Source: Psychrobacillus soli (GTDB lineage Bacteria; Bacillota; Bacilli; Bacillales_A; Planococcaceae). From it: DNA of 64,000 bases. The stretch is from positions 62,001 through 126,000 of the forward strand of contig NZ_VDGG01000001.1 of NCBI RefSeq assembly GCF_006861775.1. Direction: 5' to 3'. Every line of letters starts with the position of its first letter. Within the stretch, counting starts at the first letter, position 1. The position numbers and the translations under genes are program-made. This document shows positions 1 to 64,000 of this stretch, one piece after another. Below the pieces are notes generated by a model. That model was not told where the DNA came from. It made no database searches and was given only the letters and a program-made list of their open reading frames with translations.

Positions 1-855
1 AGAGCTATCACAAGCATATGTGCCGTTAACGTCCGGGAATGAACACATCACTGAGGCTGGATCAGCATCCTTGACGGTCATCTCGAAAGGCAGCATGTAC
101 AGTTCGTTCATAGCCTTTGAGGGAACCTGGACACCCATCGTCCATCGCTCAGTCTCCTGCTCATTGCCGGCCAAGTGCTTAAGCTGGGCCTGAACTCCTT
201 GGGCCTGGATGCCTTTGACCTGCTCGGTCGCCAGAATACCAGTCAAGTATGGGTCCTCACTGAAATATTCATAGTTACGCCCACCGTATGGGTGACGAAT
301 AAGGTTCATACCTGGTCCGAGCAACACGTGATGCGCGAAGGCGCGTGTCTCCTCGCCGAGAATTCTACCTGCCTCGTAGTTCAGCTCGCGGTCGAAAGTC
401 GCAGCCAACGCTGGGGTAGACGGTAGCCCCGTCGCCTCAGGGTCATTACCACAGGATCCACCCTTCACGCCTGTACCACCGTTGGTCATTCGGATTGTAG
501 GGATGCCTAGCTCCTCGATTCCACGGATCTGACGGCCAGTGTCTTGCCATTCGCACCCAGGCAAGGTACCCTCTGGCGCAAATTCACCGTTCTGATACTT
601 ACTAGTACCACCCTTGTTGATAACAACCGTCTCACCAGTGTCATTCTCATTGAAGCGCGAAATGGCAATTTGCTGGATTTTCTGCTCCATCGTCAGCTCC
701 TCGATAAGCAGCTCTGTGCGCTTCTCAGCAGATAGCTGGGTGTTCATCCAAGGGTTGTTCCTTTCTGTTCCATCGTTCATCGCGTTAGCAGGATTTACTA
801 ACGAAGACATGGAAATCGTTGCTGTTAAAAAAATTGAACTAATTCGTTTTATCAT
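1..855 (-). CDS. Glycoside hydrolase family 3 beta-glucosidase-like protein, N-terminal part (runs off window)
   Basis: Open for 285 codons from an ATG at 855 (preceded by GGGAG) to the window edge. The first ~30 residues (MIKRISSIFLTATISMSS, then a PANA-type cleavage region) are a signal peptide, so the enzyme is probably exported. The mature part has GH3 N-terminal barrel motifs: GIPTIRMTNGGTGVKG, LGPGMNLIRHPYGGRN, YFSEDPYLTG, and LKHLAGNEQE around residues 230-240. GH3 enzymes hydrolyse beta-glucosides or related glycosides. The nucleophile Asp (in an SDW/SDY motif in this family) lies beyond the edge, so activity cannot be judged. The mature coding part is clearly richer in G+C (over 50% where counted) than the AT-rich signal peptide and neighbours, suggesting transfer. 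Family call is firm; substrate is unknown. Confidence 0.85.
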   Translation of the reverse strand, partial: MIKRISSIFLTATISMSSLVNPANAMNDGTERNNPWMNTQLSAEKRTELLIEELTMEQKIQQIAISRFNENDTGETVVINKGGTSKYQNGEFAPEGTLPGCEWQDTGRQIRGIEELGIPTIRMTNGGTGVKGGSCGNDPEATGLPSTPALAATFDRELNYEAGRILGEETRAFAHHVLLGPGMNLIRHPYGGRNYEYFSEDPYLTGILATEQVKGIQAQGVQAQLKHLAGNEQETERWTMGVQVPSKAMNELYMLPFEMTVKDADPASVMCSFPDVNGTYACDSS

Positions 856-1208
856 CTTAATTCTCCCTTACTATCTATTTGTCAATTATTATTTTAATAT
901 AATTATTTTTATCAACTTGCTCTCTCCCTTGCTAACTATTCCATGTATCAGTATAGAGGAAAAATATTACACTAGCATGAACGTTAAATTACAGAATCAT
1001 AACAAAAAACACGATATTAGTAACACTCCTAAAGTCCTTAAAATGGTATTCAAACACTGTAAAAAGCAATGATTTGCAAAATAAACGATTAAAATGATTC
1101 TAAATAATCATTATTAAAAATATAATAAAATTAGAGGGAAGAACTTCAATTTATCAAATAAGAGTAGTTACTATAAATAATTACAAATCCAATCGAAGGT
1201 GACATGTA
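856..1208. other. Intergenic leader of the GH3 gene
   Basis: AT-rich and without a convincing gene. It must hold the promoter of the GH3 gene, but I could not pick clear -35/-10 boxes. Confidence 0.4.
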
Positions 1209-1349
1209 ATGAATGAAATAAGTATTAACCCTTATTTGTATGTACATTTGGTAAGAGGCTTTAAATATGGATTAAATGGAAGTAATAGAAGCTTTATAGT
1301 TAAATGGAGAATTGGCTATAACATCATCGGCATCTTTTCATACAAGTAA
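1209..1349 (+). CDS. Small hypothetical protein, 46 aa
   Basis: ATG at 1209 is preceded by GAAGGTGA with about 7 bases of spacing, and the frame stays open for 46 codons. The product begins MNEISINPYLYVHLVRGF and ends IIGIFSYK; it is basic and aromatic-rich. I do not recognise it. It sits just left of integrase scraps, so it may be a cargo gene or a fragment. The good ribosome-binding site is the only positive evidence. Confidence 0.3.
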   Translation: MNEISINPYLYVHLVRGFKYGLNGSNRSFIVKWRIGYNIIGIFSYK

Positions 1350-1375
1350 CGCACAAAACTTTACATGTGTAGAGT

Positions 1376-1592
1376 GTATGATTTCATCTTTGCTAAAACA
1401 GAGCGACATCCGGTTATCCTATAGTAATTAAGACGGCATAATCAATAGTAGCAATACTGCTTGCTCTTACAAACTTAAATCTCAAATTAAGTAGACACAT
1501 GTATCTCACTTCCTGCAAGGACCGAGTAGCACTGGACATGCAACAAATTCTAAGAGAATGTGAGTATTTTCATTGAAAGGACATTTTTATCG
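1376..1592 (+). pseudogene. Scraps of a tyrosine integrase
   Basis: Translation near 1385-1415 gives DFIFAKTERHP, matching FAKTERQPGYPIVIK of the integrase at 46.1-47.1 kb. With one base inserted near 1416 the frame continues GYPIVIKTA. Further on, LNLKL and VALDMQQIL match LNPEL and VALEQIMD of the same protein, with stops in between. At 1572 TTG AAA GGA CAT TTT TAT CGC reproduces the conserved MKGHFYK start of these integrases, suggesting parts of more than one copy. The remnant lies just left of an att-like core (1656), the same arrangement as at groEL. Non-functional. Confidence 0.65.
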
Positions 1593-1609
1593 CACTTTTC
1601 TTTTCACAA

Positions 1610-1647
1610 AAAAACTCCACCATTAACAAAAAAGTTAATGGTGGAGT
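1610..1647 (-). terminator. Hairpin terminator beside the leftmost att core
   Basis: ACTCCACCATTAAC pairs with GTTAATGGTGGAGT around a short A-rich loop. Read on the minus strand it ends in a T run. It can stop transcripts coming from the chemoreceptor gene at 1742-3814. Confidence 0.7.
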
Positions 1648-1655
1648 TAACTAAG

Positions 1656-1672
1656 TTATTTCATCATGCCGA
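1656..1672. repeat. att-like core, degenerate copy of the groEL 3' end
   Basis: TTATTTCATCATGCCGA differs at two or so positions from the last bases of groEL on this strand (TTATTACATCATGCCGC). It follows integrase scraps and a hairpin, as at groEL. Confidence 0.5.
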
Positions 1673-1741
1673 CTGTTAGCTGAAGTTATTTCTTTATGTT
1701 TCCAGTATCGATTATATTAAACTATCTGTACATCTAATCAT

Positions 1742-3814
1742 CTATAACTTAAAATGTCTGACTAAATCATTTAGCTCTTCAGCTAATTTTGCTAGTTGAC
1801 CAGATCCTCCAGCCACTTCTTCCATAATACTGCTTATTTGTTGAGAAGATGCAGATGTTTGTTCAACACCGGCTGCGGATTCTTCCGAAACGGAAGCAAT
1901 TTCTTCAATTGCTCCATTCATCTCCTGTGCATTTGCTGCAATTTCAGTTAAGTTTTCAGCAATAGTTGTAATACTATAAACCATTTCTGTTACAGCTTCA
2001 CTAATTCCACGGAAAGTCTCGCCAGTGGATTCAACCTGTGCTTTACCTTTTTCCACTTCTTCATAGCCACCTTGTAACGATTCCGATACAAGACCAGATT
2101 CTTTTTGAATATTACCTACTATATCTGTTATATTCGTTACAGAATCCGATACTTGTTCAGCAAGTTTCCTTACTTCATCTGCTACTACAGCAAAACCTTT
2201 TCCATGTTCTCCAGCCCTTGCAGCTTCGATTGCAGCATTTAAAGCTAGAAGATTCGTTTGATTAGAAACGTCCTTAATCACGGTTACTAAATTGGATATT
2301 TCTTGTGATTGCTTGTCTAGCCCTTGAACTTTATGGACTGAGTCCCGCACTATTTTATCTATTTTGTCCATCTGAGCAATTGAATTCTTCATTAACTCAG
2401 ATCCATCTTTTGTCATGTTTAAAACTACTTTTGAATTTGTTTCGATACGGTAACCATTTTCATTTGCTTCTTGAACTTTTTCTGCAAAATTATTCATACC
2501 AAATGATAAATCACTCGCACTATTGGCTTGGGTTTCAGAACCAGACGCTAATTCCTGCATAGTAATTGCCACTTGTTCTGCTCCCATTTTCACTTCGTTT
2601 GCTGATTGAGTCAATTCTTCACTTTGACTACTTACTGTTTCAGAAACTGTATTGATTTGACTTACTATTTCTCGCAAGTTCCGATTCAATTGGTTTGTAG
2701 ATGTCACTAATTGACCTATTTCATCTTTAGATTTAGATTTTAATTCTTCCTTACTTAAATTACCTAAAGCTAGTTGCTCCATTACATTTGTAACATGCGG
2801 AATTTCTCTTAACATACGTTTTAACAGCAAGAATACTAAGATAATAAGGATGAGACAAGCAATACCAAAATATAAACTCATCATCAACGTGAATGTATTA
2901 AGACTGCTTAATGCTTCATCTTGTGGTATAGATGTTCCAACTGACCAATTGGTTGTAGGAACTGGTGAATACCCGATATATTCTAAACCCTCATTTACTT
3001 GCGTTAGTTCAAGTCCCTTTTCACCATCAACCATTTTCTTACCGACATTTCCTATCTCACCAGAAATTGATTGAAGTTTTTGCTCTAGAATCAACTCACT
3101 GTTTGGATGATATAGTATGGTTCCATCGTTGGAAAGTAAAAACGAGTATCCATTTTCACCCATCTTGTAAGATTGCATTAATTGCGGTAATTCATCTAAA
3201 AATATGTCTATCGCAACGATACCAACCGTATTTTCACCTTCTTTAATTGGTTTCATAGCACTTAAAATCATTTTCCCAAATACTTCATCCATATATGGCT
3301 CCGTAAAATATACGTTATCTTCCGCTATGGCTTGTTCGTACCAAGGTCTGCTTTTTATATCAAAGCTTGGATCCGATACTATATTATTACTTCCAACTAG
3401 AAAATTGGATTTATCACTGGCAATCCAAGCCATTGCAACAGCATCATCTATTTTAACAATCTCATCAAGTGATTTTAAAACCCCATCGTAATAAGCATTT
3501 GTCGTTGCTTCATCTCTTGATGCAGCTGTATTCAAGTATTTTAGTATCTCCTGGTTTGTTGCAATTTGCCTTACAATCGTTTCTTTAGCCGCAAACATAT
3601 TATTAACTTGATCAGCAATTGCCTCGCTTTTCGTCGATACATTTTCTTCTACACTTTGAACTAATATGGATTTCGTATAGGAGTTAATTAGAAACCCTGT
3701 AATTGAAAATACAATGATGATAGCTATAAAAAGTACAAAAGCTACTTTTGTTGAAATACTATTTCTTATCCAAGAAAACAAGTTTAACTTCGTTTCATTA
3801 TCTTTTTTACCCAT
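1742..3814 (-). CDS. Methyl-accepting chemotaxis protein with dCache sensor
   Basis: 690 aa, usual length for TlpA/McpB-type receptors. A short cytoplasmic N-terminus, TM1 at about 24-46, an extracytoplasmic dCache-like sensor to about 305, TM2 at about 308-332, HAMP at about 333-385, then the coiled-coil signalling domain. The conserved hairpin tip [18 protein letters not shown] lies near residue 530-550 and would bind CheA and CheW. It senses a small extracellular ligand (amino acids or organic acids are typical of dCache receptors; here unknown) and feeds the flagellar switch. GGAAGGAA precedes the ATG. It stands alone between two att-like cores and has no chemotaxis neighbours, so it looks like single-gene cargo. 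The final residues are not the CheR-tether pentapeptide. Confidence 0.93.
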
Positions 3815-4448
3815 TAATATATTCCTTCCTATCCTTGTAGCTATAACTAGTATCTTTTATAAGGCTTTGAGTAACACTTTCTTCATTATATTTTCGTTAA
3901 AAGTTTACGACAAAATCAATATAAACAGCTTGTATAGTCTCCAAAATCATACTTTGTTGTTCCTTCTCTAGTACACATAATAACTTAACCCTGGAATTCA
4001 TCTTTTAAAATTTTACAGCATCGTTACATTTTCCCCTTCCCCATAAACAAGAGATACTTACATAAATCACCTTGGACTTTGTTATCCTCAGTTGAAAGAT
4101 GATCAATATCTATAATTACGTTGAAATTAGGCATATCTCATCCATTTCTTCGGATAATCCAAGTTGTTTGAATCGATTCCAATGTTAGTGATGACTCATT
4201 CCATACATAAACTTATACTTTGTAGTAAATCTTCCTTATTAATTATAATTGATTTTACAAGTCTTAAGCATCATTAAAACATAGTACTTTAGGATCGTAT
4301 TTTAATAATTCTTGAAAAGAATACATCGAAAATACCAATTTCCCCTTAATTTAAATAGAAAATTAGTTAAATTTTTATAATTCACAATATGTTTTTTTCA
4401 TACTCGATTGCAATTCTAGAAAAGGAATAAACACTTAAAGGAACATTA
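3815..4448. other. Gene-free AT-rich stretch upstream of the chemoreceptor
   Basis: No open frame with a ribosome-binding site and no recognisable homology on either strand. I looked for a sigma-D (TAAA / GCCGATAT) motif upstream of the receptor gene and did not find a convincing one. Confidence 0.4.
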
Positions 4449-4454
4449 AAAGAA

Positions 4455-4497
4455 ACAAAAAAGGTTTCTCAAAAGTTCGGGAACTTATGAGAAACCT
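4455..4497. terminator. Hairpin, possibly an integrase 3'-end remnant
   Basis: AGGTTTCTCA and TGAGAAACCT form a strong stem around CGGGAA. On the plus strand the bases also match the 3' end of the integrase at 47.1 kb (TCTCAAAAGTTC against TCCCAAAAGTTT), so this may be a decayed integrase tail whose sequence doubles as a terminator. Confidence 0.5.
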
Positions 4498-4593
4498 CTA
4501 TTACTTATGTGTTTTTAAAATATAGCAATCATTTGGTTTCAAATTACTATTTTGATACATATAAAGCGTTTATTTAACAGACTTTTAAGTACC

Positions 4594-4608
4594 TGATTAC
4601 ATCACTGT
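4594..4608. repeat. Weak att-like core
   Basis: CTGATTACATCACTG shares GATTACATCA with the groEL-end core and follows the hairpin at 4455-4497. Too short to be sure. Confidence 0.2.
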
Positions 4609-4616
4609 AAAAAAAG

Positions 4617-4649
4617 GAGGCTGTCTCCATTTTCATTGGAGACAGCCTC
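4617..4649 (-). terminator. Terminator of the triple RidA gene
   Basis: Perfect 12-base stem GAGGCTGTCTCC/GGAGACAGCCTC with a T run when read on the minus strand, about 90 bases after the stop codon. Confidence 0.85.
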
Positions 4650-4737
4650 TTCTTATGAATAAGATATGCGATTTCGCATTCACCATCGACATTAACAAGT
4701 AACTTTGATAGTTCCTGTATCTACAAACAAATGCCTC

Positions 4738-6009
4738 TTATGCTTTTGGAGGAGTTCCTTCAGCATTTGATACAATTGCATCGATTTGGATTAAAGCATC
4801 TTGAGGTAAAGCTGATACGCCAACTGTTCTACGTGCAGGAACACCGCCTGGGAAGAATGTTTTGTAAGCTTCATCTACAGCATCAATATCCGCGATATTT
4901 TTAAGGAAGATATTCACTTTAACAACATCGTCCATAACGTGGTCGATACTTTCTACAATTGCCTTAATGTTTTTCAAGCACTGTTCAGCTTGCTCTTTTA
5001 CACCACCGGCTACCAATTCACCTGTTTTTGGATCTAAAGGTAATTGAGCTGAAAGGTTATTGTAATGAGAGAACGCTACAGTTTGTGTAGATAGAGAACT
5101 CTTTGGTGCATTTTCAGTGTTGTTTGCCCATATAACGATACCATGTCTGTCTTCAATAGCTTGTGGAGGTGTACCATCTCCGTGTGATACTACTGCTTCA
5201 ATTTGTACCAAAGCATCCATAGGTAAAGCTGAAGCTGCAACTACTGTTCGTGCAGGGACATAAGCTACGGCTCTAGCAATAGCTGAATCCGGGAAAAATG
5301 TTGAATAAACTTCATTTACAGCTTCAGTATCCGATAGGTTTTTAAGGAAGATATTAATTTTAACAATATCGTCAAAAGGAACGTCGATACTTTCTAAAAT
5401 TGCCTTGATATTTTTCAAACACTGTCCAGTCTGCTCTTTTACTCCGCCAGTTACCAATCTACCAGTTTTTGGATCGATAGGCAATTGAGCTGAGAGGTTA
5501 TTGTAATGAGAGAAAGACACGGTTTGTGTAGATAGTGGACTTATTGGTGCATTTGGCGTGTTATTTGTAAGTTTGATGAGGTCGCCTGCTTGCGGTGCGT
5601 TTGGAATTGTACCTTCGCCGTGTGAAACAAGTGCTTCAATTTGTACCAAAGCATCCATAGGTAAAGCTGCAACTGCAACTGTTGTTCTTGAAGGAACATA
5701 AGTTGGGAAGAAAGTTTTATAAACTTCGTCTACAGCGTCAACATCTTTAATATCCTTAACGAATACAGTGATTCTAACGATATCACTCATAACATGATCG
5801 ATGCTGTTTACAATTGCCTCGATATTTTTAAAGCATTGTTCTGCTTGCTCTTTTATACCTCCAGCTATCAATTTACCAGTTTTTGGTTCGATAGGTAATT
5901 GTGCTGAAAGATTATTGTAATGAGAGAATGCTACAGTTTGTGAATATAAACCGTTTCCGCTTGGAGCATTTTCCGTATTTTTTGCTGTTACTGCGTTATA
6001 GTTGCTCAT
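4738..6009 (-). CDS. Protein of three tandem RidA (YjgF/YER057c/UK114) domains
   Basis: 423 aa, about three times the normal ~125-aa RidA subunit. Domains span roughly 18-135, 157-285 and 303-420, each opening with VxFSHYNNLSAQLP and containing AGG(I/V)KEQ. RidA proteins hydrolyse reactive enamine/imine intermediates such as 2-aminoacrylate and act as homotrimers with active sites at subunit interfaces, so one chain could form a pseudo-trimer. The substrate-binding Arg is present in all three (VPSRTTV, VPARTVV, VPARRTV). The Glu of the QIEA motif is kept in domains 1 and 2 but is Asp in domain 3 (QIDA). Domain 2 has a ~10-residue insertion before YVPAR. No PLP enzyme neighbours it; it sits alone between att-like cores. 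The domain call is firm and the role inferred. Confidence 0.88.
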   Translation of the reverse strand: MSNYNAVTAKNTENAPSGNGLYSQTVAFSHYNNLSAQLPIEPKTGKLIAGGIKEQAEQCFKNIEAIVNSIDHVMSDIVRITVFVKDIKDVDAVDEVYKTFFPTYVPSRTTVAVAALPMDALVQIEALVSHGEGTIPNAPQAGDLIKLTNNTPNAPISPLSTQTVSFSHYNNLSAQLPIDPKTGRLVTGGVKEQTGQCLKNIKAILESIDVPFDDIVKINIFLKNLSDTEAVNEVYSTFFPDSAIARAVAYVPARTVVAASALPMDALVQIEAVVSHGDGTPPQAIEDRHGIVIWANNTENAPKSSLSTQTVAFSHYNNLSAQLPLDPKTGELVAGGVKEQAEQCLKNIKAIVESIDHVMDDVVKVNIFLKNIADIDAVDEAYKTFFPGGVPARRTVGVSALPQDALIQIDAIVSNAEGTPPKA

Positions 6010-6165
6010 GATACGATTTCCCTTCTTGATAAAAATTTTCTAACCTAAGTATGCACCGAAAAACACGGTCTTAACCGCCCAGAATGCACTACAAAATTAT
6101 AGCAGGATTTGTTCATTTCGTCTAACGTTTTGTAAGTAATGAACAAAAAATAATAAAATAAAAAA

Positions 6166-6207
6166 ACTTCCCACAAGTCCATTGAACTTGTGAGAAGCTT
6201 CTTTTTT
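6166..6207 (-). terminator. Hairpin terminator beside the att core at 6221
   Basis: AACTTCCCACAAGT pairs with ACTTGTGAGAAGCTT; the minus strand ends in a T run. It also aligns loosely with the integrase 3' end (TCCCAAAAG...GAGAAGCCT) near groEL. Confidence 0.7.
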
Positions 6208-6220
6208 ATATGGTAATGGA

Positions 6221-6238
6221 TTATTACATCATGCCGCC
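6221..6238. repeat. att-like core identical to the groEL 3' end
   Basis: TTATTACATCATGCCGCC is identical to the last 15 coding bases of groEL plus three bases beyond its stop codon on this strand. To its right the sequence diverges at once into ...AAGGTAAAAGTTTGTTAAATC, resembling the bases right of the core at 15581 (AAGGTGAGAGTGTGTTATATC), as expected for left ends of related islands. Confidence 0.65.
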
Positions 6239-6384
6239 TATAAGGTAAAAGTTTGTTAAATCAGCGCATTGGATATTGTTAACTACAACATCTTTAATAT
6301 TAATTTGCCGTTATTATGAGATTGCATTAACAAAATTTTAACATCTTTTAACCTTAATAAAATGAACTAATTACCAATTAATGA

Positions 6385-7205
6385 TTAAATATACTTTGCT
6401 AACGTTTTATAAGGTTGCAGAACGATCGTATCATAGATGCACTTATCCTGATTAATCGATTTGACTTGCCATTCCTTTAATAAGCTTAACTCCAAAGGAT
6501 AGTTGAACAAGGACTTCAAACCGTTTCCGTAACGTACGATTATTTTACAATCTGGATGGACTTTAGATTTTAATTCCTCTATAATCTCCTGCTTCTCTGG
6601 CACAAGCGATGCAATGTATATATGGGTAGCTGTTTTTAGAAATTCAGGGTGTCTCAAGTGACTGTCCGAATAATGAAGGATTCCATGTAAGCCCAGAAAC
6701 TGCGCTAACTCTTTCCCGTAGTGAACGGCTTCACTGTCAATATCCGTGCAAACTACTTCCGCACTAGTTTCCTTGGCAATAGTAAAAGCCGTTAAAGGAT
6801 AAGCTCCGGCGCCTATAAACCAAACTTTAGATGTTCCGTCAATTTGAGCATAACTCCTTTCTTCGTTAACAGATGCAGATAAAAGGAAAGATACAGGTCC
6901 ATATCCAATTCTTCCGTATATACGTAAAGGGCTCTCATTTTTTCGACCATGCATAATGCTACAGAGGATGTTTCTCTTAACCTCTCTGCGCTTTGCTTGA
7001 CATCTTCACGCTCCCCCCACTGTTTCCAAAGTTGCTCATTTTCCTCACAAACTATAAATTCACAAAGGCTATCCAGTTTTGCACCTAATAGTTCTAATCC
7101 TTCCGGAGCATTATTGGCCGTTGTCATCAACTGCTTAAGCTCATTCTCAAACGAGTTCAATAAATCCAGCAATTCCACATAGCTTACGATGGACAATCCT
7201 TTCAT
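6385..7205 (-). pseudogene. Nicotianamine synthase-like (CntL-type) gene, frameshifted
   Basis: Two overlapping frames together make a ~273-aa protein, the length of staphylococcal CntL. The N-terminal part (7205 to about 6945) ends RETSSVALCMVEK. The C-terminal part (about 6945-6385) carries a SAM-dependent methyltransferase-like fold with VWFIGAGAYPLTAF and VCTDIDSEAV, typical of nicotianamine synthase-like enzymes, which transfer aminobutyrate from SAM. The break falls in a run of six A bases at about 6942-6947; one extra A gives VEKNESPLRIYGRIGYGP and restores the protein. This could be a real mutation, phase variation, programmed -1 slippage or a sequencing error. It lies downstream of a Cnt/Opp-type ABC importer on the same strand. 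The start is uncertain: GGAGG sits very close to ATG 7205; TTG 7214 or 7199 are alternatives. Confidence 0.65.
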
Positions 7206-7214
7206 CTCCTCCAA

Positions 7215-7512
7215 TTCATTTCAACACCCAGCTTAGGAGTATATGATAACGAATTGGCCATTTATGTCTACGTTTTGTGTGCTTTTCCAACATGAAATTT
7301 TGAAGTTAAAATTGCATAGACAGACGTTATTTTCACTCCCTCAGTCCTGCAATTCTTGTCATTGATAGCGTAGGGTTGGAGATATATTTTAGGGGAAAAA
7401 GGTAGGCGAAACTGTATTTGACCACTGATACATTTTTCCAAAAGTTGATATCATTACTTTTCTTCATAAAATAGTAATCATGAAAAAAGATTAATTTTGA
7501 ATTAGCTTATTA
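7215..7512. other. Gene-free spacer upstream of the nicotianamine synthase-like gene
   Basis: No gene visible. Because a terminator-like hairpin ends the importer operon at about 7515-7553, this spacer presumably carries a separate promoter, but I could not assign boxes. Confidence 0.35.
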
Positions 7513-7514
7513 TA

Positions 7515-7553
7515 CAAAAAAGATCCTCCAGATTAATCCAAAGGAACCTTTTT
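7515..7553 (-). terminator. Probable terminator of the importer operon
   Basis: On the minus strand AAAAAGGTTCC and GGATCTTTTT form an imperfect stem ending in a T run directly after the last ATPase gene. Confidence 0.5.
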
Positions 7554-7556
7554 CTG

Positions 7557-8528
7557 TTATGCGAAATGACAAGCGACAAAATGATTCGCTTCCACTTCTC
7601 TAAATTCAGGTACTTCTATGCGACACATATCAGTAGCAATCGGACAACGTGTATGGAATTTACAACCTTTCGGAGGATCCGCTGGATTTGGTATATCCCC
7701 TTTGATAATAATTCGCTCGCGTTTTAACGTCGGATCTGGAACTGGGACAGCAGAAAGTAATGCCTTTGTATAAGGATGAAGTGGGTTACCGTACAGTTGA
7801 TCACGACTGCCTAATTCCATCATTGTCCCAAGGTAAAGAACACCAATTTTGGAACAAAGATGCTCCACTACACTTAAATCATGGGAAATAAATAAAAATG
7901 TAATATCTCGTTCTTTTTGCAAATCGCTAAATAGATTAATAATTTGGGCTTGGATCGAAACGTCCAATGCTGATACAGGCTCGTCTGCAACAATAAAGTC
8001 TGGATTTAAGATAATCGCCCGTGCAATTCCAATTCGCTGTCTTTGCCCTCCGCTAAATTCGTGAGGGTAGCGATCAATCTGATAAGGAGCTAGACCACAG
8101 ATGTCTAAAACTTCTAATACTCTTTCTCTTATTTCACTTTTATCTACTAAACCGTGGTCGATCAAAGCTTCTCCAATTGCATCCCCAATTCTAATTCTAG
8201 GGTTTAATGAGCTATATGGATCTTGAAATATGAATTGCAATTTTGGTCGTAAGTTTCTCATATCTTTCTTTGAAAGCTTATGTATATTTTGTCCTTTATA
8301 TAAAACTTCTCCATCTGTAATAGAAGAAAGGCGTAAAATACTTTTTCCAATTGTACTTTTTCCACTTCCTGATTCTCCAACTAAGCCAAAAGTTTCTCCC
8401 TTTTCAATCGTAAAACTTACTCCATCAACAGCTTTCACAACTTCCGGATTACGTCTGAATAGATTACTAGAATCACCATAATATTTTTTTAGATTCTTCA
8501 CTTCTAGTAAAGGCAAAGCTTTACTCAT
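7557..8528 (-). CDS. Oligopeptide/nickel-type ABC importer ATP-binding subunit (OppF-like)
   Basis: 323 aa. Walker A GESGSGKST at about 51-59, Q-loop FIFQDPYSSLNP, signature FSGGQRQR, Walker B FIVADEPVSALD, and the Opp/Dpp-type C-terminal extension with the CKFHTRCPIATDMC cysteine cluster. It pairs with the OppD-like ATPase encoded just upstream; their genes overlap by four bases (ATGA), implying translational coupling. Together they drive import through the two permeases. The family transports oligopeptides, dipeptides, nickel complexes or opine metallophores; the ATPase alone does not tell which. Confidence 0.93.
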   Translation of the reverse strand: MSKALPLLEVKNLKKYYGDSSNLFRRNPEVVKAVDGVSFTIEKGETFGLVGESGSGKSTIGKSILRLSSITDGEVLYKGQNIHKLSKKDMRNLRPKLQFIFQDPYSSLNPRIRIGDAIGEALIDHGLVDKSEIRERVLEVLDICGLAPYQIDRYPHEFSGGQRQRIGIARAIILNPDFIVADEPVSALDVSIQAQIINLFSDLQKERDITFLFISHDLSVVEHLCSKIGVLYLGTMMELGSRDQLYGNPLHPYTKALLSAVPVPDPTLKRERIIIKGDIPNPADPPKGCKFHTRCPIATDMCRIEVPEFREVEANHFVACHFA

Positions 8529-9511
8529 ACACTCACCTCTTCCTCATACAGCCAGCAGGCAACATCATGACTATCTCGTATTTGCTTCATTGGTGGTTGT
8601 TTAGTTGTACAAATGCTCATACAATGTTCACAGCGCTCACTAAAATAACAAGATGGCTGCAAATCTATTAAGTTTGGTACTTGGCCAGGGATTGTATAGA
8701 GTTTCTCTCTTCTTTGATTGATCACTGGCTTAGCTGCGAGCAGCCCTTTCGTATATGGATGCTTCGGATTTTTAAATAATTCCACAACCGGACCTTGTTC
8801 AATTATTTTGCCAGCATACATCACAATCACATAGTCAGCAACCTCCGCGACAACACCGAGATCATGCGTGATGAGCAGCATTGACATGTTTCTTTCTTCT
8901 TTTAAATTCCTTAGTAGATCAAGAATTTGCGCTTGAATTGTAACATCTAATGCAGTCGTAGGCTCATCCGCAATTAATAACCGTGGATTACAAGAAATCG
9001 CAATCGCAATCATAATTCGTTGTAGCATTCCACCACTTAGCTGATGTGGATAGGAAGAAAAGATCTCTTCACCGCGACCAATTCCAACGAGATTGATTAG
9101 TTCTAATCCTCTTTGCTTCGCTTCTTTCTTGGATAATAATTCATGCTCTATAATCGATTCCGTAATCTGTTCACCAATTGTTAAAACGGGATTGAGCGAT
9201 GACATCGGTTCTTGGAAAATCATCGCGAAATCTTTTCCACGTAATCGGCGCAAATCACCTTTTTTCATTTTTAATAAATCTTGCCCTTCGAATAATACTT
9301 CACCATTACTTACTTGTCCTGAAGAAGGATCAATTAATCCCATAACAGACATAGCTGTAGCGCTTTTTCCACATCCTGATTCTCCGACAAGACAAACCGT
9401 TTGGCCTTCCCTAATTTCTAAGCTGACATTATTCACCGCGTTCACTTTTCCACCATCTGAATAAAACTGAGTGAGTAATTGATTTATTTGCAGTATAGGC
9501 TCCTTTGCCAT
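8525..9511 (-). CDS. Oligopeptide/nickel-type ABC importer ATP-binding subunit (OppD-like)
   Basis: 328 aa. Walker A GESGCGKSA, Q-loop MIFQEPMSSLNP, signature LSGGMLQR, Walker B LLIADEPTTALD and a C-terminal cysteine-rich extension (CYFSERCEHCMSIC). Start ATG 9511 lies five bases beyond the stop of the OppC-like permease gene, with GGAGGTAACC in front. Second gene from last of the five-gene importer operon. Confidence 0.93.
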   Translation of the reverse strand: MAKEPILQINQLLTQFYSDGGKVNAVNNVSLEIREGQTVCLVGESGCGKSATAMSVMGLIDPSSGQVSNGEVLFEGQDLLKMKKGDLRRLRGKDFAMIFQEPMSSLNPVLTIGEQITESIIEHELLSKKEAKQRGLELINLVGIGRGEEIFSSYPHQLSGGMLQRIMIAIAISCNPRLLIADEPTTALDVTIQAQILDLLRNLKEERNMSMLLITHDLGVVAEVADYVIVMYAGKIIEQGPVVELFKNPKHPYTKGLLAAKPVINQRREKLYTIPGQVPNLIDLQPSCYFSERCEHCMSICTTKQPPMKQIRDSHDVACWLYEEEVSV

Positions 9512-9516
9512 GACGG

Positions 9517-10491
9517 TTACCTCCTCTTCATATTTGGATCTATCGCATCACGCAATCCATCACCAAGTAAATTGATACTAATAACAGTAAGGAAAATAGC
9601 AATTCCCGGCGGTATCCATAGCCATGGTCGTTTTTGAAAATCGATTAGTGAGTTAGCTGCATTTATCATATTTCCCCACGAAGCAGTTGGAGGGACAACA
9701 CCTAACCCAAAATAACTTAGGACAGATTCACTCAAAATTGCACCGCCTATACTCAAAGTTCCAGAAACTATTAATAATGGGACAATATTTGGCAATAAAT
9801 GATTTAATAGTTTTCTATGATCCCGTAATCCTAAAGCATCTGTAGCCTGGATAAACTGTCTTTCTCGCAAACTAAGAACTTGACTACGTACAAGTCTAGC
9901 AAGTCCTGGCCAGCCGACCAAACTTAGCATTAACATAACAATGTAAAGGCGCTGTTCTGTCGGAACTTTCCACTCTGACATGACTGCTGCCATTATAAAA
10001 AGCAAAGGCAGGCTAGGTAATGTCATTAATATATCAGCGATCCTCATGACGATTTGATCGATAATCCCTTTATAATAGCCTGCTAAAATCCCTAACAATG
10101 CTCCAAATGTAACAGATAGTACCATTGCACCAACACCGACTGTTAACGATATTCTGCCGGCAAACATGAGCCTCGTTAATACATCACGTCCCAATTTATC
10201 AGTTCCTAACCAGTGTTCGCTACTCGGAGGTAGATTAATTTGCGTTGGATTAACTCCTTCTGTTGCATAGGGAGAAAAGAAAGGGCCAATAAGTGAAAAC
10301 AGAAAAATAAATAGGAGAAAACCTAGTCCAACAAGCGCTATTTTCTTCTTTAAAAAGCGCTGCAATACTTGTCCCCATAAAGAAGACTTTTTCCTCTTCT
10401 CAGCTTTACTCTTACTAGCAATCGTAATTGGAGGATTCTCCACCTTTTTCAACTCCTTACTATATGTAGTGCATACATCTATGTCTTTCAT
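9517..10491 (-). CDS. ABC importer permease (OppC-like)
   Basis: 324 aa with a cytoplasmic N-terminal tail of about 45 residues, the OppC-N segment with one membrane helix (about 48-72), the periplasmic-side GTDKLGRDVLTRL motif of OppC/DppC proteins, and five more membrane helices with the EAA-like loop (ATDALGL ... HLLPNIVPLL) that contacts the ATPases. Forms a heterodimer with the OppB-like permease encoded 10 bases upstream. Confidence 0.93.
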   Translation of the reverse strand: MKDIDVCTTYSKELKKVENPPITIASKSKAEKRKKSSLWGQVLQRFLKKKIALVGLGFLLFIFLFSLIGPFFSPYATEGVNPTQINLPPSSEHWLGTDKLGRDVLTRLMFAGRISLTVGVGAMVLSVTFGALLGILAGYYKGIIDQIVMRIADILMTLPSLPLLFIMAAVMSEWKVPTEQRLYIVMLMLSLVGWPGLARLVRSQVLSLRERQFIQATDALGLRDHRKLLNHLLPNIVPLLIVSGTLSIGGAILSESVLSYFGLGVVPPTASWGNMINAANSLIDFQKRPWLWIPPGIAIFLTVISINLLGDGLRDAIDPNMKRR

Positions 10492-10501
10492 GGTTACTTT
10501 C

Positions 10502-11458
10502 TTATTTCAATCGAACTCTTGGATCAGCTACACCATATAATAAGTCAGCTAATAAGTTACTAATGACTGTCAATAACGCAATAAACATGGTGAAGCCCAT
10601 TAAGAGTGGATAATCGCGCACAGTGAATGCTTGCATATAGATCGCACCAATTCCTGGCCAATTAAAGATTTGTTCCGTAATTATCGCACCACTGAACAAA
10701 GCTGGTAATTCAAAGGCAAAAAGAGTAATCGCTGGAAGAAGTGCATTTCTAAGCGCATGCTTATAAATAACAACTCTTTCCTTCAATCCTTTTGCTCTTG
10801 CTGTTCGTACGAAATCTTGTTTAATAACTTCTAACATATTTGTTCTAAAATAACGTGTTAACCCACCAATCCCAAGCATTGTTAGCACAAGGACAGGCAA
10901 AATCATATGTTCTGCAACATCTTTCACATAGTCCCATCCAGTCAAATTACTCCCAGTCGTAATCATTCCTCCAGCTGGGAACCAACCGAGATCAACAGCA
11001 AGAAACTTAATCAATATCAACCCGAGGAAAAAGGATGGGGTCGCCATCGCTGCAAAAACAATAATCGTAATAAATGAATCAAAAAAAGAATATTGTTTAG
11101 TTGCAGAAACAACACCAATAATTACAGCAATTAACCATGTGAGTATAAGTGAGGCTAACGCAACAAAAAAGGAACTCCAAATATAATTTCCAAGAACCTC
11201 CGTAACAGGTCTTTGAAATTGTAAAGAATAGCCCAGATCTCCTTGAAGGAGATTTCCAATCCAAATAAAATATCTTTCTATATCAGGTTGATCAAAGCCA
11301 TAAAGAGCATATAACTCTGCTTTCCGTTCTGTCGTCAAATTGGGATCTGAGTCGACGAAATTCCCAGGAACTAAAGAATATAAGAAGAAAATGAGCATAG
11401 ATGCTCCAATCAGCGTTGGAATTAAGTATAAAAGTCGTTTTAACACGTAGTTTCTCAA
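10502..11458 (-). CDS. ABC importer permease (OppB-like)
   Basis: 318 aa when started at TTG 11458, which has GGAGGGA at good spacing; a longer frame reaches upstream to 11509 but would add residues atypical for the family. Six membrane helices and the EAA loop (ARAKGLKERVVIYKHALRNALLP) typical of OppB/DppB. An inverted repeat at 11515-11553 separates it from the binding-protein gene, so expression of the membrane part is probably lower than that of the lipoprotein. Confidence 0.9.
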   Translation of the reverse strand: MRNYVLKRLLYLIPTLIGASMLIFFLYSLVPGNFVDSDPNLTTERKAELYALYGFDQPDIERYFIWIGNLLQGDLGYSLQFQRPVTEVLGNYIWSSFFVALASLILTWLIAVIIGVVSATKQYSFFDSFITIIVFAAMATPSFFLGLILIKFLAVDLGWFPAGGMITTGSNLTGWDYVKDVAEHMILPVLVLTMLGIGGLTRYFRTNMLEVIKQDFVRTARAKGLKERVVIYKHALRNALLPAITLFAFELPALFSGAIITEQIFNWPGIGAIYMQAFTVRDYPLLMGFTMFIALLTVISNLLADLLYGVADPRVRLK

Positions 11459-11514
11459 GCTTCCATCCCTCCAAACATATGTAACTGTTTGCACTAATAC
11501 TTCTAGCAATCAAT

Positions 11515-11553
11515 TAAGGCGTATCCAAGACCATGACATCTGGATACGCCTTA
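11515..11553 (-). terminator. Intra-operon hairpin between binding protein and permease
   Basis: TAAGGCGTATCCA and TGGATACGCCTTA form a perfect 13-base stem without a long T run. Such elements after binding-protein genes often act as partial terminators or protect the upstream message. Confidence 0.75.
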
Positions 11554-11597
11554 CGCACGCTTTTTATTTACTCATGATGTCTGTTATTCTATGAATC

Positions 11598-13343
11598 TTA
11601 CTTATTTACATCTACTATTTTTAAATCTTTCAAGCTTGATGCAATCCCACGATAACCATTCGGTTCAAATCCATCCACGCGTGCATTTGTTCCACTTAAT
11701 ACTTTTTTATAGTCCATTAAAATCACTGGTGGATTCTCATCTAGTGCCTTATACAAATTGTGGAATGCATTTGTGCGTTCTTCAAGATCATTCGTCGCAA
11801 TTGTCGCCTCGATTAAAGCGTCAATTTCTTCATTTCCAAAACCTTTTATAATGGAAGATGCACTTTTCGAATGGAAATTCTCGATACCATTATATGGATC
11901 AGTCAACATCGTCGTAGAGAAGGAAGCAAGATCATGATCGCCATTTCCTACACGTGAAAGTAATGCATTAAAGTCCATTTGTTCAACTTGAAGATCAATC
12001 CCAATCGCTTTATAATTTTCTTTCGCAATTGGAATTAATGTATCTCCAAGTCCACCTGCAGATGTGAAATAATAAACAGTCAGTTTCTTACCATCTTTTT
12101 CACGGATGCCATCTGCTCCTTCAACCCAGCCTGCTTCTTCTAATAATTGTTTAGCTTTTTCTGGATCATATTTTGTACTACCAATTTCATCTGTATAAGC
12201 CCATGATGTCGGTGATACTGGGATATTCGCTACTTCTGCATATCCTTGATAATGAGTACTAATAATTGTTTGTCGGTCTAACCCAAGTACGAATGCTTGT
12301 CGTACTTTCGGATCTTTAAATACTTCTTTTTCATGATTGAATGTCATATATCCATATGCAGAAGATGTGTATACATTAATATCAGCAAATCCTAGTGTTT
12401 GTAAAAATTCAAAGTTATCTTGGTTTGCACTTAGTGCACTATAGTCTAGCTCACCTGTTTGGAAAAATTGTAGGGAATCGCCTTCTGTTGTTTTATAAAT
12501 AAATTGCGCAACTTCTGGTTTACCATCATAGTAATACTCATTTGCTTCAAAACGAATTTCTTGACCTGGTAAATACTCCACAAAACGGAATGGTCCAGCA
12601 CCAACTGGTTTTTGATGTAAAGCATTTAAATAATCCAATTGACCTTTTTGATAATCTTTACCATAGTAGTCTTTTTTCAAGACTTGCCCACCAATTAAAC
12701 GAAGAGAACGTGCATTTACTACTTCGGTTGTCACTTCAATTGTTTTCTCGTTAATGACATTGATACCAGAAATAGTGTCTGCATCGCCATTTTTATAATC
12801 TAATCCACCTACAATTTTTGCTTCTGTAATATCAGTCCCGCCACCATAGCTTGGATCATGTAGTAATGTTAGAGTAAACGCTACATCCGCAGCAGTAAGT
12901 GGTGTACCATCATCGAAAAGCAAATCATCTTGTAAATTGTAAGTATAAGTTAATCCATCCTCCGAAATATCCCAAGACTTTGCAAGACCCGGAACAGCTT
13001 CACCAGCTTCATTGATCTCAACTAAGGGTGGGAACATAACAGCTTGGACGTTTCCATCATAACCACTTGTATTAAAATAAGGAGTAAATACTCCACCTGG
13101 TTCTTGTAATCCAACAACAACTGTATCTCCTCGATTGATTGCAAGCGCTGGAGATGCAGCAGGTTCTGTTGCTTCATGTCTTGCATCTTCTACAACAATG
13201 GATGTTTCAGTTTCTGTTTGAGTTTCTGTATTTGTTGCTTGTTCTGATTCATTGCCAGTACCTGAATCTTCATCACTACAAGCGGCAATCAGAAAACTTA
13301 CTAATAAAATCGTTATGTAAATCGTCATGCTTTTAAGTTTCAT
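11598..13343 (-). CDS. Extracellular solute-binding lipoprotein, family 5 (OppA/CntA-like)
   Basis: About 581 aa from ATG 13343, which has AAAAGGAG nine bases in front; an ATG at 13352 overlaps that site. Residues 1-21 form a lipoprotein signal with lipobox LIAAC (Cys 22), followed by a Ser/Thr/Glu-rich linker and the SBP_bac_5 fold (FTPYFNTSGYDGNVQAVM, RLIGGQVLKKD, RQAFVLGLDRQTI). It captures the substrate outside the membrane for the OppBC-like channel. Encoded first in the importer operon, behind an M20 amidohydrolase gene. With the nicotianamine synthase-like gene on the same island, an opine-metallophore substrate (Cnt type) is possible; a peptide substrate fits the amidohydrolase. Sequence alone does not decide. 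Confidence 0.9.
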   Translation of the reverse strand: MKLKSMTIYITILLVSFLIAACSDEDSGTGNESEQATNTETQTETETSIVVEDARHEATEPAASPALAINRGDTVVVGLQEPGGVFTPYFNTSGYDGNVQAVMFPPLVEINEAGEAVPGLAKSWDISEDGLTYTYNLQDDLLFDDGTPLTAADVAFTLTLLHDPSYGGGTDITEAKIVGGLDYKNGDADTISGINVINEKTIEVTTEVVNARSLRLIGGQVLKKDYYGKDYQKGQLDYLNALHQKPVGAGPFRFVEYLPGQEIRFEANEYYYDGKPEVAQFIYKTTEGDSLQFFQTGELDYSALSANQDNFEFLQTLGFADINVYTSSAYGYMTFNHEKEVFKDPKVRQAFVLGLDRQTIISTHYQGYAEVANIPVSPTSWAYTDEIGSTKYDPEKAKQLLEEAGWVEGADGIREKDGKKLTVYYFTSAGGLGDTLIPIAKENYKAIGIDLQVEQMDFNALLSRVGNGDHDLASFSTTMLTDPYNGIENFHSKSASSIIKGFGNEEIDALIEATIATNDLEERTNAFHNLYKALDENPPVILMDYKKVLSGTNARVDGFEPNGYRGIASSLKDLKIVDVNK

Positions 13344-13516
13344 CGTTTCCATCTCCTTTTCATATATGTATGGTTCTAATTATTCCGATAGTTGAATTTA
13401 CTAATAGCTCCCTTCTATTTACCGAATTCAGTTTAGATCCATTTTTTTATTTAAAATGCTAAGCATCTTAATACAATTATTCATATTTATTAACTCAGTT
13501 TAATAAGTTTTACGTA

Positions 13517-14716
13517 TTAAAATAAATAGTGTGATACGATTTTTACAAATGCTTTTTCAATAGTTAATAAGGCTCTTTCATCAATATCGAATTTAGGATG
13601 ATGATGTGGAAAATGAGTATTCTCATTTTCATTTTGAGAACCTACTGAAAAGAAAGTTCCTGGCCTTTCTAATAAATAATAGGCGAAATCTTCTGCACCC
13701 ATTGATGGCTCTAGTTCGATTACAGCATCTTCCGAAAATACGTCCGAGAAAAGATTCCGAACGACTTCGGTTTCTTGCGGGTGATTATATAGAGCGGGAT
13801 AGCCATGAAGGTAATCAATTTTGAACCCGGCATGAAATGCATCTGTAATTCCTTGGACAATAGAATAAATTTCTTCCTTTACGAGTTTCCGAACATCTTC
13901 ATCAAAAGTCCGAACCGTACCTTCAAGTCTTGCAGTATTCGCAATGACATTAAACGCATTTCCCGCTTGAAAAACACCAATTGTCACTACAGCAGATTGC
14001 AATGGATTAACCCTACGACTCACAATTTTTTGCAATGAGTTTACTACTTCACTACCAATAACGATTGAATCAATCGTATTATGTGGTCTTGCCCCGTGCC
14101 CACCGTGTCCTTCTATCAGAATTTCAAATTTATCAACAGCAGCTTGCTTATATCCTGCACCAACGGCAACTTTTCCTAATGGAATTCCCGATGCAAGATG
14201 TGCACCAAACACATAATCGACTCCATCAAGCACATGATCCTCAATCATAAATTTAGCTCCACCTGGTGGCAATTCTTCAGCTGGTTGGAAAATAAAGATG
14301 ATTCTACCTTTTATTTTTTGGCGAAATTTACTTAAAGCCTTCGCCGTGCCTAATAAAGCAGCCGTATGACCGTCATGTCCACAAGCATGCATCACACCAG
14401 GGTTTAGTGATTTGTATGGAACATCCTTTTCATCATTAATTGGTAGACCATCAAAATCCGCTCTTAATGCAATTGTCTTTCCAGGCTGTTCACCTGTTAA
14501 TATCCCAATAAGACCATTTCGTCCACCAACATTCGTTTTGACTTCAAGTCCAAAGCTTACTAATTTTTCTTCAATAAATTTTGCAGTCCGTTCTTCTTGA
14601 AAAGAAAGCTCGGGATGTTGATGCATATATCGTCTCCATGTAACAACGTCATCAAACTGATCATCCAATTCCGTGAAAATCGGTTGGAGTTCATCCATCT
14701 TATCTTTAAGTTGCAT
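13517..14716 (-). CDS. M20 family amidohydrolase (IAA-amino acid hydrolase/HipO type)
   Basis: 399 aa from ATG 14716, with GGAGGGA in front; an in-frame ATG at 14734 overlaps that site. Motifs: HQHPELSFQE near the N-terminus, metal-binding HACGHDGHTA at about 107-116, FQPAEELPPGGA with the catalytic Glu pair, and the C-terminal MGAEDFAYY. M20D enzymes are cytosolic metal-dependent hydrolases of N-acyl amino acids or small amides. Placed ahead of the importer operon on the same strand, about 170 bases before the lipoprotein gene, it plausibly processes the imported compound. Confidence 0.92.
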   Translation of the reverse strand: MQLKDKMDELQPIFTELDDQFDDVVTWRRYMHQHPELSFQEERTAKFIEEKLVSFGLEVKTNVGGRNGLIGILTGEQPGKTIALRADFDGLPINDEKDVPYKSLNPGVMHACGHDGHTAALLGTAKALSKFRQKIKGRIIFIFQPAEELPPGGAKFMIEDHVLDGVDYVFGAHLASGIPLGKVAVGAGYKQAAVDKFEILIEGHGGHGARPHNTIDSIVIGSEVVNSLQKIVSRRVNPLQSAVVTIGVFQAGNAFNVIANTARLEGTVRTFDEDVRKLVKEEIYSIVQGITDAFHAGFKIDYLHGYPALYNHPQETEVVRNLFSDVFSEDAVIELEPSMGAEDFAYYLLERPGTFFSVGSQNENENTHFPHHHPKFDIDERALLTIEKAFVKIVSHYLF

Positions 14717-14766
14717 CTCGTTTATTCCCTCCATTAATCCCTACTAATTTTATATGTTTAATGTCA

Positions 14767-15078
14767 TTAGTCCATTATAGTGGATATATTTACAATCTTC
14801 AACAAAAACATTTTTACAAACAGTACTTTTCTGCCATAAAGGCTTTGTGATATATGACACGCTATGATAGCTGTAAACGTTGCTTCTTCTGTTCCCTGAA
14901 TCATCGTTTCTTCTACGTGATTATTATTGTCTTTACCAATTACCTTCACAATGAATTTTGGTTTTCCTATATGAATTTTAGAAAATAAATAGGTTAATAA
15001 TTGAATTGGTATCCAATGTATAAGCTCCGTTTTCTTCAAGATATGTAAACCTTTCGTTGCTAAAGGCGAATCGTGCAA
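14767..15078 (-). pseudogene. Degenerate fragment, possibly of a saccharopine dehydrogenase-like oxidoreductase
   Basis: The frame encodes ~103 residues but has only a TTG without a ribosome-binding site, directly after a stop codon. The segment KFIVKVIGKDNNNHVEET followed by GTEEATFTAIIACHIS resembles the C-terminal region of saccharopine-dehydrogenase-like proteins (G...ET.I.G....TA). This is a low-confidence resemblance. It does not look to me like the end of a CntM-type opine dehydrogenase. Probably a remnant. Confidence 0.3.
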
Positions 15079-15241
15079 TCTGCTCTCAAGTTACACCATC
15101 CGATTCCAAAGTTATTTTGCATGCTTTTAACCATTTATTTATGTCGATTAAAGTAAGTCTCTTACTCACTTCTTCCACTCAAATTGCATTACTCATTGAA
15201 CGTATTAGTCCTCATGAAATGAATAGACTTTTTTAGAGCTT

Positions 15242-15434
15242 TTTGATTTAACCAAAAGAGAACATGAATTAGTAGAAGAATTATTAAAAGGGAAATCAAC
15301 CAAAGTTATAGCAGATAGACTACATATATCTAGCTATACGGTTCAAAAATCATTTAAAATCTATTTTTGTTAAAACTGGTGTAAACAGTCGACGAGAACT
15401 TATAGGAAAAATAAATGCATTTTATAATGAATAG
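15242..15434 (+). pseudogene. C-terminal remnant of a LuxR-family response regulator
   Basis: FDLTKREHELVEELLKGKS then ADRLHISSYTVQ is the LuxR/GerE helix-turn-helix. After that a -1 type break near 15360 shifts the frame, which continues KSIFVKTGVNSRRELIGKI and a stop at 15434. Upstream bases (ALLIERISPHEMNRLF) suggest a bit more of the same protein without a start. Non-functional. Confidence 0.6.
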
Positions 15435-15483
15435 TAAGACATAAAATCATTTCCTGTTTAGCATTTTTGAGAAAACGAAAAAC

Positions 15484-15507
15484 CCCCTCAATATTCAAAT
15501 TGAGGGG
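15484..15507 (-). terminator. Hairpin terminator beside the att core at 15581
   Basis: CCCCTCAAT/ATTGAGGGG stem with a T run in minus orientation. Confidence 0.75.
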
Positions 15508-15580
15508 ATTAAAATTCTAAATCGTGGTCAAAAGGTTAGTCACATGCCTTAACTTGTTACATCAGGCATTTGACGGCTGA

Positions 15581-15597
15581 CTTACATCATGCTGCCC
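15581..15597. repeat. att-like core, degenerate copy of the groEL 3' end
   Basis: CTTACATCATGCTGCCC matches the groEL end with one substitution and loss of three bases at its left. A second partial match, CTTGTTACATCAGGCA, lies about 28 bases to the left. Right-hand bases resemble those right of the 6221 core. Confidence 0.5.
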
Positions 15598-15705
15598 GAA
15601 AGGTGAGAGTGTGTTATATCTTTAACGATGTTTGCAAAAAAGTGCGGTATATCAACATTTGTAAAAATAAATCATCTGAATGTCCTCTCTCACAGGCTCC
15701 TTCCA

Positions 15706-16671
15706 CTATCGACTTCTTTTTGTAAAAAGTTTTCTCTTTATGTTTAAGTAGTTTTTCATTTCAAAAATCAAATAAAATAGATTCGCCCGTACTTCAAATT
15801 CTTCTCTTGTCTTCGGCAACTCCATCTTGCGAATCAAGGCATTTAATTCCTCTAACTCATTTAATGAAATGTCCGTTGTATCTCCCGAATGAACGTTCCG
15901 GCTTAAATTCTCCAAGAACTCTGCAAACATTTCTTTCTGTTTGACGTCTGGGCTAGATGAAGAGAAAATAGCAACGATTTTCATCATATGTTTTAGGAGT
16001 TCCAGTTGATCCTCTCGCATTTCCAGATAATAATAATGTTTATTTTGTTTTCGCAACAGATGGTTTTCTACATCTTGGATGGCAATGCTTTTGGATTGAT
16101 TAATCAAATCTTCTACCTCAAGTATTTCTTTCCCATCCCAGCTTCGCATACTATCCCTTAAATGGGCAGAGAATTCAAAGAGAATAATTTCAAACTTTTG
16201 TTCAATCTCCTTCTTAAAGATTTCAATATCTCGCTTGAAATTTGGCATGAAACTATTGACGAGAAGAGCAATTCCCATACCGATGAAAATAATATAGAGC
16301 TCGTTCAGAAACATAGACCAGTTAGCATCCTTTACCGTATAAACATGTAATACGACAACCATACTTGTGACAAAACCACCCTGGATGTGAGCTCTTACGA
16401 GGATTGGAACAAATAATAAAATAAATAAGGAAAAGACAATGGGATAATAACCTAACACTTCAAACAACAAAGCACCAAGAATCAAAGATAAAAGAGAGGC
16501 AAAGAATTTATCCTTAATTGTAATTAATGTCTTTTTCTTCGTTTTCTCGATACACATAATAACAATAATTGCTGCAAATGTTGCAAATTCCAAATCCAAT
16601 AAACTCGCAATCCAAGTTGCCAACCCTGCTCCTATAGCAGTCTTTATCGTCCGATAGCCCATACCAATCAT
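15706..16671 (-). CDS. Aromatic acid exporter family (FUSC/ArAE) membrane protein
   Basis: 321 aa. The N-terminal ~145 residues hold about six hydrophobic helices starting GYRTIKTAIGAGLATWIAS, the hallmark of the ArAE/FUSC family (B. subtilis YqjA type). The rest is a cytoplasmic, charged, helical C-terminal domain. Predicted role is efflux of aromatic or other organic acids; the real substrate is unknown. AAGGTGGTG precedes ATG 16671. Lone cargo gene. Confidence 0.82.
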   Translation of the reverse strand: MIGMGYRTIKTAIGAGLATWIASLLDLEFATFAAIIVIMCIEKTKKKTLITIKDKFFASLLSLILGALLFEVLGYYPIVFSLFILLFVPILVRAHIQGGFVTSMVVVLHVYTVKDANWSMFLNELYIIFIGMGIALLVNSFMPNFKRDIEIFKKEIEQKFEIILFEFSAHLRDSMRSWDGKEILEVEDLINQSKSIAIQDVENHLLRKQNKHYYYLEMREDQLELLKHMMKIVAIFSSSSPDVKQKEMFAEFLENLSRNVHSGDTTDISLNELEELNALIRKMELPKTREEFEVRANLFYLIFEMKNYLNIKRKLFTKRSR

Positions 16672-16689
16672 GGAAGCACCACCTTATTA

Positions 16690-17412
16690 TTTTCTATATA
16701 AATCCTTGCAGGTTACCAGTTTTACAAACATTCGCGTTAATGCACATATATGTACAATCATACAAACCATAACCGGTTGGCATCAGCTTCGATGAATATC
16801 AATACATTTGTAGTGTAATCTAAGAATAGTTTAACACGTAGATAATGAATTGTGATATAACCGCACCTTCTGTCGTCTCGATGTAGATGTCTTTATCGAG
16901 AATGTTCGAGCGTAGGAATTTCCAAAGTTACAAAGTTCAAATGGATACAAATGTAAGTTTTTAGGTTAGGTAGGAATATATTATATACGTGGGTTATTTG
17001 TAAGGTATTGGCTTCTTGATAAATCAGGAAAAGCGATGCAAGACGAACTCGAATTAGGCAAAAAAACTAGTATTAGATAGTTCATTTTTTCCCAGTCCCT
17101 TTAACGATGAATGGAATGTCCCACATAATAGAGATACTGCGACGTAGTGAGCTGAATGAAGTATCCGCCGGGATTTTAGGACACAGTATCCCTATATCGC
17201 GTTCGATACAAAAAATGGCATACCTTATACTACTTGAAAAAAATCATCCACATGTCTAGATTTTTTATAATTTCCTAAAGCACAAGAAAGAGCCATTAAT
17301 ATTGATCTGCTTCTTCAATGATCTCCATGCGACCATCCGAAAACTCTTTTACTACCCGATCCATTTCATCTTTATATAAATCCACAAAACCACTGTTTTA
17401 TAGATAAATTAA
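16690..17412. other. Decayed, mostly non-coding stretch
   Basis: No intact gene. On the minus strand 17400-17305 encodes an open run FVDLYKDEMDRVVKEFSDG...EADQY then a stop, without a start. On the plus strand 17098-17155 reads PFNDEWNVPHNRDTAT then a stop. Both look like remnants of lost genes that I cannot name. Confidence 0.4.
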
Positions 17413-17443
17413 ATAGCCTGCTCAGAATAGCGTTTGAGCAGGC
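17413..17443. terminator. Hairpin terminator
   Basis: AGCCTGCTCA and TGAGCAGGCT flank a short loop with a T-rich tail. Confidence 0.75.
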
Positions 17444-17555
17444 TTTGTTCGTTGTAATATGTCTATTTAGTCGTCTATCGGGCAAATTATATAAATGGCA
17501 CTCGACTATATATTGGATTTATTGGTAGTTCTTCTTGGTGATGAGTTATTTATTA

Positions 17556-18125
17556 TCATAACGTACTAAGCCGTAGTTTATAAAAATACTGCACAATTGG
17601 ATGCTTTAACTTTATCTTCTCGGCCATGTTTAAAATTCGTTTTTTTCCAACCCGTCTGTCCACCAAAGCTAGAATATTCAATAGGATATCATTGCTCTCC
17701 ATGCTTTCCTCTATAGAAGTAGATAAAAACTTATTAGCTACAACGATAAAATTTGATTTACTTAATGATGACTGAGCTGACAAAAGCTCCTTTGCATATT
17801 CTGATAATTTTCTACTCCTTGCAATTACTTGTAGACGATTCTCCGGAACTATCCCCTTGGTTTCTTTTCTTACCGCTTCAATTTCCTCATTGTTGATAGG
17901 AATTTGGATATCTGAATCATTCTTAATTTCCAGCTCCGTCTGATACCATCTGATTAAGGTAGTTATATCACTCATATTGAGTACATTCTTTTTATCTACC
18001 ATAATATAACAAATCCCTGCTTTATCAGGTAAATAACGGTAGCTGGTTGCACGGTATTCAACCCTTCCATATAATGCAGGACAGAGAAAACTCTCCAGAT
18101 TTTGCTTCAATTTGCTCCAGACCAT
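17556..18125 (-). CDS. SF0329-like protein of unknown function
   Basis: 189 aa from ATG 18125, chosen because AAGGAG lies just before it; the frame extends upstream to 18185 without a better site. The N-terminus MVWSKLKQNLESFLCPAL followed by GRVEYRATSYRYLPDKAG and IMVDKKNVLNMSD resembles the SF0329 family (typical MxWSKxKxxLExFxxPxLxGRVEY). The family has no established function known to me. The second half (about 95-189) is helical and charged. No partner genes; island cargo. Confidence 0.6.
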   Translation of the reverse strand: MVWSKLKQNLESFLCPALYGRVEYRATSYRYLPDKAGICYIMVDKKNVLNMSDITTLIRWYQTELEIKNDSDIQIPINNEEIEAVRKETKGIVPENRLQVIARSRKLSEYAKELLSAQSSLSKSNFIVVANKFLSTSIEESMESNDILLNILALVDRRVGKKRILNMAEKIKLKHPIVQYFYKLRLSTL

Positions 18126-18382
18126 ATAATTCTCCTTAATTTTTATTTTATAAATATTTATTGAGGCAGTCGTTCTATTATCCATAATACAATAACCAAC
18201 ACATCGATCATACTTAATACTAGGTTTAAGTGTGACTTGAATTTCTGATGTATCGATAATAGTGAGCGAATACAGTTTTCAGACTGATTAGACAATAACT
18301 ATAAGTAACTCGAACATTCTGCTTAAGACAACAATATTATTCAAAAAGATATTTCAAGCATATCGCATCAATAATAATCATC

Positions 18383-18421
18383 CTACCACAAATAAGAGGT
18401 GACCCATCAGGTTCACCTCCT
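18383..18421. terminator. Hairpin terminator-like repeat
   Basis: AGAGGTGACC and GGTTCACCTCC pair around CATCA, followed by TTTG. It stops just before the integrase remnant. Confidence 0.5.
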
Positions 18422-18423
18422 TT

Positions 18424-18557
18424 GTGTAGCACTCGAACAAATCATGGATAACTCGTCCATTCAGATGTTCAAATCACCAAGAATGTCTATCTCCCCGTTA
18501 CAAAAGAAATGAAAAAAGAAGCTTCCCAAAAGTTTTCACAACTCATGAGAAGCCTCA
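18424..18557 (+). pseudogene. 3' remnant of a tyrosine integrase
   Basis: GTGTAGCACTCGAACAA onward matches 46999-47131 base by base with scattered changes, covering the residues VALEQIMD...VYLHVTKEMKKEASQ that include the catalytic Tyr region. It begins abruptly with no upstream integrase sequence, so it is a truncated copy. The homology continues through the intergenic bases and into the groEL-end copy at 18631. Confidence 0.85.
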
Positions 18558-18629
18558 GGTTTAATCCTCTGGATTAGTATTTCACTTTCATCTTACATAC
18601 AACCCCATACATATCAAGGGTTGAAGCGG

Positions 18630-18750
18630 CTTATTACATCATGCCGCCCATTCCGCTGCCTGCTGGTTCTGGAATGTCTGCTACTACTGCTTCTGTCGTT
18701 AAGAACAATGCAGCTACAGATGCAGCGTTTTGAAGTGCTGAACGAGTTAC
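18630..18750 (-). pseudogene. Duplicated 3' end of groEL (attachment-site relic)
   Basis: Bases 18631-18750 match 47218-47361, the last ~46 codons of groEL plus its stop, except for a 24-base in-frame deletion in the glycine/methionine tail (copy encodes [12 protein letters not shown]) and one substitution. Identity ends sharply after GAACGAGTTAC. Together with the adjacent integrase tail this is a ~330-base duplication of the groEL/island junction. It marks the left border of the largest island and shows that groEL's 3' coding end, not only its last bases, was duplicated. Confidence 0.9.
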
Positions 18751-18769
18751 AAAGCCGTTCTTTCAAAAT

Positions 18770-19287
18770 TTAGTATTTGTTGCATTTTGTGAAGTAGTAT
18801 CTGTAAATAGGTGAAATTCTGCTTCCGCTATTTTAATCGTTCGATTAGCGATATCAGTACGTACATCTTTATATTATGAAAGCGTATGATAAATGTACTG
18901 AGCAGCGCCTCCTGTACGTAAAAAGAGAATACTTTCCTCTAATAGGTTTTTGTCTGTTCATGTCTTTTAATACCCCTTCAAGCCATACTTCCCCATCAAA
19001 GTTGTATCTCTCGTATTTATTGTCAATTAGTTGTACAACATTCACCACATTCTTTTTTCAGCTATTGAATCCAACTGGTAAAAAAGCAATCACTTTATTT
19101 TTATAAGGAACTGTCATCATGAACCCTTTAATAGCTGTCTCTAGATCTTCAGACTCTACTTGAAAAGTTTGAAAGTAAGCAGCTACTTCATTTCATTCAT
19201 AGACTTCATTTTGATGTAATAGAGATAGAGAGTATACAATCGGATTTCCTATTATCCCAATAATTCGCTCATTTAAATCCCTCTATA
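18770..19287 (-). pseudogene. Shikimate dehydrogenase-like pseudogene
   Basis: Minus-strand translation gives IIGNPIVYSLSLLHQN at the start (compare IGNPIxHSLSPLxHN of AroE), FMMTVPYKNKVIAF (NVTIPHK region), VNVVQLIDNKYERYNFDGE (GAVNTVV..GYNTDG) and DIANRTIKIAEAE (the NRT motif of the NADP site). Several frameshifts and in-frame stops separate these pieces. AroE reduces 3-dehydroshikimate; some relatives act on quinate. Clearly dead, and separate from any core aroE the host must have. Confidence 0.7.
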
Positions 19288-19292
19288 TCAAA

Positions 19293-20720
19293 TTAATATT
19301 GTTCTTGATTCCAAACGACTAATTTCATTTCTGTCATTTCTTCAATTGTGTATTTCAACCCTTCACGCGCATTACCACTTTCTTTGACACCTCCATATGG
19401 CATTTGATCTACTCGGTAAGTCGGAATATCATTAATCATTACACCGCCTACTTCAAGCCGCTTAGAAGCATTCATTGCCGTGTGAATATCCTTTGTGAAA
19501 ATCCCCGCTTGTAATCCATATTTTGAATCATTGATGTAGTCAATACCTTCCTCTACATTTTTAATAGAGTTAATCGTGACAATCGGCGCAAACACTTCTT
19601 GACAGGATACTTTTAAATGAGGTTCTGCACCAACGATGACAGTTGGTAACAAGATATTATTTTCAATCACACCACCAGAAATGATTTGGGCGCCCTCTTT
19701 AGCCGCTTCATCAATCCAAGCTTTTGCTCTATCCTGTTCTTTTCTAGAAATGAGTGACGATACATCTGTATTTTCATCCAACGGATCTCCCAATACTAGT
19801 TTCTCCGTTTCCTCTTTGAATTTTGCTGTAAATGCTTCAAATAAATTTTCATGAATATAAATTCTTTGAAGAGAGATACAGACTTGTCCTTGATTAGAAA
19901 ATGCACCTGTAACACATTTCGGGACGATTTTATCTATATGTACCTTATCATCTATGATAAGACCTGCATTAGAGCCTAGTTCTAATGCCACTTTCTTCAA
20001 ACCCGCTTTATTTCTAATTCCTATCCCTACTTCTGGACTTCCAGTGAAAGTAACCATGCTCACCTTATCACTTGTTACAAGCCGATCGCCGACTTTGCGT
20101 CCACTTCCAGTTACTAAGTTAAAGGTACCTTTCGGTAATCCCGCTGCCTCTAATAACTCAGCAAGAAAATAAGCTGACAAAGGAGTTTGAGATGCCGGCT
20201 TTAATACAATTGTATTCCCTGCTGCAATGGCAGGTCCTACTTTATGAGCAACTAGGTTCATTGGAAAATTAAAAGGGGTAATCGCAGCTACAACGCCGAT
20301 AGGCTCCCTTAATGTATAACCTAGCCTATCCGCCCCGTTTTTCGCAGCATCTAAAGGAATCATTTCACCATGAATGCGCTTTGCTTCTTCTGCAGCGAAC
20401 TTGTATGTTTCAATCGTTCTGTCCACTTCTCCTAAAGAGAACTTTAACGGCTTTGAAGATTCCATTGCAATAATTTGAGCGGCCTTTACTCTGTTTTCTT
20501 TTAGTAAATCAACTAATTTCTCCAGTATTTCAGCTTTTTCATAAGCTGTTAACTTTGCCATTACTTCTCGATTATTATAAGCAGCATCAATAGCAGCATC
20601 CACTTGTTTTTCAGATGCTAGAGGGATTTCTGCGATTTTCTCTTCTGTGTAAGGGGAAAATAAATCTGCATACTGTTCGGATTCAATCCATTCACCGTTA
20701 ATAAATAATTTTTTCTTCAT
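19293..20720 (-). CDS. NAD(P)-dependent aldehyde dehydrogenase
   Basis: 475 aa, full length. TPFNFPMNLVAHK with FGTF-like cofactor loop residues, catalytic Glu in KVALELGSNAG (about 245) and catalytic Cys in SNQGQVCISLQR (about 281); C-terminal YGGVKESGNAREG. Oxidises an aldehyde to the acid in the cytosol. Subfamily resembles lactaldehyde/GAPN/phosphonoacetaldehyde-type enzymes, so the substrate cannot be fixed. Last gene of the acoABCL-like operon; a natural job would be to oxidise the aldehyde released by the dehydrogenase complex. Confidence 0.9.
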   Translation of the reverse strand: MKKKLFINGEWIESEQYADLFSPYTEEKIAEIPLASEKQVDAAIDAAYNNREVMAKLTAYEKAEILEKLVDLLKENRVKAAQIIAMESSKPLKFSLGEVDRTIETYKFAAEEAKRIHGEMIPLDAAKNGADRLGYTLREPIGVVAAITPFNFPMNLVAHKVGPAIAAGNTIVLKPASQTPLSAYFLAELLEAAGLPKGTFNLVTGSGRKVGDRLVTSDKVSMVTFTGSPEVGIGIRNKAGLKKVALELGSNAGLIIDDKVHIDKIVPKCVTGAFSNQGQVCISLQRIYIHENLFEAFTAKFKEETEKLVLGDPLDENTDVSSLISRKEQDRAKAWIDEAAKEGAQIISGGVIENNILLPTVIVGAEPHLKVSCQEVFAPIVTINSIKNVEEGIDYINDSKYGLQAGIFTKDIHTAMNASKRLEVGGVMINDIPTYRVDQMPYGGVKESGNAREGLKYTIEEMTEMKLVVWNQEQY

Positions 20721-20747
20721 TCAACTTCGCCTCCTACTAGAATTTAC

Positions 20748-21500
20748 TTACCTTCCTAATACACCGCCATCTACGGGAATTAATGTACCCGTCACATAAT
20801 CGGAAGCATTTGCGGCTAAAAATAATGCAACGCCTGCAACATCTTCGGGTGTCCCCCATCTTTTAGCAGGAATTCTAGCTTCCATTTGCGGTCCTCTCAC
20901 AGGATCATTCATAAGATCCGTATTCATCGTCGTTAACATATAACCTGGCGCAATGGCATTCACTTGGATACCATACTCTGCCCACTCATTCGATAAAGAC
21001 TTTGTCAATTGCAAGACGGCCCCCTTGCTCGTAGAATACGCAACCGCATTAAAACCGCCTAATACAGAAAGAATGGAGCCCATATTAATGATTTTCCCTG
21101 ATCCCTGCTTTTTCATTTCTGTTGCTGCCAGTCTGGATAATTCAAAAACGGAAGTGACATTCAGACCCAGAATTCTATGCCAACTTTCGAGCGACACTTC
21201 AAAAGCTGGTTTTCTTTCAATTAATCCAGCACTATTAATTAAAATATCAACTGTTCCACCTAGTTTCTCCAAAGCCTCATTAAAAGACTGTCTTAAACTG
21301 TCTATATCTAATAAATTTCCTTTAACAGCATGAATTTTTGCATCATTGGCTTTTAATTTGTCGGAGATTGTAGTTATCTCATCTGAAATATCGATTACTG
21401 CAATCTCAACGCCCCCGTTATGAAAAGCCTCTACCATTGAAAATCCTAATCCTTGAGCACCACCGGTTATAATGGCTTTTTTACCACTCAAATTGAACAT
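20748..21500 (-). CDS. Short-chain dehydrogenase/reductase
   Basis: 250 aa from ATG 21500, preceded by GGAAGGTGA; a longer frame to 21545 would overlap the upstream gene. Rossmann motif TGGAQGLG near residue 12-19, NSAG at about 87, catalytic Ser in NMGSILS and YSTSK (Tyr-x-x-x-Lys), and the C-terminal TGTLIPVDGG. Closest in feel to gluconate 5-dehydrogenase/KduD-type SDRs that interconvert hydroxyl and keto groups of small sugars or acids. Part of the acoABCL-like operon, 27 bases upstream of the aldehyde dehydrogenase gene. Confidence 0.9.
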   Translation of the reverse strand: MFNLSGKKAIITGGAQGLGFSMVEAFHNGGVEIAVIDISDEITTISDKLKANDAKIHAVKGNLLDIDSLRQSFNEALEKLGGTVDILINSAGLIERKPAFEVSLESWHRILGLNVTSVFELSRLAATEMKKQGSGKIINMGSILSVLGGFNAVAYSTSKGAVLQLTKSLSNEWAEYGIQVNAIAPGYMLTTMNTDLMNDPVRGPQMEARIPAKRWGTPEDVAGVALFLAANASDYVTGTLIPVDGGVLGR

Positions 21501-21522
21501 GGGGTCACCTTCCTTGTTTTGA

Positions 21523-22905
21523 TTAAGAATGAATTCCTTTACCAATTAACGCATTTGCCGACTCCATTAATACTTCTGAGAGAGAAGGATGAGGCTGAAC
21601 CATTTGTGCAAGCTCGTCAACAGTTCCTTCCAGATACATATAAGCCGAGGATTGACCAATTATCTCCGTGACATGAGCGCCTACCATCACAACGCCCACT
21701 ATCTCACCATACTTCTCATCGATCATCACTTTGGAAAATCCTTCTGTTTCACCCATTGTCAATGCTTTTCCATTACCTGAAAAAGAATATTTATTTACCT
21801 TATACATAATTCCTTTTTCTTTCAGTTCTGCTTCACTCATTCCCACGCTAGCAACTTGCGGATTTGTATAAATACAGCGAGGCATCACTTTGTAATTCAT
21901 CTTTTCTTTTTCTTCATCTAAATTCTCGACAGCTGTTAACCCCTCGGCGCTGGCTACATGCGCTAATTGTAGTCCCCCGATCACGTCACCTACAGCAAAA
22001 TAATCTTTTTCACTCGTTTCAAGATAATCATTTACTGCGAGATATCTGCCATTCATTTTAAGACCCAGTTCAGAAACGGCAGAGAGATTAGGTTTACGAC
22101 CGACTGCTAGTAGTATTTGATCCGCTTTCAGGTCCTCTGTTTTTCCTTCTTGCGAAACAATACGTACCATCTTTTCATGATTACTTTCTTGAATGGATGC
22201 TACTTGATAGTTCGTTAACACCTTAATTCCTTTTTTCTTTAAGCTTTTGAGCAATATTTTTGAAGCGTCTTCATCTTCTGTTGGTATAATTCTATTGCCA
22301 AGTTCAACAATTGTGACCGCTGTTTTTAAACTGGCAAAGATGTTAGCAAACTCTACCCCGATAATACCACCGCCTACAATCACAATCGATTGAGGTATTT
22401 CCGTGATGTCAAAAATCGTATCGGTTGTGTGATAATTCGCAGTCTCAAGGCCGCTAATCGGCGGCACAACAGGCTGGCTACCTGTCGCAATGATGATTTT
22501 CTTACCAGTAAGTTGTTTTGACTCATTTCCGAATTGAACAGTTACTTTTTTAGCGGCATGAATGGTGCCATATCCATTGTAGACGTCAATTTTCCCATTT
22601 CTTAATAAGTGGTCAATACCGCTTCGTAAAGTAGCAATCACTTGATCTTTACGCGCAAACATCTCTTCCAATGATAAAGTTAGATTATCTGTTTTAATTC
22701 CCCAGTTTTGCGCTTTTTCAATGGTTTCTATAATTTCTGCATGCTTTAATAATGTTTTAGAGGGAATACACCCCCTATTCAGACATGTCCCACCTAAATG
22801 ATTTGCTTCCACAAGCGCTGTCCGCTTACCATTTTTGGCAGCTCTAAGCGCGGCAACGTATCCACCTGGACCGCCGCCGACAATTATCACATCATACAAC
22901 GTCAT
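21523..22905 (-). CDS. Dihydrolipoamide dehydrogenase (E3)
   Basis: 460 aa. FAD site VGGGPGGYVAALRA, redox disulfide GGTCLNRGCIPSK (Cys 41 and 46), NAD site VGGGIIGVEFANI and the C-terminal HPSLSEVLMES with the catalytic His. Reoxidises the lipoyl arm of the E2 subunit encoded 12 bases upstream, passing electrons to NAD+. AcoL-type partner of a dedicated complex rather than the housekeeping E3. Confidence 0.95.
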   Translation of the reverse strand: MTLYDVIIVGGGPGGYVAALRAAKNGKRTALVEANHLGGTCLNRGCIPSKTLLKHAEIIETIEKAQNWGIKTDNLTLSLEEMFARKDQVIATLRSGIDHLLRNGKIDVYNGYGTIHAAKKVTVQFGNESKQLTGKKIIIATGSQPVVPPISGLETANYHTTDTIFDITEIPQSIVIVGGGIIGVEFANIFASLKTAVTIVELGNRIIPTEDEDASKILLKSLKKKGIKVLTNYQVASIQESNHEKMVRIVSQEGKTEDLKADQILLAVGRKPNLSAVSELGLKMNGRYLAVNDYLETSEKDYFAVGDVIGGLQLAHVASAEGLTAVENLDEEKEKMNYKVMPRCIYTNPQVASVGMSEAELKEKGIMYKVNKYSFSGNGKALTMGETEGFSKVMIDEKYGEIVGVVMVGAHVTEIIGQSSAYMYLEGTVDELAQMVQPHPSLSEVLMESANALIGKGIHS

Positions 22906-22917
22906 GCTGTCACCGCC

Positions 22918-24246
22918 TTATATCATTAATTTGAATGGATTTTCTAGTACATCTTTTAAGTCTGTTAAGAACGCAGCAGCCGGTGCGCCGTCAATAATTC
23001 GGTGATCGAAAGATAAACTTAAATTCATCATGGATCGAATCGCTAATTCGTCATTTACAACGACCGTTTTTTTCTGAATACGTCCTATGCCTAAGATAGC
23101 AGCATTTGGACTATTAATAATCGGTGTAAACCCATCAATGGCGTACATTCCTAAATTACTAATTGTAAATGTGCTCCCCTGCATATCATCAGGGGAAAGT
23201 TTTCCATCGCGGGCCTGCTTTCCAATACCCTTAGCTTCACTTGTAATAGCCGCCAGACCTTTTTGATCTACATTTCTAAGTACCGGAACGACTAAGCCAT
23301 CCGGTACCGCCACAGCCATACCTATATTTACATGCGAATGATAGACAATCTCTTGTCCCTCTAATGAAATATTTATATTGGGGTTTTGTTTTAAAGCAAA
23401 TGCCGTTGCCTTAATCAAAATTTCATTAAAAGAAATTCTTAAACCTTCCACTTTTTCAATAATCGGCAGCAAATCCTGACGAAGAGCTACGCAATTCGTC
23501 ATATCTATTTCTGATAAAAGTGTTACATGCGGAGCTGTATAAGCACTTGCCGAAATTCTATCCGCAATCACTTTACGCATACCTTTAAACGGCATCCGCT
23601 TGTCTGCTAAAACCATCACCTTTTCATTCGTAACAGGTGTGGAAACAAGATCCTCTTTACGAATTTTCCCATGTGAACCTGTTCCCTCGATCTGTTTGTA
23701 ATCGATGCCTTGATCATCTGCGATTTTCTTTGCCAATGGAGTAATTCGCTTTGTATCCTGTTGTTGCAAATAATTTTCAACGTCAATTTTTTGAATTCGC
23801 CCCAATGGACCAGAGCCAGCAATATCATATAGATTAAGTTGGCTTTCTTCGGCCAGTTTTCTTGCAGCCGGCGTTCTTCTAATTTTATCGCATGCCCATA
23901 CAGATACTTCGTTTATTGCTGTTGTTTCATTCACCGTTTGTTCTAGTTTTTCTCCAAATGCTTTAGTAGATTTTGACAAATCGTCCCCCAATCCTTCAGC
24001 ACTTTCACCTTCATCACCGAGATAAGCAACGACCTCATGCACTTTTACCGCTGTTCCCGCATCATACAATGTTTTCAACAAAACGCCTGTTGTCTCCGCC
24101 TCAATTTCCATGACAATTTTATCCGTTTGGATTTCTGCGATAGGATCCCCATCTTCTACCAGTTCACCAACCTGGACTAACCAGGAGACAATCGTCCCTT
24201 CTTCCATTGTTGCTCCCAATTTAGGCATAACGACTTCTGATGCCAT
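22918..24246 (-). CDS. Lipoyl acyltransferase E2 of an acetoin/2-oxoacid dehydrogenase complex
   Basis: 442 aa. Lipoyl domain at 1-76 with the modified Lys 43 in QTDKIVME. Two peripheral subunit-binding domains follow: RRTPAARKLAEE...GSGPLGRI (about 122-157) and ITPLAKKIADDQ...GTGSHGKIRKEDL (about 168-202). The catalytic domain (about 215-442) ends with SFDHRIIDGAPAAAFL containing the active His. It accepts the acyl group from E1 and gives acyl-CoA; for acetoin the products would be acetyl-CoA plus acetaldehyde. The paired E3-binding domains are less common than a single one. Lies in the order E1alpha-E1beta-E2-E3. Confidence 0.93.
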   Translation of the reverse strand: MASEVVMPKLGATMEEGTIVSWLVQVGELVEDGDPIAEIQTDKIVMEIEAETTGVLLKTLYDAGTAVKVHEVVAYLGDEGESAEGLGDDLSKSTKAFGEKLEQTVNETTAINEVSVWACDKIRRTPAARKLAEESQLNLYDIAGSGPLGRIQKIDVENYLQQQDTKRITPLAKKIADDQGIDYKQIEGTGSHGKIRKEDLVSTPVTNEKVMVLADKRMPFKGMRKVIADRISASAYTAPHVTLLSEIDMTNCVALRQDLLPIIEKVEGLRISFNEILIKATAFALKQNPNINISLEGQEIVYHSHVNIGMAVAVPDGLVVPVLRNVDQKGLAAITSEAKGIGKQARDGKLSPDDMQGSTFTISNLGMYAIDGFTPIINSPNAAILGIGRIQKKTVVVNDELAIRSMMNLSLSFDHRIIDGAPAAAFLTDLKDVLENPFKLMI

Positions 24247-24257
24247 ACGAACACCTC

Positions 24258-25250
24258 CTACTTATTCATTAGTTTTTTACATTCTTGTACGATGTCATCT
24301 ACTTGTGGAACTGCCGCTTTTTCTAATACCGGATTGTATGGAATTGGGGTAGCTAGCCCACCTAAACGTCTAATTGGTGCATCCAAGTAATCAAAGACAT
24401 CACTTTCTGCAATCATACTTACGATTTCCGCACCATATCCGCTTCTTTTTACTGCTTCATAGACAACAAGGACTCGGCTTGTTTTCTTAACCGATTCCAA
24501 AATTGTCGCTGTATCCAGAGGTACTAACGTACGCGGATCAATGACTTCCACACTAATTCCTTCTTTTTCAAGTTCCACCGCTGCTTCAAGTGCTTTATTT
24601 ACCATAATCGCTGTCGCTACAATTGTAATATCTGAGCCTTCTTTTTTTATATCTGCTTGACCCAACGGAATCTCGTAGTCTTCTTCCGGCACTTCCCCTT
24701 TAGTATTATAAAGAAGCTTATGCTCGTAAAATAACACCGGATTATTGTCTTTAATCGCAGCTTTCATTAACCCTTTCGCATCATAAGCATTTGATGGCTG
24801 TACAACTTTCAAGCCTGGCACATGTGTCATCCACGCTTCTAAACTTTGGGAGTGCTGTGCAGCAAACCCTGCACCTGAACCCCCTGGAAGTCTTATGACG
24901 ATAGGAACTTGCGCCTTACCACCGTACATATAACGTGTTTTAGCCGCCTGATTCACAATATTATCCATCGCAATCATAATAAAGTCTGAAAACTGAATCT
25001 CCAAAATAGGTCGCATGCCCGTCATCGCCGCACCAACTGCACATCCACTAATAGCAGCTTCAGAAATAGGGGTATTTCGTACCCGTTCCGGACCAAATTC
25101 TTCAATCATGCCATTTGTTAAACCGAAAGCGCCCCCATAAATACCGATATCTTCACCCATAATGAAAACGTTGTCATCCTTGCGCATCTCCTGACTCATC
25201 GCTTCTCTAATTGCTTCTAAATACGTAACTTCTCTCATGCTCCTCATCAC
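24258..25250 (-). CDS. E1 beta subunit of acetoin/2-oxoacid dehydrogenase
   Basis: 330 aa transketolase-like beta subunit: [51 protein letters not shown] and the C-terminal [16 protein letters not shown] end. Pairs with E1 alpha to bind thiamine diphosphate. Spaced seven bases from the alpha gene. Substrate could be acetoin (AcoB) or a 2-oxoacid. Confidence 0.93.
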
Positions 25251-25257
25251 CTTTCAA

Positions 25258-26241
25258 TTATGCAAAAATATCGTTCATTAAAGTATCTAGACTTGGTTCC
25301 TTACTGTTCTCTGCGAATTTTACTGCCTCATCCATTTCTGCTTGAACTTTTTTATCTAACGCTTCGTATTCTTCTTCCATTAGGATGTTTTCTGCAACGA
25401 GTTGCTCTTTGAATGATGCAATTGGATCTCTCATTTGTCTCCACTCTTTTTCTTCAACCCGTGTCCGATACTTTCTCGCATCGCTTCGTGAATGCCCTCT
25501 CCATCTATATGTGTGCGCTTCGATTAACGTAGGACCTTTCCCTTCTCTTGCTCTTGCAACTGCTCTTTCCGTCGCTTCGGCAACTTCCAGTACATTATTG
25601 CCATCAATTGTTTCACTTGGGATGCCGTAAGCTGCACCACGGTCGGCGATGTTTGCAATATTGGTCATTTCTTTTATGGAACCTGACATGCCGTATAAAT
25701 TGTTTTCACAGAAGAACACAACAGGAAGATCCCAAACGGATGCCAAGTTAATGGCTTCATGGAAAGCGCCTTCATTTGTCGCCCCGTCACCGAAGAATGA
25801 CACAACAACATAACCTAGATTTTTCATTTTTGACGTTAAAGCTGCGCCTGTTGCCAAAGGTAAACCTGCAGCAACAATCCCGTTCGCACCTAGATTCCCT
25901 ACATCCAAGTCAGCGATATGCATCGAACCGCCCTTGCCTTTACAATAACCAGTTTCTTTTCCGAGTAGCTCGGCCATCATACCCTTGACCTTCGTTCCTT
26001 TCGCCAAGCTATGGCCATGACCACGGTGAGTACTCGTGATTTTATCTTCATTTGTTAATGGTACGCATGCACCGACTGCTGTTGCTTCCTGTCCGATACA
26101 TAAATGCATCGTCCCATGAATTCTTCCTTGTTGAAAGAGTTTTTCTACTGTTTCTTCAAAGCTTCTAATTACCATCATGTCGTATAACATTGTTTTTAGT
26201 TGCTCTGGTGAATGAGATGTTTCTTTAATCGAGATGGACAT
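25258..26241 (-). CDS. E1 alpha subunit of acetoin/2-oxoacid dehydrogenase
   Basis: 327 aa. Thiamine diphosphate motif FGDGATNEGAFHEAINLA ... CENN, and THRGHGHSLAKG, HTYRWRGHSRSD, all typical of AcoA/PDH-alpha. First gene of the operon; GGAGGT precedes ATG 26241. A near-consensus sigma-54 promoter lies 50-65 bases upstream, with motifs for the divergently encoded activator beyond it, the usual arrangement for aco operons. The acetoin assignment is by context and subunit size, not proof. Confidence 0.93.
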   Translation of the reverse strand: MSISIKETSHSPEQLKTMLYDMMVIRSFEETVEKLFQQGRIHGTMHLCIGQEATAVGACVPLTNEDKITSTHRGHGHSLAKGTKVKGMMAELLGKETGYCKGKGGSMHIADLDVGNLGANGIVAAGLPLATGAALTSKMKNLGYVVVSFFGDGATNEGAFHEAINLASVWDLPVVFFCENNLYGMSGSIKEMTNIANIADRGAAYGIPSETIDGNNVLEVAEATERAVARAREGKGPTLIEAHTYRWRGHSRSDARKYRTRVEEKEWRQMRDPIASFKEQLVAENILMEEEYEALDKKVQAEMDEAVKFAENSKEPSLDTLMNDIFA

Positions 26242-26290
26242 ATATTTACCTCCTACATTTTCTTTTTAATTTTATCAATTATTATATAAT

Positions 26291-26306
26291 GCAATTTCCG
26301 TGCCAA
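26291..26306 (-). promoter_or_regulatory. Sigma-54 promoter of the aco-like operon
   Basis: Minus strand TTGGCACGGAAATTGC fits the -24/-12 consensus TTGGCACN5TTGC exactly, about 50 bases before ATG 26241. Confidence 0.9.
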
Positions 26307-26344
26307 CTTTTTAATCCTTGTTTATCTACTTTCTCAATACAAAA

Positions 26345-26402
26345 TGATGTATAATCGATGAAAATGATGCAAAATATCATCGTTTTTCAAAATGTGATGC
26401 AG
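26345..26402. promoter_or_regulatory. Predicted activator sites (TGATGCA motifs)
   Basis: TGATGTA, TGATGCAAAA...ATCATCG and GTGATGCAG lie 40-110 bases upstream of the sigma-54 promoter and next to the activator gene. The same TGATGCA word recurs upstream of two other sigma-54 promoters in this island. Confidence 0.55.
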
Positions 26403-26414
26403 AGAGGAAAAACT

Positions 26415-28073
26415 ATGAAGAATTTACTTACTAAAATCAATGTCATCGGTGTCCTCATATTAAATAAGAAAGGAGATCTTTTGTTTTCCAATGCATTAGC
26501 CAAAAATTATAATTACTATTTAGAGGATATTGTGGAGACAATTTTGAAAGGTGCTCACTCTTTTAGCTTGATAAATTATCCAGCCGAAGTTACAAGCTTT
26601 ACGGAAGATAATCAAATTGTGGTTTTAATTAACCCGATGAATGAATTAGTTAGATTAAAAAAGGAAACGGAATCCCTCCAAAGTGTAAGAAATGAATTAA
26701 ATGAAGTGATCAATTCCTCCATTGATGGTATCGTTATTTCCGATAAAGATGGAATTATCATTCACCAAAACCCATCGTATGAACAAATTACTGGCTTATC
26801 AGCAAAAGATTGCATTGGCCGGAGTTTAAAAGAACTAGAAGACGAAAACGTAATTGATGCTTCAGCATCTTTAAAAGCTTTGTCTGAAAATAAAGAAGTC
26901 ACCATTATTCAAAAAATCAGTACAGGGTCTACCGTTCTTGTTTCTGCCGCTCCCATACGAAACAAAAATGGTGAAATTGAGAAAATCGTTAATAATGTCA
27001 GAGATCTGACACTTCTCAATACACTTGAATCAGAAATTCTGCAATTAGAACAACAAAACCAGAAAATTCATCAAGAGTTGGAATTACTGAAGGGACAGAA
27101 TGATCCGAAGCTATCTATTATCGCTCATTCGGATATGATGAAAGATGTACTGGAACGAGCATTGAGAGTAGCACAAATCGATTCTGGCATTCTCATTCAA
27201 GGCGCTTCAGGTGTAGGTAAGGAAAAGATTGTTGAATTAATACATCGTCATAGTATTAGAAAAGACTACCCATTAATTAAAATTAATTGTGGTGCGTTAC
27301 CGGAATCACTATTGGAGTCGGAATTATTCGGTTATGAATCTGGCTCTTTCACGGGTGCCAACCAAAAAGGGAAAGCAGGATTGTTTGAAGCTGCTAATAA
27401 AGGTACAATATTTTTAGATGAGATTGGGGAGATGCCACTTCCATTACAAGTTAAACTACTACGGGTGCTGCAAGAACATGAAATTACGCGCGTGGGAGGA
27501 ACAAAACCGACCCCTGTGGATATTCGAATTATTGCTGCAACACACCGAGATTTGTCCGAGATGATTGCAAACGGAATGTTTAGAGAGGACTTATACTATC
27601 GCCTCAACGTCATTCCTATTACAATTCCAGCACTAAAAGAAAGAAAAGATGATATCATTCCGCTCATTTACCATTTCTTAAATGGAATTAACCATAAGTA
27701 CGGACTCAACCGAAAATTTTCAATTGATGCTTTAAATTCCTTTGCTAACTATGACTGGCCTGGTAATGTTCGTGAGCTACAAAATTTAGTTGAGAGAATC
27801 GCTTTAATGAGCGTCAATTCTGAAATAGACATTAATGATTTACAAAAAGAACTCCAATTTAATAGAGGGGCGCAATTTAGCTTAACGGCATCCGAACCAT
27901 CAAATTATATAGATGAAGTAGAGCCGCTAAAACTCCGGATAGAGTCATTTGAGGCAAAAATCATAAAAGATACGATAGGCAACTTTCCGAGTATCCGACA
28001 GGCCGCCACCGCATTAAAAGTTGACCAATCCACACTTGTACGAAAAATGCAAAAGTATAATATTGAGAAATAA
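26415..28073 (+). CDS. Sigma-54-dependent transcriptional activator (PAS-AAA-Fis HTH)
   Basis: 552 aa from ATG 26415 (AGAGGAAA in front); the frame extends upstream without a better site. An N-terminal sensor of ~80 residues, a PAS domain (about 95-200), a short coiled coil, the AAA+ domain with Walker A GASGVGKE (about 262), the sigma-54 contact loop as GSFTGA (usual GAFTGA) near 309, Walker B TIFLDEIGEM, and a Fis-type helix-turn-helix (SIRQAATALKVDQSTLVRKM). It would bind upstream sites and use ATP to open sigma-54 promoters. It is divergent from the aco-like operon and the only such activator seen, so it likely controls all three sigma-54 promoters in the island. Confidence 0.93.
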   Translation: MKNLLTKINVIGVLILNKKGDLLFSNALAKNYNYYLEDIVETILKGAHSFSLINYPAEVTSFTEDNQIVVLINPMNELVRLKKETESLQSVRNELNEVINSSIDGIVISDKDGIIIHQNPSYEQITGLSAKDCIGRSLKELEDENVIDASASLKALSENKEVTIIQKISTGSTVLVSAAPIRNKNGEIEKIVNNVRDLTLLNTLESEILQLEQQNQKIHQELELLKGQNDPKLSIIAHSDMMKDVLERALRVAQIDSGILIQGASGVGKEKIVELIHRHSIRKDYPLIKINCGALPESLLESELFGYESGSFTGANQKGKAGLFEAANKGTIFLDEIGEMPLPLQVKLLRVLQEHEITRVGGTKPTPVDIRIIAATHRDLSEMIANGMFREDLYYRLNVIPITIPALKERKDDIIPLIYHFLNGINHKYGLNRKFSIDALNSFANYDWPGNVRELQNLVERIALMSVNSEIDINDLQKELQFNRGAQFSLTASEPSNYIDEVEPLKLRIESFEAKIIKDTIGNFPSIRQAATALKVDQSTLVRKMQKYNIEK

Positions 28074-28074
28074 A

Positions 28075-28111
28075 AAAGAACATCGTCGAAAAAGGACGAT
28101 GCTCTTTTTAC
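28075..28111 (+). terminator. Terminator of the sigma-54 activator gene
   Basis: CATCGTC/GACGATG stem extended by A/T pairs, then a T run. Confidence 0.85.
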
Positions 28112-28188
28112 TTTAACCTCCCAATAAGTTCAGAAGAAATATTGTAATAGTATCCATCAAACCGATAGTACTACTCATATTGCGACTC

Positions 28189-29454
28189 TTAGAAGAACTT
28201 AAACCAAATTGAGAAGACCGGCATAAAACTGATAAGTAACGTTGCGATGAACATCACGATAACGAACGGAATGATGGATACTGTAATATCCTTTATCGAA
28301 ATTCCCGAAATTTGCGCGGAAGCGAATAAATTCAGTCCGACAGGAGGTGTAATTAAACCAATTGCTAAGTTTACAACCATTACAATCCCGAAATGTACCG
28401 GGTCGATACCAGCAGTTAATGCCAATGGTAAGAATAATGGTGTTAATATCAAAATCGCAGCTGAACCTTCCATAAACATACCAACAACTAGTAAAATTAG
28501 GTTAATGACAATCATGAATACATATGGGTTACCTGTTACAGTAGATAATAAATCTGCAATCAGATCTGGGATATAGTTAATTTGAATAAAGAAACTAAAT
28601 AACCCGGAGGTCGCTATAATGATCATAATGATAGCAGTAGTAACAGATGAATCTACTAATGTTTTGATTATATTTGAAATGCTTAACTCACGGTAAATAA
28701 TGCCTGCAATTAAAGCATATACAACCGCGATTACAGATGCTTCTGTCGGTGTAAAAATCCCACTATAAATACCACCTAAAACAATCACTGGCATAATTAA
28801 AGCCGGAATTGCTTCTACAAACGCTCTTACAATTTCCTTAAATGAACTTCTTTCACTTCTAGGTAATTTATTTTTCTTAGAGAAGAAATAAGATAAAATA
28901 ATTAAAGAGGCGGTAATAATGAAACCCGGAAAAATACCAGCTAAGAACATATCACTTACAGATACTTGTGCTGAGATACCATATAAAATCAGCGGAATAC
29001 TCGGCGGTATGATAATCCCTAGAGCACCCGAAGCAGCTAAAGTACTACTTGTAAAGCCTTTCGGATAACCTTTCGCAATCATTATTGGAATTAGAATCGT
29101 TCCAATCGTGATAACTGTCGCCGTACCGGAACCTGAAATCGCCGCGAAGAACATTGCAGTAATTATGGCTACTACCGCCAATCCGCCTGTTAAGTGCCCT
29201 ACTAATGACATCGCGAAATTTACAAGTCGTCTCGCTATACCACTAGATTGCATCAGACCACCCGCTAAAATGAAAAACGGAATAGCCATCAGTGGAAATG
29301 AGTTAACTGCAATTAAAACGCGCTGGGGTACAACGGATAAGTCTAATGACGGGTGCAACAGAATGCCGAATACAGAAGAAAGCCCCAAGGCAAACGCAAC
29401 TGGCACACTTAAAAATAGTAGTGCAATAAGTGAAATAAAGAATACTGCAATCAT
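28189..29454 (-). CDS. TRAP transporter large membrane subunit (DctM)
   Basis: 421 aa from ATG 29454, with GGAGGTG in front and a four-base ATGA overlap with the small-subunit gene. About 12 membrane helices; conserved GSGTATVITIGTI, GALGIIIPPSIPLILYG and TPTEASVIAVVYA of the DctM family. It couples sodium or proton entry to uptake of an organic acid delivered by the binding protein. Confidence 0.93.
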   Translation of the reverse strand: MIAVFFISLIALLFLSVPVAFALGLSSVFGILLHPSLDLSVVPQRVLIAVNSFPLMAIPFFILAGGLMQSSGIARRLVNFAMSLVGHLTGGLAVVAIITAMFFAAISGSGTATVITIGTILIPIMIAKGYPKGFTSSTLAASGALGIIIPPSIPLILYGISAQVSVSDMFLAGIFPGFIITASLIILSYFFSKKNKLPRSERSSFKEIVRAFVEAIPALIMPVIVLGGIYSGIFTPTEASVIAVVYALIAGIIYRELSISNIIKTLVDSSVTTAIIMIIIATSGLFSFFIQINYIPDLIADLLSTVTGNPYVFMIVINLILLVVGMFMEGSAAILILTPLFLPLALTAGIDPVHFGIVMVVNLAIGLITPPVGLNLFASAQISGISIKDITVSIIPFVIVMFIATLLISFMPVFSIWFKFF

Positions 29455-29942
29455 TTTTTCACCTCCCGTATTATACTCCAAATATTAAAGACGGCGTTCA
29501 CCAAAATCAACAAACCACCAAATGGTAATGCGAAATACATCCAAAACATAGAAACGCCAAGTCCAGGTAATGTTTGACTAGATACATTCAACGCTAATCC
29601 ATATCCATAAAATACTAAAATTGCACAAAACAGCGCCGAAAATACGTTCGTTATAATACTTAAATTACGCTTTGCGTTACCTTTCAAAATGTCTGGCAGT
29701 ACTTCTACCGCCAATAGTTGTCCACGTCTTATAGCAATAGCAGCACCCAGCAAGATGATATAGAGCATTAAAATCCTAGCTAATTCCTCCGACCACGATG
29801 TAGAGCTTCCCATCACGAACCTACTGAACACTTGATAAAATATAACTGCTACCATGACAGATAAAAAAAGGGCTAGTACATACCCGATCACTTTGTTCAG
29901 TCTATCCATTGCATTACTACATATTGAGTATAATTTCCCCAT
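29451..29942 (-). CDS. TRAP transporter small membrane subunit (DctQ)
   Basis: 163 aa from ATG 29942, with GAAGGTG in front. Four membrane helices, with RFVMGSSTSWSEELARI and the IAIRRGQLLAVE signature of DctQ subunits. Required partner of DctM; coupled to it by overlapping stop and start. Confidence 0.9.
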   Translation of the reverse strand: MGKLYSICSNAMDRLNKVIGYVLALFLSVMVAVIFYQVFSRFVMGSSTSWSEELARILMLYIILLGAAIAIRRGQLLAVEVLPDILKGNAKRNLSIITNVFSALFCAILVFYGYGLALNVSSQTLPGLGVSMFWMYFALPFGGLLILVNAVFNIWSIIREVKK

Positions 29943-30178
29943 TGAATGCACCTTCTTTCCACCTTGAGTATGAAACAAATATCTTAGTTTTTTCGTTATT
30001 ACAAAAATTTATTTCACTCATCTTCCACTATCTACTTCATTATGTATGGTCTATCCGCTTAAATGAAGAATTTTTTGGATAAAAGCAAAAAGGGAGACGG
30101 ATTCTAAAAAACTTACTCATCCTCACATTCCCCCTTTAATACCTTCGTATACTTTCATAAAGATTGCTAGGTTACTAA

Positions 30179-31246
30179 TTAATACTCGTCTCTAGCATCT
30201 TGCACTTTCTTAATTAAATCTTCACCAATAACTGACGTCCATTTTGCGTAAACATCTTGTACTTGATCTAAATACTTTTGCTTTTCCTCATCCGAGAATT
30301 CAATAATTTCCATGCCACCTTCAGTTCCTAAATACTTTTTAGATGAAGCGTACATTTCGTCAATTTTTATTCTCCCTTGCTCTTTTCCGTATTCAGCTGC
30401 TTCTAAAAGGGCTGCTTGGTGCTCTTCCGATAGTGAATTAAATTTATCTAAACTCATTGAAATTGGTGCAGCAACAAAACGCGCATCCAAAATGGTTACA
30501 GAATCTTGGATATCATCGAAACCACCTGTTTCTAAAACCATAAGTGCTTGATCATGACCATCGATAACTCCTTGTTGTAAACTTGTATATACTTCTGGCC
30601 AAGCCATTGGTGTAGGAATAGCGTTAACTGCTTTCCAAGTATCAATTTGTACTTCACTTTCTTGGACCCTAATTTTATATCCTTTTAAATCTTCTACTTT
30701 TTCGATTTTTTTGCCGGAGCTACCAATAACTACAAAACCATTTTCTACCCAAGAAAGGATTTTAACATTAGCTGCTTCCTCAAATGTTTTCGCTAATTCT
30801 TCTCCCACTTCTCCATCTAAAGTTGCTCGTGCATGAGCACTGTTTTTAAACAAATATGGTAAGTCGAAAATATACATTTTCTTATCAAAAACTCCCATTG
30901 GTCCGCTGGATTGAAGCGCTAGTTCCAATGTATTTTGCCCCATCATTTCATACACTTCACGTTCCCCACCGAAAGCATTACTGTAATGAATTTTTACTGT
31001 CAATTCATTATTTGTTATTTCCTCTAGTTTTGATTTGAACGCTTGAGCACCTGCATCATTTTTTGTACCTGGTCCTTCAGGTAAGCTCATGTTTAGCACA
31101 ATGCTGCCTTTCGTACTTGTTTTATTTGAACTTTCCCCATCCGTATTCTCTGATGATCCTGCATCACCATCAGTATTTCCACTCAGTCCACATGCCGCTA
31201 ATACGAATACTAGCAATAACGTTAATAAAAAAAGTAATTTTTTCAT
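30179..31246 (-). CDS. TRAP transporter solute-binding lipoprotein (DctP)
   Basis: 355 aa. Lipoprotein signal with LAAC (Cys 19) and a polar linker, then the DctP fold: LPEGPGTKNDAGAQAFKSKL, GYKIRVQESEVQIDTWKA and VYTSLQQGVIDGHDQ with the Arg that holds a carboxylate (IRVQ). Ligand is therefore probably an organic acid. First gene of dctPQM; its sigma-54 promoter lies about 290 bases upstream. Confidence 0.92.
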   Translation of the reverse strand: MKKLLFLLTLLLVFVLAACGLSGNTDGDAGSSENTDGESSNKTSTKGSIVLNMSLPEGPGTKNDAGAQAFKSKLEEITNNELTVKIHYSNAFGGEREVYEMMGQNTLELALQSSGPMGVFDKKMYIFDLPYLFKNSAHARATLDGEVGEELAKTFEEAANVKILSWVENGFVVIGSSGKKIEKVEDLKGYKIRVQESEVQIDTWKAVNAIPTPMAWPEVYTSLQQGVIDGHDQALMVLETGGFDDIQDSVTILDARFVAAPISMSLDKFNSLSEEHQAALLEAAEYGKEQGRIKIDEMYASSKKYLGTEGGMEIIEFSDEEKQKYLDQVQDVYAKWTSVIGEDLIKKVQDARDEY

Positions 31247-31536
31247 TTGTTTTCCTCTTTTCCGAATTCTTATTTAGTTATCTTCCCATTTGATGATATA
31301 CTTCTGCTTCCATTAGTTCATTAGAGCGTTTGGTATTCGCCGTAATTCGAAAACCTCTATTTAATTTACTAAATAAATTACTTCCGAACCTTAATTCGAA
31401 GAAGTAGATTTGTAAACGCTTTCGATTTTCACGTACAGTAAGATTTATCCCTTATGCTCATATGGACAACACTTTTAATGAATTTATTCCTTAAAGTCTT
31501 TCTCCCCCCTAAAATATTTGTCACCTATACATCAAT
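31247..31536. other. Long leader of the TRAP operon
   Basis: About 290 bases between the sigma-54 promoter and ATG 31246 without a gene. I see no clear riboswitch or attenuator structure, but its length is unusual. Confidence 0.4.
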
Positions 31537-31552
31537 GCAAATATTATGCCAA
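31537..31552 (-). promoter_or_regulatory. Sigma-54 promoter of the TRAP operon
   Basis: Minus strand TTGGCATAATATTTGC keeps the GG and GC of -24/-12 with correct spacing. Confidence 0.8.
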
Positions 31553-31698
31553 CTTTATTAGTTTTTTAGTTTTTGTTGAATAAATCACTATTTTATTTTT
31601 TTATTGCTGAAATTTATACGATAAAAGCCAATACATGAATAATTGACTCCCGAATAAATCACTTTTTATTTCCTTCATCAGATAACTCTTACAGAAAT

Positions 31699-31745
31699 TG
31701 ATGCGCCTCTGCGATATAACGATGTAAAAAAACATCAGTGATGAA
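31699..31745. promoter_or_regulatory. Predicted activator sites upstream of the TRAP promoter
   Basis: TGATGC at 31699, the dyad GATGT-N6-ACATC at 31721-31736, and GTGATG just after, about 150-190 bases upstream of the promoter. They resemble the motifs next to the activator gene. Confidence 0.45.
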
Positions 31746-31788
31746 GTATCCAACTAACACAAATCCATTTAATGCCCTGCATCAGTTT

Positions 31789-32811
31789 CTATACATTTGG
31801 AATAAGCAATGTTTTATATCCTACTTTATCCTTCACTAATTGAATACCTCTTTCCCAGTCACTAAGTTCTACCTTATTCGAAATTAACGGTCTCACATCT
31901 ACTAACTTATTCTCCAACAAGTTTAACGCAATACGCCAAGACGTTGGTTCAGTAGCAAAACCGTTCGAATAATGAAGTTCTTTCATCAATACCAAATCAG
32001 AATTGAATTTGATTTTTTTCCCAAATAAGCCCATTTGAATTAAATTCCCTTGCATTTTCAATAAACGAATACAATTATCTAAAGAAACTTCGTGACCAGC
32101 ACATTCAATCGCAACATCAAATGGATATTTTGCCATCACTTGCTGCATACTTTCTTCACTATCTATCACAACCGTGTCAACGGCACCTAATTTCTTTGCA
32201 AACTCTAATCGCTCACGATCCGCATGTGTACCTGCTACAACGACACGACCACCATTTGCTTTCGCAACTAGTAATGCAAGCATTCCAATTGTTCCGGGAC
32301 CCGACACTAAGACTAGATCGCCTCCTTGCACATTTCCCCGTTCCATAATACAGCGTACCGCACATGCTAAAGGCTCTGTCAAGGCTGCTTCATCCAATGA
32401 AACTCCGCTCGTGATTTTAAATGCTATTTTTTCAGGTATTGTGATGTATTCCGTGAATGCACCATCAACTTGCGAACCAATGGATTGTTTTTCTTTACAA
32501 AGCATAAGTAAGCCTTGATCACAATAAACACAATTACCACACGTAGAAGCCGCCGTTAAAGAAACTACTCTATCGCCCACGGAAAAATCCATTACTTCAC
32601 TACCTACTTCAACGACAATTCCGGAATACTCATGCCCAAGAACAACCGGCGCATTATATGGATATTCATCCTCCATAATATGAAGATCTGTCCCACAAAT
32701 ACCGGCAGCATGTATCTTTACTAGTAATTCCTTCTCACGTAATGGCTTTGACTCTATTTCTATCAATCTAACGCCCGAAGGACCTTTTTCAAATTTAACT
32801 AACCCTTTCAT
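31789..32811 (-). CDS. Zinc-dependent alcohol dehydrogenase (threonine/sorbitol/butanediol dehydrogenase type)
   Basis: 340 aa MDR protein. Catalytic zinc ligands Cys 39 (AAGICGTDLH) and His 60/Glu 61 (VLGHEYSG); structural zinc Cys 91, 94, 97 and 105. Rossmann motif SGPGTIGMLALLVA. Oxidises a secondary alcohol with NAD(P). Members of this family include 2,3-butanediol dehydrogenase, which would feed an acetoin dehydrogenase complex, but substrate choice cannot be read from sequence. Last gene of the oxidase-amidase block, about 85 bases after the amidase gene. Confidence 0.9.
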   Translation of the reverse strand: MKGLVKFEKGPSGVRLIEIESKPLREKELLVKIHAAGICGTDLHIMEDEYPYNAPVVLGHEYSGIVVEVGSEVMDFSVGDRVVSLTAASTCGNCVYCDQGLLMLCKEKQSIGSQVDGAFTEYITIPEKIAFKITSGVSLDEAALTEPLACAVRCIMERGNVQGGDLVLVSGPGTIGMLALLVAKANGGRVVVAGTHADRERLEFAKKLGAVDTVVIDSEESMQQVMAKYPFDVAIECAGHEVSLDNCIRLLKMQGNLIQMGLFGKKIKFNSDLVLMKELHYSNGFATEPTSWRIALNLLENKLVDVRPLISNKVELSDWERGIQLVKDKVGYKTLLIPNV

Positions 32812-32896
32812 CTATGTAACCTCCTTTTTAATGATTTTCCTTTTAGATACGTGTTCATGCTTTCCAGTCATGTCATCAATCAGAAAGATAACCTTA

Positions 32897-34285
32897 TTAA
32901 TTATTATTTATAACTGATTCTAGTGCCATAGCGAAACGATATATGTTCGCCTCTGACAATGGACGACCAATGATTTGCAGCCCGATAGGTAATCCTGATG
33001 TAGATATCCCTATTGGCAATGAGAGTGCAGGAAACCCTGTCAAATTTAATGGCCCTGTGTAATGATTGAGTACTAAACCAATAGGATACTCTATACCATT
33101 CACTTGTACGATTCGTTGATTCACATCTGCCGCTACAATAGGTACTGTTGGTGTAATTATGACATCCAAGTCCCGAAAGAACTCAGTGTAAGTTTGTATC
33201 ATCTGTCGCTTTAATAGCTGTGCCTCGATATAATCTTTCGCCGTCACAGTCACACCACTGACAATCCGCTCTTTTACCTCTGCGTCCCAGCCATCGGGAT
33301 AATTCTTGATATTTGTCGTATGAACTGCATACGCTTCTGCTTGCATTGTCGTTCGAAAAGCTGCTAATAGCGCGTCATACTCCTCTACTTTTATAACACG
33401 TATCATAGCGCCTAACTGCTGAAAGTGTTGAATTGCTTGCTCAAATTGCATACGTACTTCATTCTCTACAAAACCAGATAGTTCAAGCACACCTATACTT
33501 GTTCCTTCTATCCCTGTATTTAAAAAACGTGTGAAATCTTCGGTTGCGTCGGGCAGTGCAAATGCATCTCGTTTATCCTGACCAACTAAAACATTTAACA
33601 ATAAAGCATTGTCTTTTACACTTCGAGTCATTGGGCCTACATGATCTAAAGTCCACGCTAAAGGAAATACACCATATTTACTTACTCTGCCGTAAGATGG
33701 TTTCATACCGACAATCCCCATGTAGGATGCTGGGATTCGAATGGATCCTCCTGTATCTGTGCCTAACGCTGCATAACAAAGATTCTTAGCTAAAGCTACT
33801 CCCGAGCCACTACTAGAACCACCAGGCATTTTCTTCGGGTTAAACGGATTAACGGGCGAGCCAAAGTACGACCTATCTCCACTTGCACCATAAGCAAATT
33901 CATGCGTATTTGTTTTCCCAATGATAATAGCACCAGCCTCTTTAAGTTTTGTGACAACTGTAGCGTCCTCACCTGGAATCCGGTCTTTAAAAATACGTGA
34001 ACCCATCGTCGTTCGAATATCTTTTGTATCAATCAGGTCTTTTATAGCAATAGGTACACCATGAAAAATACTTTTTATACGCCCTTGCTGTATTTCTATT
34101 TCAGCTTGTTTAGCTGCTTGCCGTGCTTTTTCTGTCAACACGGTAATATAGGTATTTGAAAGTTCGTTATCTTTTTGTATATTCGCTAACAGTTTTTCCG
34201 TTACCTCAACAGGAGAAAGCGTTCTACTCGCAAAAGCATTGGACAGTGTCTCAATATCCCATTCCAAAAAATTTTCTGTGCTCAT
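32897..34285 (-). CDS. Amidase signature family hydrolase
   Basis: 462 aa. Catalytic Lys 82 (PIAIKDLID), the cis-Ser in MPGGSSSGSG (about 157) and nucleophile Ser 181 in TDTGGSIRIPA; the Ser-cisSer-Lys triad is complete. Such enzymes hydrolyse small amides or act as GatA-like subunits; there is no gatB or gatC here, so a catabolic amidase is likelier. Sits between the FAD oxidase and alcohol dehydrogenase genes. Confidence 0.92.
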   Translation of the reverse strand: MSTENFLEWDIETLSNAFASRTLSPVEVTEKLLANIQKDNELSNTYITVLTEKARQAAKQAEIEIQQGRIKSIFHGVPIAIKDLIDTKDIRTTMGSRIFKDRIPGEDATVVTKLKEAGAIIIGKTNTHEFAYGASGDRSYFGSPVNPFNPKKMPGGSSSGSGVALAKNLCYAALGTDTGGSIRIPASYMGIVGMKPSYGRVSKYGVFPLAWTLDHVGPMTRSVKDNALLLNVLVGQDKRDAFALPDATEDFTRFLNTGIEGTSIGVLELSGFVENEVRMQFEQAIQHFQQLGAMIRVIKVEEYDALLAAFRTTMQAEAYAVHTTNIKNYPDGWDAEVKERIVSGVTVTAKDYIEAQLLKRQMIQTYTEFFRDLDVIITPTVPIVAADVNQRIVQVNGIEYPIGLVLNHYTGPLNLTGFPALSLPIGISTSGLPIGLQIIGRPLSEANIYRFAMALESVINNN

Positions 34286-34664
34286 ATCTTACTCCTTTTA
34301 TAGTCATCTCAATTCTCTCATTACAAACTTGCAATAAATTTTATGAAGAAAATTCCTATTTAAAATTCCATGTCACCCTAGATACCATTGTGTTTAGCTA
34401 ACTATTACTTCAGCTCCTAGCTCGCATTTTGTAACTTTCCTAATTCCTGGCTCAGTAATAATCAGTACATTTTTAAATTGCTGTTCTAGAACGATTTTTT
34501 AACTAGATAAATCACTTCCACCCCATATGTAATTTGTGTGAAGTTAAAAAAAAAAACGAATTTCTGCATCTTTTTCTCTCCTAAAAATTAAGTATGGCCA
34601 CTAAATAATCATCATTCTATTGAAATATTGGAATTCATTTTCGCTCCTTGTTTATGAAATATAC
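34286..34664. other. Gene-free spacer between amidase and oxidase genes
   Basis: No gene or clear promoter seen. The ~380-base gap makes it doubtful that oxidase and amidase are strictly one transcript. A run of 11 A lies near 34548. Confidence 0.35.
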
Positions 34665-35888
34665 TTATACCTTCTGAAAGTTAAGTAGATCCATCAAATG
34701 TTGTTGAGCAGGAATCCTGTTGACAATTTCTTTTCCAATCTCAATAGACGCGGTTGCTGCTGGCGAAGGTGCATTGCACACATGTATTGTTTTCTTTCCG
34801 GTAATGATTTGAAAGTCATCCACCATACTCCCATCATCTCTGACGGCTTGAGCACGCACACCAGCTGGGGCAGCAATCAAATCACCTACCTGTATTTCAG
34901 GAATCAACTCTTGCAGACTTGCTGTAAAGCGAGACTTGCTAAATGAACGGCTATATTCCCTAATCCCTTCTTTCATGAACTGTTTAGCCAGTTTCCAGAA
35001 CCCTCCGTAAGTTAAGACATCCATTAATTCCTTGACATTCAAATCTGTTTTTTTATAACCTTCCCGCTTCAAGCTCAGCACCGCATTCGGCCCCGCATCC
35101 ACCTCTCCGTCAATCATCCTTGTGAAGTGAACACCTAAAAAAGGGAATTTAGGATTCGGAACTGGATAAATTAAATTCTTCACGAGATGTCTTTTTTCCG
35201 GCTTCAGCTTGAAATATTCTCCCCTGAAGGGAACGATTTTCATTTCTGTCTTATACCCAGTCGCTAGGGCAATTTGATCACTTTGGAGTCCGCCACAATT
35301 GATCGAAATACGTGCTTTTTCGGTTCCCTTGCTTGTTTTAATCGTTACTCCATCATCTTCTTCCACCATTTTTTCAACTTTAGTTCCCAATCGAATTTCT
35401 CCGCCGTGTTCTTTAATAATTTCAGCGAATTTCTCACTTACTTGTCGATAATTCACAATTCCCGCCGATGGTACGCGAATAGCCGCCAAGCCCTTTACAT
35501 GCGGTTCAACTTCTTTTATTTGCTCTCTTGTCAGCTTCTCAATCAACAATTCATTTTGAATGCCGCGTTCATACAGTTCCTCTAGTAGAGGTAGCTCCTC
35601 TGTCTTCGTTGCAACAATGACTTTCCCACAAATATCATGTTTAATATTATACTCAGCACAAAACGCGACCATGGACTTGTTCCCTTCGCGGGCAAAACGA
35701 GCTTTATAACTGCCTGGCTTATAGTAAATACCCGAGTGAATAACGCCACTATTATGTCCCGTTTGATGAAATGCCAGTTTATCTTCCTTTTCAAAAACTA
35801 CTACTTTCGCATTCGGAAATCGCTTATAAATTGCCATTCCAGTTGATAAACCCACAATGCCACCACCAACTACTGCAAAATCATACAC
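34665..35888 (-). CDS. lhgO: FAD-dependent L-2-hydroxyglutarate oxidase-like protein (LhgO)
   Basis: 407 aa. N-terminal FAD motif VVGGGIVGLSTGMAIY, then HNSGVIHSGIYYKPGS and KARFAREG, and C-terminal PAGVRAQAVRDDG and ICNAPSPAATAS-type motif (VCNAPSPAAT), all typical of LhgO. LhgO oxidises L-2-hydroxyglutarate to 2-oxoglutarate and passes electrons to the quinone pool. On this island it may act on a related 2-hydroxy acid brought in by the TRAP system. Encoded 75 bases after the GntR gene. Confidence 0.88.
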   Translation of the reverse strand: MYDFAVVGGGIVGLSTGMAIYKRFPNAKVVVFEKEDKLAFHQTGHNSGVIHSGIYYKPGSYKARFAREGNKSMVAFCAEYNIKHDICGKVIVATKTEELPLLEELYERGIQNELLIEKLTREQIKEVEPHVKGLAAIRVPSAGIVNYRQVSEKFAEIIKEHGGEIRLGTKVEKMVEEDDGVTIKTSKGTEKARISINCGGLQSDQIALATGYKTEMKIVPFRGEYFKLKPEKRHLVKNLIYPVPNPKFPFLGVHFTRMIDGEVDAGPNAVLSLKREGYKKTDLNVKELMDVLTYGGFWKLAKQFMKEGIREYSRSFSKSRFTASLQELIPEIQVGDLIAAPAGVRAQAVRDDGSMVDDFQIITGKKTIHVCNAPSPAATASIEIGKEIVNRIPAQQHLMDLLNFQKV

Positions 35889-35963
35889 ATTGAACTCCCC
35901 CTGGTTAGTGTTTCTATGAATCCAATTTGTCCCTCACCATAATTAAATTATTGTTCATACCGG

Positions 35964-36662
35964 CTAGTCCGGTCCAGCTTCACTACATTCAAGGCTTTTT
36001 GCTTGATTCAATTTCTCCATATACTCCATCAAATTATTTTTCGTGCGTAAAATATGGTATTCCACTGCCAATCTTAACTCTAGCGGATCTTCTCTCATGA
36101 CTGCTTCATATATCCTTCGATGATCTTGTTGAGTTTTATCATAATAGTTAATTAATAAAGTCGGTGCTATTGGTGAAATACCAAGCGTTTCGACAATTTT
36201 ATGAACGCGCCTCCATGGGCAACCTTTTCGAATCCTTTCATGAAATTCGGCGTTCAATGCAATGTATTGATCGCTTGTCTCATCAGTTAGTTTTAGTGAT
36301 TCCATTTGGTTAAGAATCCGTCCAAGTTCCTCTTTATCTTCGTTTGTTAAAAACGGCAAGGACTTTTCAACAACCAAACCTTCCAGTAAAGCTCTTGTTT
36401 GGTAAATTTCCTCAAAATCATCCCGGGTAATCGGAGTAACAACCGCTCCTTTATGCGAAACGATTTCAACGAGACCCTCTCCTTGCAATTGAGTAAGAGC
36501 TTCACGTATCGGCATTCTACTTACATTTAATCTTTCGGCCCATTTAGATTGAATAACACGATCTCCTTTTTTTAAGGAGCCATCCAAAATTGCTCTCCTT
36601 AATTCTTTTTTCACTACAGACACGACTGTAGAATTTTTATTTCCCTCTTCCAAAATCTTCAT
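35964..36662 (-). CDS. GntR-family regulator, FCD subfamily
   Basis: About 232 aa from ATG 36662; the frame continues to TTG 36719 and the start is uncertain, since AGAGGG is very close to ATG 36662. N-terminal winged HTH (LRRAILDGSLKKGDRV, SRMPIREALTQLQGEGLVEI) and a helical FCD effector domain with the metal-binding His/Asp pattern (FHERIRKG, HRRIYEAV). FCD regulators respond to small organic acids. Likely controls the adjacent oxidase gene and perhaps the whole block. Confidence 0.9.
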   Translation of the reverse strand: MKILEEGNKNSTVVSVVKKELRRAILDGSLKKGDRVIQSKWAERLNVSRMPIREALTQLQGEGLVEIVSHKGAVVTPITRDDFEEIYQTRALLEGLVVEKSLPFLTNEDKEELGRILNQMESLKLTDETSDQYIALNAEFHERIRKGCPWRRVHKIVETLGISPIAPTLLINYYDKTQQDHRRIYEAVMREDPLELRLAVEYHILRTKNNLMEYMEKLNQAKSLECSEAGPD

Positions 36663-36719
36663 CACCCTCTTTAAATTGGATACAAAAATAACGATATCAG
36701 ATAATTTTGACTTATTCAA

Positions 36720-37061
36720 CGGTAATTTTCTTAAACATTGTATCCAATTTTAATTAAAATGAATGAAAACTGTTCTTTGAATTTTTTTTTTGTACACAAA
36801 ACACGTCAACTTTTCTCAATAATGTGTCCTTAAGCAATTTCTGCGATATCGAAAATATAATTGCCATTTGCAACCCAAGTTGATAACAATTTTAAACCAA
36901 GTAAGTCTACATAAAAGTCCAAAGCGTTTCCCGAATTTTCATTGTGATTTCATAATGAATAAACCCAATCATCCTCTTTTACCAGTTTCATCCTACTTTT
37001 AGGATAAAATATTACAATAACTCTAAGAGCTATAACCCCTTCCATTTTGCATCTATATAAT
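36720..37061. other. Leader region upstream of the GntR gene
   Basis: No gene seen. It separates the GntR start from the sigma-54 promoter at 37062-37077 by about 340-400 bases. Confidence 0.35.
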
Positions 37062-37077
37062 GCATATTCTGTGCCAA
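37062..37077 (-). promoter_or_regulatory. Sigma-54 promoter upstream of the GntR-oxidase block
   Basis: Minus strand TTGGCACAGAATATGC keeps TTGGCAC and GC with correct spacing (A for the first T of TTGC). Confidence 0.75.
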
Positions 37078-37124
37078 ACTTTTCTTCGTATAAAATAAAC
37101 AATAATGGTTCTTTCTATTTATTT

Positions 37125-37153
37125 TTGATGCACTTTTACAACAAGTGATGCAA
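37125..37153. promoter_or_regulatory. Predicted activator sites upstream of the GntR-block promoter
   Basis: TTGATGCAC at 37125 and GTGATGCAA at 37145, spaced 20 bases, about 50-90 bases upstream of the sigma-54 promoter. Same word as near the activator gene. Confidence 0.55.
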
Positions 37154-37334
37154 TAATAAAAAAAAATGATGACTTATAAGAATATCGCAATTAAGTATTT
37201 TCGTACAAGTTCGAGAATAAGCGAATCCCGCAGAGGTTACAAAGCTACAAGCTAGCTTTGTCCTTATGCGGGAATTTTTATTTACAAACACAAATATGGA
37301 GCATATATAAAATACAAAACAATACACAACTTAG

Positions 37335-37547
37335 GAATCTTTACCTGATACATTAACAGCTCAACATCTTGCTGAATTTCTTGGAATCTCAAGAAGAAGA
37401 GTCTACGAGCTATTTCAAATTCATCCTGATTTCGGAGGAATACCAAATTTTGAAATTGGTGCATCTAAACGAGATGAAAAAACAGATTTTAAAAATTGGA
37501 TCACTATGAAAAAGGAAAATAAACAAAAGAATGATAGAGAGGCTTAA
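37335..37547 (+). pseudogene. Excisionase-like small HTH protein without a visible start codon
   Basis: Seventy open codons between a TAG at 37332 and TAA at 37545 encode LPDTLTAQHLAEFLGISRRR, VYELFQ and GIPNFEIG, a MerR/Xis-like winged helix typical of excisionases encoded before Tn916/ICEBs1-type integrases. No ATG, GTG or TTG with a ribosome-binding site exists before the conserved part, so the N-terminus is probably damaged. It ends two bases before the integrase start, so the two would be co-transcribed. Confidence 0.65.
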
Positions 37548-37549
37548 CG

Positions 37550-38764
37550 ATGAAGGGACATTATTATAAACGAGATTGTACTTGTGAAATTGAAAACTGC
37601 GGATGCACTTGGACATTTGTAATTGATATTAGGAAAGATCCACTCACAAGGGAAAGACGTCAAAAATCTCAAGGAAGTTTTAATACTAGACAAGATGCAG
37701 AAATTGCTGCAGCAGATTTGCTGAATAAAATAAACAAAGGAACCTATATAGAAGAATCGAATATATTATTTGAAGACTTTACCAATGACTGGTTGACTTA
37801 CTATATCCATAGCACCGCCCCCAAACCTGGAACAATTCGTTTAAGAAAATATAGTATCAATAAATTCTTACTATACTTTTCTAATGTGAAACTAAAAGAT
37901 ATTACCGAAGAAATGTATCAAGCAATATTAGATGATTTAAAAGAAAAAGGTTATGCTTTAAATACAATCGAAGGTTATCATACTACTGCAAAATTAATTT
38001 TTAAACTAGCCACAGATAAGAGAATGATTATACTCAATCCCACAATAAATGCTTATATCAAGCCTGATGAAGAGGTCATTATTGAAGACGATGAGGAAGA
38101 GTTGCCATTATACTTTGAAAAAGATGAACTCGCATTATTCTTGAAAACAGTTCGGAAATACGGACTCTATATGGATTACTTAATCTTCTTAATTTTATCA
38201 TATACCGGAATACGAGTAGGTGAATTGGTAGCCCTTAAATGGAGAAATATCGATTTCAAAAAGAAAACTATCAGTATTACAAAGACTTACTATAATCCTG
38301 ATAATAATACTAAAAAATATGTATTAGTTCCTCCTAAAACAAAGAAATCCAGACGCAAAATTGTAGTAGACCATGAAATTATAGGTAAATTAATTAAACA
38401 TAAAGCAGAACAAGAAAAACCCATTATGCATTATGGTAACTCATATAACAATGGTGATTATGTATTTGCCAATATAAATCGTCATCCCGGATTTCCAATT
38501 TTATTTAAATTGGTGGAGACTAGAATGACTAGATTATTAGGAAAAACTGAGTTCAATTCTGATATCACGCCACACTCTCTTCGCCATACCCATACATCAC
38601 TTCTCGCTGAAGCAGGAGTAGGTCTTGAAGAAATTATGGATCAATTAGGTCATCAAGATGATGACGTGACAAGAAAAGTATATCTTCATGTAACAACTGA
38701 CATGAAAACAGAAGCTGCCGATAAATTTAGTGAATTAATGAAAAAAACTCGCATAGAAAATTAA
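37550..38764 (+). CDS. Tyrosine integrase, Tn916/ICEBs1-like
   Basis: 404 aa, apparently intact. N-terminal arm-binding domain with MKGHYYKRDCTCEIENCGC (paired cysteines), core-binding SAM-like domain at about 75-175, and the catalytic domain with Arg in YTGIRVGELVALKW, Lys in TKKSRRK, HSLRHTHTS, LGHQD and the Tyr in RKVYLHV. Integrates and excises DNA between att sites. It is a close relative of the broken integrase next to groEL but has its own terminator, and no clear groEL-type core follows it. It may be the enzyme still able to move part of this region. Confidence 0.93.
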   Translation: MKGHYYKRDCTCEIENCGCTWTFVIDIRKDPLTRERRQKSQGSFNTRQDAEIAAADLLNKINKGTYIEESNILFEDFTNDWLTYYIHSTAPKPGTIRLRKYSINKFLLYFSNVKLKDITEEMYQAILDDLKEKGYALNTIEGYHTTAKLIFKLATDKRMIILNPTINAYIKPDEEVIIEDDEEELPLYFEKDELALFLKTVRKYGLYMDYLIFLILSYTGIRVGELVALKWRNIDFKKKTISITKTYYNPDNNTKKYVLVPPKTKKSRRKIVVDHEIIGKLIKHKAEQEKPIMHYGNSYNNGDYVFANINRHPGFPILFKLVETRMTRLLGKTEFNSDITPHSLRHTHTSLLAEAGVGLEEIMDQLGHQDDDVTRKVYLHVTTDMKTEAADKFSELMKKTRIEN

Positions 38765-38842
38765 GCAGTAGAAAGTAAAATAGTTATTTTTGCTTTCTAT
38801 ATACATTTATTATCCGTATTAAAAATTTAACGATAAAAAATA

Positions 38843-38872
38843 GTGGTTTTTAGGCTAAATCCTAAAAACCAC
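38843..38872. terminator. Hairpin terminator after the integrase
   Basis: Perfect 12-base stem GTGGTTTTTAGG/CCTAAAAACCAC. Confidence 0.75.
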
Positions 38873-38966
38873 CCGTCATAACTTTGTGTATAACTATTAT
38901 AATCTACTTGAGGAATTTTAATGCATCACTTATTATAAAATTCCTCTCCCTAGAAGAATTGAGATG

Positions 38967-38999
38967 CTTATTCCACAATCGCGCCCTTTAATTGAATAA
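38967..38999. repeat. Imperfect dyad, dispersed-repeat type
   Basis: CTTATTCCACAATCGCGCCC and TTTAATTGAATAA form an imperfect inverted repeat centred on GCGCCC. It shares the (C)AACAATC...GCC...GATTG theme with 45515-45538. Confidence 0.4.
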
Positions 39000-39114
39000 C
39001 AATCAGCTTCTATTAGCTGGCATAATCTAAGTACATTCCTCCGTAATATACTTATATCAACTAAATTTCAAATTCTTATAGATTTAACTGTTCATTTGCT
39101 AATAAGAAGAAAAA

Positions 39115-39145
39115 ACAGGTATGCATTACTTCATTGCATTCCTGT
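39115..39145 (-). terminator. Terminator after the DUF302 gene remnant
   Basis: ACAGG-ATGCA pairs with TGCAT-CCTGT; T run on the minus strand. Confidence 0.7.
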
Positions 39146-39156
39146 CCTATTATTAA

Positions 39157-39545
39157 TTATTTACTTTTTTCTAATACATCTATGAGGATTTTTTCAATTT
39201 TTTCTGCTATTGAAATTAATTCAGCATCGTTTAATAAACCTATCATAGCAGTTGGCTTAGGAAGCCCTATTTTTGTTTTTCCCTCTTCTTCATAAACGGT
39301 AATTTTACAAGGTAAGAAATAACCCACTAAAGGATTATGCTCTATTACACGTGCCGCTTCTACTGGATTGCAAACTTCGAGAATTCGGTATGGCTTTTTA
39401 TAACTATCTACGCCTTTTTTCTGAAAGTTTCAGTCAAGTTAAGTTGCCAAAGAACCCCAAATTTATTTTCTTTAAGATTTTGTTCAATAGATGCAATCGC
39501 TTCATCAATCGTTTTAGTTGTTAGAACTGTATAGTGAAATTCCAT
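39157..39545 (-). pseudogene. DUF302 family protein, frameshifted
   Basis: ATG 39545 has AGGAGG in front and opens MEFHYTVLTTKTIDEAI...FGVLWQLNLTETF, then hits a stop. After a one-base shift near 39425 the frame continues KKGVDSYKKPYRILEVCNP ... GYFLPCKITVYEEEGKTKIG to the stop at 39157. DUF302 proteins often accompany sulfur or metal stress genes and their function is unsettled. The lesion lies in a T/A run, so a sequencing error is possible. Last gene of the sulfide cluster. Confidence 0.7.
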
Positions 39546-39630
39546 AAAATCCTCCTATTATTTTATTTTTCTTTCTCAGAAGCGTAGTATATAGATCCCT
39601 ATGATTCCATTCCAAACACAACTGTTTTTT

Positions 39631-40407
39631 CTACAATATATCCATCCATATTTTGATTGCTGTTCCTAAAATTAAAACTGCTAAAATCCCTTGTAAGATC
39701 TTTGTATTCATTTTTTTACTGATTTTAGTACCAATAGGAGCTGCAATCAGTCCGGCAATGATCACAATAACCGCTGTCTGATATTCTACTTGCCCTGTTG
39801 ATATTTTACCAATCGAACCTGCAATGGAGGATATAAAAGTAATCGCTAAGCTGGATGCTATGGTCATTCGCGTAGGAATCCGAAGAATTAATAGCATAAT
39901 AGGAATTAATAAAAATCCTCCACCAGCACCTACCACACCAGAACCAATCCCAACAATAAATGCGAGTATTGCGGCAAGCGGTTTGTTATAAGTGACTTCG
40001 TCTAAAGGAATATCATCAATTTTCTTTTTTGGAATGAACATCATGATGGCTGCTAATAATGCTAATATTCCGTATACAATGTTTACTTGTTCTTCCGTTA
40101 AATATTGTGACCCAAAACTACCGAGCAATGTACCAACTAAAACAGATGCCCCCATCACAGTAATCAATGATTTATTTAAATAGCCACCCTTCCGAAATCC
40201 GATGACACCTGCAATTGATACAAATAGTACGTCAAGTGCGCTAATACCGGAAACTTCATGTGCTGTTAACGCCTGAAAGCCGAACACCGGTGGAATCATT
40301 AAAAGCATCGGGTATTTAACAATTGCACCCCCAATACCGAGCATCCCTGAAAGAAATGAGCTAATAAACCCTATAACGAAAAGGAGAATCACATAATTTA
40401 TATCCAT
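39631..40407 (-). CDS. yrkJ: Sulfite exporter TauE/SafE (TSUP) family permease
   Basis: 258 aa, seven to eight hydrophobic helices, with GIGGAIVKYPMLL near the N-terminus and the internal repeat GVVGAGGGFLLIPIMLL, the paired glycine-rich motif of TSUP. Predicted to export sulfite or thiosulfate formed when persulfides are oxidised. Matches B. subtilis YrkJ in size and context (behind a TusA-like gene). Confidence 0.9.
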   Translation of the reverse strand: MDINYVILLFVIGFISSFLSGMLGIGGAIVKYPMLLMIPPVFGFQALTAHEVSGISALDVLFVSIAGVIGFRKGGYLNKSLITVMGASVLVGTLLGSFGSQYLTEEQVNIVYGILALLAAIMMFIPKKKIDDIPLDEVTYNKPLAAILAFIVGIGSGVVGAGGGFLLIPIMLLILRIPTRMTIASSLAITFISSIAGSIGKISTGQVEYQTAVIVIIAGLIAAPIGTKISKKMNTKILQGILAVLILGTAIKIWMDIL

Positions 40408-40463
40408 GTTGTTCCCTCTTTCTATTCAATTAAAATTAGCAAATCGCTTTAGTCTTTTATTTT

Positions 40464-40691
40464 TTACGCTTTTTTTATATAGAACGTTAATACATCCGCC
40501 TCTTCTTTATGTTCTAAAAGGGTATGGCCTGCTGCAGCTGACCAAGCAGTTAAGTCAGCTAGCGCCCCTTTATCTGTTACTTGCACTTCTAATACTTGAC
40601 CTGATTCCAGTGTATCCATTGCCTTCTTTGTTCGTACAATTGGCATAGGACATGCTAAACCTTTTGCGTCTAAAACTTGATTTACTTCCAT
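40464..40691 (-). CDS. yrkI: TusA-like sulfur carrier protein
   Basis: 75 aa, the length of B. subtilis YrkI. Conserved CPMP motif with the persulfide-carrying Cys 14 (LDAKGLACPMPIVRTKKAM). Would accept sulfane sulfur from rhodanese or DsrE partners. Lies between the rhodanese-MBL fusion and the TSUP gene. Confidence 0.92.
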   Translation of the reverse strand: MEVNQVLDAKGLACPMPIVRTKKAMDTLESGQVLEVQVTDKGALADLTAWSAAAGHTLLEHKEEADVLTFYIKKA

Positions 40692-40796
40692 TTAATCAGT
40701 CTCCTTTAGATTCATAAAATGTAGTGGCAAGGAAAGAATGCTCTTAATTGCTTGCCGAAATTTTTGCTTAACGATCACACACGTCTAATTCTTACA

Positions 40797-41924
40797 TTAA
40801 CGTACTGCACAGCGGTTTGGACCAATTTCCATTTCTGTTTGTTCCTCATTCTCTGGCGTGATTTTACCCATGTTTACTTGACGAATTTGTTCATACGCAT
40901 TTGGTTGTGGTGGTAAATTTTCTGTTACTGTGTGACGGAATTCTTCTTCACTTTCAATATTTAAACCGTGGTTTTCTGCAAATAAATCACCTAGACGTTT
41001 TGCAACTGTACCATCTTCATTTATCTCATCGATAATCATAAAGTGAGCCGGCAACACAATTAAATCTTCTGCTAGTTCACGGTAACGACGGTATAATGTC
41101 TCGCGAAGATCGCCTACCCAGTCCTCTGCAAGACCTGCTAAGTCAGGACGACCGATTGAATCGATAAATAAAATATCACCTGTTAATACATATTTGCCAT
41201 CCACGATAAATGAGGTTGAACCAATTGTGTGACCCGGTGAGTAAAGTGCGCCTACTTCAATTTGGGATGCACCAATTTTCACAGTTAAACCATCTTCTAG
41301 AGGTGTGTAATTAAATACGACTTCTTCTGCGTCTTTTGGCGGCAAGTAATATGTTGCCCCTGTTGCTTCTGCGATATGGCGACCACCTGAGATGTGATCG
41401 GCATGTAAGTGTGTATCAAATACGTTCTTGATATCAACATTTTTCTCTTTTGCGAAGTTTGTGAATACACCTGTGAAACGAACCGCATCTATAATTGCCG
41501 CTTCCCCTTCCGAAATGACCATATATGAAAGACAACCTTTGCCTAGACGAACGAATTGGTAAAGTTCCCCGCCTCCCGTTAAATCACCAACTTTAATTGG
41601 TTCAAGGTAAGAACTCCAAGACTTCATACCACCTTCAAGGTAGAACACGTCGCTTCCAGCTTCTGAAACCATTTCAGCCACCATAAGAGACGATCCTTCT
41701 TTTGCACATACCACTAATACATCTTTATCTGTTGGAAGTTTCGGCAAAATTTCATCTACTCCATCTAATAAATCGAAATAAGGAATATTTAAATAATCGA
41801 AGCTATGTCCTTCAATTTTCCAGTCTTCAAAAGCATCTTTGTTCCGTACGTCTAAAATAAATAACTCTTTATTTTCAATAACTTTACGAGCTACTTCTGC
41901 TGCTGTCATTTTAATTACTGTCAT
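40797..41924 (-). CDS. yrkH: Rhodanese-metallo-beta-lactamase fusion (CstB/YrkH-like persulfide dioxygenase)
   Basis: 375 aa. N-terminal rhodanese domain (about 5-110) with active Cys 73 in VVCAKEGSS; then a metallo-beta-lactamase domain with [11 protein letters not shown] (172-177) and [10 protein letters not shown], as in persulfide dioxygenases of the ETHE1/CstB group. C-terminus GPNRCAVR is typical of this Bacillales form. It converts low-molecular-weight or protein persulfides to sulfite and thiosulfate. A CstR-type operator lies directly before its start (41931-41946). Confidence 0.93.
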
Positions 41925-41930
41925 ATCAAA

Positions 41931-41946
41931 TTACCCCCACAGGTAT
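41931..41946. promoter_or_regulatory. CstR-type operator before yrkH
   Basis: TTACCCCCACAGGTAT fits the ATACC-N5-GGTAT pattern with one mismatch in the left arm, immediately upstream of the ribosome-binding region. Confidence 0.65.
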
Positions 41947-42039
41947 TATTTTTGTGATTTTTTAAGTGGAAGGGGTTTACCCTTCCACTAGTCTTTCTAA
42001 CGATTTAAAATTAAGCGTTTCATAATTTTATACTTGGTA

Positions 42040-42435
42040 TTAGAATGTTAAAGTAGGAGCTGCATCTTTAGCGAATTCAAGGAATGTTACAGCGCCACCT
42101 ACTTCAATACCATCAATAAAGTCTTCTTTTGTTAAGCCCATGACGTCCATTGTCATTTGACAACCAATGAATTTAACACCCATTTCTTGAGCCATTTCTA
42201 CTAATTGTGGAATGCTTGGTACGTTTGCTTTCGCAAATCCTTCTGCAAAGTGTTCACGACCTTCAGGCATAGGCAGTTGTTGCATTCCTTGTTTATGGAT
42301 TAAATTTAACCCTTCAAATGTAAAGAAGATAGCTATCTCTTTTTCTGTTGCTGCTGCTGCTGTTGCTATATTAAATACTTTATATGCGTCAAAAAGACCA
42401 CCGTTACTTGCGATAATTGCTACTTTGTTAGACAT
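42040..42435 (-). CDS. yrkE: DsrE/F-like sulfur relay protein
   Basis: 131 aa. VAIIASNGGLFDAYKVFNIA and GVKFIGCQMTMDVMGLTKED with the candidate sulfur-carrying Cys in IGCQM. DsrE-like proteins exchange persulfide sulfur with TusA and rhodanese partners. B. subtilis YrkE is longer but occupies the same place next to the TusA-rhodanese gene. Confidence 0.88.
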   Translation of the reverse strand: MSNKVAIIASNGGLFDAYKVFNIATAAAATEKEIAIFFTFEGLNLIHKQGMQQLPMPEGREHFAEGFAKANVPSIPQLVEMAQEMGVKFIGCQMTMDVMGLTKEDFIDGIEVGGAVTFLEFAKDAAPTLTF

Positions 42436-42464
42436 AATAAAATTCCTCCAGTTAATTTAATTTT

Positions 42465-43028
42465 TTATAATTTTTTTGATAAATCGCCGTTCCAAGAACT
42501 CATTCCTGGTAAGACGTTATATACTTTCGTAAATCCATTTTCAGCTAATTTTTGTGCAGCTAAATCACTGCGAGTTCCTGTACGACAAATCACAAAAATT
42601 TCTTTGTCTTTATCCAGCTCATTTAAACGAGCTTCTAAATCACTCATGGGAATTGATTTAGAACCTTCGATATGACCAAATGCATATTCAGCTTCTTCAC
42701 GAACATCTAGAATCATACCACCGTTAGATGCACGGTCTATAATCTCTTCATTTGAAATTGTTTGTTCAAATGTTTTTTCTTCTATTTCTTCGTTACTACT
42801 TTTACGAATATAATGAAGTAACACATCATTTTCATCTACTGTTCCTATATACTGATGGCCAACACTTTCAGCCCATGCTTTTAAATCAGCCATTGAGCCT
42901 TTATCTGTTGCTTGCACTTCTAATATTTGACCATCCGCTAGATTGCTAATTGCTTTTTTCGTTTTCACAATTGGCATTGGACAAGCCAAGCCTTTTGCGT
43001 CTAATTGTACATCAGCTTTAATAGCCAT
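42465..43028 (-). CDS. yrkF: TusA-rhodanese fusion (YrkF/CstA-like)
   Basis: 187 aa, the size of B. subtilis YrkF. TusA domain at 1-75 with Cys 16 (KGLACPMPIVKTKKAI); rhodanese domain at about 95-187 with Cys 148 in VICRTGTRS. Passes sulfane sulfur between its two cysteines and to partners, keeping hydropolysulfides under control. A CstR-type operator lies 17 bases before the start. Confidence 0.92.
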   Translation of the reverse strand: MAIKADVQLDAKGLACPMPIVKTKKAISNLADGQILEVQATDKGSMADLKAWAESVGHQYIGTVDENDVLLHYIRKSSNEEIEEKTFEQTISNEEIIDRASNGGMILDVREEAEYAFGHIEGSKSIPMSDLEARLNELDKDKEIFVICRTGTRSDLAAQKLAENGFTKVYNVLPGMSSWNGDLSKKL

Positions 43029-43044
43029 ATTTCACAACTCCTTT

Positions 43045-43060
43045 ATACCTGCAAGGGTAT
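43045..43060. promoter_or_regulatory. CstR-type operator before yrkF
   Basis: ATACCTGCAAGGGTAT, a near-perfect dyad in ATACC and GGGTAT arms. Confidence 0.8.
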
Positions 43061-43092
43061 TATTTTATTCAAAAAATTATTGAAGACAAAGT

Positions 43093-43389
43093 TTATTCAA
43101 CTTTACCTTCCCATGAAAGCATTCCACCAGTCATATTTGTTACGTCAAAACCTTGACTTTCTAAATATTGTGTAGCTTGGCCACTGCGTCCACCAGAACG
43201 GCAAACCATAATATAAGGTTTACTTTTATCAAGTTCATGCGTACGGAATTCAAGTAATCCCAGCGGAATATGAATAATACTAGGAATATGCCCTGCATTC
43301 ACTTCATCCACTTCACGCACATCAATTAGATTTAGCTTCTCGCCATTTTCTATATGTTGTTGAACTTCTTTTGCACTAATTTCTTTCAT
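43093..43389 (-). CDS. Single-domain rhodanese
   Basis: 98 aa. LIDVREVDEVNAGHI and the active loop VCRSGGRSGQA with Cys 63. Transfers sulfane sulfur in the cytosol. Part of the sulfide cluster, 64 bases upstream of the TusA-rhodanese gene. Confidence 0.92.
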   Translation of the reverse strand: MKEISAKEVQQHIENGEKLNLIDVREVDEVNAGHIPSIIHIPLGLLEFRTHELDKSKPYIMVCRSGGRSGQATQYLESQGFDVTNMTGGMLSWEGKVE

Positions 43390-43414
43390 TGATTAAATCC
43401 TCCTTTATTTTCTT

Positions 43415-43762
43415 TTAACCTCTCCAAGAACTCATGCCCCCACGGACATTCGTAACTTTTTCATAACCTAACTTTTTTAATTTTTTACATGCTTGTACGC
43501 TTCGCATCCCACTCTGACAAATCACCACTATTTCTTTGTCTTTTGGGAGCTTCGATAAATCAGATCCTAAAGGAATATTTTTAAACTGATGTATGTTTCT
43601 GCCTTTATATTCAGTAGGAGTACGAACATCCACAAATACTCTATCCTTATCATTCAACATACCCTTTAGAGTATCAGTTGAAATGGTTTTTGTACCTTTC
43701 GTTGGTATCATTCGCCAAGCAATAAATAGAATCGCAACTATTATGATTATCCAGGCTTCCAT
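43415..43762 (-). CDS. Membrane-anchored rhodanese
   Basis: 115 aa. An N-terminal membrane helix (AWIIIIVAILFIAW, residues 3-16) then a rhodanese domain with FVDVRTPTEYKG and active loop ICQSGMRSVQA (Cys 82). The anchor would place it at the inner face of the membrane. Operator 43777-43792 lies just upstream. Confidence 0.92.
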   Translation of the reverse strand: MEAWIIIIVAILFIAWRMIPTKGTKTISTDTLKGMLNDKDRVFVDVRTPTEYKGRNIHQFKNIPLGSDLSKLPKDKEIVVICQSGMRSVQACKKLKKLGYEKVTNVRGGMSSWRG

Positions 43763-43776
43763 TTAATCTCTCCTTT

Positions 43777-43792
43777 ATACCTACAAGGGTAT
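43777..43792. promoter_or_regulatory. CstR-type operator before the membrane rhodanese gene
   Basis: ATACCTACAAGGGTAT, same dyad as at 43045 and 44141. Confidence 0.8.
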
Positions 43793-43828
43793 TTTATGAT
43801 TTAAAAATTAAAAGTCGATTAAAATAAA

Positions 43829-44092
43829 TTAACGACTTTTTACAAATAGATTTACAGCTTCTTGTACCGATTCATTTAATGCTTCCTCATCACCGTTAGC
43901 ATTTTGGATACATTCAATTAAGTTTTGACTAACAATTAAACCAATTGAACGATCCACTCCTGAACGGACAGCTGAAAGTTGAGTGATTACATCCTTACAG
44001 TCTTTTCCTTCGTCCATCATTTTTAAGATGCCTCGAAGTTGACCCTCCATACGTTTCACTCGATTTCTTACTTTATCGTCATATGAATTCAA
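43829..44092 (-). CDS. cstR: CsoR-family persulfide-sensing repressor (CstR-like)
   Basis: 87 aa from TTG 44092, chosen because AAGGAGG sits eight bases before it and the product then starts MNSYDDKVRNRVKRMEGQLR, like known CstR. The frame continues upstream to 44167. All-helical CsoR fold with Cys 32 (GKDCKDV) and Cys 61 (LIECIQ). The usual CsoR copper ligands (a His between the cysteines) are replaced, NLIEC instead of HLxxC, which points to persulfide rather than copper sensing. It should repress at the four ATACC/GGTAT dyads in this cluster, including one before itself. Equivalent to B. subtilis YrkD by context. Confidence 0.88.
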   Translation of the reverse strand: MNSYDDKVRNRVKRMEGQLRGILKMMDEGKDCKDVITQLSAVRSGVDRSIGLIVSQNLIECIQNANGDEEALNESVQEAVNLFVKSR

Positions 44093-44140
44093 GTAAGTTG
44101 CCTCCTTAACAGATTTACTCATTGCTGATATACACATAAT

Positions 44141-44156
44141 ATACCCCTGTAGGTAT
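44141..44156. promoter_or_regulatory. CstR-type operator before the repressor gene
   Basis: ATACCCCTGTAGGTAT, giving autoregulation if CstR-like protein binds it. Confidence 0.8.
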
Positions 44157-44541
44157 AATGTCAACAAATTAAATTATTAATTTTAATACACCTAATATCT
44201 TTAGATAATTTATTGGTACTAATTGTGGCTTGGACCATACAATTGTTTACATATGAGAAACAAAAGAAGTTGTTAAAGTTTATTATTCAGAATACTCAGT
44301 AAAATGTATCAAAATCACCAACAGTATTCAGCAAATTTTGTGTGACAAGGTATCCTCATAAAATAAGTGTTCTAAGTATAAAACAGAGAAACACAAGATA
44401 AAAGTGTTTCTCTGTTCAAGTATTGCACTTATTTGTTTAAATGAATTACTTCAAAATATCTTCTGCATTTAAAACGTTTAGCCAAATAGATAAAACTCTA
44501 ACATTCTAATTCATCTATTGGCTATATCTATTACATTTTTT
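44157..44541. other. Intergenic stretch with a hairpin at 44383-44415
   Basis: ACAGAGAAACAC and GTGTTTCTCTGT form a perfect 12-base stem. It probably ends the cupin gene transcript or insulates it from the cstR promoter. Otherwise nothing is seen here. Confidence 0.6.
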
Positions 44542-45366
44542 CTACATATTTTTACTTTGTTGAAGAAGTTTAGAATTCCCTGTCCGTTCCCATTCTTCCA
44601 CTGTTTCATATGCTTTTTCAGGAGAATATCCTTTTCCTACAAGAACCCCCATTAGAATAAATTCTTGAAGAATATGAGTAGCATTTATTCCTCTTGAAAC
44701 ATCCTCTAATCCTTCATTTACCAAAAATTCAATGTACCGTACCCATTCATCTGGAGTCTTGCCAGAAATAACTGTATTTCCATTGCTATGGCCTTCACCT
44801 TGTTCCGCAGCCATCGCATCTGCTTTAGTAACATGAATAGTTCCGAATGGGTGGTTAGGCGGAGCATATATTGAATAAAGCTTTAATGGAATATTACCTG
44901 TATTTGTTAGATTATGCCATGTTCCAGCAGGTATCATGATTGCCGAATCATCCTGTACATTTCTTTTAAAGTTTAAATTATCTTTATTCCTGCCCATTTG
45001 AGTAAAACCCTGCCCCTGTTCAATACGTAAAAATTGATCAACATCTGGATGCATTTCTAGTCCGATATCTTCTCCTGGATTTAGACTCATTAATGTAACC
45101 TGCAAATAATCTCCAGTCCATATAGCAGTTCTATAAGTATTGTTTTGTTTCGTTGCTTCATTAATATTAATGACAAATGAGTTTGGTCCATAATCTCTTA
45201 ATACCATTCTATTATTACCTACGGGGGCATGAAGAGAACCAAATTGAGTTGCATGAATCATCTCATTAGGATTAGTCCAGCAATTCGATTTTACACTAAA
45301 ATTATACATTGGCACATTAACATAGTAAGGGTTTTGATATGGATACCCATAAGGATTATAATACAT
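44542..45366 (-). CDS. Cupin domain protein with YPYQNPYY N-terminus
   Basis: 274 aa from ATG 45366 (AGGGAG eight bases upstream). The tyrosine/proline-rich N-terminus (MYYNPYGYPYQNPYYVNVP) resembles spore-coat-associated proteins. The cupin barrel (about 75-185) has GEDIGLEMHPDVDQFLRIEQG and IPAGTWHNLTN, giving the metal-binding His/Glu set H..D.E/H. A helical C-terminal domain follows (HILQEFILMGVLVGKGYSPE). Enzymatic role unknown; homologous proteins in Bacillales are often linked to the spore surface. Island cargo between the sulfide cluster and the integrase. Confidence 0.85.
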   Translation of the reverse strand: MYYNPYGYPYQNPYYVNVPMYNFSVKSNCWTNPNEMIHATQFGSLHAPVGNNRMVLRDYGPNSFVININEATKQNNTYRTAIWTGDYLQVTLMSLNPGEDIGLEMHPDVDQFLRIEQGQGFTQMGRNKDNLNFKRNVQDDSAIMIPAGTWHNLTNTGNIPLKLYSIYAPPNHPFGTIHVTKADAMAAEQGEGHSNGNTVISGKTPDEWVRYIEFLVNEGLEDVSRGINATHILQEFILMGVLVGKGYSPEKAYETVEEWERTGNSKLLQQSKNM

Positions 45367-45514
45367 TTTTCCCACTCCCTTCACAGATTTCTCTTACTAT
45401 CATATGCTACTGTTTTAGGTACGTCCCTAACCAATAACAAAAATTAGTTTTATGCTTATCCAATAAAAAACCGAATTTATAGTTTGACTAGCTATAAATA
45501 TGTGTTTACTTTCC

Positions 45515-45538
45515 TCAACAATCTGGCCCGATTGTTGA
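45515..45538. repeat. Perfect dyad TCAACAATC/GATTGTTGA
   Basis: Nine-base arms around TGGCCC. The CAACAATC...GCCC...GATTGTTG pattern looks like a dispersed Bacillales intergenic repeat. The surrounding 45385-45714 holds no gene. Confidence 0.6.
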
Positions 45539-45714
45539 ACACAAGTTAAACAACACCCTTCAACTAACCGTTAGTTTTAAGTATACTTTTTCACAGGCTG
45601 ACCACAACTGATTAATGAGCCTTGTATTTAAAATAGCTTTTCAAAGAAAATATTTATTGTGTACAACTAAGTTACATTAATTTTAAAATACAATTATACT
45701 TAGAGAGAGTAGCT

Positions 45715-45916
45715 GTGGCAGAGACGATGAAGAAAAAATTAAAAAGAAATCGAATACGGTGCAAACATTGTGGAGATACAATCGAAAACTACTCATGACT
45801 TTCACTTATGCACATGTGAGGCAGTAGGTATTGATGGCGGATTGGACTACCCAAAACGTATTTTCGGTTCATACCCAGAAGAAGAACATTACGAAGAATT
45901 ATCGGAATACGAGTGA
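45715..45916 (+). pseudogene. Small zinc-ribbon-like protein, frameshifted
   Basis: GTG 45715 or ATG 45727 opens MKKKLKRNRIRCKHCGDTIEN, then a stop; after a small shift near 45797 the frame reads HDFHLCTCEAVGIDGGLDY ... YEELSEYE to TGA 45916. The CxxC...CxC pattern and IDGGLDY match a short protein family widespread in Firmicutes (I believe DUF7695). Function unknown. Disrupted here. Confidence 0.6.
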
Positions 45917-45925
45917 AGAGAAGGA

Positions 45926-45957
45926 ACATGTTTTCATTGAAACATGTTCTTTTTTAC
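45926..45957 (+). terminator. Hairpin terminator
   Basis: GAACATGTTT and AAACATGTTC around CATTG, followed by TTTTTT. Confidence 0.9.
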
Positions 45958-46078
45958 TTGTCTGTTCTCTTTCTAACATTTTTAGCTAATTAATACTTTA
46001 ATCATAGGAATCGTTAACCTTCAAAATGGAAATAATGGATATCAGTAATAAAAATACTATGGAAAGCGAGGTCATTCA

Positions 46079-47136
46079 ATGAAAGGACATTTCTACAAAA
46101 GAGGTTGTTCGTGCAAGAAGAAAAGATGTACTTGTGGTTCCAAATGGGCCTTTACAATCGACATTGGAATAGATCCGATTACTGGTAAAAGGAAGCAAAA
46201 GATGTGAAGCCCGGAACGATTCGAGTCCGGATTTATGAAATCAATAAGTTGTTGCCCTACTTTTCTCAGCTGAAATTGAAGGACATCACAAGTAAGAGAT
46301 ACCAGGATGCATTGAACGATTTAAAGGACAGAGGATATTCTGATAGTACAAGGGAGGGAATACACCTAACTGGAAAAATGATTTTTCGGAAAGCATTAGA
46401 GCTGGAGCTAATCAAGAAAGACCCTACTGAGTTTGCCTATCTAAAAAAGGATAAAAAAACAATCGAGCAATTGGAGGAAGAAGAAATACCAAAGTACTTG
46501 GAAAAGGAAGAGCTTGCAATATTATTAAAAACCGCTAAGAAGCAGGGGTTGGAGTTAGACTACTTAATATTCCTTATCCTCTCATACACAGGAATTCGTG
46601 TTGGGGAATTAGTAGCGCTCAAGTGGAAAGATATTGATTTCGTGAATCAGACAATCAGCTTTACCAAAACATATTGCAATCCCAATAATAATACAGTTAA
46701 GTTTCTATTGGTGACACCAAAAACGAAAAAATCCAGAAGAAAAGTCGTTGTCGATGAGGTTGTGATAGAGGCCTTAAAGGATCACAAAGAAAAACAAGAA
46801 AAAATCAGCGAACAGTTAGGAGATGCTTATAATAATCAGCACTTTATCTTTGCAAAAACTGAACGACAGCCTGGATATCCAATCGTTATCAAAATGGTAC
46901 AACTTAGAATGGCAAGACTGCTGAAACGGGCAAATTTAAATCCTGAATTAACCCCACACTCTTTACGACATACCCATACATCACTTCTTGTATAGGCGGG
47001 TGTAGCACTTGAACAAATTATGGATAGACTTGGTCATTCAGATGATCAAATCACCAAAAACGTCTATCTCCACGTTACAAAAGAAATGAAAAAAGAAGCT
47101 TCCCAAAAGTTTGCACAACTCATGAGAAGCCTCTAA
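46079..47136 (+). pseudogene. Disrupted tyrosine integrase next to groEL
   Basis: Starts MKGHFYKRGCSCKKKRCTCG and runs to KRKQKM, then a stop. About 60 residues present in the intact relative at 37550 are missing before KPGTIRVRIYEINK. The core and catalytic domains follow (YTGIRVGELVALKW, TKKSRRK, HSLRHTHTSLL), then an in-frame TAG at 46993 replaces the usual Glu, after which AGVALEQIMDRLGHSD and YLHVTKEMKKE complete the protein. So the gene has an internal deletion and a nonsense codon. It points at, and ends 85 bases from, the groEL stop codon, placing the enzyme at the attachment site it presumably used. Confidence 0.9.
47095..47133 (-). terminator. Hairpin in the integrase 3' end serving as groEL terminator
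   Basis: On the minus strand GGCTTCTC and GGGAAGC pair and CTTTTTTC follows. It lies about 90 bases past the groEL stop, so the integrase tail may supply groEL's terminator. Confidence 0.55.
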
Positions 47137-47216
47137 ATTATCCTCTATGTTAGCAAAATGTTAGCATTTCACTCTCACCTTACATACAAACCCATACATA
47201 TCAAGGGTTGAAGCGG

Positions 47217-48855
<1,639 letters not shown>

Positions 48856-48889
48856 TTAGTTACCTCCTAAGTTTTGTCTCTATTTTTTA

Positions 48890-49174
48890 TTAGCCAATTA
48901 CTGCTAGAACATCGCTTTCGCGTAATATTAAATATTCAGTGCCTTCATATTTTACTTCTGTACCTGCATATTTAGAGAAGATAATGCGGTCTCCTTCTTT
49001 TACGTCCAATTCTACACGAGTGCCGTTATCAAGTACTCGTCCAGAACTTACAGCAACTACTTTCCCTTCCTGTGGTTTCTCTTTAGCAGAGTCTGGAAGA
49101 ACGATGCCGAATGCTGTTTTTTCTTCTACTTCGATTAATTCGATTACGATACGATCACCTAATGGTCTTAACAA
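48890..49174 (-). CDS. groES: Co-chaperonin GroES
   Basis: 94 aa from TTG 49174, chosen because GGGAGG lies nine bases upstream and the product then begins [14 protein letters not shown] as in relatives. The mobile loop ([21 protein letters not shown]) and the [14 protein letters not shown] roof-side strand are intact. Caps GroEL. Confidence 0.98.
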
Positions 49175-49212
49175 GTGAAACAACCTCCCTAAATTTGTCG
49201 AATTTTATATTA

Positions 49213-49239
49213 TTAGCACTCTTACTCTTCGAGTGCTAA
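49213..49239. promoter_or_regulatory. CIRCE element (HrcA operator)
   Basis: TTAGCACTC-N9-GAGTGCTAA, the exact consensus, between the promoter and groES. HrcA would repress the operon until heat shock. Confidence 0.99.
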
Positions 49240-49249
49240 CACACTTATA

Positions 49250-49278
49250 ATAATAATTAATTACAGAACATTTTGCAA
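49250..49278 (-). promoter_or_regulatory. Sigma-A promoter of groES-groEL
   Basis: Minus strand -35 TTGCAA and -10 TATTAT with 17-base spacing, just upstream of CIRCE. Confidence 0.75.
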
Positions 49279-49360
49279 GTAAGAAGGCTAACTTTTTCTT
49301 TTATCTCTTATTTCCTTTACAATAAAAGAAGATTGTTAATATAGAGAGGAATCATTTTAC

Positions 49361-50074
49361 ATGAAACAACAAAAAACCGGATTATACATTTTAATCATCT
49401 ACTGTGTGATGCAGCTTTCAGGAGCTCTTTTTGTACCACTCCTCCATAAATTAATGCAAACAATGGATGTAAAAGATCCTGTGCTTACCACTTTCGGTTG
49501 GTGGGTATTCATCAGTATGGGAATCGCCACCCTCGTTACACTGCTCATTATTCGTAAAGATAAGACGTTCCTACGCCCATTAAAAGGACAGCAAGCTACT
49601 TTAGGCAAAGCAATCGGGTGGGGTATCATTGGGTTTTTCCTTGTTTTTTTTGGTCAAATTATTGCAGCGAATTTGGAGCTTGTACTTGGAGTTGAACCAG
49701 GTTCTGCAAATACGGAGCAATTTATAGAGATTGCGCATAGTGTCCCTTTTGCCATTTTTTCTATCGTTATTTTCGCTCCTATATTAGAAGAATTAATTTT
49801 CCGCCGTATCATTTTCGGTTCTTTATTGCCTAAAACCAACTTTTTTGTTGCGGCGCTTGTTAGTGCAATTGCTTTTGCAGTCATACACTTTGAGTTTACA
49901 CACCTCCTACTATATGCGGTGTCTGGGTTTATATTCGCGTTTATTTATTACAAGACAAAACGCATTATTGCATCAATTATTTCCCATATGTTACTGAATG
50001 GATTTGTGGTAATTGTCCAATTTTACGGTGAAACGATACAAAAGTTTCTAGAAACCTATTCACAAATGCCTTAA
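49361..50074 (+). CDS. ydiL: CPBP family intramembrane metalloprotease
   Basis: 237 aa, about seven to eight membrane helices. CPBP (Abi) motifs: ILEELIFRRIIFG with the paired Glu and Arg, and FAVIHFEFTH with the metal His. Homologue of B. subtilis YdiL, also encoded divergently next to groES. Related to Rce1-like proteases; bacterial substrates are mostly unknown. Confidence 0.9.
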   Translation: MKQQKTGLYILIIYCVMQLSGALFVPLLHKLMQTMDVKDPVLTTFGWWVFISMGIATLVTLLIIRKDKTFLRPLKGQQATLGKAIGWGIIGFFLVFFGQIIAANLELVLGVEPGSANTEQFIEIAHSVPFAIFSIVIFAPILEELIFRRIIFGSLLPKTNFFVAALVSAIAFAVIHFEFTHLLLYAVSGFIFAFIYYKTKRIIASIISHMLLNGFVVIVQFYGETIQKFLETYSQMP

Positions 50075-50107
50075 AAAAAGCCTTCCATCAAGCAGTTGGA
50101 AGGCTTT
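50073..50107. terminator. Bidirectional terminator between ydiL and rex
   Basis: AAAAGCCTTCCA and TGGAAGGCTTTT with T runs in both directions. Confidence 0.9.
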
Positions 50108-50111
50108 TCTT

Positions 50112-50756
50112 TCATTCTTCAGTATGTTCGTTTCGTATTAAGTAGATCAGTGTTTGCACCTCGACAGATAAGTCAATCGTATGAACACGTATTGTTTCTG
50201 GAACAGCTAATCTAACCGGAGTAAAGTTCAAAATACCTTTAATACCGGTTTTCGCTAAACGATCGGCTACTTCTTGTGCAGAGCGGCTTGGAACTGTACA
50301 AATTACTAATTCAATCCCATACTCGGCAAGTTTCGCTTCCATCACACTTGGATGAAAAACAGGAATATCACTTTTAATTATTCCTTCTACTGGTGCTTTC
50401 GTGTCAAAAGCAACGACAATTTTAGTATTATGATTTTTCTGGAAATTGTACTTAAGGAATGCTGTCCCTAAGCTACCTACACCTATTAATGCTACATGCG
50501 CTGCTTCGTCTTGATCCAAAGTCTTTCGGAAAAATTCTAGGAGTGTCTGCACATCGTAGCCGTATCCTTTTTTACCGAGTGCACCAAAATGCGAGAAATC
50601 TCTTCGAATCGTTGCGGAATCTATTTTCATTGCTTCGCTTAGCTCTTGGGAAGAAACTCGTTTATGCCCTGCATTATGAAAGCTTTGTAAAAATCTATAA
50701 TATAAGGGAAGTCTTTTCGTTGTTGCTTGAGGAATTCTTGGAAGTTCAGGTCTCAT
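50112..50756 (-). CDS. rex: Redox-sensing repressor Rex
   Basis: 214 aa from ATG 50756 (AGGAGGGTTTTTC in front); the frame extends upstream but Rex proteins start like this ([20 protein letters not shown]). Winged HTH with [21 protein letters not shown], then the NADH-binding Rossmann domain with GVGSLGTAF and VAFDT. NADH releases it from fermentation and respiration gene operators. Conserved position between ydiL and ydiF. Confidence 0.97.
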
Positions 50757-50887
50757 GAAAAACCCTCCTATTTCATTGGTACAAATCGTTTTTATATTAC
50801 TAGACATTTCCTTCCTTGTAAAGCTAGGTCGTTGCAACGTACCGTCCTATCTATTACACTTAGGATAGAATTGAGGTGCGAATAATT

Positions 50888-52822
50888 GTGATTGTTTTAC
50901 AAGTCAATCAAGTAACAAAATCCTTTAACGGAGAAGATATATTAACAAATGTAAAGCTAGAAGTGCAAGACCGAGATCGTGTTGCACTCGTCGGACGAAA
51001 CGGTGCTGGAAAGTCTACTTTACTTAAAATAATTGCCGGTGAAATGTCGTATGATTCCGGCGATATCATCATGCCAAAAACTGTACGCCTCGGCTATTTA
51101 GAGCAGCATGCAGGACTTGAATCGAAGCTTTCCATATGGGATGAAATGAAATCTATTTTTAGCCATTTAATCGATTCGGAAAAAGAACTGCGTTCACTAG
51201 AAGCACAAATGGCAGATCCTTCTATATATGAAGATGCCGAAAGCTATGCACGCGTCACTGCAGCGTACGATGAATTACAACTTGCTTTCAATGAAGCAGG
51301 AGGTTACCGATTCGAATCGGACATTCGCTCTATTTTACACGGGATGCAGTTTTTCCCTGAAGATTATGAGAAACCTGTACAAGCATTATCTGGTGGGCAA
51401 AAAACGAGACTGGCACTCGCGAAAATGTTACTCAGCAAGCCTGATTTACTTATCCTAGATGAGCCAACGAACCATTTAGACATCCAAACACTTAGCTTTT
51501 TAGAAAATTATTTAAAAAACTATAATGGGGCCATTTTAATCGTTTCCCATGACCGATACTTTTTAGATCAAGTCGTGAACTTTGTATATGAAGTTTCTCG
51601 CCATAATGTAACTAGATATGTAGGGAATTACAGTGCTTATTTAGATGACAAAGCGAAAAACTATGAGCTCGACAAAAAGAAATTCGAGAAACAACAGGAA
51701 GAAAAAGCAAAATTAGAAGACTTTGTGAGCAAAAATCTAGCACGTGCTTCCACGACAAAAATGGCACAATCTAGACGGAAAGTCCTTGAAAAAACAGACT
51801 GGATGGATGCCCCAGATGGCGATGAAAAATCGGCTACTTTTGGATTTTCAATCGATCGCCCAAGTGGTAATGATGTATTACGATTAGAGGAAGTTTCCGT
51901 TGGATATCCAAACAAAACAGTCTCATCGAATATTTCATTTTCCGTCTATAAACAAGATCGAATTGCACTCGTCGGACCGAATGGTGTTGGAAAATCCACT
52001 CTACTGAAAACACTGATGAAACAATTGGATACTAATGCTGGGAAAATCCAATATGGGACAAACGTTCAATTTGGTTACTATGACCAAGAACAAGCCGCAC
52101 TCACTGGCAATAAAACCGCATTACAAGAACTGTGGGACGAATGGCCACTGATGAATGAAAGAGATGTCCGAACTGTTTTAGGACGCTTCCTATTTAGCGG
52201 CGATGATGTACAAAAAACAATTGCTACCTTATCAGGCGGAGAAAAAGCAAGACTTGCACTAGCTAAATTAATGCTACTAAAAGCGAATACACTTGTACTA
52301 GATGAGCCGACAAACCATTTAGATTTAGATAGTAAAGAAGTACTTGAAAATGCATTACTCGACTTTCCAGGGACCATTATTTTTGTATCACATGACCGCT
52401 ATTTTATTAACCGAATCGCAACTAAAGTGATTGAGTTATCTAGCGATCAAGCGACCTTTTTCTTAGGAGATTATGACTACTACTTGGAAAAGAAAGAAGA
52501 ACTAGAAGAGCTTGCAGCGGAAAATGCTGTTATAGAGAAAACAGTTGTTGTGAAGGCAAACACTTCCACAATTGATAAAGAAGCAAAAAAGAAGGAACGT
52601 CAATTACGTCGTCAACTGGAAGAGCTAGAAGCACAGATTCCAAAAGTGGATTCCAAGATAGCTTCTATAGAAGAAAAACTTTGTGATCCAGCAATATTCC
52701 AAGACCACGAAGCAGTACAACAATTGCAAGTAGAACTGGATGCATTAAAAGAAACACAAGATGAATTGTCAAATGAATGGCTAGAGTTACAAGAATTAAT
52801 AGAAGAAATAGCTTCAAACTAA
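50888..52822 (+). CDS. ydiF: ABC-F family ATPase (YdiF)
   Basis: About 644 aa from GTG 50888, with GAGGTG upstream and a start (MIVLQVNQVTKSF) like B. subtilis YdiF. Two ATPase domains: Walker A GRNGAGKST and GPNGVGKST, signatures LSGGQKTRLALAK and LSGGEKARLALAK, with a charged linker (about 240-290) and a C-terminal coiled coil (about 560-640). No membrane domain; ABC-F proteins act on the ribosome. Confidence 0.95.
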   Translation: MIVLQVNQVTKSFNGEDILTNVKLEVQDRDRVALVGRNGAGKSTLLKIIAGEMSYDSGDIIMPKTVRLGYLEQHAGLESKLSIWDEMKSIFSHLIDSEKELRSLEAQMADPSIYEDAESYARVTAAYDELQLAFNEAGGYRFESDIRSILHGMQFFPEDYEKPVQALSGGQKTRLALAKMLLSKPDLLILDEPTNHLDIQTLSFLENYLKNYNGAILIVSHDRYFLDQVVNFVYEVSRHNVTRYVGNYSAYLDDKAKNYELDKKKFEKQQEEKAKLEDFVSKNLARASTTKMAQSRRKVLEKTDWMDAPDGDEKSATFGFSIDRPSGNDVLRLEEVSVGYPNKTVSSNISFSVYKQDRIALVGPNGVGKSTLLKTLMKQLDTNAGKIQYGTNVQFGYYDQEQAALTGNKTALQELWDEWPLMNERDVRTVLGRFLFSGDDVQKTIATLSGGEKARLALAKLMLLKANTLVLDEPTNHLDLDSKEVLENALLDFPGTIIFVSHDRYFINRIATKVIELSSDQATFFLGDYDYYLEKKEELEELAAENAVIEKTVVVKANTSTIDKEAKKKERQLRRQLEELEAQIPKVDSKIASIEEKLCDPAIFQDHEAVQQLQVELDALKETQDELSNEWLELQELIEEIASN

Positions 52823-52852
52823 AGGGATTCCTATGAAGGGAATCTCTTTTTT
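52821..52852 (+). terminator. Terminator of ydiF
   Basis: AAAGGGATTCC and GGGAATCTC stem followed by a T run. Confidence 0.85.
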
Positions 52853-52953
52853 GTAGTTTGTCACGTTCAACTATTTATTGCAAAGTTGAATGTCGAATTT
52901 TGTCTATATATGTTGGTCAAGTACTTTTTTTCTCGATTTCATTTTCCACAATC

Positions 52954-53112
52954 TTATTCACATGAAAAAACTAGTAACACCAACATATCAACAGACTTAT
53001 ACACATTATCCACAGATTTCAAACTAGACTATCCACATAGTTGTGTGCAAATGAGACACAATATATAGAAAATACAAAACTTATGCACATCTTATCCCCA
53101 GTCTGTGCATAA
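52954..53112. promoter_or_regulatory. DnaA-box cluster
   Basis: Five exact matches to TTATNCACA: 52954, 52997, 53006, 53081 and, inverted, 53104; near-matches at 53029 (CTATCCACA) and 53092 (TTATCCCCA). It lies between ydiF and tsaD, the same interval as a DnaA-box cluster known to modulate replication initiation in B. subtilis (gcp-ydiF). Confidence 0.88.
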
Positions 53113-53153
53113 GTACGAATGTTCCCTATTGACAAGTTGAAATATACCTGTTA

Positions 53154-53190
53154 AAAAATCCCCTTTTCTTGTCGAAGAAAAGAGGATTTC
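53154..53190 (-). terminator. Terminator of the tsaE-tsaB-rimI-tsaD operon
   Basis: AAATCCCCTTTTCTT and AAGAAAAGAGGATTT pair around GTCG; T run on the minus strand. Confidence 0.85.
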
Positions 53191-53192
53191 CG

Positions 53193-54212
53193 TTAGTTCC
53201 AACTATTTAATTCCATTCCTGGTCGACCATTCATCGACATATCACTTGTTTTTCCTGCAGAAAACTTAGAATTTCCTGCCGCAGCAATCATTGCTGCATT
53301 ATCTGTACATAATGAAATCGTAGGCACGTAAAATGGAATATTTTCTTTTTCGAATGTTTCTTCGAGTGATTTTCGTAGTCCTTTATTCGCAGCAACTCCA
53401 CCTGCTGCGATTACTTGTTTCACGTTAAATTCTCTTGCTGCACGTAGTGTTTTTGCCGTTAATACTTCAATAACACTTTCTTGGAAACCTGCTGCTAAAT
53501 GATTAGGATTAATCTCTTCTCCTCGTTGCTCTGCATTATGTTGATAGTTAATCACGGCAGATTTCAGGCCACTAAAGCTAAAGTCGTAAGATCCTTCTTC
53601 CAACCATGCTCTAGGAAAAGGCACAGCTCCGTCACTCTCATTAGCAAGTCGGTCAATATGTGGCCCACCTGGATACGGCAAGTTTAATACTCGAGCTACT
53701 TTATCGTACGCTTCGCCAGCCGCGTCATCGCGTGTTTCTCCGATTAGTTCGAACTGACCGTCTGCTTTCATTAATACTAATTCGGTGTGCCCCCCCGATA
53801 CGACTAGTGCCAATAGCGGAAACTCCATCGGTTGCACAAGTGCATTTGCATAAATATGGCCAGCAATATGATGCACTCCAACTAATGGAAGGCTGTTTGC
53901 AAATGCAAAAGCTTTTGCGGCATTTATGCCGATTAATAGCGCACCTACAAGTCCTGGTCCTTCTGTAACTGCAACAGCATCTAAATCCTTCGGTATCATA
54001 TTTGCTTGCTTCAACGCTTCTTCGATAACAATCGTAATTTGCTCCACATGATGTCTGGACGCAATTTCAGGTACAACTCCACCGAAGCGCTTATGGCTTT
54101 CGATTTGGGAAGCGACTACATTGGAAATGATTTCATGTCCATTTTTTACGATGGAAGCAGCCGTTTCATCACAGCTCGTTTCTATTCCTAATATATATTG
54201 ATCTTTTATCAT
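53193..54212 (-). CDS. tsaD: tRNA t6A modification protein TsaD
   Basis: 339 aa from ATG 54212, which overlaps the rimI stop (ATGA) and has GGTGGAG in front; a longer frame exists to 54227. Kae1 signature: [25 protein letters not shown] (metal His pair), [13 protein letters not shown]-type [18 protein letters not shown] and [12 protein letters not shown]. With TsaB and TsaE it transfers threonylcarbamoyl to A37 of ANN-decoding tRNAs. Confidence 0.98.
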
Positions 54213-54670
54213 TTGAACTCCACCCACATGACAAGAGCATCCTCTTGTGTATCTGTATAATAATTTTTTCGTATGCCACCATCTTGGAAACCTAGTTTAT
54301 AATACAAGTTTTTGGCTATATCATTCGTCACACGTACTTCTAGCGTCATTAGGACAACATCTTGTTCTAACACTACACGAATCGCTTCACGCATTAAGCC
54401 TTCGCCAATTTTCAGTCCGCGCATACGCTCTGAAACGGCCACATTTGTTATATGACTTTCATCCATGACAATCCACATGCCACAGTAACCAACGATTTCT
54501 TTCGTTTCTGTCTCTGCCACAATATAGTGCGAATACAAATTCGTCGTCATTTCATGCTCAAATGCTTCTCTTGTCCAAGGTGTTGCAAAAGCTTCTTCTT
54601 CTATTAAAAGTATTTGATCTATATCTTCCAATGTCATTTTTCGATACGTAATGGTTTGATTAGTTATCAT
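54209..54670 (-). CDS. rimI: Ribosomal protein S18-alanine N-acetyltransferase RimI
   Basis: 153 aa GNAT protein: acetyl-CoA loop [29 protein letters not shown]-type N-terminus ([10 protein letters not shown]) and [19 protein letters not shown]. Acetylates the N-terminus of S18 in the family. Overlaps tsaB upstream and tsaD downstream. Confidence 0.95.
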
Positions 54671-55346
54671 TTTTCTTCTGCTCTTTCATCCAGTTTGCCT
54701 CTGCTTCTGTTATGCGTAAGTATTCGGGCACGGTCGTGTGCGCTTCTGTTGGTTGTTGCTTTTTAGCAAGTTCGATTAGAACAGCGGCACTTGGTAACGA
54801 GAATGCTGCATTGGCACGCTCGACTTTATCACCAAGCACTTCTTTTATTTGTTCCCAATGTATGTTAACGTCCATCCCGACGAATAAAACCGGTTGTCCC
54901 ATTTCTTCCACTGTTTTTAACAATTCTAGAAGCGACATATGTGCCTCTTTCACTACTTCCCCATTCGTATAAATTCCTGCGAATACATTGCCACGTCTTG
55001 CATCCATAATCGCGCAAACAATTCCAGGGAAATAGGCTGCATTCCCGGCTAACACTTGCAAACTTGATACCGAAACAATCGGTACGTTCAGCGTCCATGC
55101 AAGTGTTTTTCCTATTGTTACACCAATTCGAACACCTGTATAAGAACCCGGTCCTTTCGCCACAGCAATCGCATCTATGTCACTAGGCTTAATATCTGCT
55201 TTTTTTAATAACGCTTCAATTGTAGGCATTGCTCCAATGGAATGCGTAATTTTAAGGGACGACTTAAATTCTGCAAGTACTTGGTCATCCTTTACAACAG
55301 CTACAGCAAGCGGAGTATGGGATGTATCTATTCCTAACCAAATCAT
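54660..55346 (-). CDS. tsaB: tRNA t6A modification protein TsaB
   Basis: 228 aa. LGIDTSHTPLAVAVVKDD and AVAKGPGSYTGVRIGVTIG of the TsaB family; dimer partner of TsaD. Start overlaps the tsaE stop by four bases (ATGA). Confidence 0.96.
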   Translation of the reverse strand: MIWLGIDTSHTPLAVAVVKDDQVLAEFKSSLKITHSIGAMPTIEALLKKADIKPSDIDAIAVAKGPGSYTGVRIGVTIGKTLAWTLNVPIVSVSSLQVLAGNAAYFPGIVCAIMDARRGNVFAGIYTNGEVVKEAHMSLLELLKTVEEMGQPVLFVGMDVNIHWEQIKEVLGDKVERANAAFSLPSAAVLIELAKKQQPTEAHTTVPEYLRITEAEANWMKEQKKNDN

Positions 55347-55795
55347 TCAAAAAGCTCCTCACATAATCGTTCATATCGTTTTCCAAACGGGGTAAACGTA
55401 AATTTTCGCTTATCATCTTCTAACCGGTGAATTTGGATTGCTAAACGCTCCGGTGGCAAATCTTCGTTTATCAAATGAGCCCACTCGATAATACTCACTG
55501 CCTCTCCGTAAAACAACTCGTCCCACCCTAAATCCTCATCGCTATCTGCTAAGCGATATACATCTAAATGGTTTAAAGGCAGTCTGCCCTCATATTGCTT
55601 TAAAATAGTAAACGTCGGGCTATTCACATTCCGTGTAATTCCAAGACCTTTAGCTATACTTTTGGTGAACGTTGTCTTCCCCGCCCCTAAATCTCCTTCT
55701 AGCGTAAGCACATCACTGGACGCTAAAAGTTCGGCAAGTTGCTGAGCAAGCTGTTCTGTCTCCTGTTCCGAATTAATCATACGTTCATATATCAT
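55343..55795 (-). CDS. tsaE: tRNA t6A modification ATPase TsaE
   Basis: 150 aa. P-loop LEGDLGAGKTTFTK, the NSPTFT motif and HLDVYRL. ATPase needed for turnover of the TsaBD complex. First gene of the operon. Confidence 0.96.
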   Translation of the reverse strand: MIYERMINSEQETEQLAQQLAELLASSDVLTLEGDLGAGKTTFTKSIAKGLGITRNVNSPTFTILKQYEGRLPLNHLDVYRLADSDEDLGWDELFYGEAVSIIEWAHLINEDLPPERLAIQIHRLEDDKRKFTFTPFGKRYERLCEELFE

Positions 55796-55882
55796 TAGTC
55801 GCTATCCTTTCAAGTACTTATCTGTTTGCTTCTATTATAAAGAAATAGTAGCAGGAATGTAAGTAGACAGCCCTTAAGCCAA

Positions 55883-55915
55883 AAAAAATCACTTCGCGAA
55901 ATGGCGAAATGATTT
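55883..55915 (-). terminator. Terminator after the YugN-like gene
   Basis: AATCACTTCGC and GCGAAATGATT stem, T run on the minus strand. Confidence 0.8.
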
Positions 55916-55923
55916 TACTTTCA

Positions 55924-56334
55924 TTAGTGCACGAAACGTACAATTTCTTGTACTGCCTGTTCTCCAGCATGCACCCATCTATTTTTATCCTCAATTTTAC
56001 CGTCTTTGTCGAGAGGTTCTTGGAACTGATTGAACCCGCTAGAAGTTAATAATGCATTTTCATCCCTATCTAAGCCAACGTTTACGACGTGCTTAATAAC
56101 ATAAGGAGTTTGAAATCTTATATATGCTTCTTGATGGTCTAAGTCACCTTCAAGTACTTCGAATGGAAGCCTTAAATAGATGGTCTCTCCTGCTTCACGC
56201 CATAAAACATTATCGAAGCTTCCTTTATGATAATCCCAGTTCCCTCCGATACTATACCCCAAACGTTGGATGCTACTTTTTAATTGTCCAAAGTACGCTT
56301 GCTTTCCTTCTAAATCTGTTTCTAGTTGTAACAT
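55924..56334 (-). CDS. YugN-like family protein
   Basis: 136 aa, the size of B. subtilis YugN. YSIGGNWDYHKGSFD and LRLPFEVLEGDLD are family-typical. AAGGAGTG precedes the ATG. Soluble, function unknown. Confidence 0.8.
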   Translation of the reverse strand: MLQLETDLEGKQAYFGQLKSSIQRLGYSIGGNWDYHKGSFDNVLWREAGETIYLRLPFEVLEGDLDHQEAYIRFQTPYVIKHVVNVGLDRDENALLTSSGFNQFQEPLDKDGKIEDKNRWVHAGEQAVQEIVRFVH

Positions 56335-56433
56335 AATCGTTTCACTCCTTATTAAATACTCTGTTCTATCTTCACCAAAAAAGAATGATTCAATTCAAGC
56401 GAAAGAAAAAATGCGTAAGTGCTGTTTTAGGAG

Positions 56434-56528
56434 TTGGTTGCTTTCATCGGTAACTTGGTTGCTCTCGTGCTAAAATGGTTGCTTTCCGAATAGAATTGAT
56501 TGTTTTCAATGAACGATTGGTCGCCCTG
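56434..56528. repeat. Five degenerate direct repeats with ~21-base period
   Basis: TTGGTTGCTTTC (56434), TTGGTTGCTCTC (56455), ATGGTTGCTTTC (56475), TTGATTGTTTTC (56496) and TTGGTCGCCCTG (56517). The remainder of the 56335-56563 gap holds nothing recognisable. Confidence 0.75.
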
Positions 56529-56564
56529 ATCCATTATTTTACAATTTTCTAAGCAATGAAAAAA

Positions 56565-56600
56565 GATCGATCAAAGGAGTCATCACTCCTTTAATCGATC
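56565..56600 (-). terminator. Terminator of the urease operon
   Basis: GATCGATCAAAGGAGT and ACTCCTTTAATCGATC form a 16-base stem just after ureD. Confidence 0.85.
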
Positions 56601-56613
56601 TATTAGTAATAGT

Positions 56614-57438
56614 TTAATACTTTCTTAATGATAAAGGTTTTTTAGAAAACCATTCCCTGCGAATAAAGGAAGTACATAATGCTAGTAATTCTTCAATTTG
56701 TTGCGTGGAAGAAGCAAGAATCCGAATCGTAAATCCTGACTCATGAAGCATGGACATACCTATTTTACAATCCCCGATTTGACTTTCCAACTCTTCGTAC
56801 AATTGATTAAGAAAACTAGTTGTACATCGCACGTCCACTACAATCATGGAACCTAAATGCGTAAAGTTTTCCATAAACCCTATATCCTCTACTTGTGAAT
56901 CACTAGGTTGTAAATTTAAATGATCGAAAGCAATCAATTGGTCTTCCATATATATTTCATTTTTCAAGCGAAGTTGTTCATACTTAAACCACTTTCCATC
57001 TGGAGACCAGCCTGGCGTTAATATATCCGTATAAACAAGTGTGGATCCTCTTTCCATTCTAATTACTGTGTTTTGGTTATACCTTGCGTCCCGATAAGCA
57101 ATGAGAGGATCTGGAATGTATTCGAGGACACTACCCTTTTTTAATATAAATTCCGTTTCCTGTAGTACTGGTGCAGTTGGCGTTCGATATACTTTCGTGG
57201 CAGATTGAGTAGTTAATATTAACTCTGCCTGCTCTTCCAGCGTCACTTCTATTCGATAACGGTCACCACCGACATAACCACCACCAGGATTTACGATAAA
57301 AAAACACGCCTGTCCCGTATTATCCAGATAGTTCGGGCGAAGTACCTTCAATGCACCTTGGAAGTACACCGTTTTTGTGACAGTTTTTTCTTTCTTTTTC
57401 TCCATCACAAGTTGTAGAATCCCCGTCCAGTTTTCCAT
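56614..57438 (-). CDS. ureD: Urease accessory protein UreD
   Basis: 274 aa. NPGGGYVGGDRYRIEVTLEE and YIPDPLIAYRDARYNQ are UreD/UreH hallmarks. Scaffold that binds apo-urease and recruits UreF and UreG. Starts one base after the ureG stop. Confidence 0.96.
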   Translation of the reverse strand: MENWTGILQLVMEKKKEKTVTKTVYFQGALKVLRPNYLDNTGQACFFIVNPGGGYVGGDRYRIEVTLEEQAELILTTQSATKVYRTPTAPVLQETEFILKKGSVLEYIPDPLIAYRDARYNQNTVIRMERGSTLVYTDILTPGWSPDGKWFKYEQLRLKNEIYMEDQLIAFDHLNLQPSDSQVEDIGFMENFTHLGSMIVVDVRCTTSFLNQLYEELESQIGDCKIGMSMLHESGFTIRILASSTQQIEELLALCTSFIRREWFSKKPLSLRKY

Positions 57439-57439
57439 C

Positions 57440-58051
57440 TTATTTCAATCCTGAAAGTAACGCATTTTTACGAATCCAATCCATTACTTCTTCTAAACCT
57501 GTATTGTCTTTAAGATTTGTAAAAATGAATGGTTTGTTTCCTCGAAACACTCTTGTATCCGAAGCCATCACGTCTAAGTTTGCACCTACATATGGAGCAA
57601 GATCAGTCTTATTGATAATGAACAAATCAGATTTAATCATCCCTTGTCCACCTTTACGAGGAATTTTTTCTCCTTGCGCAACATCAATAATATAAATGGA
57701 GAAATCAACAAGCTCAGGACTAAATGTTGCTGCTAAGTTATCTCCACCACTTTCGACAAAGATTAAGTCTAAATCAGGGTGACGCTTTTTCAAATCTTCA
57801 ATTGCAGCGGAGTTCATCGATGTATCCTCACGAATAGCAGTATGCGGACACCCTCCTGTTTCAACCCCAATAATACGATCTTCTGGAAGAATACCATTTG
57901 TCATTAAAAACTTTGCATCTTCTTTTGTATAAATATCGTTCGTAATAGCAGCCATACTGATTTCATCTGCCATATGGCGAGTTAATTTTTCTACTAACAT
58001 TGTTTTCCCAGCACCTACTGGGCCACCTATTCCTATTTTAATTGGTTCCAT
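57440..58051 (-). CDS. ureG: Urease accessory GTPase UreG
   Basis: 203 aa. P-loop [15 protein letters not shown], the nickel-binding CPH motif ([13 protein letters not shown]) and the guanine-binding NKTDL. GTP hydrolysis drives nickel delivery. Confidence 0.98.
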
Positions 58052-58072
58052 TTTTAAATAATCTTCCCTTCA

Positions 58073-58759
58073 TTAAGACATGAATATGCGAATATTCACA
58101 CGCTCATGTTTCATCTGCGATATTTCTAATCCTGGCGCCACAGCCCCAAAATCGTCTTCGTCAAGAAGCGCTATCTTATTCGTGGCTTCCTCGATATATG
58201 TTTGAAACTCTCTTAATAATTGTTGTCCGGCCGTTTGACCTAATGGTATGCCACGAACTGCATTTTGAACTAAACCTGAAATAGAGGAATAAAGAAACGC
58301 TGAAATCCCCAAATTTTGTGGGACTTCCAACTGAAAAGCGATGATGGAGAATACAATGGCAGGGTGTGCAAATGACACTCCTTCTGTTACACGTTGCCTA
58401 TAAGTTTGCAGGAGAGGGCTTGGATATAAATCTAAGCCTAAAGTGAGCATTCTCTCTCCCATTTTGTTTGTGCCTTCCCGCGTTTCACGAGCTAAGTTTT
58501 GAACCGTAATACGTCGGTCCAATTCCCATATTTTCTCCAAATCATCCGTCGCCAATGCCTCGTAAACAAGTCTACTAGCAAGCCCATCCGAATAGACTAG
58601 TTGCTCATCTAAGTACATTTTGAGCCATTTAGAAAAACTCGATTTATCATGTACTTTGTTTTCTTGAATATACGTCTCCAAGCCGAACGAATGACTAAAT
58701 CCCCCGGTCGGCAAATTAGAGTCGCATAATTGAAACAAAGACAACAAGTAATTAGTCAT
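58073..58759 (-). CDS. ureF: Urease accessory protein UreF
   Basis: 228 aa all-helical protein; [18 protein letters not shown] near the N-terminus is diagnostic. Bridges UreD and UreG and controls the GTPase. Overlaps the ureE end by eight bases. Confidence 0.96.
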
Positions 58760-59207
58760 GACTATGTCCGATATGGCGGAAGGCTTGCTTCACTTTTCGT
58801 TTCTCACGCGAGAAAGGAATTTCAAGCTGTTCTAATAACTCCTCTACCAAATAATCATATTGAACGAGCATTTGGTCTTCTTCAAACTGAGCAGGTAAAT
58901 GTCTATTCCCTAATTGATGGGCGATTGTCCCCATTTCATGCATGCTTCGGGGCGAGATAATTAATAAATCATCCGGAAAAACTTCAATGATAATCATATT
59001 TTTCTCGTCCATGTACAGCACGTCACCAGCTTGCAAATCTTTTGCTTCCTTTAAGCGAATTCCGATTTCTTTGCCATGGTCAGTTGTGACTCTTTGAATA
59101 CGCTTTACAAGGTCACTACTTTCCAAATATATTTTTTCTTTATGTGTACTTTCCAAAATTTTTGGATCTATTTGATCAATATGTGTTACTACTTCTTCAA
59201 TTATCAT
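58752..59207 (-). CDS. ureE: Urease nickel metallochaperone UreE
   Basis: 151 aa. Peptide-binding N-terminal domain and metal-binding domain with [19 protein letters not shown] (conserved His); short His-containing tail FRHIGHSHD. Delivers nickel to UreG. Confidence 0.95.
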
Positions 59208-59216
59208 TTCGTCACC

Positions 59217-60929
59217 TCAGAATAAGAAATATCGTTGCCCCATTGGAACTGTATCCACTGGATCACATGTTAGAAGCTCTCCGTTTACACGTACTTCATA
59301 TGTTTCTGGATCTACGTCGATTTCCGGCGTCTCTCCATTTAGTTTCATATCTTTTTTCGTTAAATTACGAATACCACGTACAGGAAGAACTGTTTTTTGT
59401 AAGCAAAGTTTTTCGTGCACACCAGCTTCATATGCTGCAGTCGAAACAAATGTAATCGATGCTTTATATTTCGCTCTTCCCATCGTTCCGTACATAGGAC
59501 GATAGAGAATAGGCTGTGGAGTTGGAATAGAAGCATTCGCATCTCCCATTAAGCTTTGTACCGCAATTCCACCTTTAAGAATCATGCTTGGTTTTACACC
59601 AAAAAATCTCGGTTCCCACAAAACTAAATCTGCGAATTTCCCTACTTCAATCGATCCTACGTATTCAGAAATTCCGTGTGCGATTGCAGGGTTAATCGTA
59701 TATTTTGCAACATATCGTTTCACACGATTGTTGTCGCCGATTCCTTCGTCCCCTTCAAGCTTTCCGCGTTGTTTTTTCATTTTATCCGCTGTTTGCCATG
59801 TACGAATTAGCACTTCTCCAATACGTCCCATAGCTTGAGAGTCCGAACTAGTTATACTAAAAACTCCTAAGTCTTGTAGAATATCTTCAGCAGCAATTGT
59901 TTCCGCACGAATACGGGAATCTGCAAAAGCTACATCTTCCGGAATATCAGGGCTTAAATGATGGCAAACCATTAACATGTCTAAATGCTCGTCTATAGTG
60001 TTTACAGTAAAAGGAAGGGTAGGATTAGTAGATGCAGGTAGAACATTCATCTGACTCGCTACTTTAATAATATCAGGGGCATGTCCACCACCCGCTCCTT
60101 CCGTATGGAACGTGTGAATCACTCGATCTTTGAACGCAGACACTGTATTTTCAACAAATCCACCTTCGTTTAATGTATCCGTATGAATCGCGACTTGAAC
60201 ATCGTATTCGTCCGCAACTTTTAACGACATGTCGATGGAAGAGTAAGTTGCACCCCAATCTTCATGTACTTTCAAACCAATTGCACCAGCGCGAATTTGC
60301 TCAGCAAGTGGTTCTTCTGTTGCCGCATGACCTTTCCCTAAGAAACCAACATTGATCGGCATATCTTCTGCTGCTTCTAGCATACGATGCATATGCCATT
60401 CACCTGGAGTTACCGTCGTTGCTTTTGAACCTTCAGCAGGACCAGTTCCTCCTCCGATTAATGTCGTAAGTCCAGCTGTCAGCGCCGTTTCAATTTGTGC
60501 CGGGTTGATAAAATGCACATGTGTATCAATACCACCAGCTGTCAAAATTTTATGTTCACCGGCGATTATTTCTGTAGATGCACCGATCACGATATCTACA
60601 TTATCCATTAATAATGGATTTCCCGCTTTTCCTATCGCGACGATTTTACCATCACGAACCGCGACGTCTGCTTTGTAAATTCCTGTATAATCTAAAACAA
60701 TAACATTCGTAATTACTAAATCTGGAATATTTTCATCACGTGTTGCAAGTGGATGACTCCCCATTCCATCACGAATTACTTTACCTCCACCGAACACAAC
60801 TTCTTCACCATAAGTTGTGTAGTCTTTCTCAATTTCGATAAAAAGTTCAGTATCCGCTAGACGAACAGCATCCCCAGTTGTTGGACCGTACATAGAAGCA
60901 TACTGTTGTCTTGTCATTTTGAAACTCAT
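59217..60929 (-). CDS. ureC: Urease alpha subunit UreC
   Basis: 570 aa, full length. Nickel ligands in [12 protein letters not shown], carbamylated Lys in [38 protein letters not shown], and the flap Cys in [20 protein letters not shown]. Hydrolyses urea to ammonia and carbamate in the cytosol. Confidence 0.99.
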
Positions 60930-60933
60930 CGTA

Positions 60934-61248
60934 TTACCCCCGATCTAATGATCCTTCAGTTTTATTATTCAATCCGTAAACGCGTCTTTCTCCACCAAAA
61001 GCAACAAGTTCTATTTCTTTTGGATCACCTGGTTCAAAGCGAACAGCCGAACCTGCTGGGATATTCAAACGAAAACCAAAAGCCTCTTTTCGATTAAATT
61101 CAATCCAACTGTTAATCTCAAAGAAGTGAAAATGCGAACCAACTTGTATAGGTCGATCTCCATTATTTACAACTGATATTATTTTCGTTTCTTTTCCTTC
61201 ATTACAAACAATGTCTTCCTCTTTTAAAACATATTCTCCAGGTATCAT
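60934..61248 (-). CDS. ureB: Urease beta subunit UreB
   Basis: 104 aa from ATG 61248 (AAGGAGGATTTCGAC in front), the normal length; a longer frame runs to 61293. [18 protein letters not shown] and [16 protein letters not shown] are family motifs. Confidence 0.97.
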
Positions 61249-61264
61249 GTCGAAATCCTCCTTC

Positions 61265-61567
61265 TTAACGAATTGGTGAATGTACAGTAACAAGCTTTAC
61301 GCCATCTGGGAATGTGGCCTCCACTTGTACATCGTCGATCATCTCCGGAACACCGTCCATCACATCTTCCGCTGATAATATAGTGGCACCATAAGCCATT
61401 AGTTCAGCTACCGTTTTTCCATCACGAGCACCCTCTAATATTTCGTACGTAATGAGTGATACTGCTTCCGGATGATTCAGCTTTAAGCCTCTTTCTTTTC
61501 GGCGTCTTGCTAAGTCTGCTGCAACGACGATTAATAATTTTTCTTGTTCGCGCGGTAACAAATGCAC
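61265..61567 (-). CDS. ureA: Urease gamma subunit UreA
   Basis: 100 aa from GTG 61567, chosen because GGAGG lies eight bases before it and the product then begins [20 protein letters not shown], the standard UreA start. First gene of the operon. No urea channel, nickel transporter or regulator is adjacent. Confidence 0.97.
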
Positions 61568-62140
61568 GGCATTTCCTCCAATCGTAAAATGAAATAGTTT
61601 TATCTCATTTTTTAGTCTATATAGTAGATTGAAAACGGTATTTTCTGATAACATAAATACATTTTAATAACCTGAAAGTTCTCCTTTTCGCATGAAAAGT
61701 ACTAGTAAAAATTCCTATAAATAGGAAGCGTCTTTCAGAGGTAAGTTTAGGTTAATAAATAATAATTTATACAACAAAAAGAACCTATAAGTTAGAACGC
61801 ACAAAAATAGTGGCATTCTTATAGTTTATTTATAAAATAACTATTCAGAGAGTTTTGCGCTTTTGCATTTTGTTATGAGCTAAAGCCTTATGCATTGCGC
61901 TAAGTTCCCTTCAATTGTATGCAGCAACTAGTGCTTTCGTAAGTTAAAAGTTCTTTCTGATAGATTTAGTGGATTTAGAAGAAGCCTGCCTAAAATAAGC
62001 AAGCGGAGGAAGGTAATGTTACTTTTCATCTTTACAGATTATGTACTCATGTATATATCTGAAAACAAATTTCAATCACTATTTTTTATTATAGTTACAG
62101 TTGATACATATGTCTATTTAATAATTCAATAATAGAAAGA
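61568..62140. other. Gene-free region upstream of the urease operon
   Basis: About 570 bases without a convincing gene. It must hold the urease promoter. I looked for a TnrA/GlnR box (TGTNA-N7-TNACA) and found no good one. Confidence 0.4.
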
Positions 62141-62162
62141 AAGACAGCACATAGGCTGTCTT
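62141..62162 (-). terminator. Terminator overlapping the end of the small repeat protein gene
   Basis: AAGACAG/CTGTCTT stem with a T-rich tail on the minus strand. Confidence 0.65.
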
Positions 62163-62601
62163 AAGATAAATATGGTCCAAGTTTTTTTAACACTGCAGCT
62201 TCCACTTCATCCGAAAGGATTTCTTCCGTGTGATGGCTAGGTTTTGGATCAAACCAACTAATTTCTCCATCCTTAAAATGACCTTTGAAGGTCCTATCAT
62301 CCATATTGAAACTAAATTCAATGACCTCGTGAGGCAAACCTTCGAAGATTCTTTCCACTTGAAAATTATCCATTAGTATAAATATTCCTAGCTCTTGTTC
62401 TATTTTCTTCAGTACTTCCTCCTCTATCTCATGAGGAAGCGTATCTTCTACAAGCCGCTCAGGTTTTGGATGAAACCAATTAATTTCTCCATCTTTGTAA
62501 TGCCCTTTGAATGTGTTGTCTTGAAAAGAGAAACTAAATTGTATTATATTATGAGGCAAGCCTCCAAAAATTTCTTTTTCATATTGAAAATTTTCTATCA
62601 T
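62161..62601 (-). CDS. Small protein of two tandem DUF5342/YheE-like repeats
   Basis: 146 aa made of two ~70-residue repeats: NFQYEKEIFGGLPHNIIQFS...GHYKDGEINWFHPKP and NFQVERIFEGLPHEVIEFS...GHFKDGEISWFDPKP, each followed by an acidic helix (LPHEIEEEVLKKI; LSDEVEAAVLKKL). The pattern resembles the short YheE (DUF5342) proteins of Bacillales, here duplicated and fused. Soluble; function unknown. AAGGAGG precedes the start. Confidence 0.7.
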   Translation of the reverse strand: MIENFQYEKEIFGGLPHNIIQFSFSFQDNTFKGHYKDGEINWFHPKPERLVEDTLPHEIEEEVLKKIEQELGIFILMDNFQVERIFEGLPHEVIEFSFNMDDRTFKGHFKDGEISWFDPKPSHHTEEILSDEVEAAVLKKLGPYLS

Positions 62602-62882
62602 AAAAATCCTCCTTTCGACACTCTCATAAATTACTTAATTCAATTATACCCCTTTTTTATATATCGAACCCTCCTTATCATATTTTATCAGTTAATTCAC
62701 CAGAGTAATTTGGCAGGTTTTGTTAAGTGCTTTTACAGTTATTAAAACTCGCTTTTTCATTGTTAGTCTCATCATAAAAATGGAATTTAATCAAAATGTA
62801 ATCGAAATGAAACATACTATACGTTTATATTCCCTTATTATAGGTTAAATAAAACGTAGAATGATGTGTTGGAGGAAATTGT

Positions 62883-63929
62883 ATGTCGCAAAAAAGATTA
62901 ACATGGGTGGATGTAACGAAAGGATTTTTGATGATACTTGTAGTAATTGGTCATTATCCTGGAGAACTTAATTTTCCATTCATCAAATATATTTACTGGT
63001 TTCATATGCCGGCTTTTTTCTTGTTAAGTGGCATTTTTTTTAAAGAAATAAAAGATAATCAAAACACTAAAATAACTATTAAGAAAAGATTTATGCAACT
63101 AATGGTGCCATATTTGTTTTTCCTATTTATTATTACAGCAGTTCGTTATAGCATGGAACTAGCATTAGGAAACTTTGAATTATCATGGTACTTCCAAGAT
63201 TTATGGAAGCTAGTTATTGCAGGTCGTTTTGCACGAGGAGCTTACGGAGTTTTTTGGTTTGTAACGACGTTATTTTTTACCTACTTATTGTTCATTTGGA
63301 TGACCAAATATTTAAGTCGTTTGAAACAAATCACACTACTTGTTATTTTCTATTTAGTAGCCCATTTAGAAAGTATTTTTGCCATGCATGTTATAAGTGG
63401 GGCCCCAGCTGAAGCTGCTCAAACGATTCCGATGTTATGGAATTTAGATGTAGTGTTAATGGCAATCGTCTATTTTTCCCTTGGTTATTATGCCAAATCT
63501 ATTTGGATGAATATAAAGCTTCCCTGGTTATTTGGTGCTCTCGTAGTAATATTTGGTGCAGTTGCTGCAGATTATGTAGGATTGATCGATTATCATCTGA
63601 GTATGAAGTTTTTACGCTATGACCATTTGGTGCTCGATTTAGTAATTCCAGTGGCCTTTATTATTGTCATTCTCGGCGTTTTCCAAAGGCTTACAACAAT
63701 TCTATCGCTAGAATGGTTGGCGAAAGTGGAGAAACACTCGATCGCTATTATGTATTTGCATATTTTTACAGATATCATTATGAACGATTATTTCCAATAT
63801 GGATTAATAGGATTTACAACATTAGGTTTAGCCGTTCCAATTCTCGCTTCCGTTGTTATTCAAAAAATAATTCCATACGGAAAGTTCTTTCTTGGAGATA
63901 TTCGAGCAAAAAAAACAATTCATTTTTAA
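62883..63929 (+). CDS. Membrane acyltransferase, family 3
   Basis: 348 aa with about ten membrane helices. N-terminal WVDVTKGFLMILVVIGHYP and FHMPAFFLLSGIFF are the family's motif I/II region with the catalytic-type His. Such enzymes acetylate cell-surface glycans or polymers. TTGGAGGAAATTGT precedes the ATG. Monocistronic, with its own terminator. Confidence 0.92.
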   Translation: MSQKRLTWVDVTKGFLMILVVIGHYPGELNFPFIKYIYWFHMPAFFLLSGIFFKEIKDNQNTKITIKKRFMQLMVPYLFFLFIITAVRYSMELALGNFELSWYFQDLWKLVIAGRFARGAYGVFWFVTTLFFTYLLFIWMTKYLSRLKQITLLVIFYLVAHLESIFAMHVISGAPAEAAQTIPMLWNLDVVLMAIVYFSLGYYAKSIWMNIKLPWLFGALVVIFGAVAADYVGLIDYHLSMKFLRYDHLVLDLVIPVAFIIVILGVFQRLTTILSLEWLAKVEKHSIAIMYLHIFTDIIMNDYFQYGLIGFTTLGLAVPILASVVIQKIIPYGKFFLGDIRAKKTIHF

Positions 63930-63932
63930 AAT

Positions 63933-63959
63933 AACCTCTTCCTTGTTACGGAAGAGGTT
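63933..63959 (+). terminator. Terminator of the acyltransferase gene
   Basis: AACCTCTTCC/GGAAGAGGTT with a T-rich tail. Confidence 0.92.
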
Positions 63960-64000
63960 TTCTTTTAGTTATTCTATTTTCTTACAATGTATAATATTTT

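Follow-up and report, generated by a model that had tools for sequence, protein, structure and literature searches.

Proteins of the RidA family normally form homotrimers in which the active site lies between subunits. Proteins with three such domains in one chain have been named 3x-RidA by Niehaus et al. (2015; PMC4433059), with EF_0115 of Enterococcus faecalis as the example, and the available text of that paper states that they 'are presumably covalently linked trimer units'. The same EF_0115 also appears in tables of two other papers, as far as the excerpts at hand extend. Concatenation of related units has been described as well for the cyanuric acid hydrolase AtzD, in which, according to the accessible part of PMC3758960, the joining of YjgF monomers lets the central barrel serve catalysis. 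Our limited literature search for '3x-RidA' returned PMC4433059 alone and no dedicated study of the class, and it yielded no prior account of the loss of Glu120, of the F-S-H-Y-N motif or of the genomic setting of these genes. The 3x-RidA class and the idea of a covalent trimer are already known, and the altered active-site residues and the place beside a mobile-DNA hot spot reported here appear to be new details.

The gene analyzed here lies in a 64,000-nucleotide stretch of Psychrobacillus soli DNA, the whole of which is termed the window, and codes for a protein that is real, conserved and of a type named before, with changes in its sites. Taken as a whole, we consider it fairly probable that this protein consists of three RidA domains derived from one old triplication, that these form a trimer in one chain and that the trimer carries out imine or enamine hydrolysis with altered sites. 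Such a protein unites in one natural chain what is otherwise a trimeric enzyme, so that its sites can be broken one by one, as is impossible in a homotrimer, and the question of which residues of which RidA subunit do the work becomes directly testable.

The gene and its signals

The 3x-RidA reading frame runs uninterrupted from an ATG at 6009 down to 4738 and encodes 423 amino acids, and the opposite (plus) strand over the same interval is full of stops. The Ribonuc_L-PSP profile (PF01042) matches at three places in this one frame (E 9e-80), and the whole protein scores 301.6 bits against TIGR00004 (Rid family detoxifying hydrolase), the cut-off of which is 106.25, so that it belongs to the RidA subfamily by this profile and, as a tandem fusion of three RidA domains in one chain, to the 3x-RidA class. 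The initial annotation had read the gene as three diverged and fused RidA copies, and the three PF01042 stretches bear this out, with mutual identities of 60, 65 and 70% (75, 80 and 87 of 124 positions); domain 1 shares 31-42% identity with six single RidAs. Seven pairwise comparisons give dN/dS values of 0.06-0.17 for the whole gene, which is therefore under purifying selection, and of 0.03-0.21 for the individual domains. The 3x-RidA of genome G016 (locus L021, 7078-8349, minus strand) has an apparent ATT start, with no ATG, GTG or TTG at the usual place.

The gene stands alone and has its own terminator (Table 1). Terminator-like hairpins also precede it, and promoter-like sites, one of which is listed in the table, are no commoner here than in shuffled sequence (10 versus a mean of 12.9). 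A short conserved leader (ACCGGTTTTTTCGGTGC or variants) is found upstream of many Bacillaceae 3x-RidA copies, for instance at 6010-6080 of the window and in loci L040, L044 and L065. A structured RNA leader was considered and rejected, since a search of positions 4200-6500 in E-value mode returned no Rfam family at its gathering score. In a similar vein, the CntL-like and ABC-transporter genes were discarded as operon partners because a terminator-like hairpin stands between them and 3x-RidA; CntL-like DNA is present in two of the 19 genomes of the genus, one of which is without 3x-RidA. The CntL-like gene (nicotianamine synthase family; 6385-7214, minus strand) is split over two overlapping frames and adjoins an oligopeptide-type ABC transporter operon (7557-13352), and its relative in genome G012 has 93% DNA identity and a different length inside the alignment.

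Table 1. Features of the 3x-RidA locus and of the att cores, in window coordinates.
Feature	Position	Strand	Remark
3x-RidA gene, 423 aa	4738..6009	-	ORF scan and domain profiles
RidA domain 1 (aa 5-140)	5590..5997	-	Y22, R79, D94, R108, Q123, E125
RidA domain 2 (aa 143-290)	5140..5583	-	S160, K217, N232, R254, Q269, E271
RidA domain 3 (aa 291-421)	4747..5139	-	S307, K364, D379, R393, Q408, D410
Loop with 8-residue insertion of domain 2 (aa 241-250, DSAIARAVAY)	5260..5289	-	just before R254
Intrinsic terminator of the 3x-RidA gene	4617..4649	-	strong; 13-pair stem, T run
Promoter-like site with TG before -10	6096..6124	-	consensus match only
Block common to the window and genome G017 of the genus (other neighbourhood)	4608..6262	-	gene, leader, terminator and att core; 3x-RidA sole gene
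Att core copy upstream of 3x-RidA	6221..6238	-	far side like island right end, near side leads to 3x-RidA
Weak att core copy, beyond MCP gene	1656..1673	-	2 mismatches
Second exact att core	18631..18648	-	after ~100 bp duplicated groEL 3' end (18631-18750)
Att core at true 3' end of groEL	47218..47235	-	attB side

Active-site residues and fold

Residues were mapped by alignment to those named for TdcF in the available part of PMC5979572. Residue counts refer to 70 proteins, namely that of the window, 66 loci and three plasmid records, which are not independent, so that the counts are not frequencies of events; from the 82 loci at hand (80 genomic and two viral), seven without a single frame of at least 400 codons bearing three F-[ST]-H-Y motifs were dropped, as were nine whose start the script had mis-set. 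For comparison, 30 single RidAs were used, namely L002 and the single-domain matches that scored best in 61 genomes. An earlier set of 14 had been chosen by a pattern demanding the Arg and the Glu, hence the recount on 30 unfiltered proteins, which bears out the contrast first seen on the 14.

The substrate-binding arginine (Arg105) corresponds to R108, R254 and R393 in the window protein and is kept in 64, 63 and 69 of the 70 first, second and third domains (196 of 210 copies, being missing in 14). The position of Glu120, on the other hand, is occupied by Gln in each domain of the window protein (Q123, Q269 and Q408) and in 70 of 70 proteins for every domain (210 of 210 copies), and that of Gly31 by Ala in 99% of 3x-RidA domains. 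The Tyr17 position reads Y/S/S across the window's three domains, with Tyr in 58, 0 and 6 of the 70, and the Asn88 position reads D/N/D, with Asn in 7, 67 and 4 of the 70; the archetypal Tyr17/Asn88/Glu120 set is not found in 3x-RidA. All five residues (Tyr17, Gly31, Asn88, Arg105 and Glu120) are kept in 30 of 30 single RidAs, for which no filter on those residues had been applied, and the loss of Glu120 and the change of Gly31 to Ala therefore imply that the 3x-RidA pocket is not the standard RidA pocket. According to the accessible text of PMC4433059, replacing the arginine of Salmonella RidA by Ala nearly abolished activity, and Y17A and E120A had little effect; given how mild the latter effects are, the loss of these residues lowers the case for an 'archetypal RidA' and not that for a 3x-RidA. 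In some 3x-RidAs (L151 and L156, from genomes G411 and G213, and L087, L097 and L070) the domain 2 arginine is replaced by Leu, Val or Met, and one site can therefore change alone.

The insertion that the initial annotation placed in the second domain was found as described: it comprises eight residues, DSAIARAVAY standing where domains 1 and 3 have two residues, and the ten commonest variants, all of that loop, cover 79 of 83 rows. An E-to-D change had also been claimed for the third domain. The change is real (D410, 17 residues after R393), but it does not fall on Glu120; it falls on the position of an inter-subunit salt bridge, formed in Arabidopsis RidA by Glu182 (17 residues after Arg165) with Lys136, according to the available part of PMC4960622. 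The third domain has Asp there in 68 of the 70 proteins, with Glu in the two E. faecalis rows, and Photobacterium and Vibrio have Asp in all three domains, as does one of the 30 single RidAs in its only domain. The two salt-bridge positions hold Lys or Arg in 70, 69 and 70 of the 70 (domains 1, 2 and 3) and Glu or Asp in 70 of 70 for each domain, and the E-to-D substitution is mild and varies within the family. The notion of three non-equivalent sites, which had been derived from that substitution and the insertion, is supported, though not by the substitution, the consistent differences being those at Tyr17 and Asn88 and the insert.

Judging from the aligned proteins, the hardest constraint of the 3x-RidA family is the F-S-H-Y-N motif. 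The pattern V-x-F-S-H-Y-N...A-Q-L-P, together with the Gln, is 99-100% (rounded) identical across the three domains of the 70 proteins, and in the 30 single RidAs the H-Y-N place is mostly filled by hydrophobic residues after its first position. The constant loss of Glu120 and this invariant strand mean that 3x-RidA is not equivalent to three ordinary RidAs, and they provide exact residues for mutation. With F-S-H-Y-N as the hardest constraint, a moved or altered function is therefore possible, and one may envisage a closed single-chain trimer that has lost imine deaminase activity and in which the conserved work has moved to the second strand of each domain, the three F-S-H-Y-N motifs forming a new threefold site. 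Both observations on the motif favor such a shift, as do the changes at the Tyr17, Gly31, Asn88 and Glu120 positions, and AtzD serves as the precedent, its site having shifted to the central barrel (available text of PMC3758960). The persistence of Arg105 in most domain copies argues against it, and we regard a relocation of this kind as unlikely.

The case for a trimer within one chain comes from structure prediction. An AlphaFold2 model built on 37 close rows (model 1) reached a pTM of 0.47 and a mean pLDDT of 56.5 and was left out of the fold searches, and a second one built on 31 more diverse rows (model 2), the alignment of which included two viral-contig single RidAs, aligned by MAFFT to domain 1, reached a pTM of 0.74 and a mean pLDDT of 64.4, with linkers 131-169 and 276-315 and loop 241-250 all at pLDDT below 50. 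The best VIA-align matches of model 2 are chorismatases, aligned over residues 29-414 (Z 20.7, rmsd 3.4 A, 266 residues, 14% identity), and the remaining fold matches listed are single Rid-family chains (Z 15.6-17.8). Since the chorismatase match spans all three domains of one chain, closure is supported, and 3x-RidA is likely, as far as the modeling goes, to be a closed single-chain pseudo-trimer. The single-chain trimer put forward in the initial annotation, and the fold modeling it had proposed as a check, thus find support in model 2; model 1 reached only its lower pTM, and the disagreement of the two predictions, with their low-confidence linkers, is a real weakness for trimer closure.

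Those linkers and the pTM of model 1 would be in keeping with a chain that does not close on itself and instead combines with further chains, or with single RidA, to form larger complexes, in which interface residues would be equally conserved. The whole-chain pTM of model 2 and the alignment of its residues 29-414 with a single-chain arrangement of solved structure point the other way, and we judge such an assembly to be quite improbable. Equally doubtful is an accessory cargo gene whose Rid product has a binding, regulatory or chaperone-like role in place of catalysis. The changed active-site residues might be invoked for this reading, but it has to face purifying selection in all three domains and a substrate arginine in 196 of 210 copies.

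Distribution, origin and the groEL end

The 3x-RidA gene is patchy in distribution. Full-length relatives are found in seven of 19 genomes of the genus, 23 of 200 of the family and nine of 398 of the phylum (the window's own genome being counted in each), and further carriers belong to Flavobacterium, Vibrio, Photobacterium, an Enterobacteriaceae bacterium, a Desulfovibrionaceae bin and Enterococcus. Other triple RidA proteins of ~420 aa, a search for which had been suggested at the outset, do exist, in the class named in the accessible part of PMC4433059 and in relatives from several phyla. In a pattern search of the genome contig collection, 542 of 556 matches encode a relative, and the best 80 of these 542 loci, with identities of 83-97%, were taken on; in the phylum sample, all matches with E <= 1e-80 are at least 79% identical.

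In a quick tree of the 70 proteins, for which record titles supplied the ranks, with bins among the records, the genus label changes 28 times, the minimum possible being 19 and the shuffled mean 43. Bacteroidota, Pseudomonadota (L113) and Thermodesulfobacteriota rows lie among those of Bacillota in the same tree, and two Vibrionaceae rows lie apart. This topology suggests transfer of 3x-RidA between lineages. A quick tree built from the 57 domains of 19 chosen proteins and the two single RidAs of the window's genome groups the domains by position, with all 19 second domains together (SH-aLRT 99), all 19 third domains (90) and 17 of the 19 first domains (96), the two Vibrionaceae first domains being at the base; the grouping would fit one old triplication before the spread. 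The two single RidAs of the window's genome are open, and therefore the 3x form is not needed there for basic function. A broken piece of another Rid gene, with one in-frame stop, is also found in this genome (G000:C22:46461-46643; L006).

In the neighbourhoods of 83 loci (the window and 82 others, with flanks of up to 4 kb), the commonest gene cluster apart from 3x-RidA itself is GroEL, with eight loci, and no known imine-producer gene is a constant neighbour. The groEL gene lies on the same contig and strand as 3x-RidA in five of the seven carriers of the genus, and in five loci, from Sporosarcina (three), Cytobacillus and Ornithinibacillus, 3x-RidA lies 0.3-1.0 kb behind the groEL end. In genome G009, an MCP gene stands behind groEL without 3x-RidA, which is located on another contig.

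In the window, the last 18 bases of groEL constitute an att core that is found exactly at 6221, 18631 and 47218 and with two mismatches at 1656 (0.02 expected at up to three mismatches). The initial annotation had described 3x-RidA as the only gene between two att-like cores. Att cores do lie nearby, but, in terms of this core, the interval 1656-6221 contains two genes, 3x-RidA and an MCP chemoreceptor (1742-3814). The description holds if a looser motif, AACTTGTGAGAAGC, is meant, which has seven matches at up to two mismatches (versus 0.45 expected), a pair at 4464/4482, one at 6185 and a further pair next to each of the cores at 18631 and 47218 (18521/18540 and 47098/47117): 3x-RidA alone stands between two of these copies, both of which lie inside terminator-like hairpins. 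The immediate flanks (3815-4737 and 6010-6900) have no common direct or inverted repeat of at least 11 bp, and att cores as direct repeats of these flanks were accordingly rejected, as was a tRNA attachment site, since the window contains no tRNA gene.

In genome G017, too, 3x-RidA is preceded by this core and by the right-end sequence, even though groEL is there on another contig. Arm-like motifs of the same att type are found just before 3x-RidA in L040, L042, L044 and L063 and just after it in L045 and L086/L120, and most other 3x-RidA loci are without such att-type motifs. On L120, an IMG/VR contig, 3x-RidA adjoins a reading frame that we read by eye as an integrase.

At the groEL 3' end, the window has two islands one after the other (6221-47235). 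A long tyrosine-recombinase-like reading frame is found at 37550-38764 and a shortened one, with a stop seen by eye, at 46204-46995, and DNA like the 3' end of the latter occurs near 18430-18750. The window's genome also encodes a second GroEL (G000:C35:25002-26576), which shares 67% identity with the first; each of the 18 relatives yields a single GroEL at E 1e-100. We infer that tyrosine-integrase islands (18.6-47.2 kb and 6.2-18.6 kb) inserted successively at the groEL end and pushed away a 3x-RidA gene that would once have been close behind groEL. The gene may have been moved by integrases or may merely be sited at their target.

Proposed function and relation to known systems

In the explanation that we favor, one old triplication would have given rise to three RidA domains, as the domain tree fits, and these are predicted to adopt the customary RidA trimer within a single chain. 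With the arginine that would hold the substrate carboxylate present in each domain, hydrolysis of imines or enamines, such as 2-aminoacrylate, is most likely retained; on the strength of its family, the protein is probably an imine deaminase. Its sites would be altered by Gln in place of Glu120 everywhere, by Tyr17 being limited to domain 1 and Asn88 to domain 2, and by the insertion before the domain 2 arginine, and the linked chain would let the three sites differ in preference or rate. The gene appears to spread between species on its own and, in Psychrobacillus, seems to reside mostly (five of seven carriers) downstream of groEL, where integrase islands would insert. A bolder scenario, to which we give little credence, is that the joining of domains freed the RidA working site and that His, Asn and Tyr form a pseudo-threefold site in or close to the barrel, making 3x-RidA a new enzyme or sensor, carried between phyla as a one-gene cassette that often settles at hot spots of integrases, the groEL end among them.

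As a single-chain RidA trimer with altered sites, the window protein can be set against four known systems. Chorismatases (PDB 5a3k, 4bps and 5ag3) provide the best whole-chain fold match (Z 20.5-20.7, 261-267 residues aligned, on a model with a mean pLDDT of 64), but they are only 13-15% identical and have other chemistry, the family matches of the window protein being PF01042 and TIGR00004. The cyanuric acid hydrolase AtzD (Toblerone fold) likewise has three concatenated YjgF-like units per chain, but the accessible part of PMC3758960 puts its catalysis in the central barrel, where Ser-Lys pairs and a metal site are present; AtzD is absent among the fold matches listed, which excludes nothing, and no Toblerone-fold amidase family is among the domain-profile matches of the window protein. 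The single-domain imine deaminases RidA/YjgF/UK114/TdcF share with 3x-RidA the domain family and the substrate-binding arginine, but are homotrimers of separate chains in which Tyr17, Gly31, Asn88 and Glu120, all changed in 3x-RidA, are constant. Finally, an E. faecalis 'RidA family protein' from the plasmid collection, which may be EF_0115 itself, is 71% identical to the window protein over its full length, and the 3x-RidA of the EF_0115 type itself has, like the window protein, three tandem RidA domains, with no tested feature separating the two.
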